Shown here: piece after piece, positions 1-64,000 of the stretch
Layout of the letters: every line of letters begins with the position of its first letter
Numbering within the stretch: position 1 is the first letter of the stretch
Origin: Pseudobdellovibrionaceae bacterium
Lineage (GTDB): Bacteria; Bdellovibrionota; Bdellovibrionia; Bdellovibrionales; UBA1609
DNA: 64,000 nt
Assembly: GCA_947444305.1 (NCBI GenBank)
Contig: CANEZP010000004.1
Span: forward strand, 248,001-312,000
Direction: 5' to 3'
Translations under genes and position numbers: made by a program
Notes under the pieces: generated by a model
Database searches by the model: none
What the model was told of the DNA's origin: nothing
The model's input: the letters and a program-made list of their open reading frames with translations, nothing else

Positions 1-2
1 CC

Positions 3-833
3 GGTCGGTATCCGCAAATATTTGTAGATAAAAAGGGCCAGGAGATGGTCGGCATGAACGGCAACAGTCTCAGCCTCAGCCGAAAAATGATCTTTGAATC
101 TCAGGGCACGCTGACGCAGTGGTTGAGCCGCCGTGATCAGTCGGTTTTCGCGGCTACCGCGGGCGCACCCATTTCGCCCGGCCTGCCCCAGATGGATATC
201 AAATTTACGGGCAGCAAAGCGAATCCCGTCGTTCTTTACTCCGTCCTGCACGAATTCGGTAAATTGTTTGAAACTTCCCACCGCCTTAACCCCTTCCGTT
301 GCGCCGAAGACGCGGAAGGCTGCAAACGCATTTTCAAAAGTTTGTGGAATTCGGTAAGCTGGACAACCGACGGCAAGATCCTCCCGGAACAAAGTTACGC
401 CGGCGGTTTCATCCCCTGTTACGAGGACTGTTCCGCCGATAAGCTTGGCCGTATCGAAGACGCCGCGTCGGTTTACAAAACATTTTTAGAGAAGAATAGC
501 TTCGTTTCTTTATTGGCTTCTTCGAATTCCTCCGAAGACTTTGCCGAGACCTTCTTTTTCTATATGGCAGGTAAATACCTTTCGTCTTCCGAGGATCCCG
601 ATCAAAAGTATTTTTCGGCGTCTCTTGAAATCAACGACGATATGGTCAGCATGCGTAAACGTGTGCGCCTGGGCGCACTCGCCATGAAGATGGAATACAT
701 GGCGATGTTCGACAATATGACATGGGCTTATGAGCCAAGTAACTCGGCGATCACGCCACTCAACGAATACATCGAGCTTCTCGCTACCTTCAGAGCTAAA
801 CACGCGCCAACGAACGCGCCCGCGAAAAAATAA
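3..833 (+). CDS. Hypothetical protein, 5' end outside the window
   Basis: The frame is open from the left edge (codon at 3) to the TAA at 831-833, so the gene most likely begins upstream. The ATG codons at 45 and 54 are probably internal. About 277 residues are visible. No family is recognised. There are two short Cys pairs (RCAEDAEGC and PCYEDC), which fits an exported protein, and a helix carrying HEFGK that resembles a zincin HExxH but lacks the second His, so no metallopeptidase call is made. The C-terminus ends in an Ala/Pro/Lys tail. No partner can be named because the upstream gene is outside the window. Confidence 0.7.
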   Translation, partial: GRYPQIFVDKKGQEMVGMNGNSLSLSRKMIFESQGTLTQWLSRRDQSVFAATAGAPISPGLPQMDIKFTGSKANPVVLYSVLHEFGKLFETSHRLNPFRCAEDAEGCKRIFKSLWNSVSWTTDGKILPEQSYAGGFIPCYEDCSADKLGRIEDAASVYKTFLEKNSFVSLLASSNSSEDFAETFFFYMAGKYLSSSEDPDQKYFSASLEINDDMVSMRKRVRLGALAMKMEYMAMFDNMTWAYEPSNSAITPLNEYIELLATFRAKHAPTNAPAKK

Positions 834-843
834 TCTCAATTTT

Positions 844-1065
844 TTGGCAGGCTATGTACCCATAGCTTGCCCGCTCCTGGCTTCGGCAAGAATCTCGCTA
901 CCCCAACTCTCGTCGGATCCTAAAGATTACGAGATCCTCACGTTCAACGTGATCGGCGAAGGCTACGAAGCGTGCAAAGATCCTAACTTCGTCTTGGGTG
1001 GAACTTGTGCCCAGTGGACCCAGCTCGGATTTTGGGTACGCAACATGAGCCTGAAGTGGCTTTAG
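844..1065 (+). CDS. Possible small exported protein (about 73 aa)
   Basis: After the stop of the preceding gene there is a frame with natural-looking codon use, especially 900-1065, reading through DYEILTFNVIGEGYEAC and ending at TAG 1063-1065. No ATG with a ribosome site exists. A TTG at 844 would give a hydrophobic leader ending LLASA, which could be a signal peptide. The same frame is also open back into the preceding gene (to 730). It may instead be the remnant of a longer gene. A weak stem and T-run follow directly, as expected after a real gene end. Function unknown. Confidence 0.35.
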   Translation: MAGYVPIACPLLASARISLPQLSSDPKDYEILTFNVIGEGYEACKDPNFVLGGTCAQWTQLGFWVRNMSLKWL

Positions 1066-1074
1066 CTTTTTTTT
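1048..1074 (+). terminator. Weak rho-independent terminator candidate
   Basis: A short stem AGCC/GGCT (1048-1051 with 1058-1061) is followed by an eight-T run at 1067-1074. The stem is only four base pairs and the T-run is five bases away, so this is a weak candidate. It sits just after the TAG of the small frame ending at 1065 and before the receiver gene at 1136. Confidence 0.3.
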
Positions 1075-1135
1075 AAAAAATTCGGTTGCATCATCAAGAA
1101 ATCGCGATAGCATTTTTTCTATATAGGGATGAACC

Positions 1136-1633
1136 GTGCATTCTATTAAGATTTTGATCGTTGAAGATTGCGACGAGGATTATGAGTTCTTCGCCGCTAG
1201 CCTCCCCAGATCCTGGTCGCTCGTAAGGGCCTCGACCGGTCGCGAAGCGCTGGATGAATTTGCGGCGCGAACGTTTGACCTGATCATGTTTGACCTCCAC
1301 CTGCCCGACATGAACGGGCTCGAGGTGAGCAAGCTTTACGAAGAAGCTTTCGATATCCCTTCGCCCTACGTTTTCGTCAGCGGCAGTGCCTGCCCAAAAG
1401 AACTCGCCGCCGTTCTGCCCTCGTGGAAGTTTATTAGTAAAGACGACTTCCTGACGCCCAGGTTTCTCGCAAAAGTTTTACGGGCGCTCGATAGCCAGAA
1501 AAAATTAATGATCGATTTGCCCGAATTACCGCCCTCCAATGGGCAGAAGTTCCGGCTCTTGGCCGAGGAAAGCGCGAAGAACCTTGATCGCATAAAAGAG
1601 AAGGCCGGCGGGGCTTTTGAGTTCGAAGTCTAA
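1136..1633 (+). CDS. Single-domain response regulator receiver protein with C-terminal extension
   Basis: A CheY-type receiver fills residues 4-120. The acidic pair is E10-D11, the phospho-acceptor is D53 in MFDLHLPDMNG, the switch Ser is S82 (VSGS), and the conserved Lys is K102. K102 is followed by Asp rather than the usual Pro. About 45 further residues, helical and charged, show no output domain. The start is GTG with AGGGA about six bases upstream. It probably passes a phosphoryl group from a kinase to another protein; the giant kinase starting at 1940 is the nearest candidate partner, which is inference from position. Confidence 0.88.
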   Translation: MHSIKILIVEDCDEDYEFFAASLPRSWSLVRASTGREALDEFAARTFDLIMFDLHLPDMNGLEVSKLYEEAFDIPSPYVFVSGSACPKELAAVLPSWKFISKDDFLTPRFLAKVLRALDSQKKLMIDLPELPPSNGQKFRLLAEESAKNLDRIKEKAGGAFEFEV

Positions 1634-1672
1634 CTTGCAAATGGGCCTGGTTTGCCTATAGAAGTTGTCCCC

Positions 1673-1855
1673 ATGGAATCAACGGGCAAAACGAATATTT
1701 TCAAGCAGATATTGGCGCGCAATGCCGCCTCCGCCAAAACTCGCCGCGCCTCGGGGATCATCGGCGACAGCGACCTTGCACGCCAATTTAGTGCGGGTGA
1801 AAAGGCCCAGCCTATCATTCGAAGAGGCGGACGCAACGGCAGTGGTAAACCTTAA
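1673..1855 (+). CDS. Possible small basic protein (60 aa)
   Basis: An ATG at 1673 opens a 60-residue frame rich in Arg, Lys, Gly and Ser, ending at TAA 1853-1855. The amino-acid composition is balanced in its first half (helix around FKQILARNAASAKTRRA), but there is no clear ribosome site and an overlapping second frame is also open (1665-1919). It resembles no known family. It lies in the 306-base gap between the receiver gene and the giant kinase, so it may equally be leader sequence. Confidence 0.3.
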   Translation: MESTGKTNIFKQILARNAASAKTRRASGIIGDSDLARQFSAGEKAQPIIRRGGRNGSGKP

Positions 1856-1895
1856 TACCTTTGAAGCCTTTGACCATAAGCACAAATTAATGGAT

Positions 1896-1932
1896 GATGC
1901 CCTCTCGTCAAATCAATAAAATGAGGGGCATC
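1896..1932 (+). promoter_or_regulatory. Hairpin that can cover the ribosome site of the giant kinase
   Basis: GATGCCCTC (1896-1904) pairs with GAGGGGCATC (1923-1932) with a single bulged G and an 18-base A/T-rich loop. The right arm contains the only good Shine-Dalgarno sequence (GAGGGG, 1923-1928) for the ATG at 1940. Folding would hide it. Whether this regulates translation is inference. Confidence 0.4.
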
Positions 1933-1939
1933 TTCGCTC

Positions 1940-4900
1940 ATGAGTTCATTGACTGTAGTAGGTATTGGAATGTCGGCCGGTGGTCTACGTGCCTTAAAGG
2001 ATCTACTCTCGTCAAAACCGGATTTGGCGGGCGCTTGCGTACTCATTGCCGCGCATCTCGATAACGGCGGCAAATCCTTAGCGATTGAAGCGCTCAATCG
2101 AATCGTCCCGGTTCCGGTCACGCTGTTGCGGTCCGGCACGATCCTCAACGAGGCGGCCGTTTATCTTCTCCCGCCGCAGACCATGCTATCGTTTAAAGCC
2201 GGCAAAGTGGTCCTCACGCCTACCGCATCCACGGCTCAAAAACTCGCGGTCGTGGACCAGCTGTTTTTTGCCATCGGGAAGCAATACGGAGAATCCGCGG
2301 TCGGCATCGTCCTTTCGGGCGAAGCGGCCGACGGCGCGCGAGGCATCCGTCGGCTCAACGATTACGGCGGACTCGCGATTGCGCAAGATCCTTCACTGGC
2401 CGAGCACAAATCTATGCCCGAGGCCGCCATTGCGAGCGGGGCCATCGATCACGTGCTCGATCCGGCGAAAATCTGGGCGGAGGTTACGACGCATATTCAT
2501 TTTACCGCCGTAAACGAAACTGATCCTAAAAAGAAGGCGCTGAAAGAAGAGATCACGGCCGCGATCACGAGCATCTGCGAAATTTTGCAGCAACGAACAC
2601 GGCACGATTTTAAGCACTACAAGACGTCCACGCTCTTACGCCGCATCCAAAGACGGATGCAGGTTCTTCATCACAAAACGGTCCAGCGTTACCTTGATCA
2701 TCTCAACGCCTCGCCCGAAGAGTGCGAAGCACTTTTTAACGAACTCCTCATCAACGTGACCTCATTTTTCCGTGATAAAGAGGCCTTCGAGGCTTTAAAA
2801 GAAGAAGTCCTGAAGCCGTTGCTTTCAAAACATACCGGTCAGCAAAAAATCCGAATTTGGGTACCCGGATGCTCGACGGGTGAAGAAGCCTACTCCATCG
2901 CGATGATGGCTAAAGAAATTGCGTCGGCCATGGAGCAAGCGCCAGAGATTCAAGTCATTGCCACGGACATTGACGACAATGCTTTGAACGTAGGCCGCCG
3001 GGGCAGTTATCCCGCGACGATCGCCGAACATGTTTCGCCCGCACGGCTAAACCGTTTCTTTAGCAAGCGTGCCGGGAAGTATCACGTGGCTAAAGAATTG
3101 CGCGAGACGTGCTTGTTCTCGATCCATAACCTGATTAACGATCCGCCGTTCTCACAAATCGATTTAATTTCGTGCCGCAATCTTTTAATTTACTTGGGAC
3201 CGCACCTTCAGAAAAAGCTCTTCCCGATTTTTCATTATTCACTGCGGACAAACGGCTATCTGTTCTTAGGCAGTAGTGAGACTCTTTCGACCCATAAAGA
3301 ACTTTTTAAATCGGTAAATTCGAAGCTGCGTATTGCGCAACGAAAAGCCACGGCGATCAAAATGCCGTCGATCAGTACATCGGTGCAAACCTACCTCAGC
3401 CATTTTCAAGAAAGCGAACAAGTTACGGAAGCGGACTTGAGTCTGATCGGGCAACGAATTGCGCTAGATGAAATGCCGCTTCGTTACGCCATCGTCAACG
3501 ATGAAGGCAATGTACTTTCGGCGTCAAGCGGCCTCGGTAAATACGTCGAAATCCCCGAGGGTGTATTCCAAAACAATATCGTTAAGCTCGTAACTCCGGG
3601 ACTACGGGCGGCGCTCCGTTCGGCTTTCGCCGTTGCCAAGAAACACAAAAGAAAAGTTACGAACGACACTTGTTCCATAAACTGGAAAGGTGCTCTGGAA
3701 CGCACCGGGGTGATCGTCCAACCCATGCCCCAGCTCGGCGACGTGTCCGAATTATACTGGGTCGCCTTCCAAAGCATGGGAATAATCACTAAGCGAGAAG
3801 CGTCGGTGAATCAGCCGCCGTCGGAAGACAGTTTAGAAATCATCGATCAATTAGAGCGCGAGCTGGGAGCCGTTCGGCGCGAACTTGATAAGTCGGTGCA
3901 AGACCTTGAAGCCTCGAACGAGGAATTGAAATCATCGAATGAAGAGCTCCTGTCGATGAACGAGGAACTGCAATCCGCGAACGAAGAACTCGAAACTTCG
4001 AAAGAGGAGGTGCAAAATTCCAACGACGCACTCCAAAGAGCGAACACTGATTTAGAAAATCTTTTGGCGAGCACCCGGATCGCGACGCTCTTTCTCGACG
4101 ATGAATACAACATTCGCGGTTTTACCCCGGCGATCGACTCTATTTACAATATCCAGCCGGGCGACATCGGCCGGAATTTATTCGACTTTTCTACCCGCGC
4201 GAAGAAGCTGCCGGCCTATCCAAAGGTCAGTGAAATCGGGTTTGATCAACTTCAAGACGATGAAGTGCATTTGCACGACGGCAGAATCTTCAGCCGCCGA
4301 ATTCTGCCCTACCGCACTGCCGAAAATATACACGAAGGTTTAGTCGTCACGTTTATCGAGATCACCGAACTCCGCCGAAGCGAGCAACGGTTTTCGACGC
4401 TGGCTAATTTAGTGCCGGTTATTAACTGGACGGCCGACGCGAACGGCGACGTCGCCTTCTTTAATGCACGATGGTACGAATACACCGGGCAGCGTGAAGA
4501 TTCCGCCGAGGGCTGGGGCTGGCGGTCGGCCCTGCACCCCGAAGATTTGGAACAAGCCTTAGGCATTTGGAATCACTCGTTATCAACCGGCGAGGACTAT
4601 ACCGTCGAGTACCGGATCAAATCCCGCGACGGTCGCTACCGCTGGTACCAAGGCAAGGCCGTCGCCCAAACCGACGAGTCCGGCCGAGTATCGAAATGGT
4701 TCGGAACGTGCGTCGACATCCACGACGAGCGCGTAAAATCGGACGTTCTTGAAGAAGACGGCAAAAGCCTTCGCACGATTATCGAAACGATTCCGCAATA
4801 TATCTGGCGAACAAACGCCGATGGATCCGCCGATTACTTCAGCGAAGCGTTTTGCAAGTTCGTCGGCTACCCGCTCGAACAAATTCTAGAATGGGGCTGG

Positions 4901-7414
4901 GCCGAGATTATACATCCGGAGGACCGGGACCGGTGTCTGGCGTCTTGGCAGAAATCCCGCGATGAACAGATCAGTGTCTCCGTCGACTTCCGCATTTTCA
5001 TCGGTCAAAAGCTGGAATATCGCTGGGTAAGGAGCGAAGGCAATCCGTTCTTCGATTCGAGTCAACGCTTGATCAAATATTACGGCACTTGGACCGACAT
5101 TCACGACCGCGTCCACGCGGAAGCGGCCCGCAAGGCAAGCGAGCATCGTTTTGCACTCATGGCGGATAGCGCGCCCGTCCTCATCTGGATTGCCGGAGTC
5201 GATCAAAAACGAAATTGGTTTAATAAATATTGGCTGGAGTTCACCGGCTCCCAAATGGAAAACTCTTTGGGTGATCAGTGGCTGGAATACATTCACCCCG
5301 AAGACCGTGAAGCGTACCTCACGACCTACAACCGCCATTACGCTTCGAGAAATCCGTTCCAATTGGAATACCGTCTGAAGTTTCGCGACGGCACATATCG
5401 CTGGATCAACGCGCGGGGCGTCCCCTGGTTTTCGCCCGAGGGTCAATTCGAAGGATTTATCGGGGCATGCCTCGATATTCACGAAACGAAAATATTGAGT
5501 GAATCGGTCAAAAACAGCGAAGTCCATTTCAGAACGTTGGTCGATAATTCGCCCGCCATCTTATGGATCACGGATAAAGAGGCTCGTTGCACCTATTTAA
5601 GTCAGCAGTGGTACGAAGTGACCGGCCGAACTCCCGAGCAAGATCTCGGCTTCGGCTGGGTAGAAAACTGTCACCCTGATGATCGCGAAGCGGCAGGCAA
5701 AGCATTCTTCAGCGCCATCGAAGCCCGCGGTGTAATCAGCATTCGTTACCGGCTTCGCCAAAAAAACGGCGACTACCGTTGGGCGATCGATTCCGGTTTA
5801 CCGCTTAGATCCGACGGCGGCGAATTCCTAGGTTATATAGGAACGGTCATCGACATCCATGGCCAAATCGCCTCGGAGGAACAACTAAAAGATCTTCAGC
5901 TGCGCTTCCAGAAATCAGCGGCGGCAACCGATTTAGGCGTTTGGTATTGTGATCTTCCCTTCGACGAGCTGATATGGAACGCCGAAGTGAAAAGTCACTT
6001 CTTCATGGAATCGGATCAGCGTGTCACCATGGACACCTTCTACGCCTTTATGCATCCCGATGACCGGGACCGAACCCGGCTCGCGATCGAAACTTCCATC
6101 GCGACCCGGTCCCCGTACGATATCGTTTACCGCACGGTGAATCCGGTGCGGTCAGGTGAGCAGAACTACATCAGGGCGATCGGCTGGACGGACTACGATG
6201 CCGTCGGGAACCCCGTTCGCTTCGACGGCATAACTTTAAATGTTACGGACGAAATCCTTCGCCAAGAAGAGCTAAGCATTGCGAAGAGAGCCGCCGAAGC
6301 TGCGAGTGACGCAAAAACTAAATTCCTCGCGAACATGAGTCATGAGATCCGAACGCCGCTGTCGGCGATCGTCGGCTTTAGTGAGTTGTTAACGACTTCA
6401 ACGCAAAGTGACCCGACTGCACAATCTTACCTCAACCGGATCGTTCGTAATTCAGGTCAGCTCAGTCGTTTGATAGACGAGCTTTTAGATTTATCAAAGA
6501 TCGAAGCGAATAAACTCGAAGTCGAATTACAAACATTTTCGATAGACACCCTGATCGACGATCTTCGCTCATCCATGGGTTTAAAAGCGCAGGAGAAAAG
6601 CCTAACGTTAAACTTCGAATGGACCGGCGAAAAACCGAAACTCATCACCACCGACCCCACCCGCCTGGCGCAAATCTTTAACAACGTCGTCGGGAACGCG
6701 ATCAAGTTCACCGCGCAAGGCGGAGTGCAGGTCGAATTGTCGGCGCAAAATTCATTATTGACCGTGCGGGTCTCCGATACGGGACTCGGTCTATCGGCTG
6801 AGGACCAAAAGAAGATCTTTGAACCGTTTGTCCAAGCCGACGCCTCGATCACGCGTAGGTTCGGTGGATCCGGATTAGGTTTGGCGATTTCCAAACGATT
6901 GTGCAATCTCCTCGGCGGTGATTTAGTGATCGAGGAAAGCAAACCCGGCAGAGGCAGTACATTCCGTTTTCAGATTCCCTGCGGCTCGAATGTGGACAAA
7001 GCCGGCACGCCCGATGCGGTGAAGATCGACACTTCAAAGTCCGTGCTTGGAGGCCGGAAGCTTCTCGTCGTCGATGATTCGCCGGACAATCGTGCCTTGC
7101 TGCAAGTTTTCCTGGGAAATTCGGGTGCGGATATTTCGGAGGCCGAAAACGGCGAAGAGGCGGTTGCGATGGCCCAGGCAAACTCGTTCGATCTTATTCT
7201 GATGGACATTCAAATGCCGGTGCTCGACGGTTACAACGCTTTCAAAAAATTAAGGGCGCTCGGCAACAAAACGCCGACCATTGCCCTGACCGCACATGCG
7301 TTTAAAGAGGAGCGAGACCGCTGCATTTCGGCCGGATTTGATGGATACCTGACGAAGCCGATCAACCAACTCACCTTAACGACGAAGATTTTAGAACTGA
7401 TCGCTAAGACCTAG
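1940..7414 (+). CDS. CheB-CheR-multi-PAS hybrid histidine kinase with receiver (1824 aa)
   Basis: Domains in order: CheB-like methylesterase, about 3-190, with the triad visible as S12 (GMSAGG), H39 and D131; CheR methyltransferase, about 205-485, with the SAM loop WVPGCSTGEEAYS; a PAS-like region; an Asn/Glu-rich coiled coil, about 630-715; then a PAS domain and five PAS_3-type repeats starting near 817, 944, 1070, 1197 and 1323, each ending in a D-I-H-like strand. HisKA has H1468 (MSHEIRTPL), HATPase_c has N (NVVGNAIKFT), G1 (DTGLGL) and G2 (GGSGLGL) boxes, and a C-terminal receiver has D1756. The protein has no obvious membrane segment, so it is probably cytosolic. CheB/CheR/PAS fusions are known; their partner receptors are generally unclear. 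It converges with the next gene, overlapping by 11 bases. Confidence 0.95.
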   Translation: MSSLTVVGIGMSAGGLRALKDLLSSKPDLAGACVLIAAHLDNGGKSLAIEALNRIVPVPVTLLRSGTILNEAAVYLLPPQTMLSFKAGKVVLTPTASTAQKLAVVDQLFFAIGKQYGESAVGIVLSGEAADGARGIRRLNDYGGLAIAQDPSLAEHKSMPEAAIASGAIDHVLDPAKIWAEVTTHIHFTAVNETDPKKKALKEEITAAITSICEILQQRTRHDFKHYKTSTLLRRIQRRMQVLHHKTVQRYLDHLNASPEECEALFNELLINVTSFFRDKEAFEALKEEVLKPLLSKHTGQQKIRIWVPGCSTGEEAYSIAMMAKEIASAMEQAPEIQVIATDIDDNALNVGRRGSYPATIAEHVSPARLNRFFSKRAGKYHVAKELRETCLFSIHNLINDPPFSQIDLISCRNLLIYLGPHLQKKLFPIFHYSLRTNGYLFLGSSETLSTHKELFKSVNSKLRIAQRKATAIKMPSISTSVQTYLSHFQESEQVTEADLSLIGQRIALDEMPLRYAIVNDEGNVLSASSGLGKYVEIPEGVFQNNIVKLVTPGLRAALRSAFAVAKKHKRKVTNDTCSINWKGALERTGVIVQPMPQLGDVSELYWVAFQSMGIITKREASVNQPPSEDSLEIIDQLERELGAVRRELDKSVQDLEASNEELKSSNEELLSMNEELQSANEELETSKEEVQNSNDALQRANTDLENLLASTRIATLFLDDEYNIRGFTPAIDSIYNIQPGDIGRNLFDFSTRAKKLPAYPKVSEIGFDQLQDDEVHLHDGRIFSRRILPYRTAENIHEGLVVTFIEITELRRSEQRFSTLANLVPVINWTADANGDVAFFNARWYEYTGQREDSAEGWGWRSALHPEDLEQALGIWNHSLSTGEDYTVEYRIKSRDGRYRWYQGKAVAQTDESGRVSKWFGTCVDIHDERVKSDVLEEDGKSLRTIIETIPQYIWRTNADGSADYFSEAFCKFVGYPLEQILEWGWAEIIHPEDRDRCLASWQKSRDEQISVSVDFRIFIGQKLEYRWVRSEGNPFFDSSQRLIKYYGTWTDIHDRVHAEAARKASEHRFALMADSAPVLIWIAGVDQKRNWFNKYWLEFTGSQMENSLGDQWLEYIHPEDREAYLTTYNRHYASRNPFQLEYRLKFRDGTYRWINARGVPWFSPEGQFEGFIGACLDIHETKILSESVKNSEVHFRTLVDNSPAILWITDKEARCTYLSQQWYEVTGRTPEQDLGFGWVENCHPDDREAAGKAFFSAIEARGVISIRYRLRQKNGDYRWAIDSGLPLRSDGGEFLGYIGTVIDIHGQIASEEQLKDLQLRFQKSAAATDLGVWYCDLPFDELIWNAEVKSHFFMESDQRVTMDTFYAFMHPDDRDRTRLAIETSIATRSPYDIVYRTVNPVRSGEQNYIRAIGWTDYDAVGNPVRFDGITLNVTDEILRQEELSIAKRAAEAASDAKTKFLANMSHEIRTPLSAIVGFSELLTTSTQSDPTAQSYLNRIVRNSGQLSRLIDELLDLSKIEANKLEVELQTFSIDTLIDDLRSSMGLKAQEKSLTLNFEWTGEKPKLITTDPTRLAQIFNNVVGNAIKFTAQGGVQVELSAQNSLLTVRVSDTGLGLSAEDQKKIFEPFVQADASITRRFGGSGLGLAISKRLCNLLGGDLVIEESKPGRGSTFRFQIPCGSNVDKAGTPDAVKIDTSKSVLGGRKLLVVDDSPDNRALLQVFLGNSGADISEAENGEEAVAMAQANSFDLILMDIQMPVLDGYNAFKKLRALGNKTPTIALTAHAFKEERDRCISAGFDGYLTKPINQLTLTTKILELIAKT

Positions 7415-9071
7415 AATGCGCGTGCGTTAGGATTACCGAAATCAAGGAGTCTTTCTCGATCGGTTTCGAAAGGAAATCGGTGAAGCCCGACGCGACCGTT
7501 CGCTCGCGTTCTTCCTTCATCGCGTGCGCCGTAAGCGCCACGATCGACCGGTCGTAACCACCGCTCCGTAGCTTTCTGGTGGCCTGGTGGCCGTCCATCG
7601 TCGGCATTTGCACGTCCATGAGAACTAAATCGTAAGGCCCCCCCAGCGCTTTCGTAACGCCCTCCTGCCCGTCCGAAGCCATCTCGACGCGAGCGCCTAG
7701 TTTCGTTAGCACAATATGGAGTAAGGTTTGGTTATCAGGCGAATCCTCGACAACCAAGATAGAAAGCCCGGCTAACGGATTTTGAACGGAGCCGTCGTCG
7801 CCGTGATTACTTTCCGGATCGAGCTGGGTGAATACCTTTGTCCCTGCGGCCGATTTGATCTTAATCCTTGCGACGAATGTACTGCCAGCGCCGGGCGTAC
7901 TTTCTTCGAGCGTAAAGCTGCCGCCCATCGCTTCGGTGAGATGCCTCGTCAGCACGAGCCCCAGCCCGGTGCCTCCGAAGTCACGGGTCGTCGAAGCGTC
8001 GGCCTGCGCGAAGGGCATGAATAGTTTTTTGCGGTTTTCCTCACTGATGCCGACGCCCGTGTCGACGACTTTTATAATCAAATTATCGTCGGCGAGATCA
8101 ATGATGAGATCAACCCGCCCTTGTTCGGTAAACTTGATCGCATTTCCAACCACGTTGGTCAGAATTTGCCGCACACGCGTCGGATCGGAAATGACACGGG
8201 TTGGAATGGGCGTCATTAACTTCAATATAAAAAGGACACCTTTGTCCCGCGCCTTGTAGCCCATGAGCGAAGTGCAGTCCGCGATGACGTCGGCCAATGA
8301 GAATTCGATTTCTTCAATCGACATCCGGCCCGCTTCGATTTTCGAAAGATCGAGGATATCGTCGATCAATCGCAAAAGGTGTGAGGAATTTCGGTCGATC
8401 ACGTCGATGTAGTTCTTGATATCTTGCGGGCTATTGGAACTCATCTTGAGAAGATCTAAAAAACCCATGATCGCGCCGAGGGGCGTACGAATTTCGTGAC
8501 TCATGTTCGCCAAGAATTGAGATTTCGAAGTGCTCGCGACTTCGGCCTGCGCTCGTGCCGACTCGGCAACGCTCTTAGACCGCTCGAGTTGTGCTTGGTA
8601 TTGCTCTTTTTGCTCAATTTCGTTTTCAAGCTGGAGCAGTAAGGTTTGCAGCTGGTACTGTTTTCGACGATCCTTAAGGGCCGCCACCACGCTGCTGATC
8701 AGTGTTCCCGAATCGATCGGACGCTGAACGAAAACGATTTCGGCAAACTCTTGCAGGGGATGCGTCGCTCTTTTCTTAAGGCCATCGTCCGCGGACACGC
8801 CCGCAAAGAAAGCCACGATAGGAATGTTCGACCACGACGGCTGCAATTTTAGGGTCGCAATTAATTTTTGCCCCTCGTCGGATCTTAAAACTTCTTCGGT
8901 CGTCAAGATTGCCCCGGCGTTGTTCATGGAGCTGAGCAAAGTTTCCGCGTCGGTACAAACGGACGTCTCAAAAAGTTTGGAATTTAAAATTTTCGCTAAG
9001 TGCGCCGCATCCTGCCCGTACGGGGTCCGAATAAGAATGCGTTCGCTTTGCTTAGCGCCGAGGGGTTCCAT
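7404..9071 (-). CDS. Hybrid histidine kinase with N-terminal receiver-like domain lacking the phospho-Asp
   Basis: 555 residues. The first 135 form a receiver-like fold (RILIRTPYGQDAA, then AGAILTTEEVL where an acceptor Asp would be expected), so it is a pseudo-receiver of a type often seen in proteobacterial kinases. A coiled coil (about 138-180) leads to HisKA with H192, HATPase_c (NVVGNAIKFT, DTGVGI, GGTGLGL) and a canonical receiver with D486. No membrane segments. The gene overlaps the 3' end of the KaiC-like gene by 20 bases, so the two are almost certainly co-transcribed and functionally linked. The 3' end overlaps the convergent giant kinase by 11 bases. Confidence 0.93.
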   Translation of the reverse strand: MEPLGAKQSERILIRTPYGQDAAHLAKILNSKLFETSVCTDAETLLSSMNNAGAILTTEEVLRSDEGQKLIATLKLQPSWSNIPIVAFFAGVSADDGLKKRATHPLQEFAEIVFVQRPIDSGTLISSVVAALKDRRKQYQLQTLLLQLENEIEQKEQYQAQLERSKSVAESARAQAEVASTSKSQFLANMSHEIRTPLGAIMGFLDLLKMSSNSPQDIKNYIDVIDRNSSHLLRLIDDILDLSKIEAGRMSIEEIEFSLADVIADCTSLMGYKARDKGVLFILKLMTPIPTRVISDPTRVRQILTNVVGNAIKFTEQGRVDLIIDLADDNLIIKVVDTGVGISEENRKKLFMPFAQADASTTRDFGGTGLGLVLTRHLTEAMGGSFTLEESTPGAGSTFVARIKIKSAAGTKVFTQLDPESNHGDDGSVQNPLAGLSILVVEDSPDNQTLLHIVLTKLGARVEMASDGQEGVTKALGGPYDLVLMDVQMPTMDGHQATRKLRSGGYDRSIVALTAHAMKEERERTVASGFTDFLSKPIEKDSLISVILTHAHSRS

Positions 9072-10536
9072 TGCCCGATTCCATTATGTCGCTAATCTGC
9101 CCCTTAAACGCGGGCGTGCCGGTCAAGATACCGTGAAATTCTTTGAGTTCGTGCCCCACTTGAATACGTCGCGGTCCCAAAATGTATTCACGAATCGCGG
9201 TTTCGTGCCTGCCGCTTCTTTTCTTAACGATGGAAATCGCTTTTTTGACTTCGCCGATGGCTTCGAAATAGCGCAGTAAAATAACCGTATCCGCTAGATA
9301 GCTGACATCGGCAGGACTCTGCATATTTGAACCGAGGTATCCGTGCTGCGCCATCGTCAGGATTGAAAGCACACCTTGTTGATTGAGATAACTCAGCATC
9401 TCGTGCATCTGGATCGTCAGAAACTGCGATTCGGGCATAGCATCTAGATAACCCGTTAAACTATCGATCACGACAAGCCTGGCGCCGATATGCTCGACGA
9501 CGTGTTTGACGTGCCACATGAATTCACCCGGCGACATCTCGGCCGGATCAATCTGCTGTAAATGAATGAGACCGCTCTGTAAGTGCGGTTCAATATCCAT
9601 ATCCAATTGGAGTGCGCGCGTTTTTAAAGTTTGGATGCCTTCGTCGAAGGTAAAGATCACCGCCTTCTCGCCTCGCTCGGCCGCGGTCACGGCGTATAGC
9701 GCCGCGAGACTGCTCTTACCGCAGCCGGCGGGGCCTAGGATCAGCGTTGTCGTTCCGCGATCGAGTCCGCCGCCCAGAATTTGATCAAGCTCTTTCACTC
9801 CGGATTCCAAACGCTCCGGCACAAAATCGGAGTGGTGAACATTCGCGATGAGGCGCGGATAAACTTGGATGCCACCTTTAGTCAAATTGAAGTCATGAAA
9901 ACCCGCTTGAAAATCGACGCCTCTCATCTTAACGACCTGAAGCTTTCGTCTCGCCTTTCCGTAAACCGGTGAATACTTTTGAAGTTCGACGACTCCGTGC
10001 ACCAGGCTTTGAAGCGTAAGATCTTTACTTTCGCCGGCTCGGTCATCTAACAAAAGCACCGTGCATTTGCGGCTAATCAGATGACGCTTCAAAGCTAGAA
10101 TTTGGCGGCGATAGCGCAACGGACTTTGTGAAAGCAGCCGCATTTCGGAAAGAGAATCCAACACCACTCGCGAAGGCTTAATCCGGTCGACTTCGGCCAA
10201 TATCTTTTCGATCGTTGCGCCGAGTTCAACCTCGGAAGGTTGAAGGATTGAATATTGGCTTTCGGCTTCGAGCTCCTCGGGTGCCATATCCGAAATGGAA
10301 ATCGAGGCCAAGTCCCAGTTGTGCGAGCGGGCGACTTCAACCAATTCATCCTGGGACTCGGCTAGACTGATGAGCAAGGAGGTCTCACCGGCCTTTGCGC
10401 CGGTCAGCAAAAATTGTAAAGCGAAAGTGGTTTTCCCGACGCCGGGATCCCCTTCGATCAAGTAGATGCGATTTTTAGGGAAACCTCCGGAGGTAAAAGC
10501 ATCAAATCCTGTAATTCCACTTTTTGCGCGATCCAA
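9052..10536 (-). CDS. KaiC-like protein with two RecA-type ATPase domains
   Basis: 494 residues, close to cyanobacterial KaiC in length and layout. CI has Walker A GDPGVGKT (29-36) and Walker B RVVLDS; CII has GPAGCGKS (268-275) and LVVIDS. The catalytic Glu strands are ISLAES and FTFDEG. In CII the region matching the KaiC phosphosite reads S412-Y413 ahead of AADT-like LADT (414-417), so a Ser is kept where KaiC has S431 but the neighbouring Thr is Tyr. The start is TTG with GGAGGA seven bases upstream. It is followed by an overlapping hybrid kinase; KaiC-like proteins paired with kinases occur outside cyanobacteria, and no kaiA or kaiB is present here. A clock role is not implied. Confidence 0.92.
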   Translation of the reverse strand: MDRAKSGITGFDAFTSGGFPKNRIYLIEGDPGVGKTTFALQFLLTGAKAGETSLLISLAESQDELVEVARSHNWDLASISISDMAPEELEAESQYSILQPSEVELGATIEKILAEVDRIKPSRVVLDSLSEMRLLSQSPLRYRRQILALKRHLISRKCTVLLLDDRAGESKDLTLQSLVHGVVELQKYSPVYGKARRKLQVVKMRGVDFQAGFHDFNLTKGGIQVYPRLIANVHHSDFVPERLESGVKELDQILGGGLDRGTTTLILGPAGCGKSSLAALYAVTAAERGEKAVIFTFDEGIQTLKTRALQLDMDIEPHLQSGLIHLQQIDPAEMSPGEFMWHVKHVVEHIGARLVVIDSLTGYLDAMPESQFLTIQMHEMLSYLNQQGVLSILTMAQHGYLGSNMQSPADVSYLADTVILLRYFEAIGEVKKAISIVKKRSGRHETAIREYILGPRRIQVGHELKEFHGILTGTPAFKGQISDIMESGNGTPRR

Positions 10537-10583
10537 ATACGGCTCCTCCGAAAGTAACTATAAGCAATCAACTATGGGCCTAA

Positions 10584-10611
10584 CTTACGGGAAAATACCC
10601 GTTAACGTAAG
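10584..10611. repeat. Nested inverted repeat between dehydrogenase and KaiC-like genes
   Basis: CTTACG (10584-10589) mirrors CGTAAG (10606-10611), and inside it ACGGG (10587-10591) mirrors CCCGT (10598-10602) around an A/T-rich loop. It occupies the 83-base gap on the minus strand after the dehydrogenase stop. It has no T-run in either direction, so it could be a weak terminator, an operator, or neither. Confidence 0.35.
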
Positions 10612-10619
10612 CGAATTAG

Positions 10620-11795
10620 CTAGTGCATCTTGATAACGACCTTACGCCACTCCTCTTTTTCAGAGTGGAAATTTTGGTAAGCCGTAGGGCCCTGGTCGAT
10701 GTCGATGCGGTGGCTAATGATCACCGAGGGATCGATCTTGCCGTCGAGGATCACTTGCAAAAGCGGCTTCATGTACTTTTGCGTGTGCGTTTGACCCATG
10801 TTGAATTTTAGACCCTTCGCGAACGCCGCGCCGAACGGAACTTTGTCGAGAAATGCCGCGTAAACACCGGGGATTGAGATCGTTCCCGTTTTGCGGCAAG
10901 ACTGGATCGCCTGGCGCAGAACATCCGGCCGGTCCGTCGCCAATCCTACCGCGGCCTTGGTCCGATCAAGCATGGCGGTGACACTGTGCCCATGCGCTTC
11001 GAGGCCGACCGCATCTAAACAAGAGTCGGGTCCCACGCCGCCGGTGAGGTAATTTAATTCGTCGAGGATCCCATCTTCGGTTTGATCAAAATTAATGGTT
11101 TCGGCGCCGGCCGCTTTAGATAAAGCCAGGCGATTTTCGTAGTGATCGATGGAGATCACACGCTCCGCCCCGAGTAGGAACGCGCTACGAATAGCCATTT
11201 GCCCGACGGGACCGGCGCCCCAGATGGCGACCGTATCGCCGCGACGAATGTTACAGTTTTCCGCCGCCATCCAGCCGGTCGGAAAGATATCACTCAGGAA
11301 CAAAACTTTTTCGTCGGCGATGCCTTTCGGCACGACGACGGAATTTGTTTCGGCGTACGGCACGCGAAGAAATTCCGCCTGCCCGCCCGCGTAGCCGCCG
11401 TTCAGGTGCGAGAACCCGAAGAGACCGGCGCCGCCGTGTCCGTAGAGGGCGTCTGCCATGTAGCGATTTGGATTCGAATTGTCGCACGCCGAATACTCTT
11501 GTTCTTCGCAGTGGTGACAGCTGCCGCAGCCGATGTCGAAAGAAACGACGATCTTATCGCCCACTTTTAATTTTTTAACGGCCGGGCCGACTTCAACGAT
11601 CTCGCCCATATTTTCGTGGCCCATGATGTCGCCTTTTTGCATCGTCGGCACGTAGCCGTTATAGAGATGCAAGTCCGATCCGCAGATCGCGGCGGTCGTG
11701 ATTTTGATGATGACGTCATCGGGTCTGAGAATTTTCGGGTCGCGAACATTCTTCACCGAAATCTTTTGTTTACCTTCCCAACATAATGCTTTCAT
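10620..11795 (-). CDS. Zinc-dependent alcohol dehydrogenase, formaldehyde-dehydrogenase-like branch
   Basis: 391 residues, MDR superfamily. Catalytic zinc ligands are C38 (AICGSD), H60-E61 (GHE) and the Asp of LSDIFPTG. The structural zinc site has four Cys at 90, 93, 96 and 104. The NAD(P)-binding fold has GAGPVG. The layout matches the glutathione-independent or glutathione-dependent formaldehyde dehydrogenase-like branch that often carries an extra loop. The substrate cannot be read from sequence. AAAGGAA precedes the ATG. It follows the SRPBCC gene by 12 bases and is probably co-transcribed with it. Confidence 0.93.
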   Translation of the reverse strand: MKALCWEGKQKISVKNVRDPKILRPDDVIIKITTAAICGSDLHLYNGYVPTMQKGDIMGHENMGEIVEVGPAVKKLKVGDKIVVSFDIGCGSCHHCEEQEYSACDNSNPNRYMADALYGHGGAGLFGFSHLNGGYAGGQAEFLRVPYAETNSVVVPKGIADEKVLFLSDIFPTGWMAAENCNIRRGDTVAIWGAGPVGQMAIRSAFLLGAERVISIDHYENRLALSKAAGAETINFDQTEDGILDELNYLTGGVGPDSCLDAVGLEAHGHSVTAMLDRTKAAVGLATDRPDVLRQAIQSCRKTGTISIPGVYAAFLDKVPFGAAFAKGLKFNMGQTHTQKYMKPLLQVILDGKIDPSVIISHRIDIDQGPTAYQNFHSEKEEWRKVVIKMH

Positions 11796-11807
11796 TCTGA
11801 ATTCCTT

Positions 11808-12392
11808 TTAGTGTTTCGAATCGTTGGATTGATCTTCTTCGCGGCCGCTGCTTTGCCCTTGGATGGTGGGTACGCTTCCGGTTTCGCACAAAGCTTTAAA
11901 ACGTTGCGCGGTTAATTTGGTCAGCGTCATCGCATCTTTACCTAAGAGTTTTTCGACCATCCCGGCCAAGCGCCCGGCGGTCGTGTCATATTCGCAGCGC
12001 ATACGAACGATAGTCCCGCGGTTCGCCTGGGCCGGAACCAGATTAATGCGCAGCGAGAAGGGAAAACCTCCCTCATCCTTCGCTTCGAATTTGAATTCGT
12101 TTTCGCTAAACGATGAGTTCATCGGTAAATCGAACGAGCCTTCGCCGATTCGATTCTTGAATTTCCAAATGGAAGTGACGCCGGCGGATTCAATTTTCTC
12201 TAGATTCTCTAAGAATATAGGGAAATTGTTAATCTCGCTAAGCATCGCCGAGACTTCCGCGATCGGCCGGTTAATTGTTTCGGAGAAGGGTCGCTGTTTT
12301 CCGTCATCTTGGAAGTAAGCTTCGTAGGAGCGTTGCGCGGTCGATTCACGCTGCGCATCGGCCATCTTTAATTGTTGTTCGGACTTCGCCAT
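11808..12392 (-). CDS. SRPBCC (START-like) family protein
   Basis: 194 residues. The central 120 show the polyketide-cyclase/START-like pattern: INRPIAEVSAMLSEINNFPIFLENL, then alternating strands including a WKFKNRIG segment and a conserved RINLVPA strand, then a long C-terminal helix. The fold binds hydrophobic ligands or acts as a coenzyme-binding helper. Both ends are polar extensions. A good ribosome site (AAGGAA) is present. It is the first gene of a unit with the zinc dehydrogenase 12 bases downstream; SRPBCC proteins are often found beside such dehydrogenases, but a shared substrate is not established. Confidence 0.8.
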   Translation of the reverse strand: MAKSEQQLKMADAQRESTAQRSYEAYFQDDGKQRPFSETINRPIAEVSAMLSEINNFPIFLENLEKIESAGVTSIWKFKNRIGEGSFDLPMNSSFSENEFKFEAKDEGGFPFSLRINLVPAQANRGTIVRMRCEYDTTAGRLAGMVEKLLGKDAMTLTKLTAQRFKALCETGSVPTIQGQSSGREEDQSNDSKH

Positions 12393-12601
12393 TTCAATTC
12401 CTTTCGTTTAATCACGAAGGAAAGCATTGCAACGCTCGCACCGCGCTCAGATCGCAGAGGTGATGAAGGACCGGGTAATTGCGCCACGTTTGAATCGCCG
12501 ATCATGTCGAAAACGAACCTGCATTGTTTTAACGCGCAGTCGCTCTCTACCTTAGTCATGATCCGCGCAAGCGAAAGATAAGTTTAGAACGGCACAAATT
12601 T

Positions 12602-13267
12602 TTGCTAAAAAGAGATGTGTATCAACGAAAGACCTTTGAACTTGCCGAATTTGCCGAAGAAGCCATAGCGGCCTTCATCATGGCGCTTTCGGTTTTAAAT
12701 TCGATTTATCTTTCTACCCGCAGTGAAGGCATCACGAACGTCAACGTCATTGTTTTTTCGGTACTCGGCGCCTGCGCGGCGTGGGGTCTGATCGACGGCG
12801 TCGTTCAGTACGTGGGCATCGAAGTTCGTCGCTCGCGCTTTCGCCGTCTTTCAAAATCTTTGAAAAGCTCGATGAGCCTTCAACAATTTACCGATCATCT
12901 ACAACACAATATCGACGAAGACATCATCCATAACTGGGGGCAAGACGCGGTCGCGGCGCTGTTCGAAAACAAAGACGATGTGCAGCCACGTTCGGCCCGT
13001 TCTTCACGCCTGAACGACGGCATCGCCTTCTTAAGCGTGCTTTTCGTTTACCTCGTGGCTTCGCTCGTCACCGTCATCCCGCTTTTCCTGGTCGGCAGCC
13101 TTTACCGGGCCGTCGTTATCTCAAATTGTTTATCCACCCTCTTCCTCTTCGCCATTGGGTACGTTTGGGGGCAATCGACGGAACACGCTCGGCCGTGGCT
13201 TCTCGGGCTTATAACGGCCTTCACGGCTTTTGCGCTTTTACTGACCTGTCTCGCGCTCGGCGGTTGA
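12602..13267 (+). CDS. Multi-pass membrane protein, distant VIT1/CCC1-like at best
   Basis: 221 residues with about five hydrophobic segments (roughly 15-37, 45-68, 138-162, 166-186 and 192-218) and a hydrophilic loop of about 65 residues between the second and third, rich in Ser, Gln and His. This 2 + loop + 3 layout resembles VIT1/CCC1 metal transporters, but I cannot identify their Asp/Glu metal ligands with confidence. The start is uncertain: TTG at 12602 or GTG at 12617, neither with a clear ribosome site. It is divergent from the SRPBCC-dehydrogenase unit. Confidence 0.7.
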   Translation: MLKRDVYQRKTFELAEFAEEAIAAFIMALSVLNSIYLSTRSEGITNVNVIVFSVLGACAAWGLIDGVVQYVGIEVRRSRFRRLSKSLKSSMSLQQFTDHLQHNIDEDIIHNWGQDAVAALFENKDDVQPRSARSSRLNDGIAFLSVLFVYLVASLVTVIPLFLVGSLYRAVVISNCLSTLFLFAIGYVWGQSTEHARPWLLGLITAFTAFALLLTCLALGG

Positions 13268-13302
13268 TTCAACGCTTGGCAGGCCGAGCGTGACCGGCGC
13301 CC

Positions 13303-15069
13303 TTAACGAACGACACGGATAAAGATGGGCTCCATCTTCGGGCCGTTGTTGTTGACGCAAGGGTTGTTCACGGGACCGTCGGGATTGCACAAGATCTTAT
13401 TCGCGTTGCCGGCTTTGTCGGCGACGTAAAACGAAAACATTTTGTACTCGCGCGGCCGGGAATAAGGGTCGACTTCGATGTCGACGTGGTACCAATCCCC
13501 ACCCTCGGCGACGACTTCTTTGACGGAGGGTAGAATCTGATCGTTCGCATTGCGGGGATTGATCGACATCAACCAGATAATTCCGAAACGGCCGTCACCC
13601 CACACGCTATCGGCCCTCGGGCCTACGTGAACGCCGGATTCGGAATCTGTTGCGTGAAAACGTATGCGAACCGTGGTCCCCGCTTTCCATTTCGTATCGT
13701 CAAGCACGATACGGTCCACCCTCGGGGGCGTGACGTCCACCAAACCGCCGTTCTCAACTTGAATATGCAAAATCGGAACGTCGGTACGCAAACCTTGAGT
13801 CGAATGGTTTTTTTCGTAAGCGTGATAAACGCCGTCGACCGGCTCAACGTTGCCGTACGGAGAATCTTTGTAGAAGACCTCGTTTCCCGCGAGGTCTTGG
13901 GCATGAATGGCGCTCAGCCTGTAGCTTCCACCGGGCATGTACGGCGTGGTGGCTAACTCGGCGGAGTACCAGCCTCCACCCTCGCTACGCGGATTTGTAC
14001 ACTGAACCGGAAAAGATCGCTCTGAACCGGAACCGGAACCGGCACCCGCGCGGTGCAAGAAACCACACTCTAACTTCTCGACGTTGACCCCCGATCCACC
14101 GTCTTCGAACTTGAAGTAAACGCGCGCCGGCTGACCGGCCCGGAAGACTTGATCTACGCGCGTCTCGAGCAGCGTAGGCGGAGTTACGTCAGAGAATCCA
14201 TCATTAATGACCGGCACCATAACGATCGGCTTCTTAGCGGAATGATTCATCACGCGGTAATTACCGGCGCGATCGTCCGACCAGAATGTGCTCAAGGCTA
14301 AGTAACCCGCGGGCACGAACGGACCGATATTAAATTCCAGCGAATACCAGTCGTTGCCTTCACTCTTAGCCGAACCGTTTGAATATATCTCTAAAGGGTA
14401 AGTCGGTTTGCCGTCCGCCGCGACGGGAATCATTCTTCCCGAAGTTCTTTCCACTCCGGAGTTGTCGTCCTTGGCGCGGAAAAAGATTTTTTGCACCGAA
14501 CCCGAGGTCCAAGTTGGATTTTCGGTACGGAAGCCATCAATCACCGGCGGAAGCACATCGTAGGTCAACGAAAGAACGATCGGCCGGATCAGCGAAATGC
14601 CATCCCCGATCGCGAACGCTTTGATCTTCGCTTCGAGCAGGTCGCCGTTCGAAGTCAAGATGAGGTAAAGCCCGTCGAGCCGGTCGGCCGTTTCTTTTTC
14701 CGAAGCGAGGCCTTGCGCGCCTTTGAACTCAAGCGGCGTAAAACGCCGGTTGGGATATCTTCGCGCCGCGAACTTCATCAACGCATTGAAGGTCTTGATC
14801 TTCCCGCGCGTGACGGTGAACGAAACTTTCGAAACCGGTTCCGCGGCGCGAATTAATTTTTCGTTCGAGATAGAAAACGAAGTGTCATTTTTTACGGCGA
14901 GCGTGAGATTGGAAGCGAATTGCACCCCGACGCGGTTGGAAGAGTTCCAGTACGCTTGGCTTCCGTTGACCGGGCTGCCGTTACCGACACCCACCCCACC
15001 GGTTGCGCCTAAGTTCAGCGTGAAGAGCGCGGGGAGTAGAATGGAGACGGAAAATAGTGAGCGGATCAT
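13303..15069 (-). CDS. Large secreted protein with three Ig-like repeats
   Basis: 588 residues with an N-terminal signal peptide. Three repeat units begin with D-V-(L/T)-P-P near residues 168, 293 and 443, each followed by a strand pattern and a D-x-x-S-G-V turn and later a GG-x-W-Y strand. This is the layout of bacterial Ig-like or fibronectin-like surface modules. The C-terminus has a short Cys pair (CNPDGPVNNPC). No enzyme motif is seen. The gene overlaps the upstream TIGR02147-type regulator by 4 bases (ATGA), so it is translationally coupled to it. A role in adhesion or cell surface interaction is inference. Confidence 0.85.
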   Translation of the reverse strand: MIRSLFSVSILLPALFTLNLGATGGVGVGNGSPVNGSQAYWNSSNRVGVQFASNLTLAVKNDTSFSISNEKLIRAAEPVSKVSFTVTRGKIKTFNALMKFAARRYPNRRFTPLEFKGAQGLASEKETADRLDGLYLILTSNGDLLEAKIKAFAIGDGISLIRPIVLSLTYDVLPPVIDGFRTENPTWTSGSVQKIFFRAKDDNSGVERTSGRMIPVAADGKPTYPLEIYSNGSAKSEGNDWYSLEFNIGPFVPAGYLALSTFWSDDRAGNYRVMNHSAKKPIVMVPVINDGFSDVTPPTLLETRVDQVFRAGQPARVYFKFEDGGSGVNVEKLECGFLHRAGAGSGSGSERSFPVQCTNPRSEGGGWYSAELATTPYMPGGSYRLSAIHAQDLAGNEVFYKDSPYGNVEPVDGVYHAYEKNHSTQGLRTDVPILHIQVENGGLVDVTPPRVDRIVLDDTKWKAGTTVRIRFHATDSESGVHVGPRADSVWGDGRFGIIWLMSINPRNANDQILPSVKEVVAEGGDWYHVDIEVDPYSRPREYKMFSFYVADKAGNANKILCNPDGPVNNPCVNNNGPKMEPIFIRVVR

Positions 15070-15923
15070 TTTAAAGGTCCTTCCTTACGCATTTGGGTCA
15101 GCGGAAATAAATGAAGATTGAGTTGATAAACATCGGCCGGCTCATTTTCATTCGCGAGCAATTCGTTGAGTTCCGAGCGAAAACGGCGGATTTTTTCTTT
15201 CACTTCGGGCAGGAGCCTGTCCGGCACGGAGATAGTGAGCCCGTTCAATTCGCGGCGCTCGAGCGGAAGCTCAAGCGCGTCTTCCGATAAACGAATGGAG
15301 TTACGGTGATATTGCGCGACCGACGCGCTTCGCACGTCTTCCGGCGTGGTGAGCGCGGCGTTTAACGTTACCCAGCGTTCATCTTCACCGCGCGCGATCA
15401 ATCCAAGCGCGGCGAGATCATCGATCGCTTTCGTAACGGCCGCTTTGTTCACGCCGCGGCCCAAACGAAGACTTATCTCGGCCGGATCTTGCGAGACTTC
15501 GCGCTGGTGAAGCAGACCGAAGATGACCGGGTAATACCAAGTCGCCAGGAAGGCGTATTGTTTTTGATTGATCTCGAATTGCGGGCTAGCGCTCTTGAGC
15601 CGCAAAACTTCTTCGCGCGCGACGGCGCGTTCACGCTCGGACCGCGCCGAGTCCAGCTTCGCGTAAGCGAGCATCAGCGATTTCTGCCGGCCCCGAAAAC
15701 CGAAGGCCTGCGCGAGCAACTCGGCCGAGCGAGACGTGAGTTTTCGTTCGCCCGAAACGACCATGGCGAGATGGCCCGGACTTTTAAAGCCCGCTTTACG
15801 CGCGAGCGCCCTGAGCCCGCCGGTCTTCTTCCGGGTTTCGAGATAGCTCCGCAGAAACTCGCGATGATCGCTACTCTCATAAATAGATTTTATTTTTGAC
15901 TGAAGTGCAGGCCTTGTTTGCAT
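15066..15923 (-). CDS. TIGR02147-family regulator
   Basis: The protein starts best at the ATG at 15923 (MQTRPALQ), giving 285 residues; an upstream extension to 15995 is possible. The N-terminus has the family signature SDHREFLRSYLETRK followed by a helix-turn-helix (RALARKAGFKSPGHLAMVVSGERKL). The C-terminal half has a winged-helix-like segment and the conserved strand ELNGLTISVPD. This family is typical of Fibrobacter, Bdellovibrio and relatives and is usually found beside secreted-protein genes, as here: it overlaps the Ig-like protein gene by 4 bases. It likely regulates that gene. Confidence 0.9.
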   Translation of the reverse strand: MQTRPALQSKIKSIYESSDHREFLRSYLETRKKTGGLRALARKAGFKSPGHLAMVVSGERKLTSRSAELLAQAFGFRGRQKSLMLAYAKLDSARSERERAVAREEVLRLKSASPQFEINQKQYAFLATWYYPVIFGLLHQREVSQDPAEISLRLGRGVNKAAVTKAIDDLAALGLIARGEDERWVTLNAALTTPEDVRSASVAQYHRNSIRLSEDALELPLERRELNGLTISVPDRLLPEVKEKIRRFRSELNELLANENEPADVYQLNLHLFPLTQMRKEGPLK

Positions 15924-16112
15924 GCGAAAGCTATAGTCCGGCGCCTTCCTAATAAGCAAGCGACCCGGAACGAATTCGTTTTCGTTTGAGAACACCCCCT
16001 ACCGATCAAGGCTGCTAAATATTCGGAATCCTGAACTTAATTTTGACGGCCGATTCCAAGCTCACAATATTTAGGTGGATCTGAAAACAAAGCGTCGTGC
16101 CCCGTTTCCGGG

Positions 16113-16147
16113 AGTGGGGGGCGCCCCCAGCAGTGGGGAGCGCCCCC
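16113..16147. repeat. Two tandem 16-bp self-complementary GC repeats
   Basis: AGTGGGGGGCGCCCCC (16113-16128) and AGTGGGGAGCGCCCCC (16132-16147) differ by one base and each contains a GGGGxGCxCCCC palindrome. They lie in the 360-base gap 15996-16354 between the divergent regulator and the secreted protein gene. No gene is seen in this gap. Confidence 0.6.
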
Positions 16148-16168
16148 GCCCCGGCGCCCCGGACCGAC

Positions 16169-16187
16169 GGTGCCGATTCGCGGCACC
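16169..16187. repeat. GC-rich hairpin GGTGCCG-ATTCG-CGGCACC
   Basis: A perfect 7-bp stem (16169-16175 with 16181-16187) and a 5-base loop. It lacks a T-run on either side, so a terminator is unlikely. Together with the neighbouring GC repeats it makes a strongly structured, non-coding block of about 75 bases. Confidence 0.5.
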
Positions 16188-16354
16188 CCCTGACGGAAGG
16201 AATTACCGGTCGAAAATGGCGATGGTGAAAATCACACGGTGGACCGGGACCCGCGCCCACGTGGAATCTCAGGCAAAATGACACCGGGAACTCATTACCA
16301 GGGCACAGGATTCGCTCTACGTATTCACCAGAAGCTCTAAGGAAGGGGCGATAT

Positions 16355-17311
16355 ATGAAACGTAATGGATTAGCAGTACTTATTTTATTTAGTATAGTGA
16401 GTGTCGCGAATGCGGGTCCGTTACCGGTGGTGAAGGGCTCATTGATGTTGCCCGACTCTCCCCGTGCGGGCACGATCATGACTCCCGAAACATTTGAAAA
16501 TTTCGAGAGCTTAATCGGACATCAGCTGACCTCTTCGGAGATCGGGCAGATTCAACGCATAAGCGACCAAGTCAAAATGCTTAACCAAGATGATACGACC
16601 AAGGCGCGCAAAGTTCGCTGGGATCTCGGCACCTCCGGTTACGAATTCACCGTGTTGATCTGCGGTCAGTTTAAAATGCAGGCGGACGCCATCATCCCCG
16701 CGAAAGTGAAAGACCTCTTGGGCAAATTGCCGAAAGCCGTTCAAGATAAAGCCGGCGGCATTTTAGCCAAGGGAACGGTTGAGCTTATGCCCTGCTTCGA
16801 CCCGCACACGAAACTATCCTACGTCATGGTCGGCGGATCGCACACGGTCGGTGCGCCATCGATCTTGAGCGGCGGTTTAACCGTCGGTATCTACTTTAGC
16901 CCGAAGGCCGAGAACATGGTCGTTGGAAACTACATCTTCGGCCGCTTCACTTGGAACGTGTACGCCATGGGAAAATGGGAAGTGACCGGTGGCGGTGATT
17001 TACAGTGCGCGCAAGATCTCGCGAAGATGGAATTTGATTTCTCGAATTGCCGCCGATTTTATTTATCGACGGGTTTGGGCTTTGATTTAGGCGGCGCGAT
17101 CTTCGCTAAGCTGAAAGCCTTGCGTAACCGCGCCAACGCGGCCACCGCCGCGCAAGTCGCTCAGGGTAAAGCGATCGATCTCGGTACGTGGAGTTTCTCG
17201 TACGGGGTCGTCGTAAAAGTTCACGAGTTCCCCTGGTACGCACGGATGAAGAACGGAGCGGGCCTCAAAGAAACCTTCCGTGACATCGCTTCCTACACCG
17301 CGCCGGACTGA
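16355..17311 (+). CDS. Secreted protein of unknown function
   Basis: 318 residues. The first 20 form a signal peptide (MKRNGLAVLILFSIVSVANA). The mature protein is rich in beta strands, with glycine-rich stretches (MVGGSHTVGAPSILSGGLTV, then TGGGDLQC) and four Cys that could form two disulphides. No family is recognised. The start has a strong ribosome site (AAGGAAGGGG) eight bases upstream. It ends one base before the convergent operon on the minus strand. The strand pattern suggests a small barrel or beta-sandwich in the periplasm or outer membrane, which is inference. Confidence 0.85.
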   Translation: MKRNGLAVLILFSIVSVANAGPLPVVKGSLMLPDSPRAGTIMTPETFENFESLIGHQLTSSEIGQIQRISDQVKMLNQDDTTKARKVRWDLGTSGYEFTVLICGQFKMQADAIIPAKVKDLLGKLPKAVQDKAGGILAKGTVELMPCFDPHTKLSYVMVGGSHTVGAPSILSGGLTVGIYFSPKAENMVVGNYIFGRFTWNVYAMGKWEVTGGGDLQCAQDLAKMEFDFSNCRRFYLSTGLGFDLGGAIFAKLKALRNRANAATAAQVAQGKAIDLGTWSFSYGVVVKVHEFPWYARMKNGAGLKETFRDIASYTAPD

Positions 17312-18223
17312 TTAAAGCTGGATGGCCTTGATGATCTCTTCAAGGCCGGACATCATCGTCGTGTCGCTCACGTTTTGCCCGATCGCGGCGCTGAGCCATT
17401 CGATATAGAAAAAATAGGTCATCGAAAATGGACCGAAGGTTGAGAAGAAAAATTGGGCCGCGATGAGCGGCTCGTATTTTTTCAAGGACCTCGGGCTTAA
17501 TATTTCCGACCAACGGATTTTCTTAACGGGCTCGCTGGTCGAGCGGCGAAACAAAGTGTTGTACGATACCTCAAGGATCTGCCGGGTTCCGTCCCGGAAC
17601 GCCGGGTAGCCGAACGGAAAAGCCAAAACTAAAAAGAAGATTCCGACGAACACGGCCCGGCTTTTAGTGGTCGCGTTCCCCGTCTCGTTTTGTTGGAAGA
17701 AGTCGCCCTGCAAAAGCACGAGACGTTGAACGGCGTTAGGGGTCATCTTCTCACGCGCGTAAAGGTCTCCGACCAGAATGTAAATCGCGGCCATACGAAT
17801 GCCGGCGTGTCCGCTGTCCGAAAATATACGGTGAACAAACTGGCGCGAGATCGAAGGCACCTCAACCGGTTTATGATCCGAAAACAGGTAGTAATAAAAC
17901 ATCTGCCCGAGTGGCGTATTCCAGAGTGCGTTTAAAAGGCGCTGCCGCATCTCCGCCTCTTCGGCGGTCCCCGGTTTAGTTTTGAACGGCGCAAAAAGTT
18001 TCTCGTCTCGCGGAATTTCCGGCTGATCCATCCCCGGTTCACTCACCGCTTGGACGAGGTCTTTGTTAATACCCTTCGCCGCGAGTTTTTTGTTCTCTTT
18101 GACGTCTTTACCGTTCTGCTCGATCCGCGCGTTCAACTCTTCGCGAGTCGGCGGTTCGGCGTGCCCGGCCGCGGCCGTCGCTAGAAGTAAAACTAAGATC
18201 GTAGAAAAAAGATTATGTATCAT
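17312..18223 (-). CDS. Exported or membrane-bound protein, fourth gene of the secreted-protein operon
   Basis: 303 residues. Signal peptide (to about residue 22, ATAAAGHA), a charged Lys/Glu/Asn segment, then a helical body, a clear transmembrane stretch near residues 187-210 (AVFVGIFFLVLAFPFG) and another hydrophobic stretch near 255-280 (IAAQFFFSTFGPFSMTYFFY). Unknown family. The ATG overlaps the stop of the preceding gene (ATGA, 18220-18223), so translation is coupled. As the last gene of a run containing a barrel-like protein and a lipoprotein, it could be the inner-membrane part of an envelope complex; that is inference. Confidence 0.8.
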   Translation of the reverse strand: MIHNLFSTILVLLLATAAAGHAEPPTREELNARIEQNGKDVKENKKLAAKGINKDLVQAVSEPGMDQPEIPRDEKLFAPFKTKPGTAEEAEMRQRLLNALWNTPLGQMFYYYLFSDHKPVEVPSISRQFVHRIFSDSGHAGIRMAAIYILVGDLYAREKMTPNAVQRLVLLQGDFFQQNETGNATTKSRAVFVGIFFLVLAFPFGYPAFRDGTRQILEVSYNTLFRRSTSEPVKKIRWSEILSPRSLKKYEPLIAAQFFFSTFGPFSMTYFFYIEWLSAAIGQNVSDTTMMSGLEEIIKAIQL

Positions 18224-19281
18224 GGTTGTTCATTCCAGTTGCCGCGTAGGCCTTCGAGGACAATTTGTTCTTCTTCACTTAATGCGCGCTCACGCGCGGT
18301 ATTTTCAAGTTGCTTGATCATCGCTTCGGTCGGATCGGTGATCGTCACCGCCCGCTGCTGGGCGATCGCGGGGTTGAGTCCCTCGTAGCTCTTGTCCATC
18401 GGCGGCGGTAACGTTGGATCACCGAGGTAGGCGAACACGCCGCCGGTCGCGATCAACACCAAGATGGACATACTGCTAAAACGCACCATCCCCGGTTTGC
18501 TGCTGTAGTAATCGTGCATCAACGTGATGAAGTTTTGGTTCACGTAGTTTTCGATGGCCTGAAGCTTGGCTTCTTCAGTTTTGCTGCGAACCCGCTTGAT
18601 CTGATGAACGAGCTCGCTGGTTAAGCGAATCTCTTCGAATAACGCCCGGCCACCCTTCGGTGCGAATAAGTGGAACGGATGGCGCTGCGGAATTTTAAGA
18701 TCAAGTTCGGCATGAAGATCGGGTTTTGCGCCTTCGCCCGTATGATCATTGATCGCGCGGTAAAGTAGATACTCGTAAAGCAGAACGCGGGTCGCCCGGG
18801 ATTTAAACTGCAGCGCCAAGCGCAAACGTTCTTGCGCCGTGGCGTTGATCCACTGATCGGCATCGCCGATGTCATTTGAAAACGCGGTTCGAATCGCTTC
18901 GAAGAAAAACGTGTAATCATCCAGAAGGCCCGGCTCGAACGGTTTACGTAAAAAGCGAACGCCTTTTTCCTCGGGCAGCCACTTCTTCACTCCCTTAGGC
19001 GTTTCGCGAATCACCTTCACGCCGTTCAGCTGCTTCATAATTTGCCGTGAGAAACGCTCGCGCTGATCACCCAATAAAACGGCAACGGTGGCGAGCACGC
19101 TTTCAAGTTCGGGTTCGGTGCCTTCAAACTTTTCTCGGGTCTGCTCAAGCGGCGACCTTTCACTATCGATTTTCTCTTCGGTTTCGGCCAGGAACTTGTT
19201 GCAGTCGAAGACCGGCGCGCGACCCGCGAGCGCCGCGGGCGAAAAAGCGATCAACATTACGCCGATAATGAATAGCTTCAT
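18220..19281 (-). CDS. Exported protein with C-terminal membrane segment, third gene of the operon
   Basis: 353 residues. Signal peptide (MKLFIIGVMLIAFSPAALA), then a long helical, charged region with one Cys near the mature N-terminus, and a hydrophobic segment near residues 270-287 (SSMSILVLIATGGVFAYLG) followed by a polar tail of about 65 residues. The mature C27 is not in a lipobox. No known family. Its start overlaps the stop of the preceding gene by 4 bases, and its stop overlaps the next gene by 4 bases. Confidence 0.8.
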   Translation of the reverse strand: MKLFIIGVMLIAFSPAALAGRAPVFDCNKFLAETEEKIDSERSPLEQTREKFEGTEPELESVLATVAVLLGDQRERFSRQIMKQLNGVKVIRETPKGVKKWLPEEKGVRFLRKPFEPGLLDDYTFFFEAIRTAFSNDIGDADQWINATAQERLRLALQFKSRATRVLLYEYLLYRAINDHTGEGAKPDLHAELDLKIPQRHPFHLFAPKGGRALFEEIRLTSELVHQIKRVRSKTEEAKLQAIENYVNQNFITLMHDYYSSKPGMVRFSSMSILVLIATGGVFAYLGDPTLPPPMDKSYEGLNPAIAQQRAVTITDPTEAMIKQLENTARERALSEEEQIVLEGLRGNWNEQP

Positions 19282-21629
19282 CGCTGACTCTTTCTTTGGG
19301 CCAATTGTTGAATCACATCCTCGGCTTGCGTTAGCCCACGCGCTTTGAAGCTTGAGTGCAGAAGATGGAGAATTTCGAAATAGACCGCGCGGCTCTTCTT
19401 GCCGCGGCTAAGGATGAGGTCGCCGAATCTTTCGAAACCCGCGAGACCTTGCGGATTGCCCAATAGCTTTTCCGGCTCGCTCATCGCGCGATTAAAATAT
19501 ACGAACAAACCTTCGGGATTAAGAATCGGATGCTCTTCAAAAGTCGCGGAGAGCCCGGCCGATAATGTGCGCAGCCGTTCGGTTGCCACCACCGGCACGG
19601 CCGAACTTTGCAAATTACTGATGCCGTCGAGAGCGCAATCGCAACCCGTACCGATCGTCGGCTCTATCTTCAAAGCGAGGCGATCGTTTCTTAAAAGCCC
19701 CGAGAAGCTTCCGAAGGCGCGCTCACCACGGATGATGTTGGCGAGCTGGCGCTCTTGTAGACTGCGGGCATCGGTAAAGGAGAATGAATTCGTTTGAAAC
19801 TGATCGGTAATAAAATAGTACGATTCACGAAGCGGCTCGGTGCGCGGTATACAGAAAAGGAAATTAGGTCGTTCTGCGGTCGCCAGCGTGATCATCAAGC
19901 AGTCGCGAAATTGCCCGGAGAGGGCCACGCTTAAGCGGTCGGCGTAGAAGTTCGTCACGCGGGTCAATCCGCTCTGGTCGATACTCGCCTTCGTCGCCGA
20001 GATCTCGCGCATTTTGTATTTTTCATTACGTCCTTGGAAAATCCAGTTCAAAGTGCGGCCGTTGCCGAAGGCGTTGAAGCCGACCGAGCGGAAGTCGGTG
20101 ATCTCGCTCCCGGAAACGTTGCGCTCGCCCATGCCGGAAACGTTCGACATCACGGTTTGTTTTAAAATGTTGGCCGTCACTCCTAACACTTCCGAACCGG
20201 ATCTCACTTCCAACGGTCGCGGATTCACGCTCCCGACAAAGGTAAAACGGTGCCAAGTGGCATAGAGCTCGGGTGCCGCAAGAAATTGTAACTGAGGATC
20301 CGCGGGAACGGCGACGCCGGGGAAAGCTTGCGGCGAATGTTTAAAAAGAAAATCGAAATGTTTAAGCAGCGCTAAGGGCGGCTCGGTTCCGCGAATCGCG
20401 GTTTCGATCACGCCTTCGGCCACCGGAATAACGAACGGTTGCCCCGCTTGCCAAATTTGCACCGGGCCCTTCAGCCCGAATTTCTCGCCGACGTTCGCGA
20501 GGGAAGATACGACCGGCGAAGTAGTTTTCACCCAAAGCCCGAGACCGGGCTGATGCGTTGCCGTTTTCAGCGTGAGTTGTCCAGAGTCGCCCAAAAGGGA
20601 TTGCACCGTCACGGGGCTGGCCTGCGGAGTGTACGAGACTTGCTCGATGCGCGGATCGAAGGACACGACGAGCGCGGCCGCTTCCGGCGCCCCCGACGTT
20701 TCGGAAATCGGCTGGATATCCAAAAGCAAACGCGGGCGTCCGTCGAGCAAGGGCACGTCGGCCAGATCCACTTGCAGGGAGACTTCCGCCGAGACCTGCC
20801 CGTTTGAATCTTCGGTGGCCGTGGTCTTAAAACCGGCGAGTCGCTGATACTTAGTCAGATCTTCCGGGCCGGCCTCGCCGGGCGCGCCGTTCGGCGCCAC
20901 GATGATACCTTGAATATTGAAGCGGGTGCCCGGCCACACGGAAGTGCTGACCGGCGTGGCGTTCAATTCACGAAGCCTTGCGTATTGGTTTAAATAACTC
21001 AAAACGTAATTGTAGCGAAAGCTGAGGCGCAGGTTATCGTCGACGACGATTTCACGCGACTTAAGCTTGGCGAAACTCAATTGTTGCACGCGCAGCTGCA
21101 GCGGGCCCGACTGCGCTGCCACGGGGAACCCGTTTTCGGCCTCGCTCCAATCGCTGAGATCGGTCTTATTCCACGGATCTAAATAGATAGCGCGAGTGCG
21201 GGTAAGACCCGCCAATTCAGCCCGGCGCCCACGTACGATCAAATGCTTTTTCAAAAATTTAGTGTTCGCTTCGGCGAAGTTAAACGGGATCGACGACGCG
21301 AAGTCGATGCATCCGTCGGGCAAAGTCGTGTACACCTTCGCCCTCCCCGTCCCCGCGGGAGTATCGGCCAACTCGATCTCGAATTGAATACCGGGCTCAA
21401 GTTGGCGCCAACCGAACGTACGGCCTAAGCAGACCTGCATCTTCAACTCGGCGCGCGCTTGCCAATTGCGAGAGTCTTCGGCGCGAACGCGCGCGAATTG
21501 CGTGGTCGTCGTTAGAATCACGAAGCCGGGCTCGTTGCGTGAATATTCCCGCACGCGATCGCTCGGCTTCTGAAAAGAGCATCCACCGGCGAGCAAGAAA
21601 GCGATAACCGGCAGCCTAAAGGATTTCAT
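19278..21629 (-). CDS. Large lipoprotein, second gene of the operon
   Basis: 783 residues. The N-terminus is a lipoprotein signal with lipobox LAGGC (Cys near residue 17), so it is probably anchored in a membrane on the periplasmic side or at the surface. The rest is beta-rich with several GTR- and SLQVDLAD-type strands and scattered Cys, including a CDCAL pair. It resembles no enzyme. It overlaps the preceding porin-like gene by 14 bases, suggesting co-translation. Size and position between a barrel-like protein and two membrane-anchored proteins are compatible with a structural role in an envelope machine, but no homologue is known to me. Confidence 0.85.
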   Translation of the reverse strand: MKSFRLPVIAFLLAGGCSFQKPSDRVREYSRNEPGFVILTTTTQFARVRAEDSRNWQARAELKMQVCLGRTFGWRQLEPGIQFEIELADTPAGTGRAKVYTTLPDGCIDFASSIPFNFAEANTKFLKKHLIVRGRRAELAGLTRTRAIYLDPWNKTDLSDWSEAENGFPVAAQSGPLQLRVQQLSFAKLKSREIVVDDNLRLSFRYNYVLSYLNQYARLRELNATPVSTSVWPGTRFNIQGIIVAPNGAPGEAGPEDLTKYQRLAGFKTTATEDSNGQVSAEVSLQVDLADVPLLDGRPRLLLDIQPISETSGAPEAAALVVSFDPRIEQVSYTPQASPVTVQSLLGDSGQLTLKTATHQPGLGLWVKTTSPVVSSLANVGEKFGLKGPVQIWQAGQPFVIPVAEGVIETAIRGTEPPLALLKHFDFLFKHSPQAFPGVAVPADPQLQFLAAPELYATWHRFTFVGSVNPRPLEVRSGSEVLGVTANILKQTVMSNVSGMGERNVSGSEITDFRSVGFNAFGNGRTLNWIFQGRNEKYKMREISATKASIDQSGLTRVTNFYADRLSVALSGQFRDCLMITLATAERPNFLFCIPRTEPLRESYYFITDQFQTNSFSFTDARSLQERQLANIIRGERAFGSFSGLLRNDRLALKIEPTIGTGCDCALDGISNLQSSAVPVVATERLRTLSAGLSATFEEHPILNPEGLFVYFNRAMSEPEKLLGNPQGLAGFERFGDLILSRGKKSRAVYFEILHLLHSSFKARGLTQAEDVIQQLAQRKSQR

Positions 21630-22713
21630 AATTGATCCTCAAAACCGCAAAGAAATAATTTTGCACACCCGGCTGGTTCAAAGTTACCCGCAGGGGCTTG
21701 GCCATTGTGTAATTGAGCAAAACTTCGGTACGGATCTTCGGCATCAACGCCGAGACTTGAGCGCCGTAGCCTTGCATGTTCGCGTGCCCGATGGTGCGGT
21801 CGTTGAAGAAGGCCGGTGCCGCATCGGATTCGATTTTAAAATAGCGAAGCTCCGGCGCGAGGGAGAAATCTTTAAACTCGCGCGTCACTTTCAAGTGCAC
21901 GTCGTGGCCGGTATTCGCGCCCCCCGGCGCACCGGAATTGCGAAGGCCGGTGTACTTCGCCTCTACCTTGTTATCCAGCAACTTGCCCTGGCCCGTGAAC
22001 CCGTATTCGTAACCCTGGTACGCGAAGCTGAAATCGGCGTTTTTCTCATCGAGTCCGCTGCTGGTGTTGCCCATGAACTGACTTTGGTAAGCGACGAGCG
22101 GAGAAAGGCCGCTAAACATATAGTGAGACACGTGGAGCTTGCCCTTTACGTCGTCACTCGCTTCGTAAGCCAGCGACAGCCGCTCGATAAAGAAGCTCGA
22201 ATCGCTTTGCAGACTGCGCCCGGTCGGTTGCGTATTTTGGGTGTCGGAAGCGTAGGACTGCTCCAACTCAACGCCGAGTTTGAAATTTCCGATAGGCATT
22301 TGGCAATTTTCGTAGAGCGCGGGGAAGCTTTGTTCGTAAGAGAGCAACGGCGAATCTAAGAAGTTTTGATTAATCGCACCGGCCCGGAGGTTACAAGGAT
22401 CGACCGGCGTCCAACTGACACTCGCCTCTTTGAGTACGGGGGTTTGCCGGGGTGCGAACTCATCGTTAAAGAGCGCGCGACTCGAGCCACCCTCCAAACG
22501 TGCGCCGCCTTGAATTTTCGTTTGTAAATTCGGCAGGAGATGGTGGGTAAAGTCGGCTTCGAGCAACGTGCCCGCCTGCTGCGCGGACAGAACACGTGAA
22601 CGTACGGTACGTGAATATATATTAGAGGTTAAAAAAAGGGACGTCTTCGCTTCAGACCAAGCGGAATTAGCGAACGTCAAAAACGTAATGAGGAAATAAA
22701 CCCTAAGTTTCAT
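21616..22713 (-). CDS. Porin-like outer-membrane beta-barrel protein, first gene of the operon
   Basis: About 365 residues from the ATG at 22713 (MKLRVYFLITF); a longer frame to 22749 is open but lacks a signal-peptide start. Signal peptide ends near NSAWSEA. The mature part alternates polar and hydrophobic residues in the pattern of a barrel (for example KLHVSHYMFSGL, EYGFTGQGKLLDNKVEAKYTG) and ends in a short aromatic/hydrophobic strand, INYEIL. Two Cys sit at CNLRAGAINQNFL and NCQMPIG. Function unknown; an uptake or export channel is inferred. It begins the four-gene run down to 17312. Confidence 0.8.
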   Translation of the reverse strand: MKLRVYFLITFLTFANSAWSEAKTSLFLTSNIYSRTVRSRVLSAQQAGTLLEADFTHHLLPNLQTKIQGGARLEGGSSRALFNDEFAPRQTPVLKEASVSWTPVDPCNLRAGAINQNFLDSPLLSYEQSFPALYENCQMPIGNFKLGVELEQSYASDTQNTQPTGRSLQSDSSFFIERLSLAYEASDDVKGKLHVSHYMFSGLSPLVAYQSQFMGNTSSGLDEKNADFSFAYQGYEYGFTGQGKLLDNKVEAKYTGLRNSGAPGGANTGHDVHLKVTREFKDFSLAPELRYFKIESDAAPAFFNDRTIGHANMQGYGAQVSALMPKIRTEVLLNYTMAKPLRVTLNQPGVQNYFFAVLRINYEIL

Positions 22714-22795
22714 TGCGGAGGGTTCGAATTGCAAAACTGAGGCCTTCAATAGGAGCCCCGAAGCCGCTCCCCGCGCGGCTTACATGTTTTTTAAA

Positions 22796-24757
22796 CTAAA
22801 GGAGCTCTTCACATTTTAATATTTTCGCAAGATCGGCAACGACTCCGGCCGGGTCAAACTTGCGTCCCGTAATCTTCTCGATGTTCGTGGGGAACAAATA
22901 TTTCCAGCCTTGATTATAAAATTGATCGGCAAAAATCGTGGCTAAACCCGGCTGTTGATTCCACGAACGGCGGCCCGACGTTCTTTCGATCTCATCGCTA
23001 ACGAACGAAGCCATCATGCGCGATCCGATCTCGGCGAAGGTGTAACCGATATCGCGAACATTCCCGCTCACGTAATGGGGAAAACCTAGCCAATAAAAAT
23101 ACGAAGGGCCGTTTGTCGGGTAAGATTTTAACCCCGCTTCGTAAATCTCAAGTTCACGATCAAGCGCTTCAACCCGCTCGAGGAAAGTCTGCGCGCCGGG
23201 CGCGTCGTAGTCGTAATCCCAAAGTTTGGTGTCGAACAATGCGCCCTTCGCCATCATCACGAGCGTGACGATCGAATTCTTCTGACTATTGGCGGTGAGC
23301 TCCGCGAAGCGTTCGGGCGTCGGCAGTTGCCCGTCCACCGGCGTTGCGTTCGCGCGCAAAAATTCGGGATCGGCCAAAAAGCGTTCCATGCTCATCGATG
23401 GAACTTCGACGTAGCCGTAAGCGTCGGGTTCAGGATTGACCTGGTAGGCCAATACTTGATCGAGCGCATGACCACCTTCGTGAAAAGCAACTTCCAGATC
23501 CCTAACCCCGGCGCCTTGGTAGTTTTGCAGAATGTAGACGAAGCCCGGTTCGCGTCCAGCTAAGCCTTTCGGAGCGTGGATGTAATCCAATTTTGCGGCG
23601 TCAACTTTTGTGACGACCGGTTCCGGTGCGAGGACCGGGGCCATGTACGCGCCGGTGAGAAATTTCTTTTCGCGCGCTTCGTCGTCGACGACGATCTGCG
23701 TGAGCACCTCGGGATCGAAGCCACTATCGATGATCGCTCTCTCCCAGATGTCGGTGATCTTTGCGTTGGGGAAATATTTTTGCAGCATTCCCGTGTCCTG
23801 CAACTTAAGCAGCGCGACGTCTTCGGTCATGAGCTCGCCGTCGATACCTAGCGCCTTTTTTCGCTCGGCGATGAAGTTTTCGTACAACGGCTTCAGCGCG
23901 GCCAAGTATTGTTCTAAAAATTCGCGCTGCTTCGCCGGCCCGCGATACGCGGGTTCGTAGCCTTGCCCGTCGACTTCCAGCTGGTAGGCGGCCCATGTGG
24001 CGTACCCTTTTGATTTAGCTAATCGCGTACGAACGACGGCTAATTGATTGAGCGTTTGGCCGGTCGCCAAAGTGGCTTGGTGACCCACATTGAGGTAAGC
24101 ATTTTCGCGAAACAGATTCGCCAAGCGGCGCTTCGCTTGCGCCAGCGTAATTTTGCGGTCCTTGTACAAACGACGAACGGTGGTCAGATTCTTAGCGAAC
24201 CGCGGGACTTCCGCTTTCGCGGCGGTCTGATCGACGGCGATATTAAATTTTTGGTACAGGTTATTCATTTCCTCAACGACGGGCGCCATTTCTTCGCTAA
24301 AGGAACTTAGTTCGTGCATGCGTAAGGCGCGGCGGGCTGAGTCGGCCATCGGACCCGAAAGGCCTTCCGCCAATTTCGCGTATTTCGCCACTCGTTCGGC
24401 AACTACGGGATCGGTAAGTTGTTTAGAATATTCGTTGATCGCCGCAAGCTGGGCGGCGTCGAGCTCGTCCCGCTCTTGATCGGTTGAATACGAGCCCGAA
24501 TCTTTTCGAAGGTGATTGGAATAATAACGTAAGAGCAATTCATGCATCTTCACTTGCGCCGGGAAAATTTCGGTCGCGAAGAAATTTAAAAATTCTTTGG
24601 CTTGCGGACTCCCCGGCTCACCGACGATCTCTAATTGGGGGACGGGCCGATTCGTCAGATCTTTGAGAACCTGACGGGTCCGCTCAGGGTGATAACGTTG
24701 AACTTGGGCCTGCACGACGAAGGACGCAACCAGCGGGATCAGCAAAAATATTTTCAT
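22796..24757 (-). CDS. Secreted M3/M2-like zinc metallopeptidase
   Basis: 653 residues with signal peptide (MKIFLLIPLVASFVVQAQ). The zinc motif HEGGH starts at H426 in VAFHEGGHALDQ, and the third ligand is probably the Glu in YGYVEVPSMSMERF about 25 residues on, as in M3 oligopeptidases, where the Glu lies in an E-x-P-S segment. The large helical architecture fits thimet-oligopeptidase or ACE-type (gluzincin) enzymes; M3 is favoured but M2 is possible. It probably trims peptides in the periplasm or outside the cell. It is a single gene 82 bases upstream of the porin-like gene, same strand. Confidence 0.88.
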   Translation of the reverse strand: MKIFLLIPLVASFVVQAQVQRYHPERTRQVLKDLTNRPVPQLEIVGEPGSPQAKEFLNFFATEIFPAQVKMHELLLRYYSNHLRKDSGSYSTDQERDELDAAQLAAINEYSKQLTDPVVAERVAKYAKLAEGLSGPMADSARRALRMHELSSFSEEMAPVVEEMNNLYQKFNIAVDQTAAKAEVPRFAKNLTTVRRLYKDRKITLAQAKRRLANLFRENAYLNVGHQATLATGQTLNQLAVVRTRLAKSKGYATWAAYQLEVDGQGYEPAYRGPAKQREFLEQYLAALKPLYENFIAERKKALGIDGELMTEDVALLKLQDTGMLQKYFPNAKITDIWERAIIDSGFDPEVLTQIVVDDEAREKKFLTGAYMAPVLAPEPVVTKVDAAKLDYIHAPKGLAGREPGFVYILQNYQGAGVRDLEVAFHEGGHALDQVLAYQVNPEPDAYGYVEVPSMSMERFLADPEFLRANATPVDGQLPTPERFAELTANSQKNSIVTLVMMAKGALFDTKLWDYDYDAPGAQTFLERVEALDRELEIYEAGLKSYPTNGPSYFYWLGFPHYVSGNVRDIGYTFAEIGSRMMASFVSDEIERTSGRRSWNQQPGLATIFADQFYNQGWKYLFPTNIEKITGRKFDPAGVVADLAKILKCEELL

Positions 24758-24949
24758 CCCGCACCGCTAACATTATGGCTAGCGATACGGAAGAGAAAAT
24801 ATTGCGCTTCAAGCTTGCCCATTTTTCCGCGCTTGCGATGTTCAAGCGCGTTGCGGTCGGCCGGACTGGCGCGTGCGGGTGGCGCCGTGCAACGGCATCG
24901 GCACGCCCGAAATGTCGACCCCTAGTCTAAGGCGTGTTAAACTCTCGGT

Positions 24950-26380
24950 ATGAAAAACTACGACGTCGTGATCATCGGGGCCGGTTCCGCGGGCCTATCT
25001 GCAAGAAAAGAAGTGGCCGCGTTTACGGACAACTACCTGGTCGTCGACGACGGCCCGCTGGGCACCACCTGCGCGCGCATCGGCTGCATGCCTTCAAAGG
25101 TGTTGATCGAAGCCGCGAACATCTACCACCAACGCAAGAAATTCCCCGCGATCGGCGTCGAAGCCGCGGACCACTTAAAAATCGATTACCGCGTACTGAT
25201 GCAACACGTGCGCACTTTACGTGACCGCTTCGTTCGCGGTGTGCTGGGCGATTTGGAGGAGTGGTCCGGCACTCACCTACGCCGCGCGCGGGCCTGCCTC
25301 GTCGGTAAAGACGTTTTACAAATCGGCGACGAGCAAGTCACCGCGAAGAAGATTATCCTCGCGACCGGCTCATCGCCGACGATCCCGCCGGCGTGGGACG
25401 GCGTGCGCGACCGTCTATTAACGACCGATACATTTTTTGAGCTTGAAACCTTACCCGCGAAGATGGCCGTGATCGGCATGGGGGCGATCGGCCTTGAACT
25501 TAGCCAAGCGTTGGCGCGCGTGGGGGTCGAGGTCACTTCGTTCGGCGACGCGAAATCCGCGGGCGGATTAACCGATCCCGAAATGGTTAAGTACGCGCGT
25601 GAAACTTTCGCGCGTGATTTCTCGATTTGCGATGAGCGCGTAACGGGAATTTCCGCGGAGGGTGAATCCCTTAAGGTGACCACCGCTTCGCGCTCGAGCA
25701 CCTTCGGCGAAGTCCTCTGCGCCGTCGGGCGCACGCCGAATCTGAAAAATTTAGGCCTGGAAATGCTTGGCGTGAAACTGGATGAAAAAGGCCAACCGCC
25801 TTTGGATCCCCACACCTTCCGCATCACCGGCACCGAAATTTATTTGGTCGGCGACGCCAACGCTTACCGGCCGATTCTGCACGAGGCCTCGTACCAAGGG
25901 CGCGTCGCGGGCCTTAGCTCCGTCGAACAACACGAAGACAAAGATTTCAGAACGGTCGCGCGGCTCGCGATCACCTTCACATCCCCGCAAATTGCCGTCG
26001 TGGGCGAGAGTCATAAAGCTTTGCTCGCGAACAAAGCTGACTTTGTCCACGGCAGCGTGAGCTTCGAAGGACAAGGGCGCGCATTAACTAAACTCGCTAA
26101 TTGCGGCTTGCTTAAAGTTTACGGCGATCGCCGAACGGGCCGCTTGCTCGGCGCCGAAATTTTCGCGCCCGAGGGCGAGCACCTCGCGCATCTCTTGGCC
26201 TGGACGATCGACGACGGCTGGGATGTCTTCAAAGTTTTGCGTCGCCCATTTTACCACCCGGTCATCGAGGAAGGTTTGCGAACGGCCCTAAGGCGCTTGG
26301 CGCTCGAAGTAAAACCCAAACCACTAGCCATGGAAACCATCGAAGCCGACGACCCCCCGGCGGGCACCCGCATCCGCTAG
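24950..26380 (+). CDS. Dihydrolipoamide dehydrogenase-like flavoprotein disulphide reductase
   Basis: 476 residues. FAD-binding GAGSAG at the N-terminus, redox-active disulphide C41-x4-C46 (TTCARIGCMPSK), NAD(P)-binding VIGMGAIGLELSQ, a second FAD motif (LVGDAN), and the C-terminal dimer domain with the His-Glu dyad H436/E441 in FYHPVIEE. It belongs to the pyridine-nucleotide disulphide oxidoreductase family and probably oxidises a dithiol such as lipoamide, or another disulphide. No E2 or E1 gene is nearby, so it is a stand-alone paralogue. The last 15 residues are a Pro/Asp tail. The start ATG lies in a 190-base gap. Confidence 0.92.
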   Translation: MKNYDVVIIGAGSAGLSARKEVAAFTDNYLVVDDGPLGTTCARIGCMPSKVLIEAANIYHQRKKFPAIGVEAADHLKIDYRVLMQHVRTLRDRFVRGVLGDLEEWSGTHLRRARACLVGKDVLQIGDEQVTAKKIILATGSSPTIPPAWDGVRDRLLTTDTFFELETLPAKMAVIGMGAIGLELSQALARVGVEVTSFGDAKSAGGLTDPEMVKYARETFARDFSICDERVTGISAEGESLKVTTASRSSTFGEVLCAVGRTPNLKNLGLEMLGVKLDEKGQPPLDPHTFRITGTEIYLVGDANAYRPILHEASYQGRVAGLSSVEQHEDKDFRTVARLAITFTSPQIAVVGESHKALLANKADFVHGSVSFEGQGRALTKLANCGLLKVYGDRRTGRLLGAEIFAPEGEHLAHLLAWTIDDGWDVFKVLRRPFYHPVIEEGLRTALRRLALEVKPKPLAMETIEADDPPAGTRIR

Positions 26381-26414
26381 CGCGCTCTCGGCCCTTCCCG
26401 GGAGCCGTAATTTA

Positions 26415-26517
26415 CAAAGGCGTCGAAATGAACAAATCGGGTGTCCTGGCGAACGTGTTGAACATCAAGTTAAACATATTGTTTATCGACGTCGATTTGT
26501 TCATTTCGACGCCTTTT
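26415..26517. repeat. Nested inverted repeat in a convergent intergenic region
   Basis: A 24-bp arm (26416-26439) is mirrored exactly at 26493-26516, separated by 53 bases. Inside the spacer are a perfect inverted repeat TAAACA-TAT-TGTTTA (26471-26485) and, straddling the right arm, the palindrome ATCGACGTCGAT (26485-26496). A T-rich run TTTTGATTTT follows the right arm on the plus strand. It lies between the flavoenzyme stop (26380) and the convergent lipoprotein stop (26635). The 254-base gap holds no other feature. A transcription terminator is possible, but the loop is long. Confidence 0.7.
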
Positions 26518-26634
26518 GATTTTACCTCGCCGCGCACGGATATTAACCGTCAGCATCTCCATCACAAAAAATGCAGACCGGTCGCGTCCCGCTCGAATCA
26601 AGCCGTGGCCACGGCTCCTCCGCGCAGGCACGAA

Positions 26635-27822
26635 TCATTTCACGCGGTAGAAGGCGGTGCGGGAAACGCAGAGTAGGCCCGCTTCGCTGCTGAAGTGCAG
26701 GTACGGGATCCATGGTGTGCGTGTTGTCGCGAGTGGGCCGAAGTTATCGGCCGTGGCCGTTGGATCACCGAACAGTGTCGTCACCGAGTAATCGCTGATC
26801 AAAATCTTTCGCACCGCTAAATTGGCGAAGTCCGCGACGTAGAGGGAAGTTCCGTCGGTCGTCAAACCGTACGGTCCGTAAAACGTAGCCGCCGCGCCCG
26901 TACCGTCCGCGTGGCCCGCGACGCCGGCGGTACCCGCGACCGTCGTCACGTTGTTGTCGGAAAGCCTGATCCGGCGAATGGTGTTGTTGCTCGCGTCCGT
27001 CACGAAGAGGACGTCGCCGTCGACGGGATCGTTATACGCGGCGAGGCCCTGCGGATCATTGAAACGCGCAAGGGTCCCGACCGCGTCCAGATTTGCGCCC
27101 GGAACCGATGAACCCGCGATGGTCGTGACTTCGAGCGTGTCCAATTTCACTTTACGGATCGTATTATTGAAGCGGTCGATGACGTAGAGAGCGTTACCCA
27201 ACTTCACCATTCCGGTCGGCCCCGCGAATTCCGCCGCCGGTCCGACGCCGTCGGCACTTCCGGAAGAACCGCAAGTTCCCACCAAAGTCGAAACGGTAAA
27301 ATTGGGATCCGCCACGTTCACCGTTCGGATGCAGTAATTATAAACATCCGAAACGTAAAGGGTCGTGCCGTCGAGAAGCGTGTCGGAGGGTGAATTCAAA
27401 AGCGCGGTCGCGCCGGGCCCGTCGGTGGTGCCGATTACGCCGACCGAACCCACGATCGTTTGAACCTCTTTGGTTTTACGATTCACTCGCCGGAGCGTTC
27501 GGTTCACGCCGTCCGACAAGTAATAATAGTTTTCGTCTAAGGAAATCCCGCCGGGTAAATCGAAGCTTCCCGGAATCCCGTCGGCGCTTCCCGTCCCGGT
27601 CGGTGGCATGCCGACATCAACCATCCCGACTCCCGCGATCAGTTCAGTTTCGGTAAAGGCGAGTGCCGGATAGATGTTTAAGTTCGGCGTGGGGGTTCCG
27701 GGCGTGGGCGTGGTCGGATTATTCGGGGTCACCGATTTCGAATCGAAGGCATCGATTCCTAAGCACGAGCACAAAAATAAAGTTGAAACGAAGACCACGG
27801 TAGAGCGCATATTTTTTAGCAT
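26635..27822 (-). CDS. NHL/YncE-like beta-propeller lipoprotein
   Basis: About 395 residues from the ATG at 27822; another ATG at 27810 is also possible and neither has a good ribosome site. The lipobox is LCSC, with a Thr/Pro-rich linker (TPNNPTTPTPGTPTPN) after it. The body has at least five similar blades, each with the pattern (L/Y)(Y/F)V(T/S)D-x4-N-x-(I/L)-R-(K/R)-(I/V), the hallmark of NHL-repeat propellers, which bind ligands or partner proteins. No enzyme residues are seen. It is probably displayed on the outer membrane. It runs convergently with the flavoenzyme across the nested inverted repeat. Confidence 0.88.
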   Translation of the reverse strand: MLKNMRSTVVFVSTLFLCSCLGIDAFDSKSVTPNNPTTPTPGTPTPNLNIYPALAFTETELIAGVGMVDVGMPPTGTGSADGIPGSFDLPGGISLDENYYYLSDGVNRTLRRVNRKTKEVQTIVGSVGVIGTTDGPGATALLNSPSDTLLDGTTLYVSDVYNYCIRTVNVADPNFTVSTLVGTCGSSGSADGVGPAAEFAGPTGMVKLGNALYVIDRFNNTIRKVKLDTLEVTTIAGSSVPGANLDAVGTLARFNDPQGLAAYNDPVDGDVLFVTDASNNTIRRIRLSDNNVTTVAGTAGVAGHADGTGAAATFYGPYGLTTDGTSLYVADFANLAVRKILISDYSVTTLFGDPTATADNFGPLATTRTPWIPYLHFSSEAGLLCVSRTAFYRVK

Positions 27823-27933
27823 ACGTGAACTTATCGACAAACCTGGACCAGGCCTCAAGATGCCTTCTCAGCTTGAAACACGCGGGTTGCCTATTTTCGT
27901 AGCCAAGGCCCGCTGACTATGATTATTGGACGC

Positions 27934-28728
27934 ATGAAAAATATTATGTCCCGCTTTATCCTTTTGGTTTCCATCTGCTTTTCCGTTTCGGCCACCGCCA
28001 CTGTCACTGCCACTCCCGGTTATAAGGCACAAGTCATCGGGGTTCTTGATCAAGCACAAATGCAGCGGCTCGCCGAATTTAACCTACGCGCGGTACCGAC
28101 GGACGTTGAACTCGATCATTTCTACGCTCTCTTAGACGATATGCGACGGCTCGATTTGAGAAACGTGGACGAGAATGCCGCCGCCGAAGGAGTGCGGGTT
28201 TTTGGAACCTTATTAGGCCGCGCGCTTTACACCGAAGCTCTCATCGACAGCGAACTCGATCCCCGTAAAAATCCGAGCGGCCCCGACCATGAACCGGAAG
28301 ATGCCCTCGCCGTATTCGCTTTTGGATTCGACGACGTAATGTACGCCGAAAGCCCCTTCCCGTTGGGCAACGTTGAGCTTCTATTGTATTGGCAGAGGAC
28401 CGACCGTCGGCCAAAAGTACAAGCGGCCTTCACGAAAGCGTGGGCGCAAGTGACGGCCCAACTCGAAATCCTCTCGGTCGCGACGTGGCCCAAGCGCGAA
28501 TATGCGCGGAGGGTGATCGCGACTCTGCAGTTTTTGCTGCCCGAGCCTTCCGCGATCGCTTCGTTTCAAAGACTCATCGCCATTCACCACGCCGTCGGGA
28601 ACAAACAAATCGTAAAGGAATTGACGAACGCTTTGTCCGCGGAGACCGCGAAGGTGAACCCGCTCGGTTTCGCGCGCGTGTGTGGGAATTTACTTAGCCA
28701 CCCGCAGGTAACTCCGACGTTAAAGTAA
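27934..28728 (+). CDS. Secreted protein of unknown function
   Basis: About 264 residues. A signal peptide (MKNIMSRFILLVSICFSVSATA) begins at the ATG at 27934 or 27946; a longer frame to 27919 is open. The mature part is helical and acidic-basic mixed, with the motif FGFDDVMYAE and a Cys near the C-terminus. No family recognised. It overlaps the 3' end of the convergent gene by 35 bases. Confidence 0.78.
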   Translation: MKNIMSRFILLVSICFSVSATATVTATPGYKAQVIGVLDQAQMQRLAEFNLRAVPTDVELDHFYALLDDMRRLDLRNVDENAAAEGVRVFGTLLGRALYTEALIDSELDPRKNPSGPDHEPEDALAVFAFGFDDVMYAESPFPLGNVELLLYWQRTDRRPKVQAAFTKAWAQVTAQLEILSVATWPKREYARRVIATLQFLLPEPSAIASFQRLIAIHHAVGNKQIVKELTNALSAETAKVNPLGFARVCGNLLSHPQVTPTLK

Positions 28729-29767
28729 GTAAGACTACGCAATTGGACATGGCCGTTAGATCAATTTCGGCCTGATCGAAAAACGCGTTCCAAAGACCGT
28801 CGTCGGCGCCCGGCGGATGAGAAGTTCCGACGGAGGACATCGTAGCACCGGCAGTGAGCACATAGCGAAGAATTAATTCGTTACGCAACTCTTGGTAGCG
28901 GTCCGGGCCCGGCGTGTGAAGAGAGGTCTTAAGCTCCGCACCGAGCTTAGCCACTTCGGCGCGCAATAAACTAAAATCATTTAAGTGTCGCCGGCGGATT
29001 TCGTTAGCCCTACGTGAGGCGAAGAGCATCTCGTCGCGCAAACGGTTAAACTTGAGTCGTAATGCCGACTCCGCATCCATAACCTCGTCGAATTCCGCTT
29101 TAGAAGAATCGCCCGCGGCGAGTTGATCCACGGCCTTCGTAATTTTCGCGCTCACTTCCAAAACCTCTAGCCGAAGTTTTTGCGTCAGCCATTCGATCAC
29201 CAATCGCGCCTTTTCGCTGCCGGAAGAAAGCCCGGCGAGATTCAGTAGGCGGCGTTGTTCGTTTCTTGGCATGTCCCAGCTTATGAATTCGGAGAGATAG
29301 CGCTGATCGTAGGAGTTCTTATAAAGCGGCCCGAGCAAAGTGACGTAGGAGTAATGCAAAAGATAAATCACCGCGGCCAGCTGATCCGCGCGGCGATAAT
29401 TTATCGATTCCAACGGGTCAAACTCCCCCACGTCGCTCGAAGCTTGATCGTGTTGAGCGCGCGCGAACTCGTGCAGCGTAATGAGGTCATTCGTTGAGGC
29501 CTTCGCTAAAAAGCGCTCTCGCGGAAAATAGCGGTAAAGATAGTCTGAGTGCTGCGGGTGAAAGGAAGTGCCGGCCTTCGCGAGAAGTTTTTTGGTTAGG
29601 TTATAGTACCGTGCGCGCGGCGAAAAAGTGTTAGGTCTTGGCGGGGAAGGCAGCGGGAGCGTCAGCCGCGAAAAAGAGATAATGATGTCGTCGACTTCGA
29701 TGGCATGGGCCGCCACGGTATTCACGGCAATGAATAACGAAAGGAATATTTGGGGGAGGTTGAGCAT
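28694..29767 (-). CDS. Secreted helical protein of unknown function
   Basis: About 357 residues from the ATG at 29767; a TTG at 29785 would add six residues. N-terminal signal peptide (MLNLPQIFLSLFIAVNTVAAHA). The body is strongly helical with many Leu/Arg/Glu and long charged stretches, such as SALRLKFNRLRDEMLFASRRANEIRRRH. No domain known. It begins a 35-base convergent overlap with the preceding gene at its 3' end. Confidence 0.78.
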   Translation of the reverse strand: MLNLPQIFLSLFIAVNTVAAHAIEVDDIIISFSRLTLPLPSPPRPNTFSPRARYYNLTKKLLAKAGTSFHPQHSDYLYRYFPRERFLAKASTNDLITLHEFARAQHDQASSDVGEFDPLESINYRRADQLAAVIYLLHYSYVTLLGPLYKNSYDQRYLSEFISWDMPRNEQRRLLNLAGLSSGSEKARLVIEWLTQKLRLEVLEVSAKITKAVDQLAAGDSSKAEFDEVMDAESALRLKFNRLRDEMLFASRRANEIRRRHLNDFSLLRAEVAKLGAELKTSLHTPGPDRYQELRNELILRYVLTAGATMSSVGTSHPPGADDGLWNAFFDQAEIDLTAMSNCVVLLTLTSELPAGG

Positions 29768-29808
29768 GAGCAACCGTCTAGTCAACGGTCAAAGGGTTGG
29801 CAATCGAA

Positions 29809-31827
29809 TTAAGGTTTAGCCGCGAACATGGCGACAGTTTTCAAAAGCTCGGCCGCGACGAGCGGCTTCGTGAGGTGACCGACGAAGCCGGCGTTCCGGG
29901 TTTTCTCACGTTCATCAGACATCGCGTGGGCCGTGAGCGCGATAACGGGCGTAATACAGCCCCGCTCATCCAGCGCGCGCTTCGCCTGGTACCCGTCCAT
30001 AATCGGCATTTGAATATCCATAAGTATCGCACCGTAATTGCCTGCGACCGCCTTACCGAATGCTTCTTTCCCGTCGCTGGCCGTTTCAACCTCGGCTCCG
30101 TTTTTGATCAATAAATGAACCACGAGGAAAAGGTTGTCGGCTGAATCATCAACGACGAGAATGCGCATTCCCCGGAGCGGAACCAATTCTCCCGTCCTCA
30201 CGCTCGTTGCTATCTCTACGGCGTTGCTCGGGACCTCAGCCATGAGTCGCAAGCGAAAAGTACACCCTTTTCCTAATTCACCCTCGACGATAGAAATCCC
30301 GCCCGCGATCGCCTGAGATAACCGTTGTGATAGAGCAAGCCCTAAGCCGGTGCCGCCGAATTTACGGGTCGTGCTGTTATCGGCTTGTGTGAACGGAACA
30401 AACAATTTCTCTTGTTGGTCACGGGCTATACCGATGCCGGTATCTTTTACGTCAATCGTTAACTCAACTTTGCCTGCCGACATCGGCTTACACCCAATGT
30501 TTACGCGAACCCCTCCGGCATTGGTAAACTTCACCGCGTTCCCGATCAAGTTAACAAGAATTTGCCTGAGCCTGGTTGGATCCGAACAAATGTGCGAGGG
30601 CACGGACTCTTCCACATTAAGCATAAGATAAATATCTTTTTCTTTAGTTTTATCTTTAAAAAGATCGATGATGTCGGAGGTTAAACTAAACAACGAGAAC
30701 GGTACGCTCTCAACATCAAGCTTGCCGGCTTCAACCTTTGCGAGATCCAAAATGTCGTCGATGATACGGGTGAGCGAGTTGCCGTTTCGTACGATCGTAT
30801 CGACGTAGCGATCCTTTTCTGCAGCCTCGATCGCACGATCTTTAAGCAGACCGCTAAAGCCCAAAATCGCACCGAGCGGCGTACGAATTTCGTGACTCAT
30901 ATTTGCTAGAAAAGCGGTCTTCGTTTCGTTTGCACGCTCGGCCGTGATCCGAGCTTCCTTAAGCTGTTCGGCCAATATCTTCGCATCGTGAATGTCGGTG
31001 TTGCCGCCGATCCACTTTATAATTTGTCCGCGCTCATTACGTACGGGCACGCCGCGTACGATATGCCAGCGGTACAAGCCATCGGCGCCTCGGCGGAACC
31101 TTTGCTCCATCGTGTAAAACCGTCCGGTCTCTAGACATTCTTGCCAAATTCTCAAGGTTTCCGGCACGTCATCGGGATGCATGGGCTGGGCTCTTTCATC
31201 ATCCCAGCCGGTGCCCCGCGGTTGACCTAGATATTCATACCACCAATCATTGTACCAATCGACGTAACCGTCGGGTCGCGCGGTCCAGACGATCATGGGA
31301 AGTTTGTTCGCGATTTCGCGGGCGTTCGCCTCACTTTCCGCCATGAGTCTTCGCAGCGCTTCTTGATAGTTGATTTCCGCTTCGAACTCAGACTCACGCT
31401 TCGCGCGAAGGACCTGATCGGTCACTTCTTCAACCCGGTGGAGGATATGAGTTAACTCACCCGCGGCATTAAAAAGCGGCACGTTAGTCGGACTCCAATA
31501 ACGCTCTTCGAATTCACCGACGGGTGCACCCGGAATCTGTACACCGTATTTTTGCGTCGCCATTTGATCAGCCGTTTTATTTAACAGCACACGGTGAAAT
31601 GAAGCGCGTAGGTTCTTTACACCGTCCGCGTGTGGATCATTCGGGTTGTCGGGAAATACTTCGAATATGTCGCGCCCGAAAGACTCCTGAATCGATACGC
31701 CGCTCACCCTTTGCCGCGTTTCGTTCGCGGCTACGATGCGGAAGTTTTTGTCGATAATCAGCAGCGGCGATGGAATAGCCTCAAGCAGACTTCTAAAGCT
31801 TAATGCATCTAATGCATCCTGATTCAT
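29809..31827 (-). CDS. Hybrid histidine kinase: PAS-PAS-HisKA-HATPase-REC
   Basis: 672 residues. PAS 1 at about 10-120 (LLIIDKNFRIVAANETRQ), a helical linker, PAS_3 at about 170-285 (WTARPDGYVDWYNDWWYEYLG to IHDAK), HisKA with H312 in MSHEIRTPLGAIL, HATPase_c with GNAVKFT, DTGIGI and GGTGLGL, and a C-terminal receiver with D604 (LMDIQMPIMDG). No membrane segment, so it is a soluble sensor whose signal is unknown. It is divergent from a lone receiver gene at 32004 with about 176 bases between, so the two may interact. Its domain order matches the kinases at 55277 and 57177. Confidence 0.94.
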   Translation of the reverse strand: MNQDALDALSFRSLLEAIPSPLLIIDKNFRIVAANETRQRVSGVSIQESFGRDIFEVFPDNPNDPHADGVKNLRASFHRVLLNKTADQMATQKYGVQIPGAPVGEFEERYWSPTNVPLFNAAGELTHILHRVEEVTDQVLRAKRESEFEAEINYQEALRRLMAESEANAREIANKLPMIVWTARPDGYVDWYNDWWYEYLGQPRGTGWDDERAQPMHPDDVPETLRIWQECLETGRFYTMEQRFRRGADGLYRWHIVRGVPVRNERGQIIKWIGGNTDIHDAKILAEQLKEARITAERANETKTAFLANMSHEIRTPLGAILGFSGLLKDRAIEAAEKDRYVDTIVRNGNSLTRIIDDILDLAKVEAGKLDVESVPFSLFSLTSDIIDLFKDKTKEKDIYLMLNVEESVPSHICSDPTRLRQILVNLIGNAVKFTNAGGVRVNIGCKPMSAGKVELTIDVKDTGIGIARDQQEKLFVPFTQADNSTTRKFGGTGLGLALSQRLSQAIAGGISIVEGELGKGCTFRLRLMAEVPSNAVEIATSVRTGELVPLRGMRILVVDDSADNLFLVVHLLIKNGAEVETASDGKEAFGKAVAGNYGAILMDIQMPIMDGYQAKRALDERGCITPVIALTAHAMSDEREKTRNAGFVGHLTKPLVAAELLKTVAMFAAKP

Positions 31828-32003
31828 GACTAGGACATATCCTTCAACGAGCGGACTTCCAAGCCTTATGTCAAGATTTTAGGATCACCTAGCCTAAGCG
31901 TTCCCAACGGATGCCGTCCTCCCGAACGTCTCGAAACGGTGCGCTTTACGACTCTCATACATTCCCCGACTTACCGAAAAGAATATGTAGGACGGAAACG
32001 GGA

Positions 32004-32399
32004 ATGGCCGACGCTGCCTTTAAAATTCTGTTTGTCGAGGACGAACCTATCCTTCGTCGTGCGACCGCAAAGATCATGTCGAGCTTAGGCGCCGTCGTGA
32101 CCACCGCGAATGACGGTCTTGAAGGACTCGCGCGTTTGAAAGAGGATGATTTTGATATCATCGTTTCAGACATCGCGATGCCAAACATGAACGGTTTAGA
32201 GTTTTTGAGAGCGGCCCGCAACATCAACTTTAACAAACCATTTATCTTCCTGACCGGCTACAGCGGCCCGGAGTTTGAAAAGGAAGCGATCGCCTTCGGG
32301 ATCTTCGCGTACCTAGGCAAACCATACCGCCGCGCCACCCATGAGCCCGTGATTCTCAAAGCGCTAAAACAAAGTCGCGAGGCAGTCGATGCATCGTGA
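32004..32399 (+). CDS. Single-domain response regulator receiver protein
   Basis: 131 residues from the ATG at 32004; the frame is open upstream but the extra residues look like leader sequence. Acidic pair E12-D13, phospho-acceptor D56 in DIAMPNMNG, Thr in FLTGYSG, Lys in YLGKPYR. There is no output domain. The 3' end overlaps the kinase gene that follows by 11 bases, so this is a translationally coupled receiver-kinase pair and the receiver is its likely substrate. Confidence 0.9.
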   Translation: MADAAFKILFVEDEPILRRATAKIMSSLGAVVTTANDGLEGLARLKEDDFDIIVSDIAMPNMNGLEFLRAARNINFNKPFIFLTGYSGPEFEKEAIAFGIFAYLGKPYRRATHEPVILKALKQSREAVDAS

Positions 32400-33870
32400 T
32401 GCGCTCACAAAAATTCCCGTCGTACTCTTTCAGTACCGGGCCTCGCGGGACGGAAGCGAAACCTTTGCGTACGACGAATCTGTTTTAACGAAGCGCCTAG
32501 GCTTAAAATCTTCCAGCGGCACCGATTATTTAGAAAGCTTTCTCGATGCGCTGACTCCGCAAAGCCGGGCGTCCTTCCGGCAAGCCCTGCTCAAGGCGAA
32601 TGAGAGCCCAGACTTTCAATGGTCGGGCGAAATCACCGTCGCCGGCGGCCGGGTACTACAAGCCGAAGCTTCGGGTTCTTGCGAGAAGGATACGCAAGGT
32701 AATTTCACGATTCACGGCTTTCTAATCGAATCCCAAAAACAGGGCGTGATTCAAAATTTAGAAGAAGAAAAAACTATTCTAAATAACGTGCTCGCTAATA
32801 TTCCTCACTCCGTGTTCTGGAAAGACGTGAACTCGGTCTATCTCGGTTGCAACGAACGCTTTTTAAAAGACGCAAACGTGGGAACCAAAGCCGACGTCGT
32901 CGGCAAAACCGATTTCGATATGCCGTGGGCCACCGCCAATGCCGAGAGCTACCGACGCTACGACGCCGAGCTAATGCAAGCGGGGCGATCTATTCTGAAT
33001 TTAGAGGAAACCCAGTTGCAGGCCGACGGCAGCCAGACTCACGTGATCACGAGCAAGGTTCCGCTATTGGACAAAGGCGGCCGCACGTTCGGCATCTTGG
33101 GCATTTACATGGACGTCACCGAGCATTACATGACCCGCCAGCGCTTGAATGACAATCAAGAGCGTATGCACGCGACCGCAAAGATGGCCGCGCTCGGCGA
33201 GATGGCCGCCGGCATCGCGCACGAAATTAATAATCCCGTCGCCATCATCGCCGCCCTGTGCGAAGAAGCCGGCTCGGCGCTCACCAATCAGAATTTAGAT
33301 TTACCCGCCGCGCGTGAAAGTTTAGCGACGATCGACGCAACGCTCGACCGAATTTCAAAAATCGTGTCGGGCCTGAGTTCAATCGCCCGTCACGGTAAAG
33401 GCGACGCCACGACGACCGTGATCTTGGCCGATCTTTTGGCCGAGATTCACGAGCTGTGCCGCGAGCGTTTTCGCCGCCACGGGATTGATTTGTCGGTGAC
33501 CCTGCCGCCCGCGACCTTCGCCTTCACGGGCCGCGCGACCGAGCTTGCGCAAGTACTCTTGAACTTACTCAACAACTCCTTCGATGCGGTACAAGCGCTC
33601 AAAGAGCGCTGGGTTTCGATCGAATGTAAGAATAACGGAGACCGAATCGAAATCCTCGTCTCCGACTCCGGCTACGGAATTCCCGCCTCCGTCCAAGAAA
33701 AGATGTTTCAGCCCTTCTACACCACCAAACAGGTCGGCAAAGGCACGGGCCTCGGCTTAGCCATTTCGTCGGGCCTGGTCCTCGCCATGGGCGGCGAGCT
33801 CAAATTAAACGCCAAGGCCGAGCGCACACAATTTACGATCAGCCTCCCCGCCGTAAAAACTGCGGCTTAG
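32389..33870 (+). CDS. NtrB-like PAS histidine kinase, partner of the upstream receiver
   Basis: 493 residues. A first PAS-like module (about 5-120), a second PAS (about 125-245) ending in the strand GIYMDVTE, then a kinase of the HPK4/NtrB type: GEMAAGIAHEINNPVAII with H278, N box NLLNNSFDA, G1 DSGYGI and G2 GKGTGLGLA. It has no C-terminal receiver, unlike the other kinases here; the neighbouring receiver is a separate protein. The start ATG has GAGG seven bases upstream, inside the receiver gene. Confidence 0.92.
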   Translation: MHRDALTKIPVVLFQYRASRDGSETFAYDESVLTKRLGLKSSSGTDYLESFLDALTPQSRASFRQALLKANESPDFQWSGEITVAGGRVLQAEASGSCEKDTQGNFTIHGFLIESQKQGVIQNLEEEKTILNNVLANIPHSVFWKDVNSVYLGCNERFLKDANVGTKADVVGKTDFDMPWATANAESYRRYDAELMQAGRSILNLEETQLQADGSQTHVITSKVPLLDKGGRTFGILGIYMDVTEHYMTRQRLNDNQERMHATAKMAALGEMAAGIAHEINNPVAIIAALCEEAGSALTNQNLDLPAARESLATIDATLDRISKIVSGLSSIARHGKGDATTTVILADLLAEIHELCRERFRRHGIDLSVTLPPATFAFTGRATELAQVLLNLLNNSFDAVQALKERWVSIECKNNGDRIEILVSDSGYGIPASVQEKMFQPFYTTKQVGKGTGLGLAISSGLVLAMGGELKLNAKAERTQFTISLPAVKTAA

Positions 33871-33948
33871 TTAAATTGAAAATTATCCGGTTCTCGCCGG
33901 GTTCGGGCCGTGTTAGCGACTTGCCAACCCTCACCGATCGGAGATCCC

Positions 33949-34500
33949 GTGCTGCTTGCCCTCCTTCTTTCCGTCTCGACCGTCAGCTTCGCGCAAAACG
34001 ACGACTACCAAGAGCGTTACCAACTTAAACAACAACGTGAGCAACAGATTCAAAACGAAGAACGACATCAGCGCATCTATGACTCCAACCAAAGATTTTT
34101 AAACGAGATCGCCAAACTTGAAAAACAGATGCGTGGCGTTCAGCCCGGTTCGCTCGTTTGTTACAATACCTTCCGCACCTCTGAGGCCACGCAGGCCGTT
34201 TACGAACAGTGCCATCCGCGCTTAGGTTGCACGAACGTGTACGCCGATCCCCGTCAGTCCTATGCTTCTCACATGATTATGTACTGTAAGTTCAATACGG
34301 GCCTTGACCAAGCGTGTTGGTCGCAGAGTTACGGCAATTCACCCCGCGGGATCACCGCCAGCTGTTTAGATAAACAGGGTTACGAAACCAAATACGCGAC
34401 CGGCCGCTACGTCGAACCCGCCGTGCCGAAGACCCGTTCGTCGGGCCGACCTTTGCACTGCCACGGGTACCGTTCTTTGTTCGGCTCCGGCTGTTACTAG
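33949..34500 (+). CDS. Secreted Cys-rich protein of unknown function
   Basis: About 183 residues from the GTG at 33949, which has CGGAG five bases upstream and opens directly on a signal peptide ending VSFAQN. A longer frame to 33910 is open. After a Gln/Arg/Glu-rich helical segment (residues about 20-75), the C-terminal half has eight Cys, likely four disulphides. No family is recognised. It is 78 bases downstream of the NtrB-like kinase, same strand, probably an independent unit. Confidence 0.8.
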   Translation: MLLALLLSVSTVSFAQNDDYQERYQLKQQREQQIQNEERHQRIYDSNQRFLNEIAKLEKQMRGVQPGSLVCYNTFRTSEATQAVYEQCHPRLGCTNVYADPRQSYASHMIMYCKFNTGLDQACWSQSYGNSPRGITASCLDKQGYETKYATGRYVEPAVPKTRSSGRPLHCHGYRSLFGSGCY

Positions 34501-34508
34501 AGCAAGCA

Positions 34509-35156
34509 TTAGACTAGGCTCGGCTCCGCGAGAATTTCCGCGCGGAGCTCTTCGACGGTCTTGACCAGAAAAGCCGGATTCATGCCGGCTAGTTTTTCCG
34601 GAGAATGAAAACCCCACGCCACCGCCCCTACGGGAAGGCCGATTTTGCGGCAGGCTTCGATGTCCCGTGTCTCGTCGCCGACGTAGAGGCAGTCTGAGAT
34701 ATCTAAGCGCAAGCGTTTGATGATCTTAGCGAGTGGCTTGTGTTTACCTAATATCGACGCTCCGCAAACAATTTCCGTAAATAAATCACCCGCGTCGAAT
34801 TTAGCCAGGAGCTTGGCGATGTTCTCGGGGGAGTTCGAAGTCACCAATCCTAGTTTCATATTTTGCCCGGCGTGCAGTTCACGCAGCAATTCAATAATCC
34901 CGGGTTCGGCTTCGATCGAATCGAGCCGCGACTTCAGTTTCTGTCTGGCCAACATCGTAAACCGGGGCACTTGCCAAATTCGCAAGCCGAGCTCTTTGAT
35001 CGTTTCCGTCGTGCTGAGTTCACGGAGCCGTTCGGGGGTCGGCAAGTTGAGCTTGTACTCGCGCGCCAATTCTTGAAGAACGTCGAACACCTGTTCGTGG
35101 CTTCGCGCGATCGTTCCGTCAAAATCGAAAATAATCGCCTTATACTTTGCGCTCAA
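34509..35156 (-). CDS. HAD-superfamily phosphatase (phosphoglycolate phosphatase-like)
   Basis: 215 residues. Motif I DFDGT (nucleophile D11, D13), motif II T in LVTSNS, motif III K in GKHKPL, and motif IV GDETRD. The cap is a helical C1 type. It matches phosphoglycolate-phosphatase-like HADs; the true substrate is not known. The start is TTG with AAGGAT six bases upstream, and the stop of the preceding deiminase-family gene lies only 10 bases upstream, so the two are coupled. Confidence 0.9.
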   Translation of the reverse strand: MSAKYKAIIFDFDGTIARSHEQVFDVLQELAREYKLNLPTPERLRELSTTETIKELGLRIWQVPRFTMLARQKLKSRLDSIEAEPGIIELLRELHAGQNMKLGLVTSNSPENIAKLLAKFDAGDLFTEIVCGASILGKHKPLAKIIKRLRLDISDCLYVGDETRDIEACRKIGLPVGAVAWGFHSPEKLAGMNPAFLVKTVEELRAEILAEPSLV

Positions 35157-35166
35157 TAAATTATCC

Positions 35167-36258
35167 TTAGAAGTTGCAACGATAGCTTTTCGTCAGACAA
35201 TGAAGACCACCCATTTTATCGTCCAGCTCAGTCGCCGGAACGGGCACGACGGCAAAACCTAAGCTTTCAAATTTTGCTTTAGCTTGAACGTCATGTTCAT
35301 CCATCCTGATTTTACCGAAGAAACTACGATTTGCGTAGACCGGCATGAATAATGTTTGGCCGAACCTTCTCGAGTTGACGTAAAATCTTTTTTCGCTAGG
35401 TGAGATAATCCAATCTACGCGATAACCTAAAGCGCTTAACGTCTCCGCCGCCTTATCGACCTCACGATTCCAAAACGAATCATCGCTCGTTCTTTGCAGG
35501 AGAAATCGCTTTTGCCCGAGGTACATGGCGTACACATCGAGGTGACCGGTCGGCTCCGAGAAAATATCCGGCAGCCACACAATTTCCTTAGCGAACAGCA
35601 GCGTTTTCAATTGATCCTCTAAATCACGGCGGCTCGATTCGTTTTTGCGAAGTAAAGCTTTGCTCAAGAAAATTGTGCCGCCCTCACCCGCGATGTAGTG
35701 ACCACCATGTAGAACGATTTCTGATCTACGGAGCGGTAAGCTTAAAAAATCAGCGAGGCTTCGCGCCACCAGACCGTTCAACGGGAATTGCGGCGGCGGC
35801 TTCTCACCTTGGCCGGTGAGCAAGTACCGAAAACGGTCTTTCGAATCTTGTTCGTAATCTTCCGGGGACGCGTAGGCAAAGTGCACAAGCTCGGGCCGGC
35901 CTTCGGGATTGATCACCATTTCGGGAAGGTAATCGTGAACCCAATGATTTGGGCTGTGGGCCGCGACATCCAGTACCTTTTGCCCGGGTGCCGCTCGCGC
36001 CAACGTCGGAATTTTCGATACGGCGTTCGCACGGTCGTCGAGTAAGAGTACCCGTACGTTCGCGGGCAAAGACTTAAGAATGTCGCGTTGAATATTCGAG
36101 TGCGACGGCCACTTCTTGCGCATCACGAGGATATCGGCGGGCTCACTCTCCGCGACGGGCCGCGGGACGAGGTCATCCCGGCAACGGCCTTCGTGCGCGA
36201 ACGCCGATGGAGAGCTCACGAGTAAATGCAATAGGAAAGCGAATAGAAAATCTCTCAA
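35167..36258 (-). CDS. Secreted agmatine-deiminase / peptidylarginine-deiminase family protein
   Basis: 363 residues with a signal peptide (about 1-21, ending AFA). Family marks: W106-V-H-D109 where agmatine deiminases have WxRD, GGHYIAGEG, GH239-x-D241 (TGHLDVYAM), and the C-terminal nucleophile C354 in GGLHCLT. These fit the guanidine-modifying (GME) superfamily, acting on agmatine or peptide arginine. The WxRD Arg is His, which may change substrate. A second role is possible. TTG start without a clear ribosome site. It probably forms an operon with the HAD phosphatase downstream. Confidence 0.85.
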   Translation of the reverse strand: MRDFLFAFLLHLLVSSPSAFAHEGRCRDDLVPRPVAESEPADILVMRKKWPSHSNIQRDILKSLPANVRVLLLDDRANAVSKIPTLARAAPGQKVLDVAAHSPNHWVHDYLPEMVINPEGRPELVHFAYASPEDYEQDSKDRFRYLLTGQGEKPPPQFPLNGLVARSLADFLSLPLRRSEIVLHGGHYIAGEGGTIFLSKALLRKNESSRRDLEDQLKTLLFAKEIVWLPDIFSEPTGHLDVYAMYLGQKRFLLQRTSDDSFWNREVDKAAETLSALGYRVDWIISPSEKRFYVNSRRFGQTLFMPVYANRSFFGKIRMDEHDVQAKAKFESLGFAVVPVPATELDDKMGGLHCLTKSYRCNF

Positions 36259-36434
36259 AGCGACGCCGGCTTATTCGTTCGGACGGAAGCGTGTAAGCCG
36301 TGTGACGAGAGTGTTCTTCATAGACCATCCTTTGTGGGAAATTATCCGCAAAGAACTAGCACCCGCAGGCTTCTTAACAATCGCTATTTTGATTATTTGT
36401 AAACATACCCGGGCGCGCGGTATTCGCTTCTCAC

Positions 36435-37859
36435 TTACTGGATGGGACAGCGGCCTTCGCTTTTGCCCCAGAGATTGAAGTGCTCGATGGGATTAGATCC
36501 CGCGTTCCGAACATCGTCGTAAAGGGTCAAATAGTCCGCGGCCGAAACGGGCATCGTGCAACGGCCTATCACTTCGCAACGGCCTTCTTTCGCGCCGAAA
36601 AGCTTATAGTGGAGGAATGCATTTATGCCGGCCGATCGAACATCGGGATAGAACGTTAAGTAATCATCCTGGCTCAGGGGTCCGGTCGCGCAGCCCGACT
36701 TCGTTTCTTTAATATCGTACCGGGCGGACGAGCGAATCAAAGAAAGGTGATTTGAAGTTCGCGTATCTAAATTGACCGGGATATCCATTTTCCCGTTTGC
36801 GGACGGATGCCAACTTTGGAAGATGTAGTCATCGGTGACCGCGCGTAACGCCGCCGAGTCGACGTAAAAGCCGAGTACGTCGCGAACGTAGGCATCAGAG
36901 TTGGTGGTCTGCTGGCCCCAGTAGATGATGCCGAACCGCACGCCTTTCGCGCGAACGTGATTGGCCAGGTCGATGAGCTCATTTTGTATTGCCGGGTTTC
37001 GAATATCGCCCGCCGCAACTTCGCGGTTGATGTCGATGTGAAACGCGCTCGGTAAAGCACCGGCCGCTTGCAGATCATCGATCCATTTTTTAAGTTTCGC
37101 CGCCGAGGGTGCCGGAAACGATTCGATGTCGGCAATGGCAACCCGAGGTTCTTGCGCCCTCAAACCTTTGATCCAATCGGCCGTTATTCTCACGGTCTCG
37201 GCGTAGGAAAGCCCGCACGAGTGTTCCGCGTTGGCCGACGTTTGATTCAACGGTTCATCCAGGGTGACCCATTTAATCTGCGCGCCTTCTTGACGGATTT
37301 GCCGGATATATTTGACCGCCTCGCCGAGAAGGACCGGCCCTTGACACCAAGCCATGTTGCCGTCGGGCGGTGGCTTGATTACGCCGGCCTCGAGCGCGAG
37401 GTCCATGCCGAACATATTCAATCGTTGGAAACCCTGGCGCGCTTTAAATTCGGGAAAGTTATTCGGCGCCATCGCGGATCCCGCTCCGCCTAAGTTAGCC
37501 ATGTGGAATTTGAAAACGTTAACGACGCGGTCGCTATTCCAATCGTAATCCATCAACGCGCGGTAATCCTCCGAGTTGATGTTCGGCGATAACCAAATGC
37601 GCGGGCGATGACCACCCGCCGTTGAGAACTGCGCGCTGACGATGGTCGCGGGATCCGCGGGTGTGTAGTCTCCGCCACCGGCCGCCGCCGCGGCTTGCGC
37701 GTCGACTTCGGTCATGGTCGCCGATAGAATCGTCGTCCACCCGTTCTCGCTAATTGTCGCGTCCGTTAATCCGGTGACCCCCGCCGGCGCGCCGAAACCT
37801 TGGCTGCTGAACAGCGACAACAAGGCAACGGCTACGATGGTAAACTTCGAGCGGGACAT
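36435..37859 (-). CDS. Secreted protein with TIM-barrel-like domain and C-terminal YLxxYxDVR repeats
   Basis: 474 residues with a signal peptide (about 1-23). Residues about 60-380 have strand motifs of a glycoside-hydrolase-like barrel (WVTLDEPL, VAIADIESFPAPS, FHIDINR, FGIIYWGQQ), with acidic residues at strand ends, but no family is recognised. The C-terminus has two copies of about 35 residues, DYLTFYPDVRSAGINAF and DYLTLYDDVRNAGSNPI, each ending in EGRC. Repeats of this kind occur in surface and calcium-binding proteins. A secreted sugar-active enzyme is possible; this is inference. No ribosome site is clear. Confidence 0.75.
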   Translation of the reverse strand: MSRSKFTIVAVALLSLFSSQGFGAPAGVTGLTDATISENGWTTILSATMTEVDAQAAAAAGGGDYTPADPATIVSAQFSTAGGHRPRIWLSPNINSEDYRALMDYDWNSDRVVNVFKFHMANLGGAGSAMAPNNFPEFKARQGFQRLNMFGMDLALEAGVIKPPPDGNMAWCQGPVLLGEAVKYIRQIRQEGAQIKWVTLDEPLNQTSANAEHSCGLSYAETVRITADWIKGLRAQEPRVAIADIESFPAPSAAKLKKWIDDLQAAGALPSAFHIDINREVAAGDIRNPAIQNELIDLANHVRAKGVRFGIIYWGQQTTNSDAYVRDVLGFYVDSAALRAVTDDYIFQSWHPSANGKMDIPVNLDTRTSNHLSLIRSSARYDIKETKSGCATGPLSQDDYLTFYPDVRSAGINAFLHYKLFGAKEGRCEVIGRCTMPVSAADYLTLYDDVRNAGSNPIEHFNLWGKSEGRCPIQ

Positions 37860-37946
37860 ACTTTAAGTCTAAGGACTAACCGGCAGCTTTCAAATGTTAA
37901 TTTCTCAAATCGAGTTGATCGCTTCTTCCGTACCAATTCGAAACAC

Positions 37947-38747
37947 CTACTTCTTGCGTTGGCAAACCACGAGGGCTTGGTAGGTCTCGCAAGCCATCGC
38001 CACGTTCCATCCTGATAGGTCGCCCTGCGTGATTCTTTGCGAGAGCTGCACCGAGTGTTCCTGCGCCGCGCAGGTGGAAAAGTTATTCGTCACGATCCAA
38101 CCACCGCCCGTAGCGACGTAGCCCGCGTCGCAAAACTGATAGCTCCCGACGATGCTCGCGCTCGAAGCGAGACCGGTGACGTTGCCGCCCGACTTATAGT
38201 TTATATTTTCGGACAACGCCGATGAACAGCTGTCCAGCAGCCCGCCCTTGATTCTGAAAACCCGGCGGCTGCGGGCCGGGTGAACGCTCGCGAGCCCCTC
38301 GGCGTGTAAATCGATTCTAAATTCGCCGGTATAAAGATCATCCCAGCCCATGGCCTTCAAATCGGAAACGGTGACGTCCTTAACCATCCACGGTGAGCCC
38401 GCTTCTAACGGAATACCCACTTCGGCGAGGTTCGCGCTGGCGGCGTTGCATGAAGTGCGGATTTTACCGAGGTTCAAGCTGCCCGTACCCGCGGCGTCGA
38501 AGATTACCGTCGGCGTAAGGCCGGGTGCCCTGAACTGACAGTCGCAAACTAATCCGTCGGCTAAAGTTTGATTCAGCCGATTCTGTAAATTGATGATCGA
38601 CAATTTGTAAGCCAGCGAGCGTTGCTGTTTGAACATTCCGTTGAGACTACCCAGCACCGCGATCATCGCCGCCGTGAGGATGGCCATCGCGATCAACATT
38701 TCGACTAACGAAAATCCTGAATTTAGCGGCCGTAGATCGCTCTTCAT
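37947..38747 (-). CDS. Prepilin-like secreted protein
   Basis: 266 residues. A type IV prepilin leader, GFSLVEMLIAMAIL, with the processing Gly at residue 11 and Glu at +5, and a hydrophobic helix. The C-terminal domain (about 80 residues) has paired Cys and the motif CDAGYVATGGGW, matched in the gene at 38838. GAGGTGAG precedes the ATG directly. It is divergent from its paralogue with 90 bases between. Confidence 0.85.
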   Translation of the reverse strand: MKSDLRPLNSGFSLVEMLIAMAILTAAMIAVLGSLNGMFKQQRSLAYKLSIINLQNRLNQTLADGLVCDCQFRAPGLTPTVIFDAAGTGSLNLGKIRTSCNAASANLAEVGIPLEAGSPWMVKDVTVSDLKAMGWDDLYTGEFRIDLHAEGLASVHPARSRRVFRIKGGLLDSCSSALSENINYKSGGNVTGLASSASIVGSYQFCDAGYVATGGGWIVTNNFSTCAAQEHSVQLSQRITQGDLSGWNVAMACETYQALVVCQRKK

Positions 38748-38758
38748 CTCACCTCGAT

Positions 38759-38778
38759 ATTAGATACTTCGATCTAAT
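38759..38778. promoter_or_regulatory. Inverted repeat in the divergent prepilin promoter region
   Basis: ATTAGAT (38759-38765) mirrors ATCTAAT (38772-38778) with spacer ACTTCG, in an AT-rich 90-base gap between the two divergent prepilin-like genes. It is placed like a shared operator. No regulator is adjacent. Confidence 0.4.
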
Positions 38779-38837
38779 TTAAATATTTTCAATTAAAAAC
38801 GTGAATAGTTGCCGGCCTTGGGTAGACTTAAATCGGA

Positions 38838-39629
38838 ATGTTGCCGCAAAACAAATCGAAAGCCTCGGGCTTTTCTCTTATCGAAGTGTTGATCGTACTC
38901 GGGTTGTTCGCAATCTCCGCGGCGGCGTTGAGTTCATTCATGCTTACTCTGCAGGGCGCCAATCGCACGCTGCAGACTAGGGCCGACATTCAAGATCTCG
39001 CGCGCGAAATTCAAACCATCGCTTTGGATCCTCCCATCTGCGGTTGTCAGTTGGTCGGTTCGGGTGCACTGCAACCGTCGACGATCGCGCCCGGGACTTC
39101 CCGTGTTGAGCTCACGCAATTGCTCACCACGTGCGCGGCGACGTCGATGAAGATCGCGGAGGTTGGGTTAAGCCTCAACGGTTACCCTAAAGTTTCGCGG
39201 ATCGCGGTGGACGAACTCAAACCCACCGCCACTCCGTCTATCTATTCCGGCACTTTTCGCGTTGAGTTCACTCCACTCCCCGGCGCGCCCGCTTCCCGTC
39301 CCATTCGGCTTGAACAAAATTTTTTAGAGTCCGGCGGGAAGCTCGTCGGTTGCGTCGCCGGCGCCGCTAACAATATTTTCCACGGTGAAGGCGCGGTCAT
39401 CACAACCGGCGCATCGACGACGGCAAAATCCATCGCGCTTTGCCCGCCCGGTTATAAACCGATCGGCGGCGGATGGAAGGCCAATCCCGTCGTTATGTCG
39501 ACGACTTGCCAACCGCGGGTGACTTGGTCCGGACCGGTTCTGAACACGACGACGAATCTTTGGGGTTGGGCGGTGCGCATGACCTGCCAACAGTACAAAG
39601 CCATTTCCGTTTGCCAGAAAGACACTTGA
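38838..39629 (+). CDS. Prepilin-like secreted protein, paralogue of the divergent gene
   Basis: 263 residues. Leader GFSLIEVLIVLGLF with processing Gly at residue 11, Glu at +5, hydrophobic helix. Then an ICGCQ pair, and a C-terminal domain beginning CPPGYKPIGGGW and containing GWAVRMTCQQYKAISVCQK, matching GWNVAMACETYQALVVCQR of the gene on the other strand. The two are clear paralogues. Pseudopilins are processed by a prepilin peptidase, not encoded here. They may be minor pilins or adhesion tips; the role is unknown. Confidence 0.85.
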   Translation: MLPQNKSKASGFSLIEVLIVLGLFAISAAALSSFMLTLQGANRTLQTRADIQDLAREIQTIALDPPICGCQLVGSGALQPSTIAPGTSRVELTQLLTTCAATSMKIAEVGLSLNGYPKVSRIAVDELKPTATPSIYSGTFRVEFTPLPGAPASRPIRLEQNFLESGGKLVGCVAGAANNIFHGEGAVITTGASTTAKSIALCPPGYKPIGGGWKANPVVMSTTCQPRVTWSGPVLNTTTNLWGWAVRMTCQQYKAISVCQKDT

Positions 39630-39651
39630 TCATTTTTCCGAGGTGAAATTT

Positions 39652-40101
39652 ATGGCGAAAGATCGCCGGCAGCGAAAAAACAATATCGTTCGGTTGGGCG
39701 CGCAGCTCCGCTACTTCGGCTACGTGAATCTAGTTTGGACCGCGATTTCCATCATCGTCCTTTGCGGATCGAGCTACCTGCTCAATGACTCGGTCCGCAG
39801 CCTCGCCGAGATCGAAAACTTGAGTGAAGAAACCCGCCAGTCCCTCGCCTTACTCATCCGTTACCCAATCTACATCGCGATCACCTGCCTACTCGTCGGC
39901 GGCATCTTCGCGTTCCTTCACTCGTTACGTTTCTCGCACCGGGTCTTCGGCCCGTTGGTCCCCTTACAAAACATGATCAAAAACCTAACGGAAGGCGACT
40001 ACACCACCCGCCTCTCCCTCCGCAAAGACGACGAACTCCAAGAACTAGCCAACTCAATGAACAAACTAGCCGAAACCCTCGAATCCAAAAAATCCCGTTA
40101 A
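39652..40101 (+). CDS. HAMP-domain membrane protein without output domain
   Basis: About 149 residues. Two transmembrane segments (near 25-45 and 70-92), then a HAMP domain: PLVPLQNMIKNLTEGDYTTRLSL and DDELQELANSMNKLAETL. It stops right after HAMP, so a kinase or methyl-accepting partner is missing. ATG at 39652 has GAGG eight bases upstream. The gene ends in TAA and is followed by a hairpin at 40113-40140 and the RAYT gene. A Bdellovibrio-like signalling adaptor is possible. Confidence 0.8.
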   Translation: MAKDRRQRKNNIVRLGAQLRYFGYVNLVWTAISIIVLCGSSYLLNDSVRSLAEIENLSEETRQSLALLIRYPIYIAITCLLVGGIFAFLHSLRFSHRVFGPLVPLQNMIKNLTEGDYTTRLSLRKDDELQELANSMNKLAETLESKKSR

Positions 40102-40112
40102 GAATTTTTAGA

Positions 40113-40140
40113 TCGAAGGCCAAAACGAAGTTGGCTTCGA
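40113..40140. repeat. Imperfect hairpin after the HAMP gene
   Basis: TCGAAGGCCAA (40113-40123) pairs imperfectly with TTGGCTTCGA (40131-40140), with one bulged G. There is no T-run, so terminator function is uncertain; it may be part of the palindrome group ahead of the RAYT gene. Confidence 0.4.
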
Positions 40141-40150
40141 CGATCGCACA

Positions 40151-40245
40151 TCCGTCCGATCATCACTCTCCCATCCAACCAAACCTCCCCAACATCAAGG
40201 TCTTCACGCCGCGGACGGCGTGAAGAAGGCCTTCGCACGGACGGA
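40151..40245. repeat. Palindrome cluster at the 5' end of the RAYT gene
   Basis: TCCGTCCG (40151-40158) mirrors CGGACGGA (40238-40245), enclosing a perfect hairpin TCTTCACGCCG-CGGA-CGGCGTGAAGA (40201-40226). The GTG start of the transposase lies inside the right arm of this hairpin. Such hairpins are the usual targets of RAYT enzymes. Confidence 0.55.
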
Positions 40246-40813
40246 CGAATCAACGCAAAACAAAATCAGCCTTCTCGAAGACGCAAAAAAGCAAATTCCC
40301 CTGCTTAAACCAGAAAGAAAGTTTTACGGAGGCCTTTACCGGAACAAACGAAAAGGCCGGCAAGGGCACAGACCCCTCGCGGAAAAGAGATCAATCCACC
40401 TCGTGCTGCGTTCGACCCAAGCCAAAGGCGAAAAATCATTCCTGAAGCACCGGAAAACAGTTCGGGGAATCATTGATCGTTTCGCAAAAAAGAACGGCGT
40501 GCGGATTCATTCTGTCGCCAACGTGGGAAATCACCTTCACTTGCATATTCAACTCGCCAATAGGTTCACCTACCGGCCATTCATCCGGGCCATTACGGGA
40601 ACGATTGCGTTGGTCATTACCAAGGCGAGTAAGCTTAAGAAGAACAAGAAAAGATTTTGGGATTATCGCCCGTTCACGCGAGTAGTGATTGGTTACCACG
40701 CGTTTCTAAACGTACGGGATTACGTCCTCGTCAATCAACTCGAGGGGCAAGGGCATGACCGTGACTATGCCGATATCATAGTGAGGGAGTTCGGGCCGCG
40801 AAGTTCGGCCTAG
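40220..40813 (+). CDS. RAYT-like Y1 transposase (REP-associated)
   Basis: 197 residues. HUH motif N-H105-L-H107-L-H in the usual place, and a C-terminal helix with Y168 (VRDYVLVNQLE) that should be the nucleophilic tyrosine. The pattern SIHLVLRS-(27)-VRGIIDRFAKKNGVRIHSVANVGNHLHLHI is that of TnpA_REP / RAYT enzymes, which cut and rejoin single-stranded DNA at hairpins. The N-terminus is very basic. The only start is GTG at 40220 inside a hairpin. The 3' end also has a short hairpin (GGCCG/CGGCC near 40796-40812). It lies between the HAMP gene and the TonB receptor. Confidence 0.85.
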   Translation: MKKAFARTDESTQNKISLLEDAKKQIPLLKPERKFYGGLYRNKRKGRQGHRPLAEKRSIHLVLRSTQAKGEKSFLKHRKTVRGIIDRFAKKNGVRIHSVANVGNHLHLHIQLANRFTYRPFIRAITGTIALVITKASKLKKNKKRFWDYRPFTRVVIGYHAFLNVRDYVLVNQLEGQGHDRDYADIIVREFGPRSSA

Positions 40814-40848
40814 TTGCTTGCAAAACCGGCGCAGACCCGAAGAACGAA

Positions 40849-42951
40849 TCAGAAATCCAAAACTGCTTTTACGAAATATTCGCGGCCGCGGTTTGGGCCC
40901 CAGACGTGACGGTTGTCGAGGTGGGTGTGGCCGCCGTGCTCGTGCCACATGGCCGGGCTATCGCCCTTTTTGGTTTGCGTGAAGTCGAAGAGGTTTTGCA
41001 CACCCAAAGTCAATTCGACGGCTTTCAGTTTCTTTGAGAAACTTGCGTCCCACTGCCAATACGCGGGAGACTTCGTTCGCTTAGGTTCGGAGACGCCGAG
41101 CAAACCGTCACTAACGTTGTACTGATCAGAATACTGGTAATACTTCCCGATCCGTCGAGCGCCGACCCAGGAACCGTTGACGACGAAGGTAAACCCACGT
41201 TTTTCATATTCACTGCGCAGATTCACGCGCTGCTCAATCGCCGCCGTCGGTAATTTCGATTTGTAGGCGTCAGGGTAGCGGAAATTTTCGTAGCCGACTT
41301 CAAGCAACCAAGCCGGCACCGGCCTTATCCCGGTCAAAAGGTCGTACACAAATAAATCGTGGCTCTCGCGATCATTCACGAAGCGCAAAGGCCCCGCGTG
41401 CGCAACCGCCGGCTCCAATGGGTAGGACATGTTCCGGAGATGGGTGTAGTGCAGACTCGGCGTGAGGTAAACCACGGGCGTATTGTAGCTGGCCGAATAA
41501 ACGAGCGAATGCGATTTCTCGAGCTTGGTGATATCGACTACGAAACCATCGTAAGCCCCGTGCGCCGACTCGATCGAAGTCAGGGGCATGCGGTAGCCGG
41601 TACCGTACGCGAAATTTTGGCTGAAGTGCTCGGTGTGCTGCCACTTAGCCATGAGCCGGGGCGAAACGACGTCGCGATTCAAGGACCGAAGTTTTAACCA
41701 GCGAGCCTCGAGCTTCTCAAGACGAAGTGCCGCGGAGAATTCAAAACCATTTTTGAAAAACCAGTCGTGCTGACCGAACAGGGAGTAGGACGCGTAATTG
41801 AAATCGTCCTTCGGAATATTGTTTTTTTCGTACATGACTTGCGAATCTGAACGCAAGATCTCGTTGCGAATGGAAACGCCCAGGGTACCGACGCGATTCT
41901 CCGCCAATTGCCGGTTCCAGCGGAGATCGGAATAAGCCGTCGTGTCGGTCGTCGCGTAATCATAACCATGCATGTAAAAAGATTTTTGATCGTAGATCGC
42001 ACCGGCGAGATTCCACTCCAAGGTATTGCGCTCATCAAGGTTAGAGAGCAATTTCGATGTCACTTCCGTACGCTTTATGCCGACGTATTCACTGATACTC
42101 TTTACGTCACCGCGGAAAGGGCGCCGAACGTCGCCGCCGTCGAAATCGGTGTCGGAGGCGAGGGTGCCGGTCGGTGCAGAAAGCTTCGTGCGGGAGGAAT
42201 TGCCGCCGATCACTTCCATTTCGGCGTAGCTCAAACGCGTGGTCCACTGCGTTCGGGGCGAGAGATCCAAAGACTGCTTCAGGAAAACGGACTGCCGCTC
42301 TTTATAAGGACTTTCGGCAAAACCATTTTTGTCGACGTCCCAGGAGGTCTGGCTGCCGAACTCACCGCCGACCGAAAAACGATATTTTTTGAAGACATGA
42401 TTGTGCATGAGTTCATAAGTTTTCGTCGAGCGGTCGCCGAGGCGAACCGACGCCCGGCTCCCCGTCTCGCGCGGCGTAAGCGTAAGGATATTGATCGAGC
42501 CGCCGATCGCTTCGGGATTTAATAAAGCATTGCCGGAACCGCGCTTCACTTCAATTTCTTGCACCGACTGCATGGGGATGGCGTCAAAGCCGTAGACCGA
42601 AGTGACCGCCGAATAAAGCGGGACGCCGTCGATCAACACCGATGTGTGATCGCCGCGCAAGCCGTTGATGCTGATGCGCTTCGCTCCGCAGTTCACGCAG
42701 TAATCTTGGCTGTCGACCCCGGGCATGCGGTCTACCGCTTCGTTCAACGACGTGGCCTGAGATTTATCGATTCTTGCTTTTTTGAGTACATCAACCGTAT
42801 CCGCGGTCGATTCACGCCGGCTACCCAAAGTTTTTGGGGCGGGATTTACGATGATGTCGGGCAACGTAATAGATTCTTGCGCCGACGCTTGGGTAACGGC
42901 GCAAACGACGACGGTAAAAAGAGTGAGGCTACACGCCTTGAACAATTTCAT
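40849..42951 (-). CDS. TonB-dependent outer-membrane receptor, probably for a metal
   Basis: 700 residues. Signal peptide to about residue 24 (ASAQ), plug domain to about 160 with the family segment ISINGLRGDHTSVLIDGVP, then 22-strand-type barrel ending in Phe (FVKAVLDF). C85 and C88 (CVNCG) sit in the plug, as in a group of metal-linked receptors. A His-rich loop MWHEHGGHTHLDNRH lies just before the last strand. It is 12 bases downstream of a small exported protein gene on the same strand, both divergent from a thioredoxin-like, poly-His and Fur-family group. Zinc is the best guess for the metal because of the His residues and the regulator, but iron, copper or nickel are not excluded. Confidence 0.9.
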   Translation of the reverse strand: MKLFKACSLTLFTVVVCAVTQASAQESITLPDIIVNPAPKTLGSRRESTADTVDVLKKARIDKSQATSLNEAVDRMPGVDSQDYCVNCGAKRISINGLRGDHTSVLIDGVPLYSAVTSVYGFDAIPMQSVQEIEVKRGSGNALLNPEAIGGSINILTLTPRETGSRASVRLGDRSTKTYELMHNHVFKKYRFSVGGEFGSQTSWDVDKNGFAESPYKERQSVFLKQSLDLSPRTQWTTRLSYAEMEVIGGNSSRTKLSAPTGTLASDTDFDGGDVRRPFRGDVKSISEYVGIKRTEVTSKLLSNLDERNTLEWNLAGAIYDQKSFYMHGYDYATTDTTAYSDLRWNRQLAENRVGTLGVSIRNEILRSDSQVMYEKNNIPKDDFNYASYSLFGQHDWFFKNGFEFSAALRLEKLEARWLKLRSLNRDVVSPRLMAKWQHTEHFSQNFAYGTGYRMPLTSIESAHGAYDGFVVDITKLEKSHSLVYSASYNTPVVYLTPSLHYTHLRNMSYPLEPAVAHAGPLRFVNDRESHDLFVYDLLTGIRPVPAWLLEVGYENFRYPDAYKSKLPTAAIEQRVNLRSEYEKRGFTFVVNGSWVGARRIGKYYQYSDQYNVSDGLLGVSEPKRTKSPAYWQWDASFSKKLKAVELTLGVQNLFDFTQTKKGDSPAMWHEHGGHTHLDNRHVWGPNRGREYFVKAVLDF

Positions 42952-42963
42952 TGCGGCCGCTCT

Positions 42964-43461
42964 TTAAGGCGCGGGATTTTCGAAACGTGCGAACGCTTCT
43001 TCAACCGCTTTTAGCTCCGCCGCTTGGCTCAGTTCGCGTAGACCATCGCAGACGACCGGATCGTGGTGACCGGCCTCGGCGTGCCAGTACAAGATGCCGA
43101 ATTTCACGGGCGTGGCCGGACCGGCAACGTTGACGACGAGATCTTTGACCTTCGCGCCGGGAGCGGCATCTTGGTAGCGATATAAGGAACGTGCCGGCAA
43201 AAATTGAGCGGCGTAAGGGCCGACGGTAATCCACACCGGCTGCCCGGCGGCGGAAAGATGCGGCAGCGTGCTGACCGAACGGAAAACGGCACCGGAAAGA
43301 TCGGGCGAATATAAAGCTTCAACGTAACAAACCGTCGGTTGGCTTAAATGCACTTTGACCTGTCCCGCGAAGTAGCGGGCACCGGGCGTCAGCGCGGCCG
43401 ACGCGTGAAAGGACCAAACGGTGAATAAAGAAAGAAAGACTAAAATGGTGGAGGAAAACAT
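42964..43461 (-). CDS. Small exported protein, paralogue of the poly-His protein
   Basis: 165 residues. Signal peptide ends at about residue 22 (SFHASA). The mature domain has a Cys early and another near the C-terminus (HHDPVVCDGLREL), with a His pair H-H-D. It aligns by eye with the protein at 44001: CYVEALYSPD versus CLVESAYSTD, GPYAAQF versus GPVEAAY, and HHDPVVCDGLREL versus HSDGIACEKLTEL. It lacks the poly-His tail. AAGGAA precedes the ATG. Function is unknown; a periplasmic metal-binding helper for the receptor downstream is inferred from context. Confidence 0.85.
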   Translation of the reverse strand: MFSSTILVFLSLFTVWSFHASAALTPGARYFAGQVKVHLSQPTVCYVEALYSPDLSGAVFRSVSTLPHLSAAGQPVWITVGPYAAQFLPARSLYRYQDAAPGAKVKDLVVNVAGPATPVKFGILYWHAEAGHHDPVVCDGLRELSQAAELKAVEEAFARFENPAP

Positions 43462-43474
43462 CGCGATTCCTTTT

Positions 43475-43492
43475 ATTGCAACGAAGTTGCGT
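43475..43492. promoter_or_regulatory. Palindromic operator candidate for the Fur-family regulator
   Basis: GCAAC-GAA-GTTGC (43478-43490) with partly symmetric flanks, in the 52-base divergent gap, directly downstream of the minus-strand -10 box and covering the likely transcription start. This is the classical place for a repressor operator. Binding by the Fur-family protein encoded at 44544 is inference. Confidence 0.5.
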
Positions 43493-43494
43493 TT

Positions 43495-43523
43495 GTACTA
43501 AGACCCTATCCACATGTTGTCAA
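43495..43523 (-). promoter_or_regulatory. Near-consensus sigma-70 promoter for the receptor operon
   Basis: On the minus strand TTGACA (43523-43518) and TAGTAC (43500-43495) are separated by exactly 17 bases. The -35 hexamer is perfect. It reads toward the ATG at 43461. Its -35 overlaps the start codon region of the divergent thioredoxin-like gene, so the two units may interfere. Confidence 0.6.
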
Positions 43524-43999
43524 TGGTCACGCTCATTTCATTTTTCTTCTCGCCCTTATTCGCCGCGAGCCCACCGGGTTTTTACGATCTCGAACTTGAG
43601 AACTTGAATTCGTTTTCACAAAGCAACACCGCGGAAATGAAGGGTGCGAACTCGGTTTGGGTATTGTTCCAGCCGGATTGCGCGAGCTGCAAAGTGCAAC
43701 TTGGCGATCTAGAATGTTTAGACAAGAAAATTGTGACCGTCGCCGCGGGCATCAACGGCAGCCGTGATCGCCTCAACGCGGCTCTTCGACCCACGGGTTT
43801 TGCGGGACGTCGCTATAAAGCCTCGAAGGCGTTAGAGCAAATCGTGAACACGACCGCAACCCCGACGATTTTTTTCGTAAATGAAGAAGGCCGATTGCTC
43901 GAAACGCACCGTGGAGCCCTCACCTGCACGAAACTTCAAGCTTTACTCAATCAGACTTTCAAATCCGACTCACCCACCGTTCAAACAAAGGAATTATAA
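43514..43999 (+). CDS. Exported thioredoxin-like protein
   Basis: 161 residues. N-terminal hydrophobic signal (to about residue 18, LFAAS), then a thioredoxin fold with the CxxC pair C56-A-S-C59 following WVLFQPD, and a cis-Pro-like segment TATPTIFFVNEEG. Probably a periplasmic oxidoreductase or chaperone. Start either at 43514 or at the second ATG 43523; no ribosome site is obvious. Its stop lies one base before the next gene's ATG, so the two are coupled. Confidence 0.85.
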   Translation: MLSMVTLISFFFSPLFAASPPGFYDLELENLNSFSQSNTAEMKGANSVWVLFQPDCASCKVQLGDLECLDKKIVTVAAGINGSRDRLNAALRPTGFAGRRYKASKALEQIVNTTATPTIFFVNEEGRLLETHRGALTCTKLQALLNQTFKSDSPTVQTKEL

Positions 44000-44000
44000 G

Positions 44001-44516
44001 ATGACAAAAATGACTCTCGGCTTGGCGATCGCACTCTTCGCAAATTTTGCTTCGGCGGACGCCGTCTATCAAAAAGGCGAGCAATCGACCGGCATCGCGG
44101 GCGATAACGTGTCTTGCTTGGTTGAATCGGCGTATTCGACCGATGGACAAAAGGTTACCGTGCGCACGTTGGTCGCCGATCCTCACGACAGCAAAGAAGT
44201 GGTCGCGCTTGGTCCGGTCGAAGCCGCGTACGACGCGAACGGAGCGGGATATCTGTTCAGGTCTTCGAAGAAAAACGAAACACTCCAGGCGCTTGTTCTC
44301 AACGCAACTTCGCTAGGCGTGGCCACCGGACTTTCGTTAATTGTTCTTGATGGCGGCCACAGCGACGGCATCGCCTGCGAAAAGCTGACCGAGCTGCAGG
44401 GACAAGAACTGCTGACCACCAAAGAAAAATTTGAACACTTCGGCGAAGAAGCCGGGGATCATCACGATCATAATCACGATCACGGACACGATCATAACCA
44501 CGGCCACAAACATTAA
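44001..44516 (+). CDS. Exported protein with poly-His/Asp metal-binding tail
   Basis: 171 residues from the ATG at 44001 (AAAGGA upstream); the frame extends further up but overlaps the preceding gene. Signal peptide ends near NFASADA. The mature domain is a paralogue of the protein at 42964 (two Cys in the same places). The last 19 residues are almost all His, Asp, Asn and Gly (HHDHNHDHGHDHNHGH), a typical zinc, nickel or cobalt buffer. It follows the thioredoxin-like gene by one base and precedes the Fur-family gene by 27 bases. Metal capture or storage in the periplasm is the likely role. Confidence 0.88.
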   Translation: MTKMTLGLAIALFANFASADAVYQKGEQSTGIAGDNVSCLVESAYSTDGQKVTVRTLVADPHDSKEVVALGPVEAAYDANGAGYLFRSSKKNETLQALVLNATSLGVATGLSLIVLDGGHSDGIACEKLTELQGQELLTTKEKFEHFGEEAGDHHDHNHDHGHDHNHGHKH

Positions 44517-44543
44517 TCTTTCGGCGCAATCTGCGGGCTCGCG

Positions 44544-44990
44544 ATGAATACGAAGACCGAAAATCTGACGGAAGCTCTGCGCCGGCTTAAGGCCGAGGGC
44601 TTCCGCTTAACTAAAACGCGTGAAAAATTGCTGGAAGTTATTTTGCGGCAAACGGCGCCGTTCTCCGTACCGATGGTGGAAAAGATCTTCGCCCGGCAAC
44701 GGGGTCACTTCGATTCGGTCACGATTTATCGTTCGGTCCCGGTGCTCGAGAAATTAGGAATTATAGAGAAATGCGGTTATTCGGAAGGCGTCGCGCATTA
44801 CGAGGTGCGCCTTAATAAGCACGGGCATCACCATCACGTGGTTTGTACCGGCTGCAAAAAGATCGAACCGCTGGATCACTGCATCGTAAAGTCGCAAGAA
44901 GTTCTGCTAAGGAAATTAGGCTACACGGGTTTGAAGCATCGGTTGGAGTTCTCGGGCACGTGCCCAAGCTGTTCGAAAATGGCGAATTAA
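44544..44990 (+). CDS. Fur-family metalloregulator (Zur- or Fur-like)
   Basis: 148 residues. N-terminal winged helix (RLTKTREKLLEVIL, then HFDSVTIYRSVPVLEKLGII), then a dimerisation domain with the metal-sensing His cluster H95-H98 and two Cys pairs (C101xxC104 and C140xxC143) for the structural zinc. The position of C113 and the surroundings fit Zur about as well as Fur. It is the last gene of the plus-strand unit beginning at 43514 and is the natural regulator of the whole locus via the palindrome at 43475-43492. Confidence 0.9.
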   Translation: MNTKTENLTEALRRLKAEGFRLTKTREKLLEVILRQTAPFSVPMVEKIFARQRGHFDSVTIYRSVPVLEKLGIIEKCGYSEGVAHYEVRLNKHGHHHHVVCTGCKKIEPLDHCIVKSQEVLLRKLGYTGLKHRLEFSGTCPSCSKMAN

Positions 44991-45049
44991 GCCCGAAGTA
45001 GGCCCGAACTGGACTGCGACGGTCCGACAAACGCGATTACGATCTAACC

Positions 45050-46480
45050 ATGCACGCCCGCGCTCGATTATTTTTACCGCTGCTTTTCTTTGCGACCTGC
45101 ACCACTATCCCAAAGGGCGAGCGAAGGCCGGCCGCCGTCCAAGCAAAAGAGGCGCACGCCTGTCCCGCGAAAATGCCGCTACCTGAACACTTTTCCGCCC
45201 GTGACATTCGTGCGTTGAGCGAAGATCCCTCTATCAAAACCGTCGAGGACATGTTGGCCTGCCTGGCGCGCGATCTTAAATTGGAAACGCTGCTCCTGCA
45301 CACCAGCTTCGCCGCGCAAAACTCCGACAGCAAAAATCCAAGGGCGCTACTGGTTTCGGCGGTTAAGCGAAAGGTCGCCGGGATCTTTACCGTGAACTCG
45401 GGCGAAGCTCACTTAAATCAAAATCATTCGGTCGAGTTCATGTTTAACAATAAGATGCGAGGCGAGGCCGAGTTCTACGACATTGATTTTAACGAAGGCC
45501 ACGCCGTGATGAGCGCGTTGAATCCCGAAGCTTGCATGAACTGTCACGGCATCGCCTCGCGCGTGCCGGTGGGCGGACCAAAAATGCTTTTCGACCGTGA
45601 TCCCTGGTCCAGGGTCGTGCACGCGGACAGCGGCTTTACTCCGCAGGCCGACGCGAGCGGCTTCGGCTTTTGTACCAACCGGCGTAAGTTGCATTATGAC
45701 CTAGAGAAGCAAACGCTAAATGCCTTCCGAACAAAACCGCGCTACCGGTCGCTCACATCGTTGCCGAAAACAACCGCGACGGACTTCGACGTCATGATGC
45801 GCGATATGAACTCGCGCCGGATCGCGAAGTGGATTACGCAAACGCCCGGCTACCAAGAATACAAATGGGCGATTTTTGCGACCGCCTTTTCGTGCGTGGC
45901 GAACGACGAAGTTTTCTCATCCCGGCAAATCGCGCAAATGAACGATGTTCGCACTTTGCACGAAGACGTCATTCAAGCGCGAAACTCCCACGACTTAGAT
46001 CTTTTCGTTCTGCGCCAGCAAACCGAACGCTGGAAACAATCTTTGTGGATCGATGATCGTAACGTCGCTTTGCTCGAAGCCGTGAAGCGCAACGAACCCG
46101 TTTCCGTTGGATTACCCGACGTCGATACCGGTGGTCAGTGTAGGAAACCTTTTGACCGTCACGAAGGTAAAGAAAATCCCGCCTCGCGGGCAGAGCGGAT
46201 CACGCTCATGGAACGCTACGCAAAGGACACCGAGGCCTGGGGAGGCGACTTGGAGACCGGCGTTTTTCAATACATCTTTGAATCACGCGGCATGAACATT
46301 TCGGATTGGAATACCCAGCCGACGCCCGGCTACGGTCGCGGGCCGGGCATGTTAAGAGAGTATCTACTTGATCATGAGAAAAATAACGGCCCCGACTACG
46401 CGGTTCTGAAAGACGCGATGTCGCGCATGCAGTTCGAGGCCTGCCCGCTTCTGCTCAAATTAGCGAAGCAGCGATTTTAG
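45050..46480 (+). CDS. c-type haem lipoprotein of unknown function
   Basis: 476 residues. Lipoprotein signal with C17 (LLFFATC). One haem c site C162-M-N-C165-H166. Ahead of it is a domain with GEAHLNQNHSVEFMFNNKMRGEAEFYDIDF and behind it a large helical region with Trp-rich stretches (KWITQTPGYQEYKW). The haem site lies in a section resembling di-haem-like DUF3365-type proteins, but I cannot confirm the family. It is probably a periplasmic or outer-membrane electron carrier or sensor. It stands alone, overlapping the convergent gene by 4 bases at its 3' end; no ribosome site is clear. Confidence 0.82.
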   Translation: MHARARLFLPLLFFATCTTIPKGERRPAAVQAKEAHACPAKMPLPEHFSARDIRALSEDPSIKTVEDMLACLARDLKLETLLLHTSFAAQNSDSKNPRALLVSAVKRKVAGIFTVNSGEAHLNQNHSVEFMFNNKMRGEAEFYDIDFNEGHAVMSALNPEACMNCHGIASRVPVGGPKMLFDRDPWSRVVHADSGFTPQADASGFGFCTNRRKLHYDLEKQTLNAFRTKPRYRSLTSLPKTTATDFDVMMRDMNSRRIAKWITQTPGYQEYKWAIFATAFSCVANDEVFSSRQIAQMNDVRTLHEDVIQARNSHDLDLFVLRQQTERWKQSLWIDDRNVALLEAVKRNEPVSVGLPDVDTGGQCRKPFDRHEGKENPASRAERITLMERYAKDTEAWGGDLETGVFQYIFESRGMNISDWNTQPTPGYGRGPGMLREYLLDHEKNNGPDYAVLKDAMSRMQFEACPLLLKLAKQRF

Positions 46481-47085
46481 TTCGCCTTCCCATCGCGATT
46501 TTCCTGCGCGGGTTCTTTTTTCATCAGGTTCTCATAGTATTCCATCGCGCGAACACCGACGTAAAGGATGGCTATGTTGGACACGGTCACCGGAAAGCAG
46601 ATGGTCATCGAGATTTTCTCCGCGGTCGTTGAGTCGGGCCTTCCGCCAAGGGTCATGCTCGAAGAGATCGAGTCACCAAGGCCAACGACATTAACGGCCG
46701 TGCACGCCGCGTACGCCCCTACGAGACCGTAAATAACGGGCGCAATCGCCGTGCGCGTTCCGTTTTCGATTCCGGCGGTGACGGTTTCAAGACCGGCGCG
46801 AATGCTGGGTGAACACTCCGCGATGCTTTTTTGTTTAACCAATAATCTTACGATTTCCTTAGACTCGCCCTTGATGTGCGGACCTTTTTCAATGAGCGCG
46901 CCTTTCAGGTCACCCGTGTTTCGCTCGCCAAGTTGACAGAATTCGCCGGTGCTGCGATTGAACGCCAGAGCTTTACCGATCGGGATTTCGGGCACAACTT
47001 TCGGGGTCGACGGCAAAGCCGCGTAGCCGTTCGAAGCCGTCGAAATAACCAACACACCCAACAAAACTTTCACAAAACCACGCAC
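46477..47085 (-). CDS. Exported protein with two C-terminal membrane segments, unknown
   Basis: 202 residues. Signal peptide (to about residue 22, ending GYAA), a polar middle with three Cys, then two hydrophobic stretches (about 118-137 and 160-180: VSNIAILYVGVRAM). The C-terminal tail is charged. No family. Overlaps the c-haem lipoprotein gene by 4 bases. Confidence 0.75.
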   Translation of the reverse strand: MRGFVKVLLGVLVISTASNGYAALPSTPKVVPEIPIGKALAFNRSTGEFCQLGERNTGDLKGALIEKGPHIKGESKEIVRLLVKQKSIAECSPSIRAGLETVTAGIENGTRTAIAPVIYGLVGAYAACTAVNVVGLGDSISSSMTLGGRPDSTTAEKISMTICFPVTVSNIAILYVGVRAMEYYENLMKKEPAQENRDGKAN

Positions 47086-47160
47086 CGGGAGTCTCCTTCA
47101 TCTTTGAATTGATAGTCCCCGGTGCTTTTGCAAACGCAGGGCCGCTTCGCCATGAACTTT

Positions 47161-47176
47161 TGGCACTTTTATAGCA
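47161..47176 (+). promoter_or_regulatory. Possible sigma-54 promoter ahead of the interrupted hydrolase
   Basis: TGGCACTTTTATAGCA has GG and GC elements at the correct 16-base spacing for sigma-54. The predicted transcription start would be about two bases before the ATG at 47189, leaving almost no leader, which argues against it. Kept as a weak call. Confidence 0.25.
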
Positions 47177-47188
47177 ATACCCGCGGGA

Positions 47189-48010
47189 ATGGAAACGATC
47201 CGCCTAACTTGCCCCGATCCCGCGGGTCAGGTCGAAAAATTTGAGATTTTAGCGAACGTATGGCGCCATCCGCGCGCGAAGCGAACCGTGCTGGTTTACC
47301 CGCCGACCGGGGGTCTTACGATTTTGGATCGTCATCTCATAAAAAATTTACGCCGGAATAATTTGAACATCATCGCGCTAAAATGGTTTACCGGAGCTTG
47401 AGAACGCACGCCCGATTGGAACGTGCACGAACGTGGGCTCGTGCGCGGTCGCGAGTGCGGCCTCGTGCTTCTCGAGTGGGCGAGGGCAAATTGGGACAAC
47501 GATTCCTTCGCCGTGATCGGATCGAGCATGGGTGCGTTTTTCGCGGCAAGTCTCGCCGCGAAGCGAGAGGACATTCACAAACTCGTTATTATCGCGGGCG
47601 GTTGCCCGGTCTCCGAAATTGTTTCGCGCACTTGGTTTTTTCCGTTGCTCAAAATTCGTGCGTGGCGCAAACGGCATTACGCGGTGACGAACGAAAAAGA
47701 TTATAGCCGCCGGTTAGAACGGGCCGTAAAAACCGAACCGGGCAAGCGCTTAGCCCCCCGGCCGACCCGTGACGATTTGATGATCGTGGGCAGCCGCGAC
47801 TGGATCATGCCTACCCGAAACCAATTGCGGCTCGCGCAGCAATTGCGTAACCCAAAAATCATTAAGGTTTCGGGCGGTCACTTCAAAACGATCGTTTACG
47901 CGAACACTTTTTTAGTTTCGCGCATCGTAGAGCACGTCGAAGACGGCTCGATGATCAACCTGAGCACGAAAACCGCGAGCGCCGCGCCCGCGACGATATC
48001 CAGCACGTGA
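47189..48010 (+). pseudogene. Alpha/beta hydrolase gene interrupted by one in-frame TGA
   Basis: One continuous frame runs from ATG 47189 to the stop at 48010, broken only by TGA at 47399-47401. Before it: 70 residues including the oxyanion strand VLVYPPTGGL and ending LKWFTGA. After it: ERTPDWNVHERG and the complete catalytic set: nucleophile Ser in GSSMG, Asp in VGSRDWIMP, His in GGHFKTIV. The join WFTGA-(TGA)-ERTPDW would be natural with Trp (TGG) at the TGA. So it is a recent nonsense mutation, or the codon is read through. The 3' end overlaps the PAP2 gene by 115 bases. Confidence 0.8.
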
Positions 48011-48582
48011 TGCTGATGCACCAGTAAAACCGAAACGCAAATGCCGGCCCACCACGGCCATAGCCAAATTCTCGCGCGCCGAACGCGTCGGCTCACGAAG
48101 GCCGTAAACACCGTGGCGAAAAAAACATGCAGCGAGGGCAGCGTGTTGAACGGTTTGTCGATTTCGTGAAGGTACGTAAGCGCCCACGGTAAATTTTGTC
48201 CATCAACCGCGCGCGGCCACATCACGCCGGCCGGAAAGAGATAGAAGATCACCCCCGCGATGACGATGCCGGCGCAAAGACCGCGGCTGAGCCCCTTCAA
48301 CTCATCGAGTCTCCTGACGCAGAAAGGTGGGAGCACGAACAGCAAAACGATGGACAGATAAAGCCAGACCGCGGCGCCGACGATCGGAATTTGCGCTTCC
48401 CACGCGAAGGCGAAATTATAATTTGAAGTCCTCGTTGCCGCTAAAAACGCCGTCAGCGTGTAGACCGCGGCAAACAGGCTGAAGATCTTAAAAAACTGCA
48501 GAAAATAGCCGCGCACGATCGATGAGGGGGGTTGCCTGAAACCGGCGCGATTCAGAAGCCAGGTTGGTATAACGCGAATCAT
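47896..48582 (-). CDS. PAP2-superfamily membrane phosphatase
   Basis: 228 residues with about six hydrophobic segments. PAP2 motifs: NTLPSLHVF and, 40 residues later, VLLVHQHHVLDIVAG, with the catalytic His in the H-H-x-x-D part. The K-x6-RP motif is not clearly seen and W-P-R-A may take its place. Acts on lipid phosphates such as phosphatidic acid or undecaprenyl pyrophosphate, at the membrane. Divergent from the carotenoid operon with 89 bases between, and overlapping the hydrolase gene at its 3' end by 115 bases. Confidence 0.85.
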   Translation of the reverse strand: MIRVIPTWLLNRAGFRQPPSSIVRGYFLQFFKIFSLFAAVYTLTAFLAATRTSNYNFAFAWEAQIPIVGAAVWLYLSIVLLFVLPPFCVRRLDELKGLSRGLCAGIVIAGVIFYLFPAGVMWPRAVDGQNLPWALTYLHEIDKPFNTLPSLHVFFATVFTAFVSRRVRRARIWLWPWWAGICVSVLLVHQHHVLDIVAGAALAVFVLRLIIEPSSTCSTMRETKKVFA

Positions 48583-48671
48583 AGCGTTTCTGGATGTACC
48601 TTTAAGGTGGAGTTGTCACCGAACTTTCCTAATTTTCTTGCTTGCGGGGCTCAGTTGCGTAAATTCCGGGT

Positions 48672-49775
48672 ATGAAGAACGGATCCTGGTTGCTGCTCGG
48701 GGGAGGTCTGGCCAATTGCTTATTGGCGCTTCGCCTTGAACAAAAATCGATCGATTATCTCATCGTTGAACGTGAATCGCGATTGCTAGGCGGCCAAACA
48801 TGGTCGTGTCAGCTTTCGGATATCGCACCCGACGATCGTGACTTCGTGCGCTCCATCACCGATGCCGAATGGCCGGAGTATTCGGTCGCCTTTCCTTCGT
48901 TTGAACGCGTGATTGCCTCACCGTACCTTAGCCTGCGTGCCGAAAGTTTGCGCCGGCGCCTCGAAAGTTTAATTCCGCCCGAAAAAGTCCGCTACGCAAC
49001 GGAAGCCGCCTCGGTATCCCGCACCGGTTTCACTCACGTAGTAAGCGCCGAAGGTTTTGCGACTTCGGGTAAGCACTGCGGTTACCAAAAGTTTGTCGGC
49101 TGGGATTTGCATTTCGCGGAAGGGCACGGAATCACGCGGCCCGTACTGATGGACGCGACCGTCGAGCAAGTGGACGGTTACCGCTTTTTTTATTTACTGC
49201 CCTTCGATGCGCAGACGCTACTGGTTGAAGACACCCGCTATTCAAACGATCCCGCGATTCGCGAGGACGCGTTCAAGGCGAGTCTCGAAGATTATCTGCG
49301 CCGCAAATTCATTGCTAAAACTTGGGTGAAGGTGCGCGAAGAACGCGGTTCGCTGCCTATCCCGTGGGTGATGAATCCGCCGCCGGGTAAGTTCGGCGTT
49401 CAGGGCGGTTTCTTTCATCCCGTCTCGGGCTACTCGCTGCCGTCGGCGGTAAAAACATCGCGGCAGTTAATGGAGGCCGTTACCGGCGGCCAATCCGTGG
49501 CGGCCGCGCTCCTTGAAATCTCGGCGGCCCACGCCAAAGACCGCTCTTACTTTTTGCTACTTAATCGTATGATGTTCTTGGCATCGCCACCCGGGCAGCG
49601 CCGTAAAATCTTTGAGCGCTTTTACGGGCTAAACGAGAATTTGATCAGCCGCTTCTATTCCGGCCGACCGACGGCTTTGGATAAATTGCGCATGCTTTCC
49701 GGTAAACCACCCGTCAAAGTCAGCGCCGCCCTTAAAGTATTGTCCCAACGCGAGGAAAGGCCCGTGTGGAAATAA
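48672..49775 (+). CDS. crtY: Lycopene beta-cyclase
   Basis: 367 residues, CrtY type. FAD-binding GGGLANCLLALRL at the N-terminus, and the family-typical block with the motif QKFVGWDLHF, ending at MDATVEQVDGYRFFYLLPF, plus VEDTRYSND. The enzyme turns the ends of lycopene into beta rings to give beta-carotene. It is the first gene of the run crtY-crtE-crtI-crtB-unknown, overlapping crtE by 10 bases. The ATG has no clear ribosome site. A weak promoter (TTGCTT, 16 bases, TAAATT at 48660-48665) would place the transcription start near the ATG. Confidence 0.92.
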   Translation: MKNGSWLLLGGGLANCLLALRLEQKSIDYLIVERESRLLGGQTWSCQLSDIAPDDRDFVRSITDAEWPEYSVAFPSFERVIASPYLSLRAESLRRRLESLIPPEKVRYATEAASVSRTGFTHVVSAEGFATSGKHCGYQKFVGWDLHFAEGHGITRPVLMDATVEQVDGYRFFYLLPFDAQTLLVEDTRYSNDPAIREDAFKASLEDYLRRKFIAKTWVKVREERGSLPIPWVMNPPPGKFGVQGGFFHPVSGYSLPSAVKTSRQLMEAVTGGQSVAAALLEISAAHAKDRSYFLLLNRMMFLASPPGQRRKIFERFYGLNENLISRFYSGRPTALDKLRMLSGKPPVKVSAALKVLSQREERPVWK

Positions 49776-50707
49776 ACTTGTCTCCGACCTTTTATCCACA
49801 CCTTCGGCCGCATTTGGAACGCGAACTCGTCGACCCCGCAAACGAATTCATGTGCCGATCCAGCAAAGTCGTTCGCAAACGCTTAGTACGCGCGGGTTTC
49901 TTGATGGAAAAGCCGGGCGTGCCTTCGGTTGAGGATGAAAGCCGGTTAGACGCACTCGGCGACGCGCTCGAGATTATTCACGCCGCCTCTTTAATCATCG
50001 ATGATATCCAAGACGGCAGCCACACGCGCCGGGGTAAGGAAAGTGTCCACGTATTGATCGGCACATCGAAGGCGATCAACGTCGGAAATTGGCTCTATTT
50101 TCAAGGCCTCGAACGGGTCGAAGATTTAGGCCTCGATGACCAAACGACATTGTGCCTTTTGCGGCTTTTCCGGCGCGCGCTCGCGGAAGGTCACGCCGGC
50201 CAAGCACTTGACCTCGGCATTCCTATCTCCGAAGCGGAGCGCAAGATCGTGCCCGACATCTGCGCCGCAAGTACGCGTCTAAAGAGCGGTAGTTTGGCGG
50301 GGCTCGCGTTCGCGGGCGGCGCCATTCTCGCCGGCGCAAAGGAATACAACACCGCTTTCAAAACCGGTGAAAGCGTCGGGATTTTGTTGCAGTCTTTGGA
50401 CGACCTTAAAAATCTGAAGTTCGACAATGACGTGCCCGAAAAACAGTTCGAGGATCTCCGCAATCAACGGCCCGGTTTGATCTGGGCCGCCGCCGCTTCG
50501 CACGAGCGAAGGGAGTGCTGGGACAGCTTACTCGCCGCTATACCTGATCATCAAAAAATCAATGCCTGGCTCAAGGAATTCAAAATCATTGAGCGGGAAC
50601 GTGAACGCATTGACCTGCGCCTACGTTTTTTGAACGGACGCCTTAAAGGTCAAAAAGAGATCGAAGAAATATTTAACTTACTCGTGGATGCATATGAAAA
50701 ATTATAA
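49766..50707 (+). CDS. crtE: Geranylgeranyl diphosphate synthase
   Basis: 313 residues. First Asp motif DDIQD in ASLIIDDIQDGSHTRRG; second region QSLDDLKNLKFD, where the usual DDxxD is DDLKN (final Asp replaced). It condenses isopentenyl diphosphate units to C20 GGPP, the precursor of phytoene. GTG start at 49766 with GAGGAAAGG about five bases upstream, inside crtY. It overlaps crtI by 20 bases. The altered second Asp motif may change the product length or rate. Confidence 0.9.
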   Translation: MEINLSPTFYPHLRPHLERELVDPANEFMCRSSKVVRKRLVRAGFLMEKPGVPSVEDESRLDALGDALEIIHAASLIIDDIQDGSHTRRGKESVHVLIGTSKAINVGNWLYFQGLERVEDLGLDDQTTLCLLRLFRRALAEGHAGQALDLGIPISEAERKIVPDICAASTRLKSGSLAGLAFAGGAILAGAKEYNTAFKTGESVGILLQSLDDLKNLKFDNDVPEKQFEDLRNQRPGLIWAAAASHERRECWDSLLAAIPDHQKINAWLKEFKIIERERERIDLRLRFLNGRLKGQKEIEEIFNLLVDAYEKL

Positions 50708-52175
50708 AGCGATCGTGATCGGCGGCGGCTTCGGCGGGCTTTCGCTCGCAATCCGTCTTCAAAAAATGGGCTACCAAACTACTCTCCTCGAGATGCGTGA
50801 TCAGCTTGGTGGGCGCGCTTACGTATTTCGCGATAAGGGATTCACCTTCGACGCCGGCCCGACCGTCATCACGGCGCCCGAGTGTCTCGAAGAATTATTC
50901 ACGCTCGCCGGCCGTAAGATGAGCGACTATGTCGAGCTCATGCCGGTTACGCCGTTTTACCGACTTTCGTGGGACGACGGCTTTGAGTTCGATTATTCAA
51001 ACGACGAGAAATCTTTAAAGGAACAAATCTTAGCGAAAAGCCCCGCCGATTGGGAAGGTTACCAAAGTTTTCTGAAGTATTCGAAACAGGTTTTTAAAGC
51101 CGGCTACAGTGAACTTGCGCACAAACCATTCTTAAGCTTTTGGAGCATGGCCCGTTGCGCACCCCAATTGATGAAGCTGCAGGCGCATCGCTCGGTTTAC
51201 TCGATGGTCTCGAGCTACATCAAAGACGAAAAGCTGCGCGAGGCTTTTAGCTTCCATTCGTTATTGGTGGGCGGCAATCCTTTCGCAACATCCAGCATCT
51301 ACACGCTCATTCATTATCTTGAGCGCAACTGGGGCGTCTTCTTCCCCCGCGGCGGGACCGGAGCGCTGATCGAAGCTTTAGGCAAACTGTTTACCGATTT
51401 AGGCGGAACGATCCGGCTCAATGCCGAAGTCGACGAAATTATCTCGGAAGGAAAACAGATCACGGGCGTGCGATTGAAGTCGCAAGAATTTATCGAGGCG
51501 CCGCTGGTAGCTTGCAATTCGGACGTGGCGCACACCTACCGCGACTTGCTAAGGAATACGAAAGCCGTAGAAAAACCACGGCGCAAAGCCTTGAACAGCA
51601 AATACAGCATGTCGCTATTCTTGATTTACTTCGGCACCAAAAAGAAATACCCGAACCAAGCGCACCACCAGGTCATCTTCGGTCCACGTTACGAAGACTT
51701 GCTCAAAGATATCTTCGACCGCAAAGTGTTGGCCGACGATTTTTCGTTGTACCTGCACACCCCGACCGTCAGCGATCCCAACCTTGCGCCCCCCGGATGC
51801 GAAGGTTTTTACGTCCTTTCGCCCGTACCGCATTTAGAAAAAGGGGACATCGATTGGAAAACGGCCGGTCCCCTTTACGCCCAAAGAATCTTAGATTACC
51901 TGGACGAAAAGTTCCTACCCGGCCTGAAGGAAAATTTAGTCACGCAACGAATCTTTACGCCCGAAGACTTTAAGTCGCAGTTGAACGCCCACTTCGGTTC
52001 CGCTTTTTCGATTGAACCTTTGCTCACGCAAAGCGCTTACTTCCGTACGCACAACCGAGCTCCCGGTATAAACGGCCTTTATTTTGTCGGCGCGGGAACT
52101 CACCCGGGCGCGGGCGTACCCGGCGTCGTCAATTCCGCAAAGGCTACGGCGGAAGTGATCGCGGGGGATATGTGA
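50688..52175 (+). CDS. crtI: Phytoene desaturase
   Basis: 495 residues. N-terminal FAD motif IGGGFGGLSLAIRL and the CrtI-type segment LGGRAYVFRDKGFTFDAGPTV; C-terminal FAD segment FVGAGTHPGAGVPGV. Bacterial CrtI desaturates phytoene, typically to lycopene, the substrate for CrtY. The start is ATG 50688 or 50694, both inside the crtE 3' end. The 3' end overlaps crtB by 4 bases. Number of desaturation steps cannot be read from sequence. Confidence 0.95.
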   Translation: MHMKNYKAIVIGGGFGGLSLAIRLQKMGYQTTLLEMRDQLGGRAYVFRDKGFTFDAGPTVITAPECLEELFTLAGRKMSDYVELMPVTPFYRLSWDDGFEFDYSNDEKSLKEQILAKSPADWEGYQSFLKYSKQVFKAGYSELAHKPFLSFWSMARCAPQLMKLQAHRSVYSMVSSYIKDEKLREAFSFHSLLVGGNPFATSSIYTLIHYLERNWGVFFPRGGTGALIEALGKLFTDLGGTIRLNAEVDEIISEGKQITGVRLKSQEFIEAPLVACNSDVAHTYRDLLRNTKAVEKPRRKALNSKYSMSLFLIYFGTKKKYPNQAHHQVIFGPRYEDLLKDIFDRKVLADDFSLYLHTPTVSDPNLAPPGCEGFYVLSPVPHLEKGDIDWKTAGPLYAQRILDYLDEKFLPGLKENLVTQRIFTPEDFKSQLNAHFGSAFSIEPLLTQSAYFRTHNRAPGINGLYFVGAGTHPGAGVPGVVNSAKATAEVIAGDM

Positions 52176-53071
52176 ACGACGAAGCGCTCATACGTCTCTG
52201 CCGCGATTCGATCGCGCGCGGCTCAAAGACCTTCACCTTCGCTTCACGTTTTTTCGGCGCCGAGAAAGCGCGCGATGCCGCCCTGCTTTATCACTGGTGC
52301 AGAAACTGCGACGACACCGTAGACGATTCGACCGGCGAAAGCCGAACGCTCGGCCTTGCACGCATCAAAGAAGAAGTGGACCGTGCGATCGGCGGCCAGG
52401 CCGGTGAATCGGTTCCCGCGCGTGCGCTCGCGTATTTGGTGGCCAAGTATGACATCCCGGCCCACTACCCACGCGAGCTTATCGAAGGCATGACGATGGA
52501 CGCTCAATTCGAAACGCCGAAAAGCATCGGCGAGCTTGAATTGTACTGCTACCGCGTAGCGGGCGTCGTGGGATTGATGATGGCGCACATCCTCGGCGTG
52601 AGTTCTGAATTTGCGTTGCGCAGCGCCTGTGACCTCGGGATCGCGATGCAACTAACGAACATTTCGCGCGACGTGCTCGCCGACCACGCGCTTGGGCGCT
52701 GCTACATTCCCGAATCGGTTTTGGCGCGGCACGGGCTGACCGCGGCAAATTACGCCGAACCCGCGCGGCGCGATAAATTAAACATGGCGATTAAAGAGCT
52801 GCTCGTGCTGGCCGACGGTTACTACGCTTCCGGCGAGTACGGCGCTCGGTTTTTGTCCAAGCGTTCGTCTTTCGTAATCTTGATCGCGCGCTTTGCGTAC
52901 GCGCGCATCGGCGCGAAGGTGCGCGCACGGGGTTGCGTCGAGCGTCAGGTGACTTCGCGTTCCGAAAAAATATTATGTTTATTTAAAGCGGCCCTGACCT
53001 GGTGCCGTCAATATTTCACGAGACCACGATGGCGTCCGGCCACGATTCAGCAAGTTTGGAGACTTCCTTGA
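52172..53071 (+). CDS. crtB: Phytoene synthase
   Basis: 299 residues. The two Asp-rich motifs are DDTVDD and NISRDVLAD, plus the family segment YCYRVAGVVGLMM. It joins two GGPP molecules to phytoene. GTG start at 52172 overlaps crtI's stop (GTGA). The last about 40 residues are a basic tail with Trp/Arg, longer than usual. Its stop overlaps the next gene's TTG start. Confidence 0.94.
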   Translation: MNDEALIRLCRDSIARGSKTFTFASRFFGAEKARDAALLYHWCRNCDDTVDDSTGESRTLGLARIKEEVDRAIGGQAGESVPARALAYLVAKYDIPAHYPRELIEGMTMDAQFETPKSIGELELYCYRVAGVVGLMMAHILGVSSEFALRSACDLGIAMQLTNISRDVLADHALGRCYIPESVLARHGLTAANYAEPARRDKLNMAIKELLVLADGYYASGEYGARFLSKRSSFVILIARFAYARIGAKVRARGCVERQVTSRSEKILCLFKAALTWCRQYFTRPRWRPATIQQVWRLP

Positions 53072-53640
53072 ACAGTTTTTACCGCGACACGGTCGAGTAT
53101 GCGTCCGAGATCAAAAACTTCGACCGTCACGATTGGATCGCCTACGTGCTTTGGGTCGGCCTCATGGCGGGTTTGTTCGTTGCAACCTTCGGCTTCGTGA
53201 TGATCGGTCACGCCAACGGGGTGGTCTTTCCGGCCTACGTTTGGAACGTGCCCATCGGCTGCTTCATCTTTATAGGGGCGATCGCCTTCGACACCATCGG
53301 GCACCGCACGCGTTACGTGGAAGAGATAAAAAAAGGCGAAGCGCTCGTCCACCACATTACGATTTTTGCCGGCGTCACGAGTTGCCTGGCGTTGTGCCTT
53401 GCCTATTCACATCCCGTGTTCTGGAAATTCCCCGCACTTTCGTTGATCGTGCTGAGCTTATTCTACAGCGTGATCGACGAAGGTTTGCACTGGCACCGGT
53501 ACCTTAACGGCCACTCGGATCGCGTTGAAATGTGGAGCCATTTCTTTATTTTTCTTGGTCACACGATCATGATTTCCGCGTGGTACTACTGGTTTATCGA
53601 CGGCTACCCGGGCGTGAAGGAAACTCTAAATTTTTTGTGA
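53068..53640 (+). CDS. Unrecognised His-rich membrane protein at the end of the carotenoid operon
   Basis: 190 residues with the TTG start at 53068 (overlapping crtB's TGA, GGAG six bases upstream); earlier starts at 53002 and 53029 are possible. About five hydrophobic segments. Metal-like residues: D75-x3-H79, E85/E86/E91, H95-H96, D137-E138-x2-H141-x-H143, E154-x3-H158 and H165. These are spaced around the hydrophobic parts as in membrane di-iron enzymes, but not in the classical HxxxH, HxxHH pattern of CrtZ or CrtW. Operon position suggests a carotenoid hydroxylase, ketolase or other ring-modifying enzyme; I cannot name the family. Confidence 0.82.
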   Translation: MNSFYRDTVEYASEIKNFDRHDWIAYVLWVGLMAGLFVATFGFVMIGHANGVVFPAYVWNVPIGCFIFIGAIAFDTIGHRTRYVEEIKKGEALVHHITIFAGVTSCLALCLAYSHPVFWKFPALSLIVLSLFYSVIDEGLHWHRYLNGHSDRVEMWSHFFIFLGHTIMISAWYYWFIDGYPGVKETLNFL

Positions 53641-54360
53641 GTCGCGATGCAGTTTGCGCGAAAGAAGGGTCGCGGCCAACGCGCAAGCGCCGAAGGCCGC
53701 GAGGTAGCCCACGAATTTCCATTCGACTTCTTGACCCAGCGCAAGCTTCCATAAAATTTCGCCGTAGTGGCGAGTCGGTAAATACTGCGAGACCCGCTCG
53801 ACTTTGGCCGGCAGGGCTCCGGGCGGCATCCATAAGCCCCCGGCGAACGACGCCAAGATATAAATCAGGTTAAAGACCGGCAGCGCGGCCCACGCGCTCA
53901 CCCAATTGGCAATGGCGGCGGCACTGAGCGCGAACGGCACGGCGCCGATCAGGGCCACGACGGTCATCCCACACCAGCGCCCGAAACTCATTTCCGCACC
54001 GGCCGAATATTCGACCGTGGCGTAGACCACGCCCGAGGCGGCGATCCCGCACACGAGCGTGTTGAAAACTTGCGAGAAAAATAAGGTTGAGCCCCTTACC
54101 GGCAATGTTCGCATGAGCGAGTACCATCCGCTTTTCAATTCCTGAGCCTGGTGCACCCCGAACTGAAACAGGCATACGCCTAAAATCGCGAAGGCCGTGA
54201 ACGACGCCATCAGGAACTTCGCTTTATCGGGCGTATCGGCGTTAGGTAGGGCGAATAGCAAAAAGAAGAGCGCGGGAAATATCATCGTGCTCGCAAGATA
54301 ACCAGGTTCGCGCGCCAGTTGCCGGATCCTCAGAAAAACGTGCGCGCGCAAAATACTCAA
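53626..54360 (-). CDS. ABC-2 type transporter permease
   Basis: About 244 residues from the TTG at 54360, which overlaps the ATPase stop (TTGA). Hydrophobic segments near 20-45, 60-80, 105-130, 140-165 and 170-190 and 220-240, and the FLxxRxxxREPxY-type N-terminus of ABC-2 permeases. It forms an exporter with the ATPase next to it. The substrate is unknown; the neighbouring carotenoid genes are on the other strand, and its 3' end overlaps the terminal crt-operon gene by 15 bases. Confidence 0.87.
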   Translation of the reverse strand: MSILRAHVFLRIRQLAREPGYLASTMIFPALFFLLFALPNADTPDKAKFLMASFTAFAILGVCLFQFGVHQAQELKSGWYSLMRTLPVRGSTLFFSQVFNTLVCGIAASGVVYATVEYSAGAEMSFGRWCGMTVVALIGAVPFALSAAAIANWVSAWAALPVFNLIYILASFAGGLWMPPGALPAKVERVSQYLPTRHYGEILWKLALGQEVEWKFVGYLAAFGACALAATLLSRKLHRDSQKI

Positions 54361-55229
54361 CCGGGCCTGCCGATCAAGCGCAAAAAAACATCTTCGAGGG
54401 CGAGCGGCGCGACGTCGATGTCGGTGGCCTTGCCCCAATTCAGAAGTTGGTTAAGCGCGGCGTCCGGCTCGCGCGAATCGACTAACCAACGGCCGTGCTC
54501 ACCGCCGCTGACGGCGCCGAGCGTGGGCGGCGGAACGACTTCGGAGGTAAATAGAATACGTTTGTAGCCGTAACGTCTTTTTATTTCGGCCGGGCTGCCT
54601 TGCTGGGCCACGCGTCCTGCCGCTAACACGACGATATTGCTGGCCAGCGCTTCGGCCTCGGCCAGGTAATGCGTGGTCATCAGGATACTGCCGCCTTTTG
54701 CGCGGTAGGCGCCGAGCAAGTGCCACACCCTCTGCCGCATTTCGACGTCGAGCCCGGTCGTCGGTTCGTCAAGAATAACAAGCGGAAGATCGAGCACGAA
54801 GGCGCAGGCCACGGACACGAGCCGCCGCTGTCCACCGCTTAAATGCCGTACGGGCAAGTTTAAAAAGCGATCCATCTCAAGGTCTAAACTGAGGGCGCGG
54901 ATGTCGCGGGGCTTGACCGAATGCGCGGCGCTAAAGTGCAACAAATCAATGCCGCGGACGTGGGCCGGAAAAGCGGGCTCTTGCGGTACGTAGCCCATGG
55001 ACCGACGGGCTTCCATGCTTCCGGCTAAGTGCCCGAAGATTTTTATTGTACCACTATCGGGACGGAGCAAACCGTTTGCGAGTGAGATCGAAGTGGATTT
55101 GCCCGCGCCGTTCGGTCCGAGCACGACCGTAAACTCACCCTTACTTACAATGAAATCGAGGTTCGCGAGCACTTTCTTAGCGTCGAAAGACTTACTTACG
55201 TCTGAAAAAGCTAAGGCTGCGGGGTTCAC
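54357..55229 (-). CDS. ABC transporter ATPase
   Basis: 290 residues. Walker A GPNGAGKST, Q-loop YVPQEP, signature LSGGQ, Walker B LVILDEP, and switch His in TTHYLAE. The N-terminal half is the typical ABC-2 exporter ATPase, and the C-terminal about 80 residues are a short extension. It powers the permease encoded directly downstream. The start is GTG at 55229. Confidence 0.93.
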   Translation of the reverse strand: MNPAALAFSDVSKSFDAKKVLANLDFIVSKGEFTVVLGPNGAGKSTSISLANGLLRPDSGTIKIFGHLAGSMEARRSMGYVPQEPAFPAHVRGIDLLHFSAAHSVKPRDIRALSLDLEMDRFLNLPVRHLSGGQRRLVSVACAFVLDLPLVILDEPTTGLDVEMRQRVWHLLGAYRAKGGSILMTTHYLAEAEALASNIVVLAAGRVAQQGSPAEIKRRYGYKRILFTSEVVPPPTLGAVSGGEHGRWLVDSREPDAALNQLLNWGKATDIDVAPLALEDVFLRLIGRPG

Positions 55230-55276
55230 TTAAGAACGCTAACCTAAGTTCCGGGCCTTGAGAATGCCTAATTCGA

Positions 55277-56899
55277 TTAATGCTGCGTGCGTGATTCCAG
55301 TCCTGAATGGTGCGCGACTTCACGCACCAAATCTCTCAGCTGAATCGGCTTGGAAAGGTGATCGTCAAAACCCTGCTCCAAGGACTTCTTTTTATCTTTC
55401 TTCATCGCGTGCGCACTGAGCGCAATGATGGGCTTGCGGAATCCGGCTTCCCGCAGCTTACGCATCGCCGACACGCCGTCGAGCACCGGCATCTGAATAT
55501 CCATCAGCACTAAATCAAATTCATCTTTCAAGGCTTTCTGGACCGCCTCTTGACCGTCCTGCGCGGTCTCGACCTGTGCACCGGCGGACTGAAGTTTGCT
55601 GAGCAGAATGAACTGGTTGTCCTCGGAATCGTCGACGGCCAAAACTCTTAAACCATCCAGCCGGGCCGTCGCAACCTGTGTTCGCCGGTCGGCATCCGCG
55701 CCGGCATTTTCACCGAGGTGTATTAAGCGTAGACTTTCGTCGTAAACGCTGTCGGGAAAGAAAAATTCAAAAGTGCTGCCGGCACGTGGCGAAGTCTCTT
55801 TCAAAATCAAATCACCGCCGAGCGCCAACGCGAGTTCCTTGGATAACGCCAAGCCGAGCCCGGTCCCACCATACTTTCGCGTGATCGAATTGTCGGCTTG
55901 CGAAAAGCGTTCGAAAATATGCCGGCGTTTCTCTTGGGAAATTTCGATGCCCGTATCGCAAACGGAAATGACGATGGTAAGTCGTTCCCCCGGGACGGGC
56001 GCTTCGGCCAAACGCACGGTTACGGTGACCGAACCTTTGGAAGTAAACTTAACGGCGTTGCCGATAATGTTCATCAGGATTTGTTTAAAGCGTAACGGGT
56101 CGGTTTCGACCAGCTCGGGTACTTTGCCTTCGGATCGCAAAAGGAGCTGCAGGCTTTTCTCGGCGGCTTTGATCCGCAAAGCAGAAACGACTTCGTCGAG
56201 CGCACGGGGTAGCGAGAACTTCACATTTTCTAGATCGACTTTGTTAGCTTCAACCTTTGAGAGATCCAGGATCTGATCGATGAGTTTATGCAGAAGCTCA
56301 CCGTTACGCTGAATCGACGTCAAAAAACGATATCGTTCCTCTTCCGTCGTATGATTATTAATCGCGAGCTCGGCGTAACCGAGAATAGCGCCGAGTGGTG
56401 TGCGGATTTCGTGGCTCATGTTCGCTAGAAACTGTGACTTCGCAACGCTCGCTAACTCCGCGTTGTTCTTCGCCAACCGTAGCTCATGCTGGTGACGACG
56501 TTCCTCGGTGACGTCCGTCGAGACTCCGATCAAGCGCAACGGCCGATCGGCCTCGTCGGTGACGACGGTCCCACTCGCACAGACGATGCGTTCAACACCG
56601 TCATTGATGCCGATCGTTCTGAACTCAATATCGTAGGTGCGCTGATCAGTCTCGAAAGTCCGCTGAATCGCCCGGTGCGTTCGCTCACGATCATCGGGAT
56701 GTACACCCCTCATAAAAAGATCGTAGGTTATCACCGTCTCCGGCGTTAGACCGAAGAATTCCTTCGCCCGACCCGACCAATTAAGAACCGTGGATTCCCG
56801 GCCGAAATCCCAAAATCCAAGTTTCGCATTCTTAAGCACGAGTCCGAGCCGGGTTTCGCAATCGATTCTATTTTTATCGTCGTCTTGAGTCTGTGTCAT
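55277..56899 (-). CDS. Hybrid histidine kinase PAS-HisKA-HATPase-REC with altered G1 box
   Basis: 540 residues from the ATG at 56899 (AAAGGTG about five bases upstream); an upstream ATG at 56923 is in frame. One PAS domain (about 16-137), HisKA with H163, HATPase_c with GNAVKFT and GGTGLGL, and a receiver with D467. The G1 box reads CDTGIEIS: the second Gly of DxGxG is Glu, which may weaken ATP binding. Divergent from the kinase at 57177. Confidence 0.93.
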   Translation of the reverse strand: MTQTQDDDKNRIDCETRLGLVLKNAKLGFWDFGRESTVLNWSGRAKEFFGLTPETVITYDLFMRGVHPDDRERTHRAIQRTFETDQRTYDIEFRTIGINDGVERIVCASGTVVTDEADRPLRLIGVSTDVTEERRHQHELRLAKNNAELASVAKSQFLANMSHEIRTPLGAILGYAELAINNHTTEEERYRFLTSIQRNGELLHKLIDQILDLSKVEANKVDLENVKFSLPRALDEVVSALRIKAAEKSLQLLLRSEGKVPELVETDPLRFKQILMNIIGNAVKFTSKGSVTVTVRLAEAPVPGERLTIVISVCDTGIEISQEKRRHIFERFSQADNSITRKYGGTGLGLALSKELALALGGDLILKETSPRAGSTFEFFFPDSVYDESLRLIHLGENAGADADRRTQVATARLDGLRVLAVDDSEDNQFILLSKLQSAGAQVETAQDGQEAVQKALKDEFDLVLMDIQMPVLDGVSAMRKLREAGFRKPIIALSAHAMKKDKKKSLEQGFDDHLSKPIQLRDLVREVAHHSGLESRTQH

Positions 56900-57118
56900 T
56901 TGCACCTTTCTGAAGCGGCTCACATCAACGCCTCTTTACGCCAAAGGTGAATGTAAATAAGCGCCTCCGAAAATAAATCATAGTCAGTGAATATATTGGC
57001 CGGGATAGGGTCGCGGTCTTCGCACGTACCGGATAATGCCTGAATAGTTTAGCTTGAATGTTTCTTAGCGCAGCCACGGAGAACCATCGGGTAACGTCCA
57101 CGTTCGCCCGCGGACTGA

Positions 57119-57147
57119 TTGAAACTTTGTTTATTATTAAATATCTA
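57119..57147 (+). promoter_or_regulatory. Sigma-70 promoter for the kinase at 57177
   Basis: TTGAAA (57119-57124), 17-base spacer, TATCTA (57142-57147), 30 bases before the ATG at 57177. The spacer is AT-rich. No good ribosome site follows, so the leader is short. Confidence 0.55.
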
Positions 57148-57176
57148 AAGTTTAGAAAAGCTGTACACTCCGCGCC

Positions 57177-59096
57177 ATGAAAACGGCCCGTGAACTCACA
57201 CATGAATTGCAACTGGAGCGGCAGAAATTAGAAAAGATTTTTCAAGAGTCGCCGGCGGCGATGGCGCTTTGGCGGGGTGATGACCTCGCGTTAGAAAAAG
57301 CCAATCACCTTTACACCGATTACTTTCCCCGGATTTTATCCGTTCAAGCCGCCGATCCTTTCCGGGACCGGTGTGAATCCGTCTACGAAACCGGCGAACC
57401 GTACATCGGCCACGAAATCTGTATTAACGGCGGCGAATTTGAGAGCCGTTACTTCGATATTTCGATCGTCCGTATTGATGGTCCGGATAAGCGACCTTAC
57501 GGCGTATTTAACCACTGCGTGGACGTCACGGGGCGAATTCTTTCTCGTAAGGCACTCGAAATGAGCCAGGAGCAGTTTTACCTCGCGCTCGAGAGCGGGA
57601 AGCTCGGCTTCTTCGACCGTGATCTGATCAATGACACGACCATATTCAGCGATCGAATGAGAAAAGATTGGGGCATACCCGACGGCGTGACGGTTACCCC
57701 CGAGATGGTCACCATGGCCGTCCATCCTGACGACCGTGAACTGCGCGCCGCGAAGATCGAGGCGGCGAAAGAGCAACGTAAACCCTATCAGCATGAGTTC
57801 AGAATCATCAAACCCGACGGCACCCTCCGCTGGATGAGCTCCAGCGGGCACTGCATTTACGGGAAATGCGGCCGCCCTTACCGTTTCTTTGGAACCTGCA
57901 TGGACATCACCGATAGAAAGAAAGCGTCAGACGAACTCCGCATCGCGAAGGAAGCCGCCGAGCAAGCGAACGAAACAAAAAGCTCATTCCTAGCGAATAT
58001 GTCGCACGAGATTAGGACTCCGCTCGGCGCGATTATTGGGTTCACGGATTTGCTGCGCGAAGGCAATATCTCTAAAAGCGAAAGGGCCCGGTACACCGAG
58101 ATCATCTCGAAAAGTGCGAAAGGCTTGGCCGCGATCATCGATGATATCCTCGATCTATCGAAGGTCGAAGCCGGTCATTTGCAAACCGAGCAGACCGAAT
58201 TAGACTTACGGCGCATCATTCACGACGCGCTCGATCTCTTCGAAACCAAAGCCAAAAGCAAAGGCGTCGATCTGCGCTTGGACATCGGCGCGGGCGTCCC
58301 CGATCGCATTTGCTCGGATCCGACCAGGATGCGCCAAATCTTAATCAACCTGATCGGTAACGCCGTCAAATTCACCTCCAAAGGAGAAGTTACGCTTCGG
58401 GTCCGAACCACGCACGTTCACCATGACCTTCACCGGTTGAACGTCGACGTCATCGATACCGGCCCGGGTATTTCTCCGGCGGAAGGCTCGAAGCTTTTCA
58501 CACCTTTCACGCAAGCCGACAACAGCACCACGCGCAAACACGGGGGCACGGGTCTTGGGCTCGCTTTGTCCAAAAAATTAGCGCAGGCCATGGGCGGCGA
58601 TCTCAGCTTCCGTTCGAAGGTGAATCGAGGCACGGTCTTTAGCCTCACGATGGACGCGCGTGTCCCCGCCCGGCAAGAATCCCGTCCCGATCATCAAGCC
58701 TGCGCTCCCGCCGGTGGCGCTTATCTCCGTGGCATGAATATTCTGCTGGCCGACGATTCAGTTGATAATCAGATTTTGATCAATACGATTTTATCGAAGC
58801 ATGGCGCCTCGGTCGCGACCGTCGAGAACGGAGCCGAGGCGGTCCGCCGGGCTTTGAACGAGCACTTTGATTTAATCCTGATGGATATCCAAATGCCGGT
58901 CATGGACGGCAACGAGGCCACGAAACGACTACGAAAATCAGGCTACGACAAACCGATCTACGCCCTTACCGCGCACGCCATGGTCGAAGAACGCGAGAAA
59001 TCGCGCGATGCTGGTTGCGATGGGCACCTGACTAAACCTTTAGATATGAAACGCTTGCTAAGAACGGTGTCCGAAGCCGGGCACAGGGAGCACTAA
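57177..59096 (+). CDS. Hybrid histidine kinase PAS-PAS-HisKA-HATPase-REC
   Basis: 639 residues. A PAS (about 15-123), a second PAS (about 132-250) ending in CMDITDRKK, HisKA with H277 (SHEIRTPLGAI), HATPase_c with GNAVKFT, DTGPGI and GGTGLGL, and a receiver with D570 (LMDIQMPVMDG). No membrane segments. It shares the promoter at 57119 and overlaps no upstream gene. The receiver gene starts two bases after its stop, so it is a co-transcribed pair. It is closely related in sequence to the kinases at 29809 and 55277. Confidence 0.94.
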   Translation: MKTARELTHELQLERQKLEKIFQESPAAMALWRGDDLALEKANHLYTDYFPRILSVQAADPFRDRCESVYETGEPYIGHEICINGGEFESRYFDISIVRIDGPDKRPYGVFNHCVDVTGRILSRKALEMSQEQFYLALESGKLGFFDRDLINDTTIFSDRMRKDWGIPDGVTVTPEMVTMAVHPDDRELRAAKIEAAKEQRKPYQHEFRIIKPDGTLRWMSSSGHCIYGKCGRPYRFFGTCMDITDRKKASDELRIAKEAAEQANETKSSFLANMSHEIRTPLGAIIGFTDLLREGNISKSERARYTEIISKSAKGLAAIIDDILDLSKVEAGHLQTEQTELDLRRIIHDALDLFETKAKSKGVDLRLDIGAGVPDRICSDPTRMRQILINLIGNAVKFTSKGEVTLRVRTTHVHHDLHRLNVDVIDTGPGISPAEGSKLFTPFTQADNSTTRKHGGTGLGLALSKKLAQAMGGDLSFRSKVNRGTVFSLTMDARVPARQESRPDHQACAPAGGAYLRGMNILLADDSVDNQILINTILSKHGASVATVENGAEAVRRALNEHFDLILMDIQMPVMDGNEATKRLRKSGYDKPIYALTAHAMVEEREKSRDAGCDGHLTKPLDMKRLLRTVSEAGHREH

Positions 59097-59098
59097 TT

Positions 59099-59488
59099 AT
59101 GTTTATACTCATTGCCGAAGACGACGATTGCCTCGCCGAACTCATGTCCATCTGGCTGAGCGAAACGAGCTACAATCCGATTTTTGTGAGTACCGGCGCC
59201 GAGGCTATCGCCAAGCTTAAGCAGATTGAGTTCAAGTTAATCATCACCGACTTTCAAATGCCCGAGGTGGACGGGCTGGACCTGCTGAAGTGGTGCCGTA
59301 AAAACAAACTTCACATGCCGGTCATCTTGACCACCGCGAGCCGCCACCGCTTCACGCGTGAACAAATTGCGCTGCAAGATTGCTGCGCCCAATTTATTTA
59401 CAAGCCCTTAACCCGTACTCTATTTTTACAAGCCGTTGACCGCGCCGTCACCCGTGAACACGACCGCGATTGCCTTCAATTTTCGTGA
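59099..59488 (+). CDS. Single-domain response regulator receiver protein
   Basis: 129 residues. Acidic residues D8-D10, phospho-acceptor D51 (TDFQMPEVDG), Thr in ILTTAS, Lys in YKPLTR. No output domain. Two bases after the hybrid kinase stop, so it is the likely phospho-partner or a shuttle for that kinase. It converges with the antiporter gene across a 4-base gap. Confidence 0.9.
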   Translation: MFILIAEDDDCLAELMSIWLSETSYNPIFVSTGAEAIAKLKQIEFKLIITDFQMPEVDGLDLLKWCRKNKLHMPVILTTASRHRFTREQIALQDCCAQFIYKPLTRTLFLQAVDRAVTREHDRDCLQFS

Positions 59489-59492
59489 GCGT

Positions 59493-60731
59493 CTAAGGCT
59501 TGAACCTTGCGTGATAAAAATTCATTAGCGGCGTGACGGACACGCCGTGTATGAGGATCGACAACGTCACCGCCGCGAAGACGATGCCCGTCAATCGCTC
59601 GGCTAATCCGCCGGTAAGTCCGTGCGAAATCGCGAACGCGAGGTAATAGATCGAACCGATCCCGCGAATCCCGAACCAAGAGAAATAGACCAAATGGTGC
59701 TTTGCGGGCCGCACCCGCCAAAGACCGAGGAAGACGGAAAGTGGCCGGACCACCAGCGTGAGCAAGAATACGAGGTAAATATCGGTGGTCGCGAAGTAGG
59801 ACCATTTCAGTAACGATCCGAGCAAAATTACCGTCGAGACCTCGAACAAGCGTTCAAGCTGCTCGTTAAACTCCAGAATTCCCTTCGCCATTTTCTTAGC
59901 CGATTGGTCTTTGCGAGATTGGTTTCTTTCGACGCGTCTGAGGGCGAGGCCGGCCGCGAACACCGACAGAAAACCATAAGCATCGATCGCGAGCGCGGCG
60001 CCGTAGGCGGTGGCGATGAGGCCCACGGTCAGGAAATCATCAAGGACTATCGATTCATCAAACCGATCCCGTAGTTTCAAAATTAACTTCGCGATCGCGG
60101 TACCGAGCAAGGCGCCGACGGCAATCCCCGCGAGCGTCTTGTAAAACACATCGACCAGTAACCAATCGACGTAATTCTCGCCGAGATGGTGTTGTCCTAA
60201 TAAACCAAGACCTAACAGCACGAAGGGGAATGCGGTGCCGTCATTAAGCCCGGCCTCCCCGGTTAAGCTGATTCGTAAGATATCCTTATCGGTCGGGCTC
60301 GTGACCTGTACGTCGGACGCGAGAACGGGATCGGTCGGCGCGAGCATCGCGCCGAGCAAAATCGCACCGCCGATGGAAAACCCGAAAAACCAAGTCGCGA
60401 GCAGGCCGATAAAAAAGATCGTGAGCACCATCGATACGCTCGCGAGGCGCCACGCAATTTTCCAATCGCCCGATGAAAGCGGTGATCTTAGTTTTAAGCC
60501 GGCGGTGAAAAGGGAAACGATGACGGCGACTTCCGCCAGACGTTCGACGATCAATGCGTCCTTGATGATGTCGATCGAGATCAAAGATAGGCCTTGCGTC
60601 CCGAGCAAAAAACCGAGAGGTAAATAAACCATCGCGGAGGTCAGCGGCAAACGCTTCAGCGTAAATTGAAATGCTCCGATAACCGAGAGCAAAATTCCTA
60701 CGGTCAAATACCAAATTGTCGCTTGATCCAT
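59493..60731 (-). CDS. CPA1-family Na+/H+ or K+/H+ antiporter
   Basis: About 412 residues from the ATG at 60731 (MDQATIWYL); an upstream ATG at 60749 would add six. About 12 hydrophobic segments. CPA1 motifs include APTDPVLASDVQ (the ion-binding Asp pair region) and GEAGLNDGTAFPF. It exchanges a monovalent cation for protons across the inner membrane and may support pH or sodium homeostasis. Divergent from the small lipoprotein gene. No regulatory site seen. Confidence 0.92.
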   Translation of the reverse strand: MDQATIWYLTVGILLSVIGAFQFTLKRLPLTSAMVYLPLGFLLGTQGLSLISIDIIKDALIVERLAEVAVIVSLFTAGLKLRSPLSSGDWKIAWRLASVSMVLTIFFIGLLATWFFGFSIGGAILLGAMLAPTDPVLASDVQVTSPTDKDILRISLTGEAGLNDGTAFPFVLLGLGLLGQHHLGENYVDWLLVDVFYKTLAGIAVGALLGTAIAKLILKLRDRFDESIVLDDFLTVGLIATAYGAALAIDAYGFLSVFAAGLALRRVERNQSRKDQSAKKMAKGILEFNEQLERLFEVSTVILLGSLLKWSYFATTDIYLVFLLTLVVRPLSVFLGLWRVRPAKHHLVYFSWFGIRGIGSIYYLAFAISHGLTGGLAERLTGIVFAAVTLSILIHGVSVTPLMNFYHARFKP

Positions 60732-60821
60732 ACTCACAATAGCTAACATGAGGAGCGTCCGGTGTGGTTCACGGATCTCTTTTTATTAACGCACTGATCT
60801 ATGTATGTCGTTCGCGTTTTT

Positions 60822-60837
60822 TGGCATAGGCGTTGCT
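60822..60837 (+). promoter_or_regulatory. Sigma-54 promoter of the small lipoprotein gene
   Basis: TGGCATAGGCGTTGCT: GG at -24 and GC at -12 with exact spacing and eight of nine conserved positions of TGGCAC-N5-TTGCT. It is 23 bases before the ATG at 60861, giving a start about 12 bases before the start codon. This implies activation by a sigma-54 enhancer-binding protein, none of which is seen here. Confidence 0.6.
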
Positions 60838-60860
60838 CATTAGGGAGTTAGGAGGATTTT

Positions 60861-61049
60861 ATGAAAATCAAATCTGTATTGACCACCCTGACCGCACTCG
60901 TTGCCATGTCCGCTATCGCCGTAGGTTGCCGTTCTAAAACGCGCGCGGCCGATGAAGCGGCTTACACCGCGCCGGCCCCCGTTGAGGCTCCGGCTCCGGC
61001 GTACACGACGCCCGATCTTGGCGCGAACTCTTCGGGACTAGCGCTCTAG
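60861..61049 (+). CDS. Small lipoprotein (62 aa)
   Basis: 62 residues with lipobox IAVGC (Cys near residue 23) and an Ala/Pro/Glu-rich mature part of about 40 residues. Ribosome site GGAGGA five bases before the ATG. Similar small lipoproteins often sit in the outer membrane as structural or stress-induced proteins. The last 116 bases overlap, on the opposite strand, the 3' end of the caspase-like gene. Confidence 0.85.
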   Translation: MKIKSVLTTLTALVAMSAIAVGCRSKTRAADEAAYTAPAPVEAPAPAYTTPDLGANSSGLAL

Positions 61050-61875
61050 CAGCGAAAAAGCCGACGAGACGATTGCCGGCCGGAACAAAATCCGGCTGGC
61101 ATTTGAATTCTAAAATATGCTTTAAAGTCGTTAGCGAATTGGCTAGCGAGTCTGCGTAGTAAAGTAAGTGATCACTCGCGATCACACCTAATTCCGGGCG
61201 CATTTCGCGCAAACCGCCGGTGAAATGTGCATCGGCCGTACAGGAAAAAAGCCCCATTAATTCAATCTTCTTTGCCTCAGCCAGCGCCGATCGTAATTTT
61301 TGGTAACCTGGCCGTTGCTTTTTATAAAAAGAGTAATCCACTTTTAAACCATTCGCTAAACGTGGCGGGCCGAAGTCGGGGCCGCCCCCCGTTCGTGAAT
61401 GCCCGTTATAAAACACGACTCTTGACTCACGAACACCTTGAAGAAAAACGTTCTCGGCTTCGCGTGTTTTCCAAGCTTGAAAAGCGTCTTTGCGATTCTC
61501 ATCATCATCCGGACCGGCGGAACTTGCCGTGATTCTTAGCTCGATCGATTTCTCAGCTCCGTCGGGACCGAGAGTCTTGCGTAAAAAAAGATCGTCGTCT
61601 TCTTCCGAGCGCGTAAACCCTAAACGCATGACCTGGGTGATAAAATAATTCCGTTCGTAGCGATCACCGACGAAACGTGCGGGGCGTGCGTCTTTGTACC
61701 CGAACACAATGTCGATGCGCAAAACAGGGCCTTCGTAAAGCCGAAGGTAAGCCGCGAGACAGTTGGGATCCGAGATGACCGGCCTAAACGCCGGGCCGGG
61801 CGGGTTGTATAAATAGAACGCGCCCGCCACGATGAGAATAAAAGCGATGAGTATCGCTAAACTTTTTTTACTCAC
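60934..61875 (-). CDS. Membrane-anchored protein with caspase/gingipain-like His-Cys pattern
   Basis: 313 residues with an N-terminal transmembrane helix (SLAILIAFILIVAGAFYLY). In the second half is VVFYNGHSRTGGGPDFG and about 50 residues later IELMGLFSCTADAHF. This His-Gly ... Ser-Cys spacing is what clan CD peptidases (caspase, gingipain, CHAT) show at the ends of their beta strands. It is my inference; no homologue was checked. The C-terminal about 38 residues overlap the antisense small-lipoprotein gene and look low-complexity. The start is GTG, overlapping the preceding gene by 8 bases. Confidence 0.75.
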   Translation of the reverse strand: MSKKSLAILIAFILIVAGAFYLYNPPGPAFRPVISDPNCLAAYLRLYEGPVLRIDIVFGYKDARPARFVGDRYERNYFITQVMRLGFTRSEEDDDLFLRKTLGPDGAEKSIELRITASSAGPDDDENRKDAFQAWKTREAENVFLQGVRESRVVFYNGHSRTGGGPDFGPPRLANGLKVDYSFYKKQRPGYQKLRSALAEAKKIELMGLFSCTADAHFTGGLREMRPELGVIASDHLLYYADSLANSLTTLKHILEFKCQPDFVPAGNRLVGFFAARALVPKSSRQDRASCTPEPEPQRGPARCKPLHRPRAF

Positions 61876-62512
61876 CTCCCATCTCCGAGCTGAGCAGCAG
61901 GATCTGCTCCTTACGTTGGCGAGACAAATCTTTACGCGCTAAAAGGAGCGGAACGAGCGGCTTGAGGCCCGCACGCCCGTGACGTTGGATCATGAGCCTT
62001 AGGTAGGCGATCGCCGCCGAATTCACTTCCGGCGACGGCTCCGTCAACAATAGCTTTTTAAGCTCAACGATCGGAATTTCGACCCCTACTCTCCCCAGGG
62101 TGTCGAGCAGGATCACTTTCGCCGCGGGTGGGCCCGACGCTTCCGCCAGCCGCGTGAGATAGAGCGCGTACATCTCCTCTTGATTTTCCGGGGTTATAAA
62201 TGAGTTCAATGTGAGATAGAAAAATCCGGATTCATCAAGCCCGGCACGGTCACGCATTTCGGCTACGAATTCGGACAGGCGAAGCGCCGCGATCACATCG
62301 AGGGCGAGAAGCTTGTAGGGGCCGTCGAGGGCGGCACGAAGCCGCGTATTTAAATCAGGCATGGACTTCAGCTGATGGACCGCGCGAACCTTCGGCCCCG
62401 TGCCCAGGCCCGTTAAGCGGAGGGCCGGCTCCGTCCAGTCGACCGCAGCAAAGGAGGGGGGAATTAGCAATATTAGAAGTGCGATGAACAAGGTCACCTT
62501 CGCTGTTCTCAT
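61868..62512 (-). CDS. Secreted HEAT-like helical protein
   Basis: 214 residues. Signal peptide (MRTAKVTLFIALLILLIPPSFAAV), then helix pairs resembling HEAT repeats (LLALDVIAALRLSEF, ILLDTLGRVGVEIP, AAIAYLRLMIQRHGRAGLKPL). Such folds mediate protein contacts. Overlaps the next gene by 8 bases (GTGAGTAA), so it is co-translated with the caspase-like protein and may hold or present it. No family name assigned. Confidence 0.8.
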   Translation of the reverse strand: MRTAKVTLFIALLILLIPPSFAAVDWTEPALRLTGLGTGPKVRAVHQLKSMPDLNTRLRAALDGPYKLLALDVIAALRLSEFVAEMRDRAGLDESGFFYLTLNSFITPENQEEMYALYLTRLAEASGPPAAKVILLDTLGRVGVEIPIVELKKLLLTEPSPEVNSAAIAYLRLMIQRHGRAGLKPLVPLLLARKDLSRQRKEQILLLSSEMGGE

Positions 62513-62544
62513 TTAGGGCGCTGCTTTTGCAATCTCATTCCCAC

Positions 62545-63606
62545 ATGCAACTTAACTACAATCAAGCGTCTTACACGCCTCTATTCAAAGCATTTTTTTC
62601 TTGTCTGTTCATAATATCGGCGGCGGCAGCCGAAGCAAAGCCGGCACCCGAAGATTACCTTTGCGGTAAAATCCTTACGAGCTCACGCGAGGCCGGCCCC
62701 TTAAGATCTTACGTGAATAATCTCATCCGCCGGACGCAGAAAAAGATCTCTCCCGACTTCGCCATCAACCGGGTCGAAAAACTCTGGGCTAGCCTTAAAA
62801 ACTTGCTCCCACCCGATATGGCGGTCGACCTTCCGATCAACCCGTTCGGCTCCGCGGAAGAGCGGTCGGGCGCCGATTTCACAACCCTGGGCAAAGACGC
62901 CCGGATGAAAGTTTTAGCGAAAGCCGAAACGATCCTGAACGAGATTTCTGAGCTCACGAAGGAAATCCACGGCGAAAACTCTGAGGAAGCGGCAAACGTG
63001 CATCTTGCTTTCTCGATCCTTTACGTTTTGGCGGGTGATGAGCCACGCTCCGTTCACGGCGCCATCGCGCACGCGGATCTCGCCCTTCACCTTTTCGAAC
63101 GCGCGAATAACTACCAAACCGCGATCGTGCATATCCATCTCATCAGGCAATGGCTGCGCGAGGAAAACACCTTTCGCTCCGTCGCGGTCGCGGTCGAGGC
63201 CGATAAGATCCTTGAATACCTGAACAGAACAACCCTGACCCGGGACGCGAAGACTTGGGTAAGACTCAACGCATCCTTAATTCAAATCGAAGCTCAACAA
63301 CCGAAGAACGGAATAATCTTGGACGAAACTCTCGCGAAAACCGAAGAACTCCTTCGACACATCAAAACGCAGAAACAATATTTACCGAAACTCTTGCGGG
63401 AACGCGGCGACGGAGTCTTAGCCAGAATTATGACCATCCTTCGTACGGCTAATCATGAGCGGCAATCGGTAACCCCGGCCGGCCCACCACAATCCCTCAT
63501 GGTTCGGCGCACGGTCTTATTGACCGGTCTTCAACGCAACCTAAAACAAGGCATCGAAGCCGAGCAGTTTCTGCAGGCCCTGCGCGAAATGCATTACGAA
63601 GAATAA
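62545..63606 (+). CDS. Secreted helical protein, possible TPR-like repeats
   Basis: About 353 residues from the ATG at 62545; a TTG at 62527 is also in frame. A signal peptide ends near AAAAEAKP. The middle (about 150-230) reads as paired helices with alternating Ala/Leu pattern (VHLAFSILYVLAG, AIAHADLALHLFERANNYQTA), TPR-like, and the ends are more charged. No family recognised. Divergent from the HEAT-like gene with 32 bases between. Confidence 0.78.
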   Translation: MQLNYNQASYTPLFKAFFSCLFIISAAAAEAKPAPEDYLCGKILTSSREAGPLRSYVNNLIRRTQKKISPDFAINRVEKLWASLKNLLPPDMAVDLPINPFGSAEERSGADFTTLGKDARMKVLAKAETILNEISELTKEIHGENSEEAANVHLAFSILYVLAGDEPRSVHGAIAHADLALHLFERANNYQTAIVHIHLIRQWLREENTFRSVAVAVEADKILEYLNRTTLTRDAKTWVRLNASLIQIEAQQPKNGIILDETLAKTEELLRHIKTQKQYLPKLLRERGDGVLARIMTILRTANHERQSVTPAGPPQSLMVRRTVLLTGLQRNLKQGIEAEQFLQALREMHYEE

Positions 63607-63623
63607 GAATGTAAGCTTAAATT

Positions 63624-64000
63624 ATGAAGCTTAAAATTAACGATTCATTTTACATTTCCGACATCATAGCCACCGACAAGCCGGCCTACCTTGAATACCT
63701 ACAAGAAAAGCAAATTTACGATCAGACTCTCGCAATTCCGTTTCCCTACACCGAAGCCGACGCGGACTGGTGGATTGACCACAACCTCGAGGCCACCCGC
63801 AGCCAAAATAACCGGTCCGTCAATTGGGCCCTCCGTCGCGCCGACGATAAACTTATCGGTGGTGTCGGTTTCTTCGGTCATAAAATCGGACGCGACCACA
63901 AGGCGGAGCTCGGCTACTGGCTCGCGAAGCCTTACTGGGGCAAGGGTTTAATGACCGAGGCCGTACGCAAGGTGGCCGCTTACGCTTTCTCGGAACTTGA
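63624..64000 (+). CDS. GNAT acetyltransferase, 3' end outside window
   Basis: ATG at 63624 to the window end, about 125 residues. RimJ/RimL-type GNAT: RSVNWALRRADDKLIGGVGFF, then ELGYWLAKPYWGKGLMTEAV, the conserved acetyl-CoA-binding stretch (Y-W-G-x-G). It acetylates an N-terminus, amino sugar or small molecule; the target is unknown. No stop before 64000. It follows the previous gene by 17 bases. Confidence 0.9.
   Translation, partial: MKLKINDSFYISDIIATDKPAYLEYLQEKQIYDQTLAIPFPYTEADADWWIDHNLEATRSQNNRSVNWALRRADDKLIGGVGFFGHKIGRDHKAELGYWLAKPYWGKGLMTEAVRKVAAYAFSEL

Follow-up and report, generated by a model that had tools for sequence, protein, structure and literature searches.

A five-helix membrane protein family that replaces CrtZ in carotenoid operons of Bdellovibrionota is a probable beta-ring hydroxylase

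To our knowledge, only a handful of mutually unrelated enzyme types hydroxylate carotene rings. The FA_hydroxylase (PF04116) and FA_desaturase (PF00487, including CrtW and CrtR) families comprise membrane di-iron oxygenases of carotenoids and lipids, with His-rich metal sites on the cytoplasmic side. Some crt clusters, such as those of purple bacteria, contain TspO/CrtK genes. In Bdellovibrio, the white Tiberius strain is reported to lack bd1723-bd1725 and bd1730, which are described as carotenoid genes, whereas strain HD100 is yellow (PMC3539863). The gene bd1725 would be a member of the protein family described below; this equation is our own, and the gene order in the genome G072 matches it. 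The family was found to be undescribed in the open-licence literature on Bdellovibrio carotenoids, bd1725, new hydroxylase types, and carotenoid hydroxylases of Asgard archaea.

The window, which is the whole stretch of 64,000 nucleotides analyzed from a Bdellovibrionota genome, includes five complete overlapping genes, crtY-crtE-crtI-crtB-ORF5, at positions 48672-53640, all on the forward strand. The lycopene beta-cyclase gene crtY (48672..49775) encodes 367 aa and matches TIGR01789 with 274.5 bits (cut-off 215.2) as well as PF05834. The crtE-like gene (49766..50707) encodes a divergent polyprenyl diphosphate synthase of 313 aa (PF00348, 125.9 bits), presumed to be a GGPP synthase, and its score is below the cut-offs of the NCBIfam CrtE equivalogs. 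The phytoene desaturase gene crtI (50688..52175, 495 aa) matches TIGR02734 with 664 bits, above the cut-off, and the phytoene synthase gene crtB (52172..53071, 299 aa) matches PF00494 (SQS_PSY) with 211.9 bits and NF042419 (Phyto_syn_CrtB) with 219.7 bits. These coordinates and scores bear out an earlier note on this DNA, in which the four genes were described as complete and overlapping. The fifth gene, ORF5 (53068..53640), begins with TTG, and the ribosome-binding site GGAG, which the note had also pointed out, is read from the sequence at 53058..53061, 6 nt upstream of the start. GGAG-type signals are seen upstream of the start in most ORF5 homologues.

ORF5 encodes a five-helix membrane protein of 190 aa. 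It is proposed to be a carotenoid-tailoring enzyme unrelated to CrtZ, and beta-ring (3,3′-)hydroxylation, probably metal-dependent, is its most likely activity. A rough probability of 0.72 is given to this reading, which is based on the position after crtB, the exchange with CrtZ, and the AlphaFold2 model. From these data we infer that ORF5 is catalytic and that its reaction is ring hydroxylation. CrtE, CrtB, CrtI, and CrtY would make beta-carotene, and ORF5 would convert it to a zeaxanthin-type xanthophyll, with the beta-ring as the likely substrate and C3 as the likely oxidized position. The acid/His pairs of ORF5 may hold a metal centre, probably di-iron, at the cytoplasmic face, where O2 would be activated. 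In some lineages, the new hydroxyl may then be glycosylated by a CruG-like enzyme encoded next door.

No match to ORF5 was found in Pfam and NCBIfam, including their profiles of known membrane families, or among PDB sequences. The window protein did not match PF04116 or PF00487, and none of 40 family members exceeded the cut-off for these profiles; the best E-value for FA_desaturase among the 40 was 0.002, and 3 of them reached E ≤ 1. The CrtW profile NF045690 and the CruF-type profile PF04240 (Caroten_synth) did not match ORF5 either, while a CrtW and a CruF-like protein of the same phylum were matched by them at E-values of 2 × 10−70 and 2 × 10−44, respectively. Sequence relatives were not found in plasmids, and the 9 pattern matches in viral contigs were all unrelated. 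The AlphaFold2 model consists of five long helices with a mean pLDDT of 94.8, in agreement with the five membrane segments recognized earlier. In the fold search of the model against PDB and BFVD with Foldseek, every E-value was above 0.8 and no match was significant. The top rows of VIA-align were TSPO, PhoU-like, TACAN, and ALMT proteins, all within the noise of helix bundles, for which Z below about 13 is uninformative.

The residues D75, H79, E91, D137, E138, H141, E154, H158, and H165 are invariant in all 40 homologues, and H95 is present in 39 of them, with Q in the remaining one. The earlier note had drawn attention to H95, H96, D137, E138, H141, H143, E154, and H158. Most of these are kept among the homologues; the exceptions are H96 (29/40) and H143 (12/40), and these two were dropped as metal ligands because they vary. 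D75, H79, E91, and H165 had been missed in that list and are equally invariant. The putative metal ligands are encoded on the forward strand at 53290..53304 (D75-x3-H79, cytoplasmic end of TM2), 53338..53352 (E91-x3-H95, start of TM3), 53476..53490 (D137-E138-x2-H141, end of TM4), and 53527..53562 (E154-x3-H158 and H165, TM5), counted from the start at 53068. A conserved acid stands one helical turn ahead of four of the five conserved His residues (permutation p = 4 × 10−4). According to the model and the conservation, the pairs D75/H79, E91/H95, E138/H141, and E154/H158 are carried by four helices, all at the same end and on one face, and the positive-inside charge predicts this end, with all nine invariant residues, to be cytoplasmic. 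The conservation and the helix order suggest that the acid/His set is a metal site.

Of the phylum's 369 genomes, 47 encode a member of the ORF5 family, and 45 of the 47 carry CrtY (Fisher p ~4 × 10−38). ORF5 is present in 25 of 31 genomes with both CrtI and CrtY, versus 1 of 14 genomes with CrtI and without CrtY (Fisher p = 4 × 10−6), and this single case is a 3.4-kb contig from a contaminated bin. ORF5 thus tracks lycopene cyclase CrtY, which suggests that it needs a cyclase. GTDB genomes include 44 loci with ORF5, among them loci from Myxococcota and from two Asgard genomes. Of about 60 loci, which come from several families including Myxococcota, almost every one has ORF5 immediately after crtB; in the Asgard genome G412, the homologue is away from crt genes. 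A weak match from a Myxococcota genome (G634, E = 0.006) was set aside, as the fetched stretch contains no crt genes and only a weak CrtW-like match.

ORF5 replaces CrtZ among the relatives that make beta-carotene. CrtZ is absent from all 46 genomes with intact ORF5. It is present in 1 of the 47 ORF5 genomes versus 10 of the 20 searched CrtY-positive genomes without ORF5 (p = 7 × 10−6; some of the compared genomes are incomplete bins), and in G353, the sole genome with both, the ORF5 frame is disrupted. All nine ORF5-less clusters in which the region downstream of crtB is readable belong to CrtZ-positive genomes. This count leaves out the retinal-dedicated clusters of G307 and G316, which encode a CrtY-Blh fusion and rhodopsin and have neither ORF5 nor CrtZ at the locus. 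In G093, crtE-crtI-crtB-CrtZ are on one strand and CrtZ is in the exact place of ORF5, while CrtZ is convergent against crtB in G318. The exchange is observed also within the family to which the window belongs (G000 and G001 versus G008 and G019). On the CrtI tree, the label changes between ORF5 and CrtZ at least 4 times on supported branches and 7 times in the best tree. Phylogenetically independent pairs, 3 on supported branches and 6 in all, are all in the expected direction but too few for significance. The position of the family after crtB, its linkage to CrtY, and its exchange with CrtZ support the proposal of the earlier note that ORF5 is a likely new type of carotenoid-modifying enzyme. 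The two findings named there as refuting it, a profile match to a known membrane family and a lack of conservation of the His/Asp residues, were not obtained.

At about 15 distinct loci, ORF5 is followed by a CruG/HpnB-like GT2 gene. Genes of the same GT2 family lie beside CrtZ in G079 and beside the CrtW-CrtZ pair in G065. Three genomes with CrtZ (G019, G065, and G186) and two with intact ORF5 (G257 and G322) encode the ketolase CrtW, so ORF5 is no substitute for the ketolase. ORF5 often has an ABC-2 transporter pair as a neighbour. An FA_hydroxylase of 260 aa is encoded in many Bdellovibrio clusters and coexists with both ORF5 and CrtZ, and thus it looks like a separate step. In G008 and G019, its gene takes the place of ORF5 after crtB, and the protein was considered as a functional alternative to ORF5; this was dropped because both genomes have CrtZ and the FA_hydroxylase is often alongside ORF5.

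The operon position, the dependence on CrtY, and the invariant acid/His residues would fit any oxidation of the ring. ORF5 may therefore catalyze another beta-ring reaction, such as 2- or 4-hydroxylation, ketolation, or ring desaturation, and the exchange would then be between alternative end products; CrtZ and ORF5 could give different products and yet still exclude each other. This is unlikely, since a second ketolase would be redundant beside CrtW in G257 and G322, the shared GT2 partner suggests the same hydroxyl product, and CrtZ can occupy the very place of ORF5. It is quite improbable that ORF5 is a non-enzymatic, TspO/CrtK-like membrane protein for carotenoid binding, transport, or regulation. 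The best structural alignments are with bacterial TSPO (Z 9.4, rmsd 3.8 over 140 residues), and the transporter pair would suit such a role, but this Z is below the helical-bundle noise of about 13. The TspO_MBR profile did not match the window protein and is not among the families listed for any of the 40 members. Conservation of ten acid/His positions on one face is what a metal enzyme would typically show, and alternation with CrtZ is not expected of a carrier.

Common descent and patchy bins might also account for the exchange pattern. ORF5 would then have some other carotenoid-related role, and the 260-aa FA_hydroxylase might be the hydroxylating enzyme of the cluster, or there would be none. 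The low number of supported independent pairs and the presence of the FA_hydroxylase in many ORF5 clusters are in favour of this explanation. It is nevertheless highly improbable, because the window cluster and many others with ORF5 (L019, L022, L027-L031, L034-L037, and L043-L050) have no 260-aa FA_hydroxylase nearby, this protein accompanies CrtZ too (G008 and G019), and the CrtI tree requires at least 4 label changes.

If ORF5 is a beta-ring hydroxylase, this further unrelated type would explain xanthophylls without CrtZ in many predatory and marine Bdellovibrionota, and genomes of this phylum annotated as ending at beta-carotene probably go further. Bioengineers could use the new 190-aa enzyme in routes to zeaxanthin or astaxanthin, and the family would be a new one of membrane metal oxygenases, lacking both a solved structure and a curated profile. 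A wider proposal, to which even odds are given, is that ORF5 represents a new class of metal oxygenases, integral to the membrane and with acid/His ligands, whose fold differs from that of the fatty-acid-desaturase/hydroxylase superfamily. Beta-ring hydroxylation would then have evolved independently of CrtZ, CrtR, and P450s, and the gene would have been transferred among Bdellovibrionota, Myxococcota, and Asgard archaea.

Among the known systems, soluble carboxylate-bridged di-iron proteins, such as ferritin-like proteins and alternative oxidase, share with ORF5 the acid and His one turn apart and the use of four helices, which form a four-helix bundle in these proteins. ORF5 has five helices and is integral to the membrane, and the likeness is one of pattern only, with no sequence or fold match. 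TspO/CrtK proteins resemble it in being five-helix membrane proteins. The FA_hydroxylase and FA_desaturase families are also membrane proteins with His residues on the cytoplasmic side, as predicted for ORF5, but they contain three His boxes, which ORF5 lacks, and they show no significant fold match to it. The sequence of CrtZ is unrelated to ORF5 (hhalign of the ORF5 profile versus five CrtZ proteins: probability 0.4%, E 0.15), which, together with the lack of any NCBIfam match, agrees with the earlier view that ORF5 is unlike CrtZ or CrtW. CrtZ has the HxxxxH and HxxHH boxes; the ORF5 alignment includes neither of them, and instead four helices each carry an acid and a His separated by one turn. 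ORF5 and the Pantoea-type CrtZ are nevertheless alike as small integral membrane proteins with conserved His residues, encoded at the end of the crt operon beside crtB, dependent on CrtY, and associated with the same GT2 partner family, and it is probable that they catalyze the same reaction.

The window lies on contig C4 of a 4.17-Mb genome, and reading of its sequence revealed an overlapping five-gene run, crtY-crtE-crtI-crtB-ORF5, on the forward strand (48672-53640). The overlapping of the four crt genes ahead of ORF5, as described in the earlier note, was seen here, and their identities are backed by family profile scans (Pfam, NCBIfam). The crtE gene is divergent and encodes a polyprenyl synthase scoring under the CrtE equivalog cut-offs. 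The start codon of ORF5 is the TTG at 53068; the frame overlaps the crtB stop and has GGAG six bases upstream; the start sites of its homologues are at most a few codons away from this position, with a similar signal in most of them. Just upstream of crtY (47423-48582), an alpha/beta hydrolase frame (+) overlaps a PAP2-family membrane protein (-). An ABC-2 permease/ATPase pair at 53626-55229 (- strand) shows conserved synteny with the crt cluster across several families (also at loci L018-L021, L023, L024, L026, L192, and L204), and perhaps functions in the export or placement of a carotenoid or carotenoid glycoside.

ORF5 shows no sequence match in Pfam, NCBIfam or PDB, and its own genome contains one copy. 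Relatives were found from 16 of 99 genomes searched, from 47 of the 369 genomes of the phylum, and from 44 loci in GTDB contigs, extending to Myxococcota and to a contig labelled Asgard (Kariarchaeota). Within the order, ORF5 is about 55-70% identical, and its conservation is above that of crtB, crtE and crtY. In nearly every bacterial locus, ORF5 directly follows crtB on the same strand. The exceptions are L187, where it directly follows crtY; L048, where an ABC pair precedes it; and L063, a 9-kb contig with no crt gene on it. The Asgard homologues (L072:932-1618 and L117:7747-8385; 42-44% identity) come from two genomes: on the Kariarchaeota contig the homologue adjoins crtI, and in the second genome, on a contig of 271 kb, it adjoins an alpha/beta hydrolase and is distant from crt genes. 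A search for CrtZ in both of these genomes found none.

In the alignment of 40 ORF5 members, D22, D75, H79, E91, D137, E138, H141, R144, E154, H158, and H165 are invariant, and H95 is conserved in 39. Among the residues picked out by the earlier note, D137, E138, H141, E154, H158, and H95 therefore stand, while H96 and H143 are not conserved. The AlphaFold2 model is confident (pLDDT 94.8, pTM 0.88) and consists of an amphipathic N-terminal helix and five long helices (20-49, 56-81, 84-111, 116-146, and 152-177), in agreement with the five membrane segments proposed earlier. By helix order, TM2 and TM4 carry the conserved residues at their ends and TM3 and TM5 at their starts, which puts them on one membrane face. 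Loops on this face contain about 3 Lys/Arg each, versus 0.25-0.65 on the opposite face; because of these Lys/Arg-rich loops, the positive-inside rule places the conserved residues on the cytoplasmic side. A conserved acid precedes the His by one turn for four of the five conserved His (permutation p 0.0004). This arrangement has the pattern expected of a metal site made by acid/His pairs on four helices, and the metal at this putative site would probably be iron. Foldseek with the model returned nothing significant in PDB or BFVD, and the top rows of VIA-align were TSPO with Z 9.4, inside the stated noise range for helical bundles.

CrtY (TIGR01789) was detected in 68 of the 369 phylum genomes. 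Of the 47 genomes with ORF5, 45 are among these; one of the remaining two is a bin of 64% completeness, where the locus lies at a contig edge, and the other is a bin with 9% contamination, where the contig is 3.4 kb long. The scan for CrtI covered 173 genomes: ORF5 is present in 25 of 31 with CrtI and CrtY, versus 1 of 14 with CrtI only. These counts therefore indicate that ORF5 tracks cyclic carotenoids, not carotenoids generally. As for the other CrtY genomes without ORF5, the contig ends inside crtB or crtE in G335, G278, and G195, and likewise breaks off in G326, where CrtY was not found. In G307 and G316, crtEIB is accompanied by a rhodopsin and a long CrtY frame. The G316 frame (L246:10025-11995) is a Pfam-confirmed fusion of lycopene cyclase (PF05834) and beta-carotene 15,15'-dioxygenase (PF15461), CrtY-Blh; that of G307 (L247:6233-8200) is equally long and was seen as a frame. 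These two clusters represent the retinal route. Only a lone divergent CrtY-like gene is present in G073, G075, and G087, and the clusters of G179, G184, G185, G193, and G200, with weaker CrtY matches, were left out of the reading.

Reading of the CrtY clusters without ORF5 revealed a canonical CrtZ against the crtB end in G318. It matches (E 7e-22) a Pantoea gene beside crtB, annotated 'sterol desaturase family', which we take to be the classical crtZ. With the G318 protein as query, CrtZ was sought in 72 genomes, and 11 were positive at E < 1e-10. Ten of them have CrtY and lack ORF5. The eleventh, G353, has an ORF5 frame (L222 near 1218-1850) broken near its start by a stop and a frame change, for which assembly error is a possible cause, G353 being a bin. 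In G353, the sole genome with both genes, the added CrtW-CrtZ pair sits on another contig. In the 46 genomes whose ORF5 is intact, CrtZ was not found. Overall, it is present in 1 of 47 ORF5 genomes versus 10 of 20 searched CrtY genomes without ORF5 (Fisher p 7e-6; by genus 3e-4). Retinal clusters apart, all nine ORF5-less clusters with crtB and its downstream region readable belong to CrtZ genomes (G008, G019, G071, G079, G083, G065, G318, G186, and G093); G093 shows crtE-crtI-crtB-CrtZ on a single strand. Both genes occur in the window's own family, ORF5 in G000 and G001, and CrtZ in G008 and G019. In the CrtI tree, whose CrtZ-labelled rows were picked after the CrtZ scan, the ORF5/CrtZ label changes at least four times on well-supported branches and seven times in the best tree. 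Independent contrasts (three supported, six overall) are all in the expected direction, and their number is too small for a sign test to reach significance.

A GT2 glycosyltransferase directly follows ORF5 in about 15 distinct loci; its nearest families are CruG (carotenoid 2'-O-glycosyltransferase) and HpnB, with scores under the cut-offs. Members of this GT2 family are also neighbours of CrtZ genes: one stands beside CrtZ in G079 (L228), another beside the CrtW-CrtZ pair in G065 (L230), and in G353 the distance to the pair is about 2 kb. Because a sugar transferase requires a hydroxyl, GT2 is the expected company of a hydroxylase. Four CrtZ genomes contain the ketolase CrtW, as do G257 and G322, which have an intact ORF5 and lack CrtZ; therefore, ORF5 is not a ketolase substitute. 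In G257 and G322, the neighbours of CrtW are an acyltransferase and a Caroten_synth protein (PF04240) resembling CruF (L235:1441-3653 and L236:1480-3578, respectively), and each contig also encodes a rhodopsin about 4-5 kb from there. Many crt clusters contain a 260-aa FA_hydroxylase (PF04116, weakly OlsE-like) alongside ORF5 or CrtZ (L020, L021, L023, L024, L026, L038, L042, L051, L055, L056, L184, L185, L192, and L204). Its role is probably separate from both, and it can be counted as a second candidate for carotenoid tailoring. A freshwater lineage has a crtI-crtB fusion, one stop-free frame of about 800 aa (L043:3593-5983, L045:3578-5983, and L046:3593-5983), also observed in G280-G287, with frames of 813-834 aa for several of these genomes.

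In G072 (locus L024), which we equate with B. bacteriovorus HD100, crtI and crtB are followed by ORF5, with crtY farther on, and this order matches the HD100 genes. The HD100 ORF5 is probably bd1725. HD100 is yellow, and the white strain Tiberius is without bd1723-bd1725 and bd1730, called carotenoid genes (PMC3539863). A search of open-licence papers found no description of the ORF5 family or of a hydroxylase of such type.

Beside the observed operon, family, conserved residues, CrtY linkage, CrtZ exchange, and GT2 neighbour, a mechanism can be proposed. Beta-carotene would reach ORF5 from the membrane. A metal centre on the cytoplasmic face, likely liganded by the acid/His pairs of TM2-TM5, would be reduced by ferredoxin or flavodoxin, activate O2, and hydroxylate ring carbon 3 at each end; in some lineages, the new hydroxyl would then be glycosylated. 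ORF5 is a putative new protein family for an already known reaction, and its annotation should read putative carotenoid hydroxylase (new family) rather than CrtZ. The original proposal of a new type of carotenoid-modifying enzyme is thus supported and narrowed: by sequence-based membership tests, ORF5 does not belong with CrtZ, the desaturase-type enzymes, CruF or TspO, whereas in distribution and neighbourhood it resembles CrtZ.
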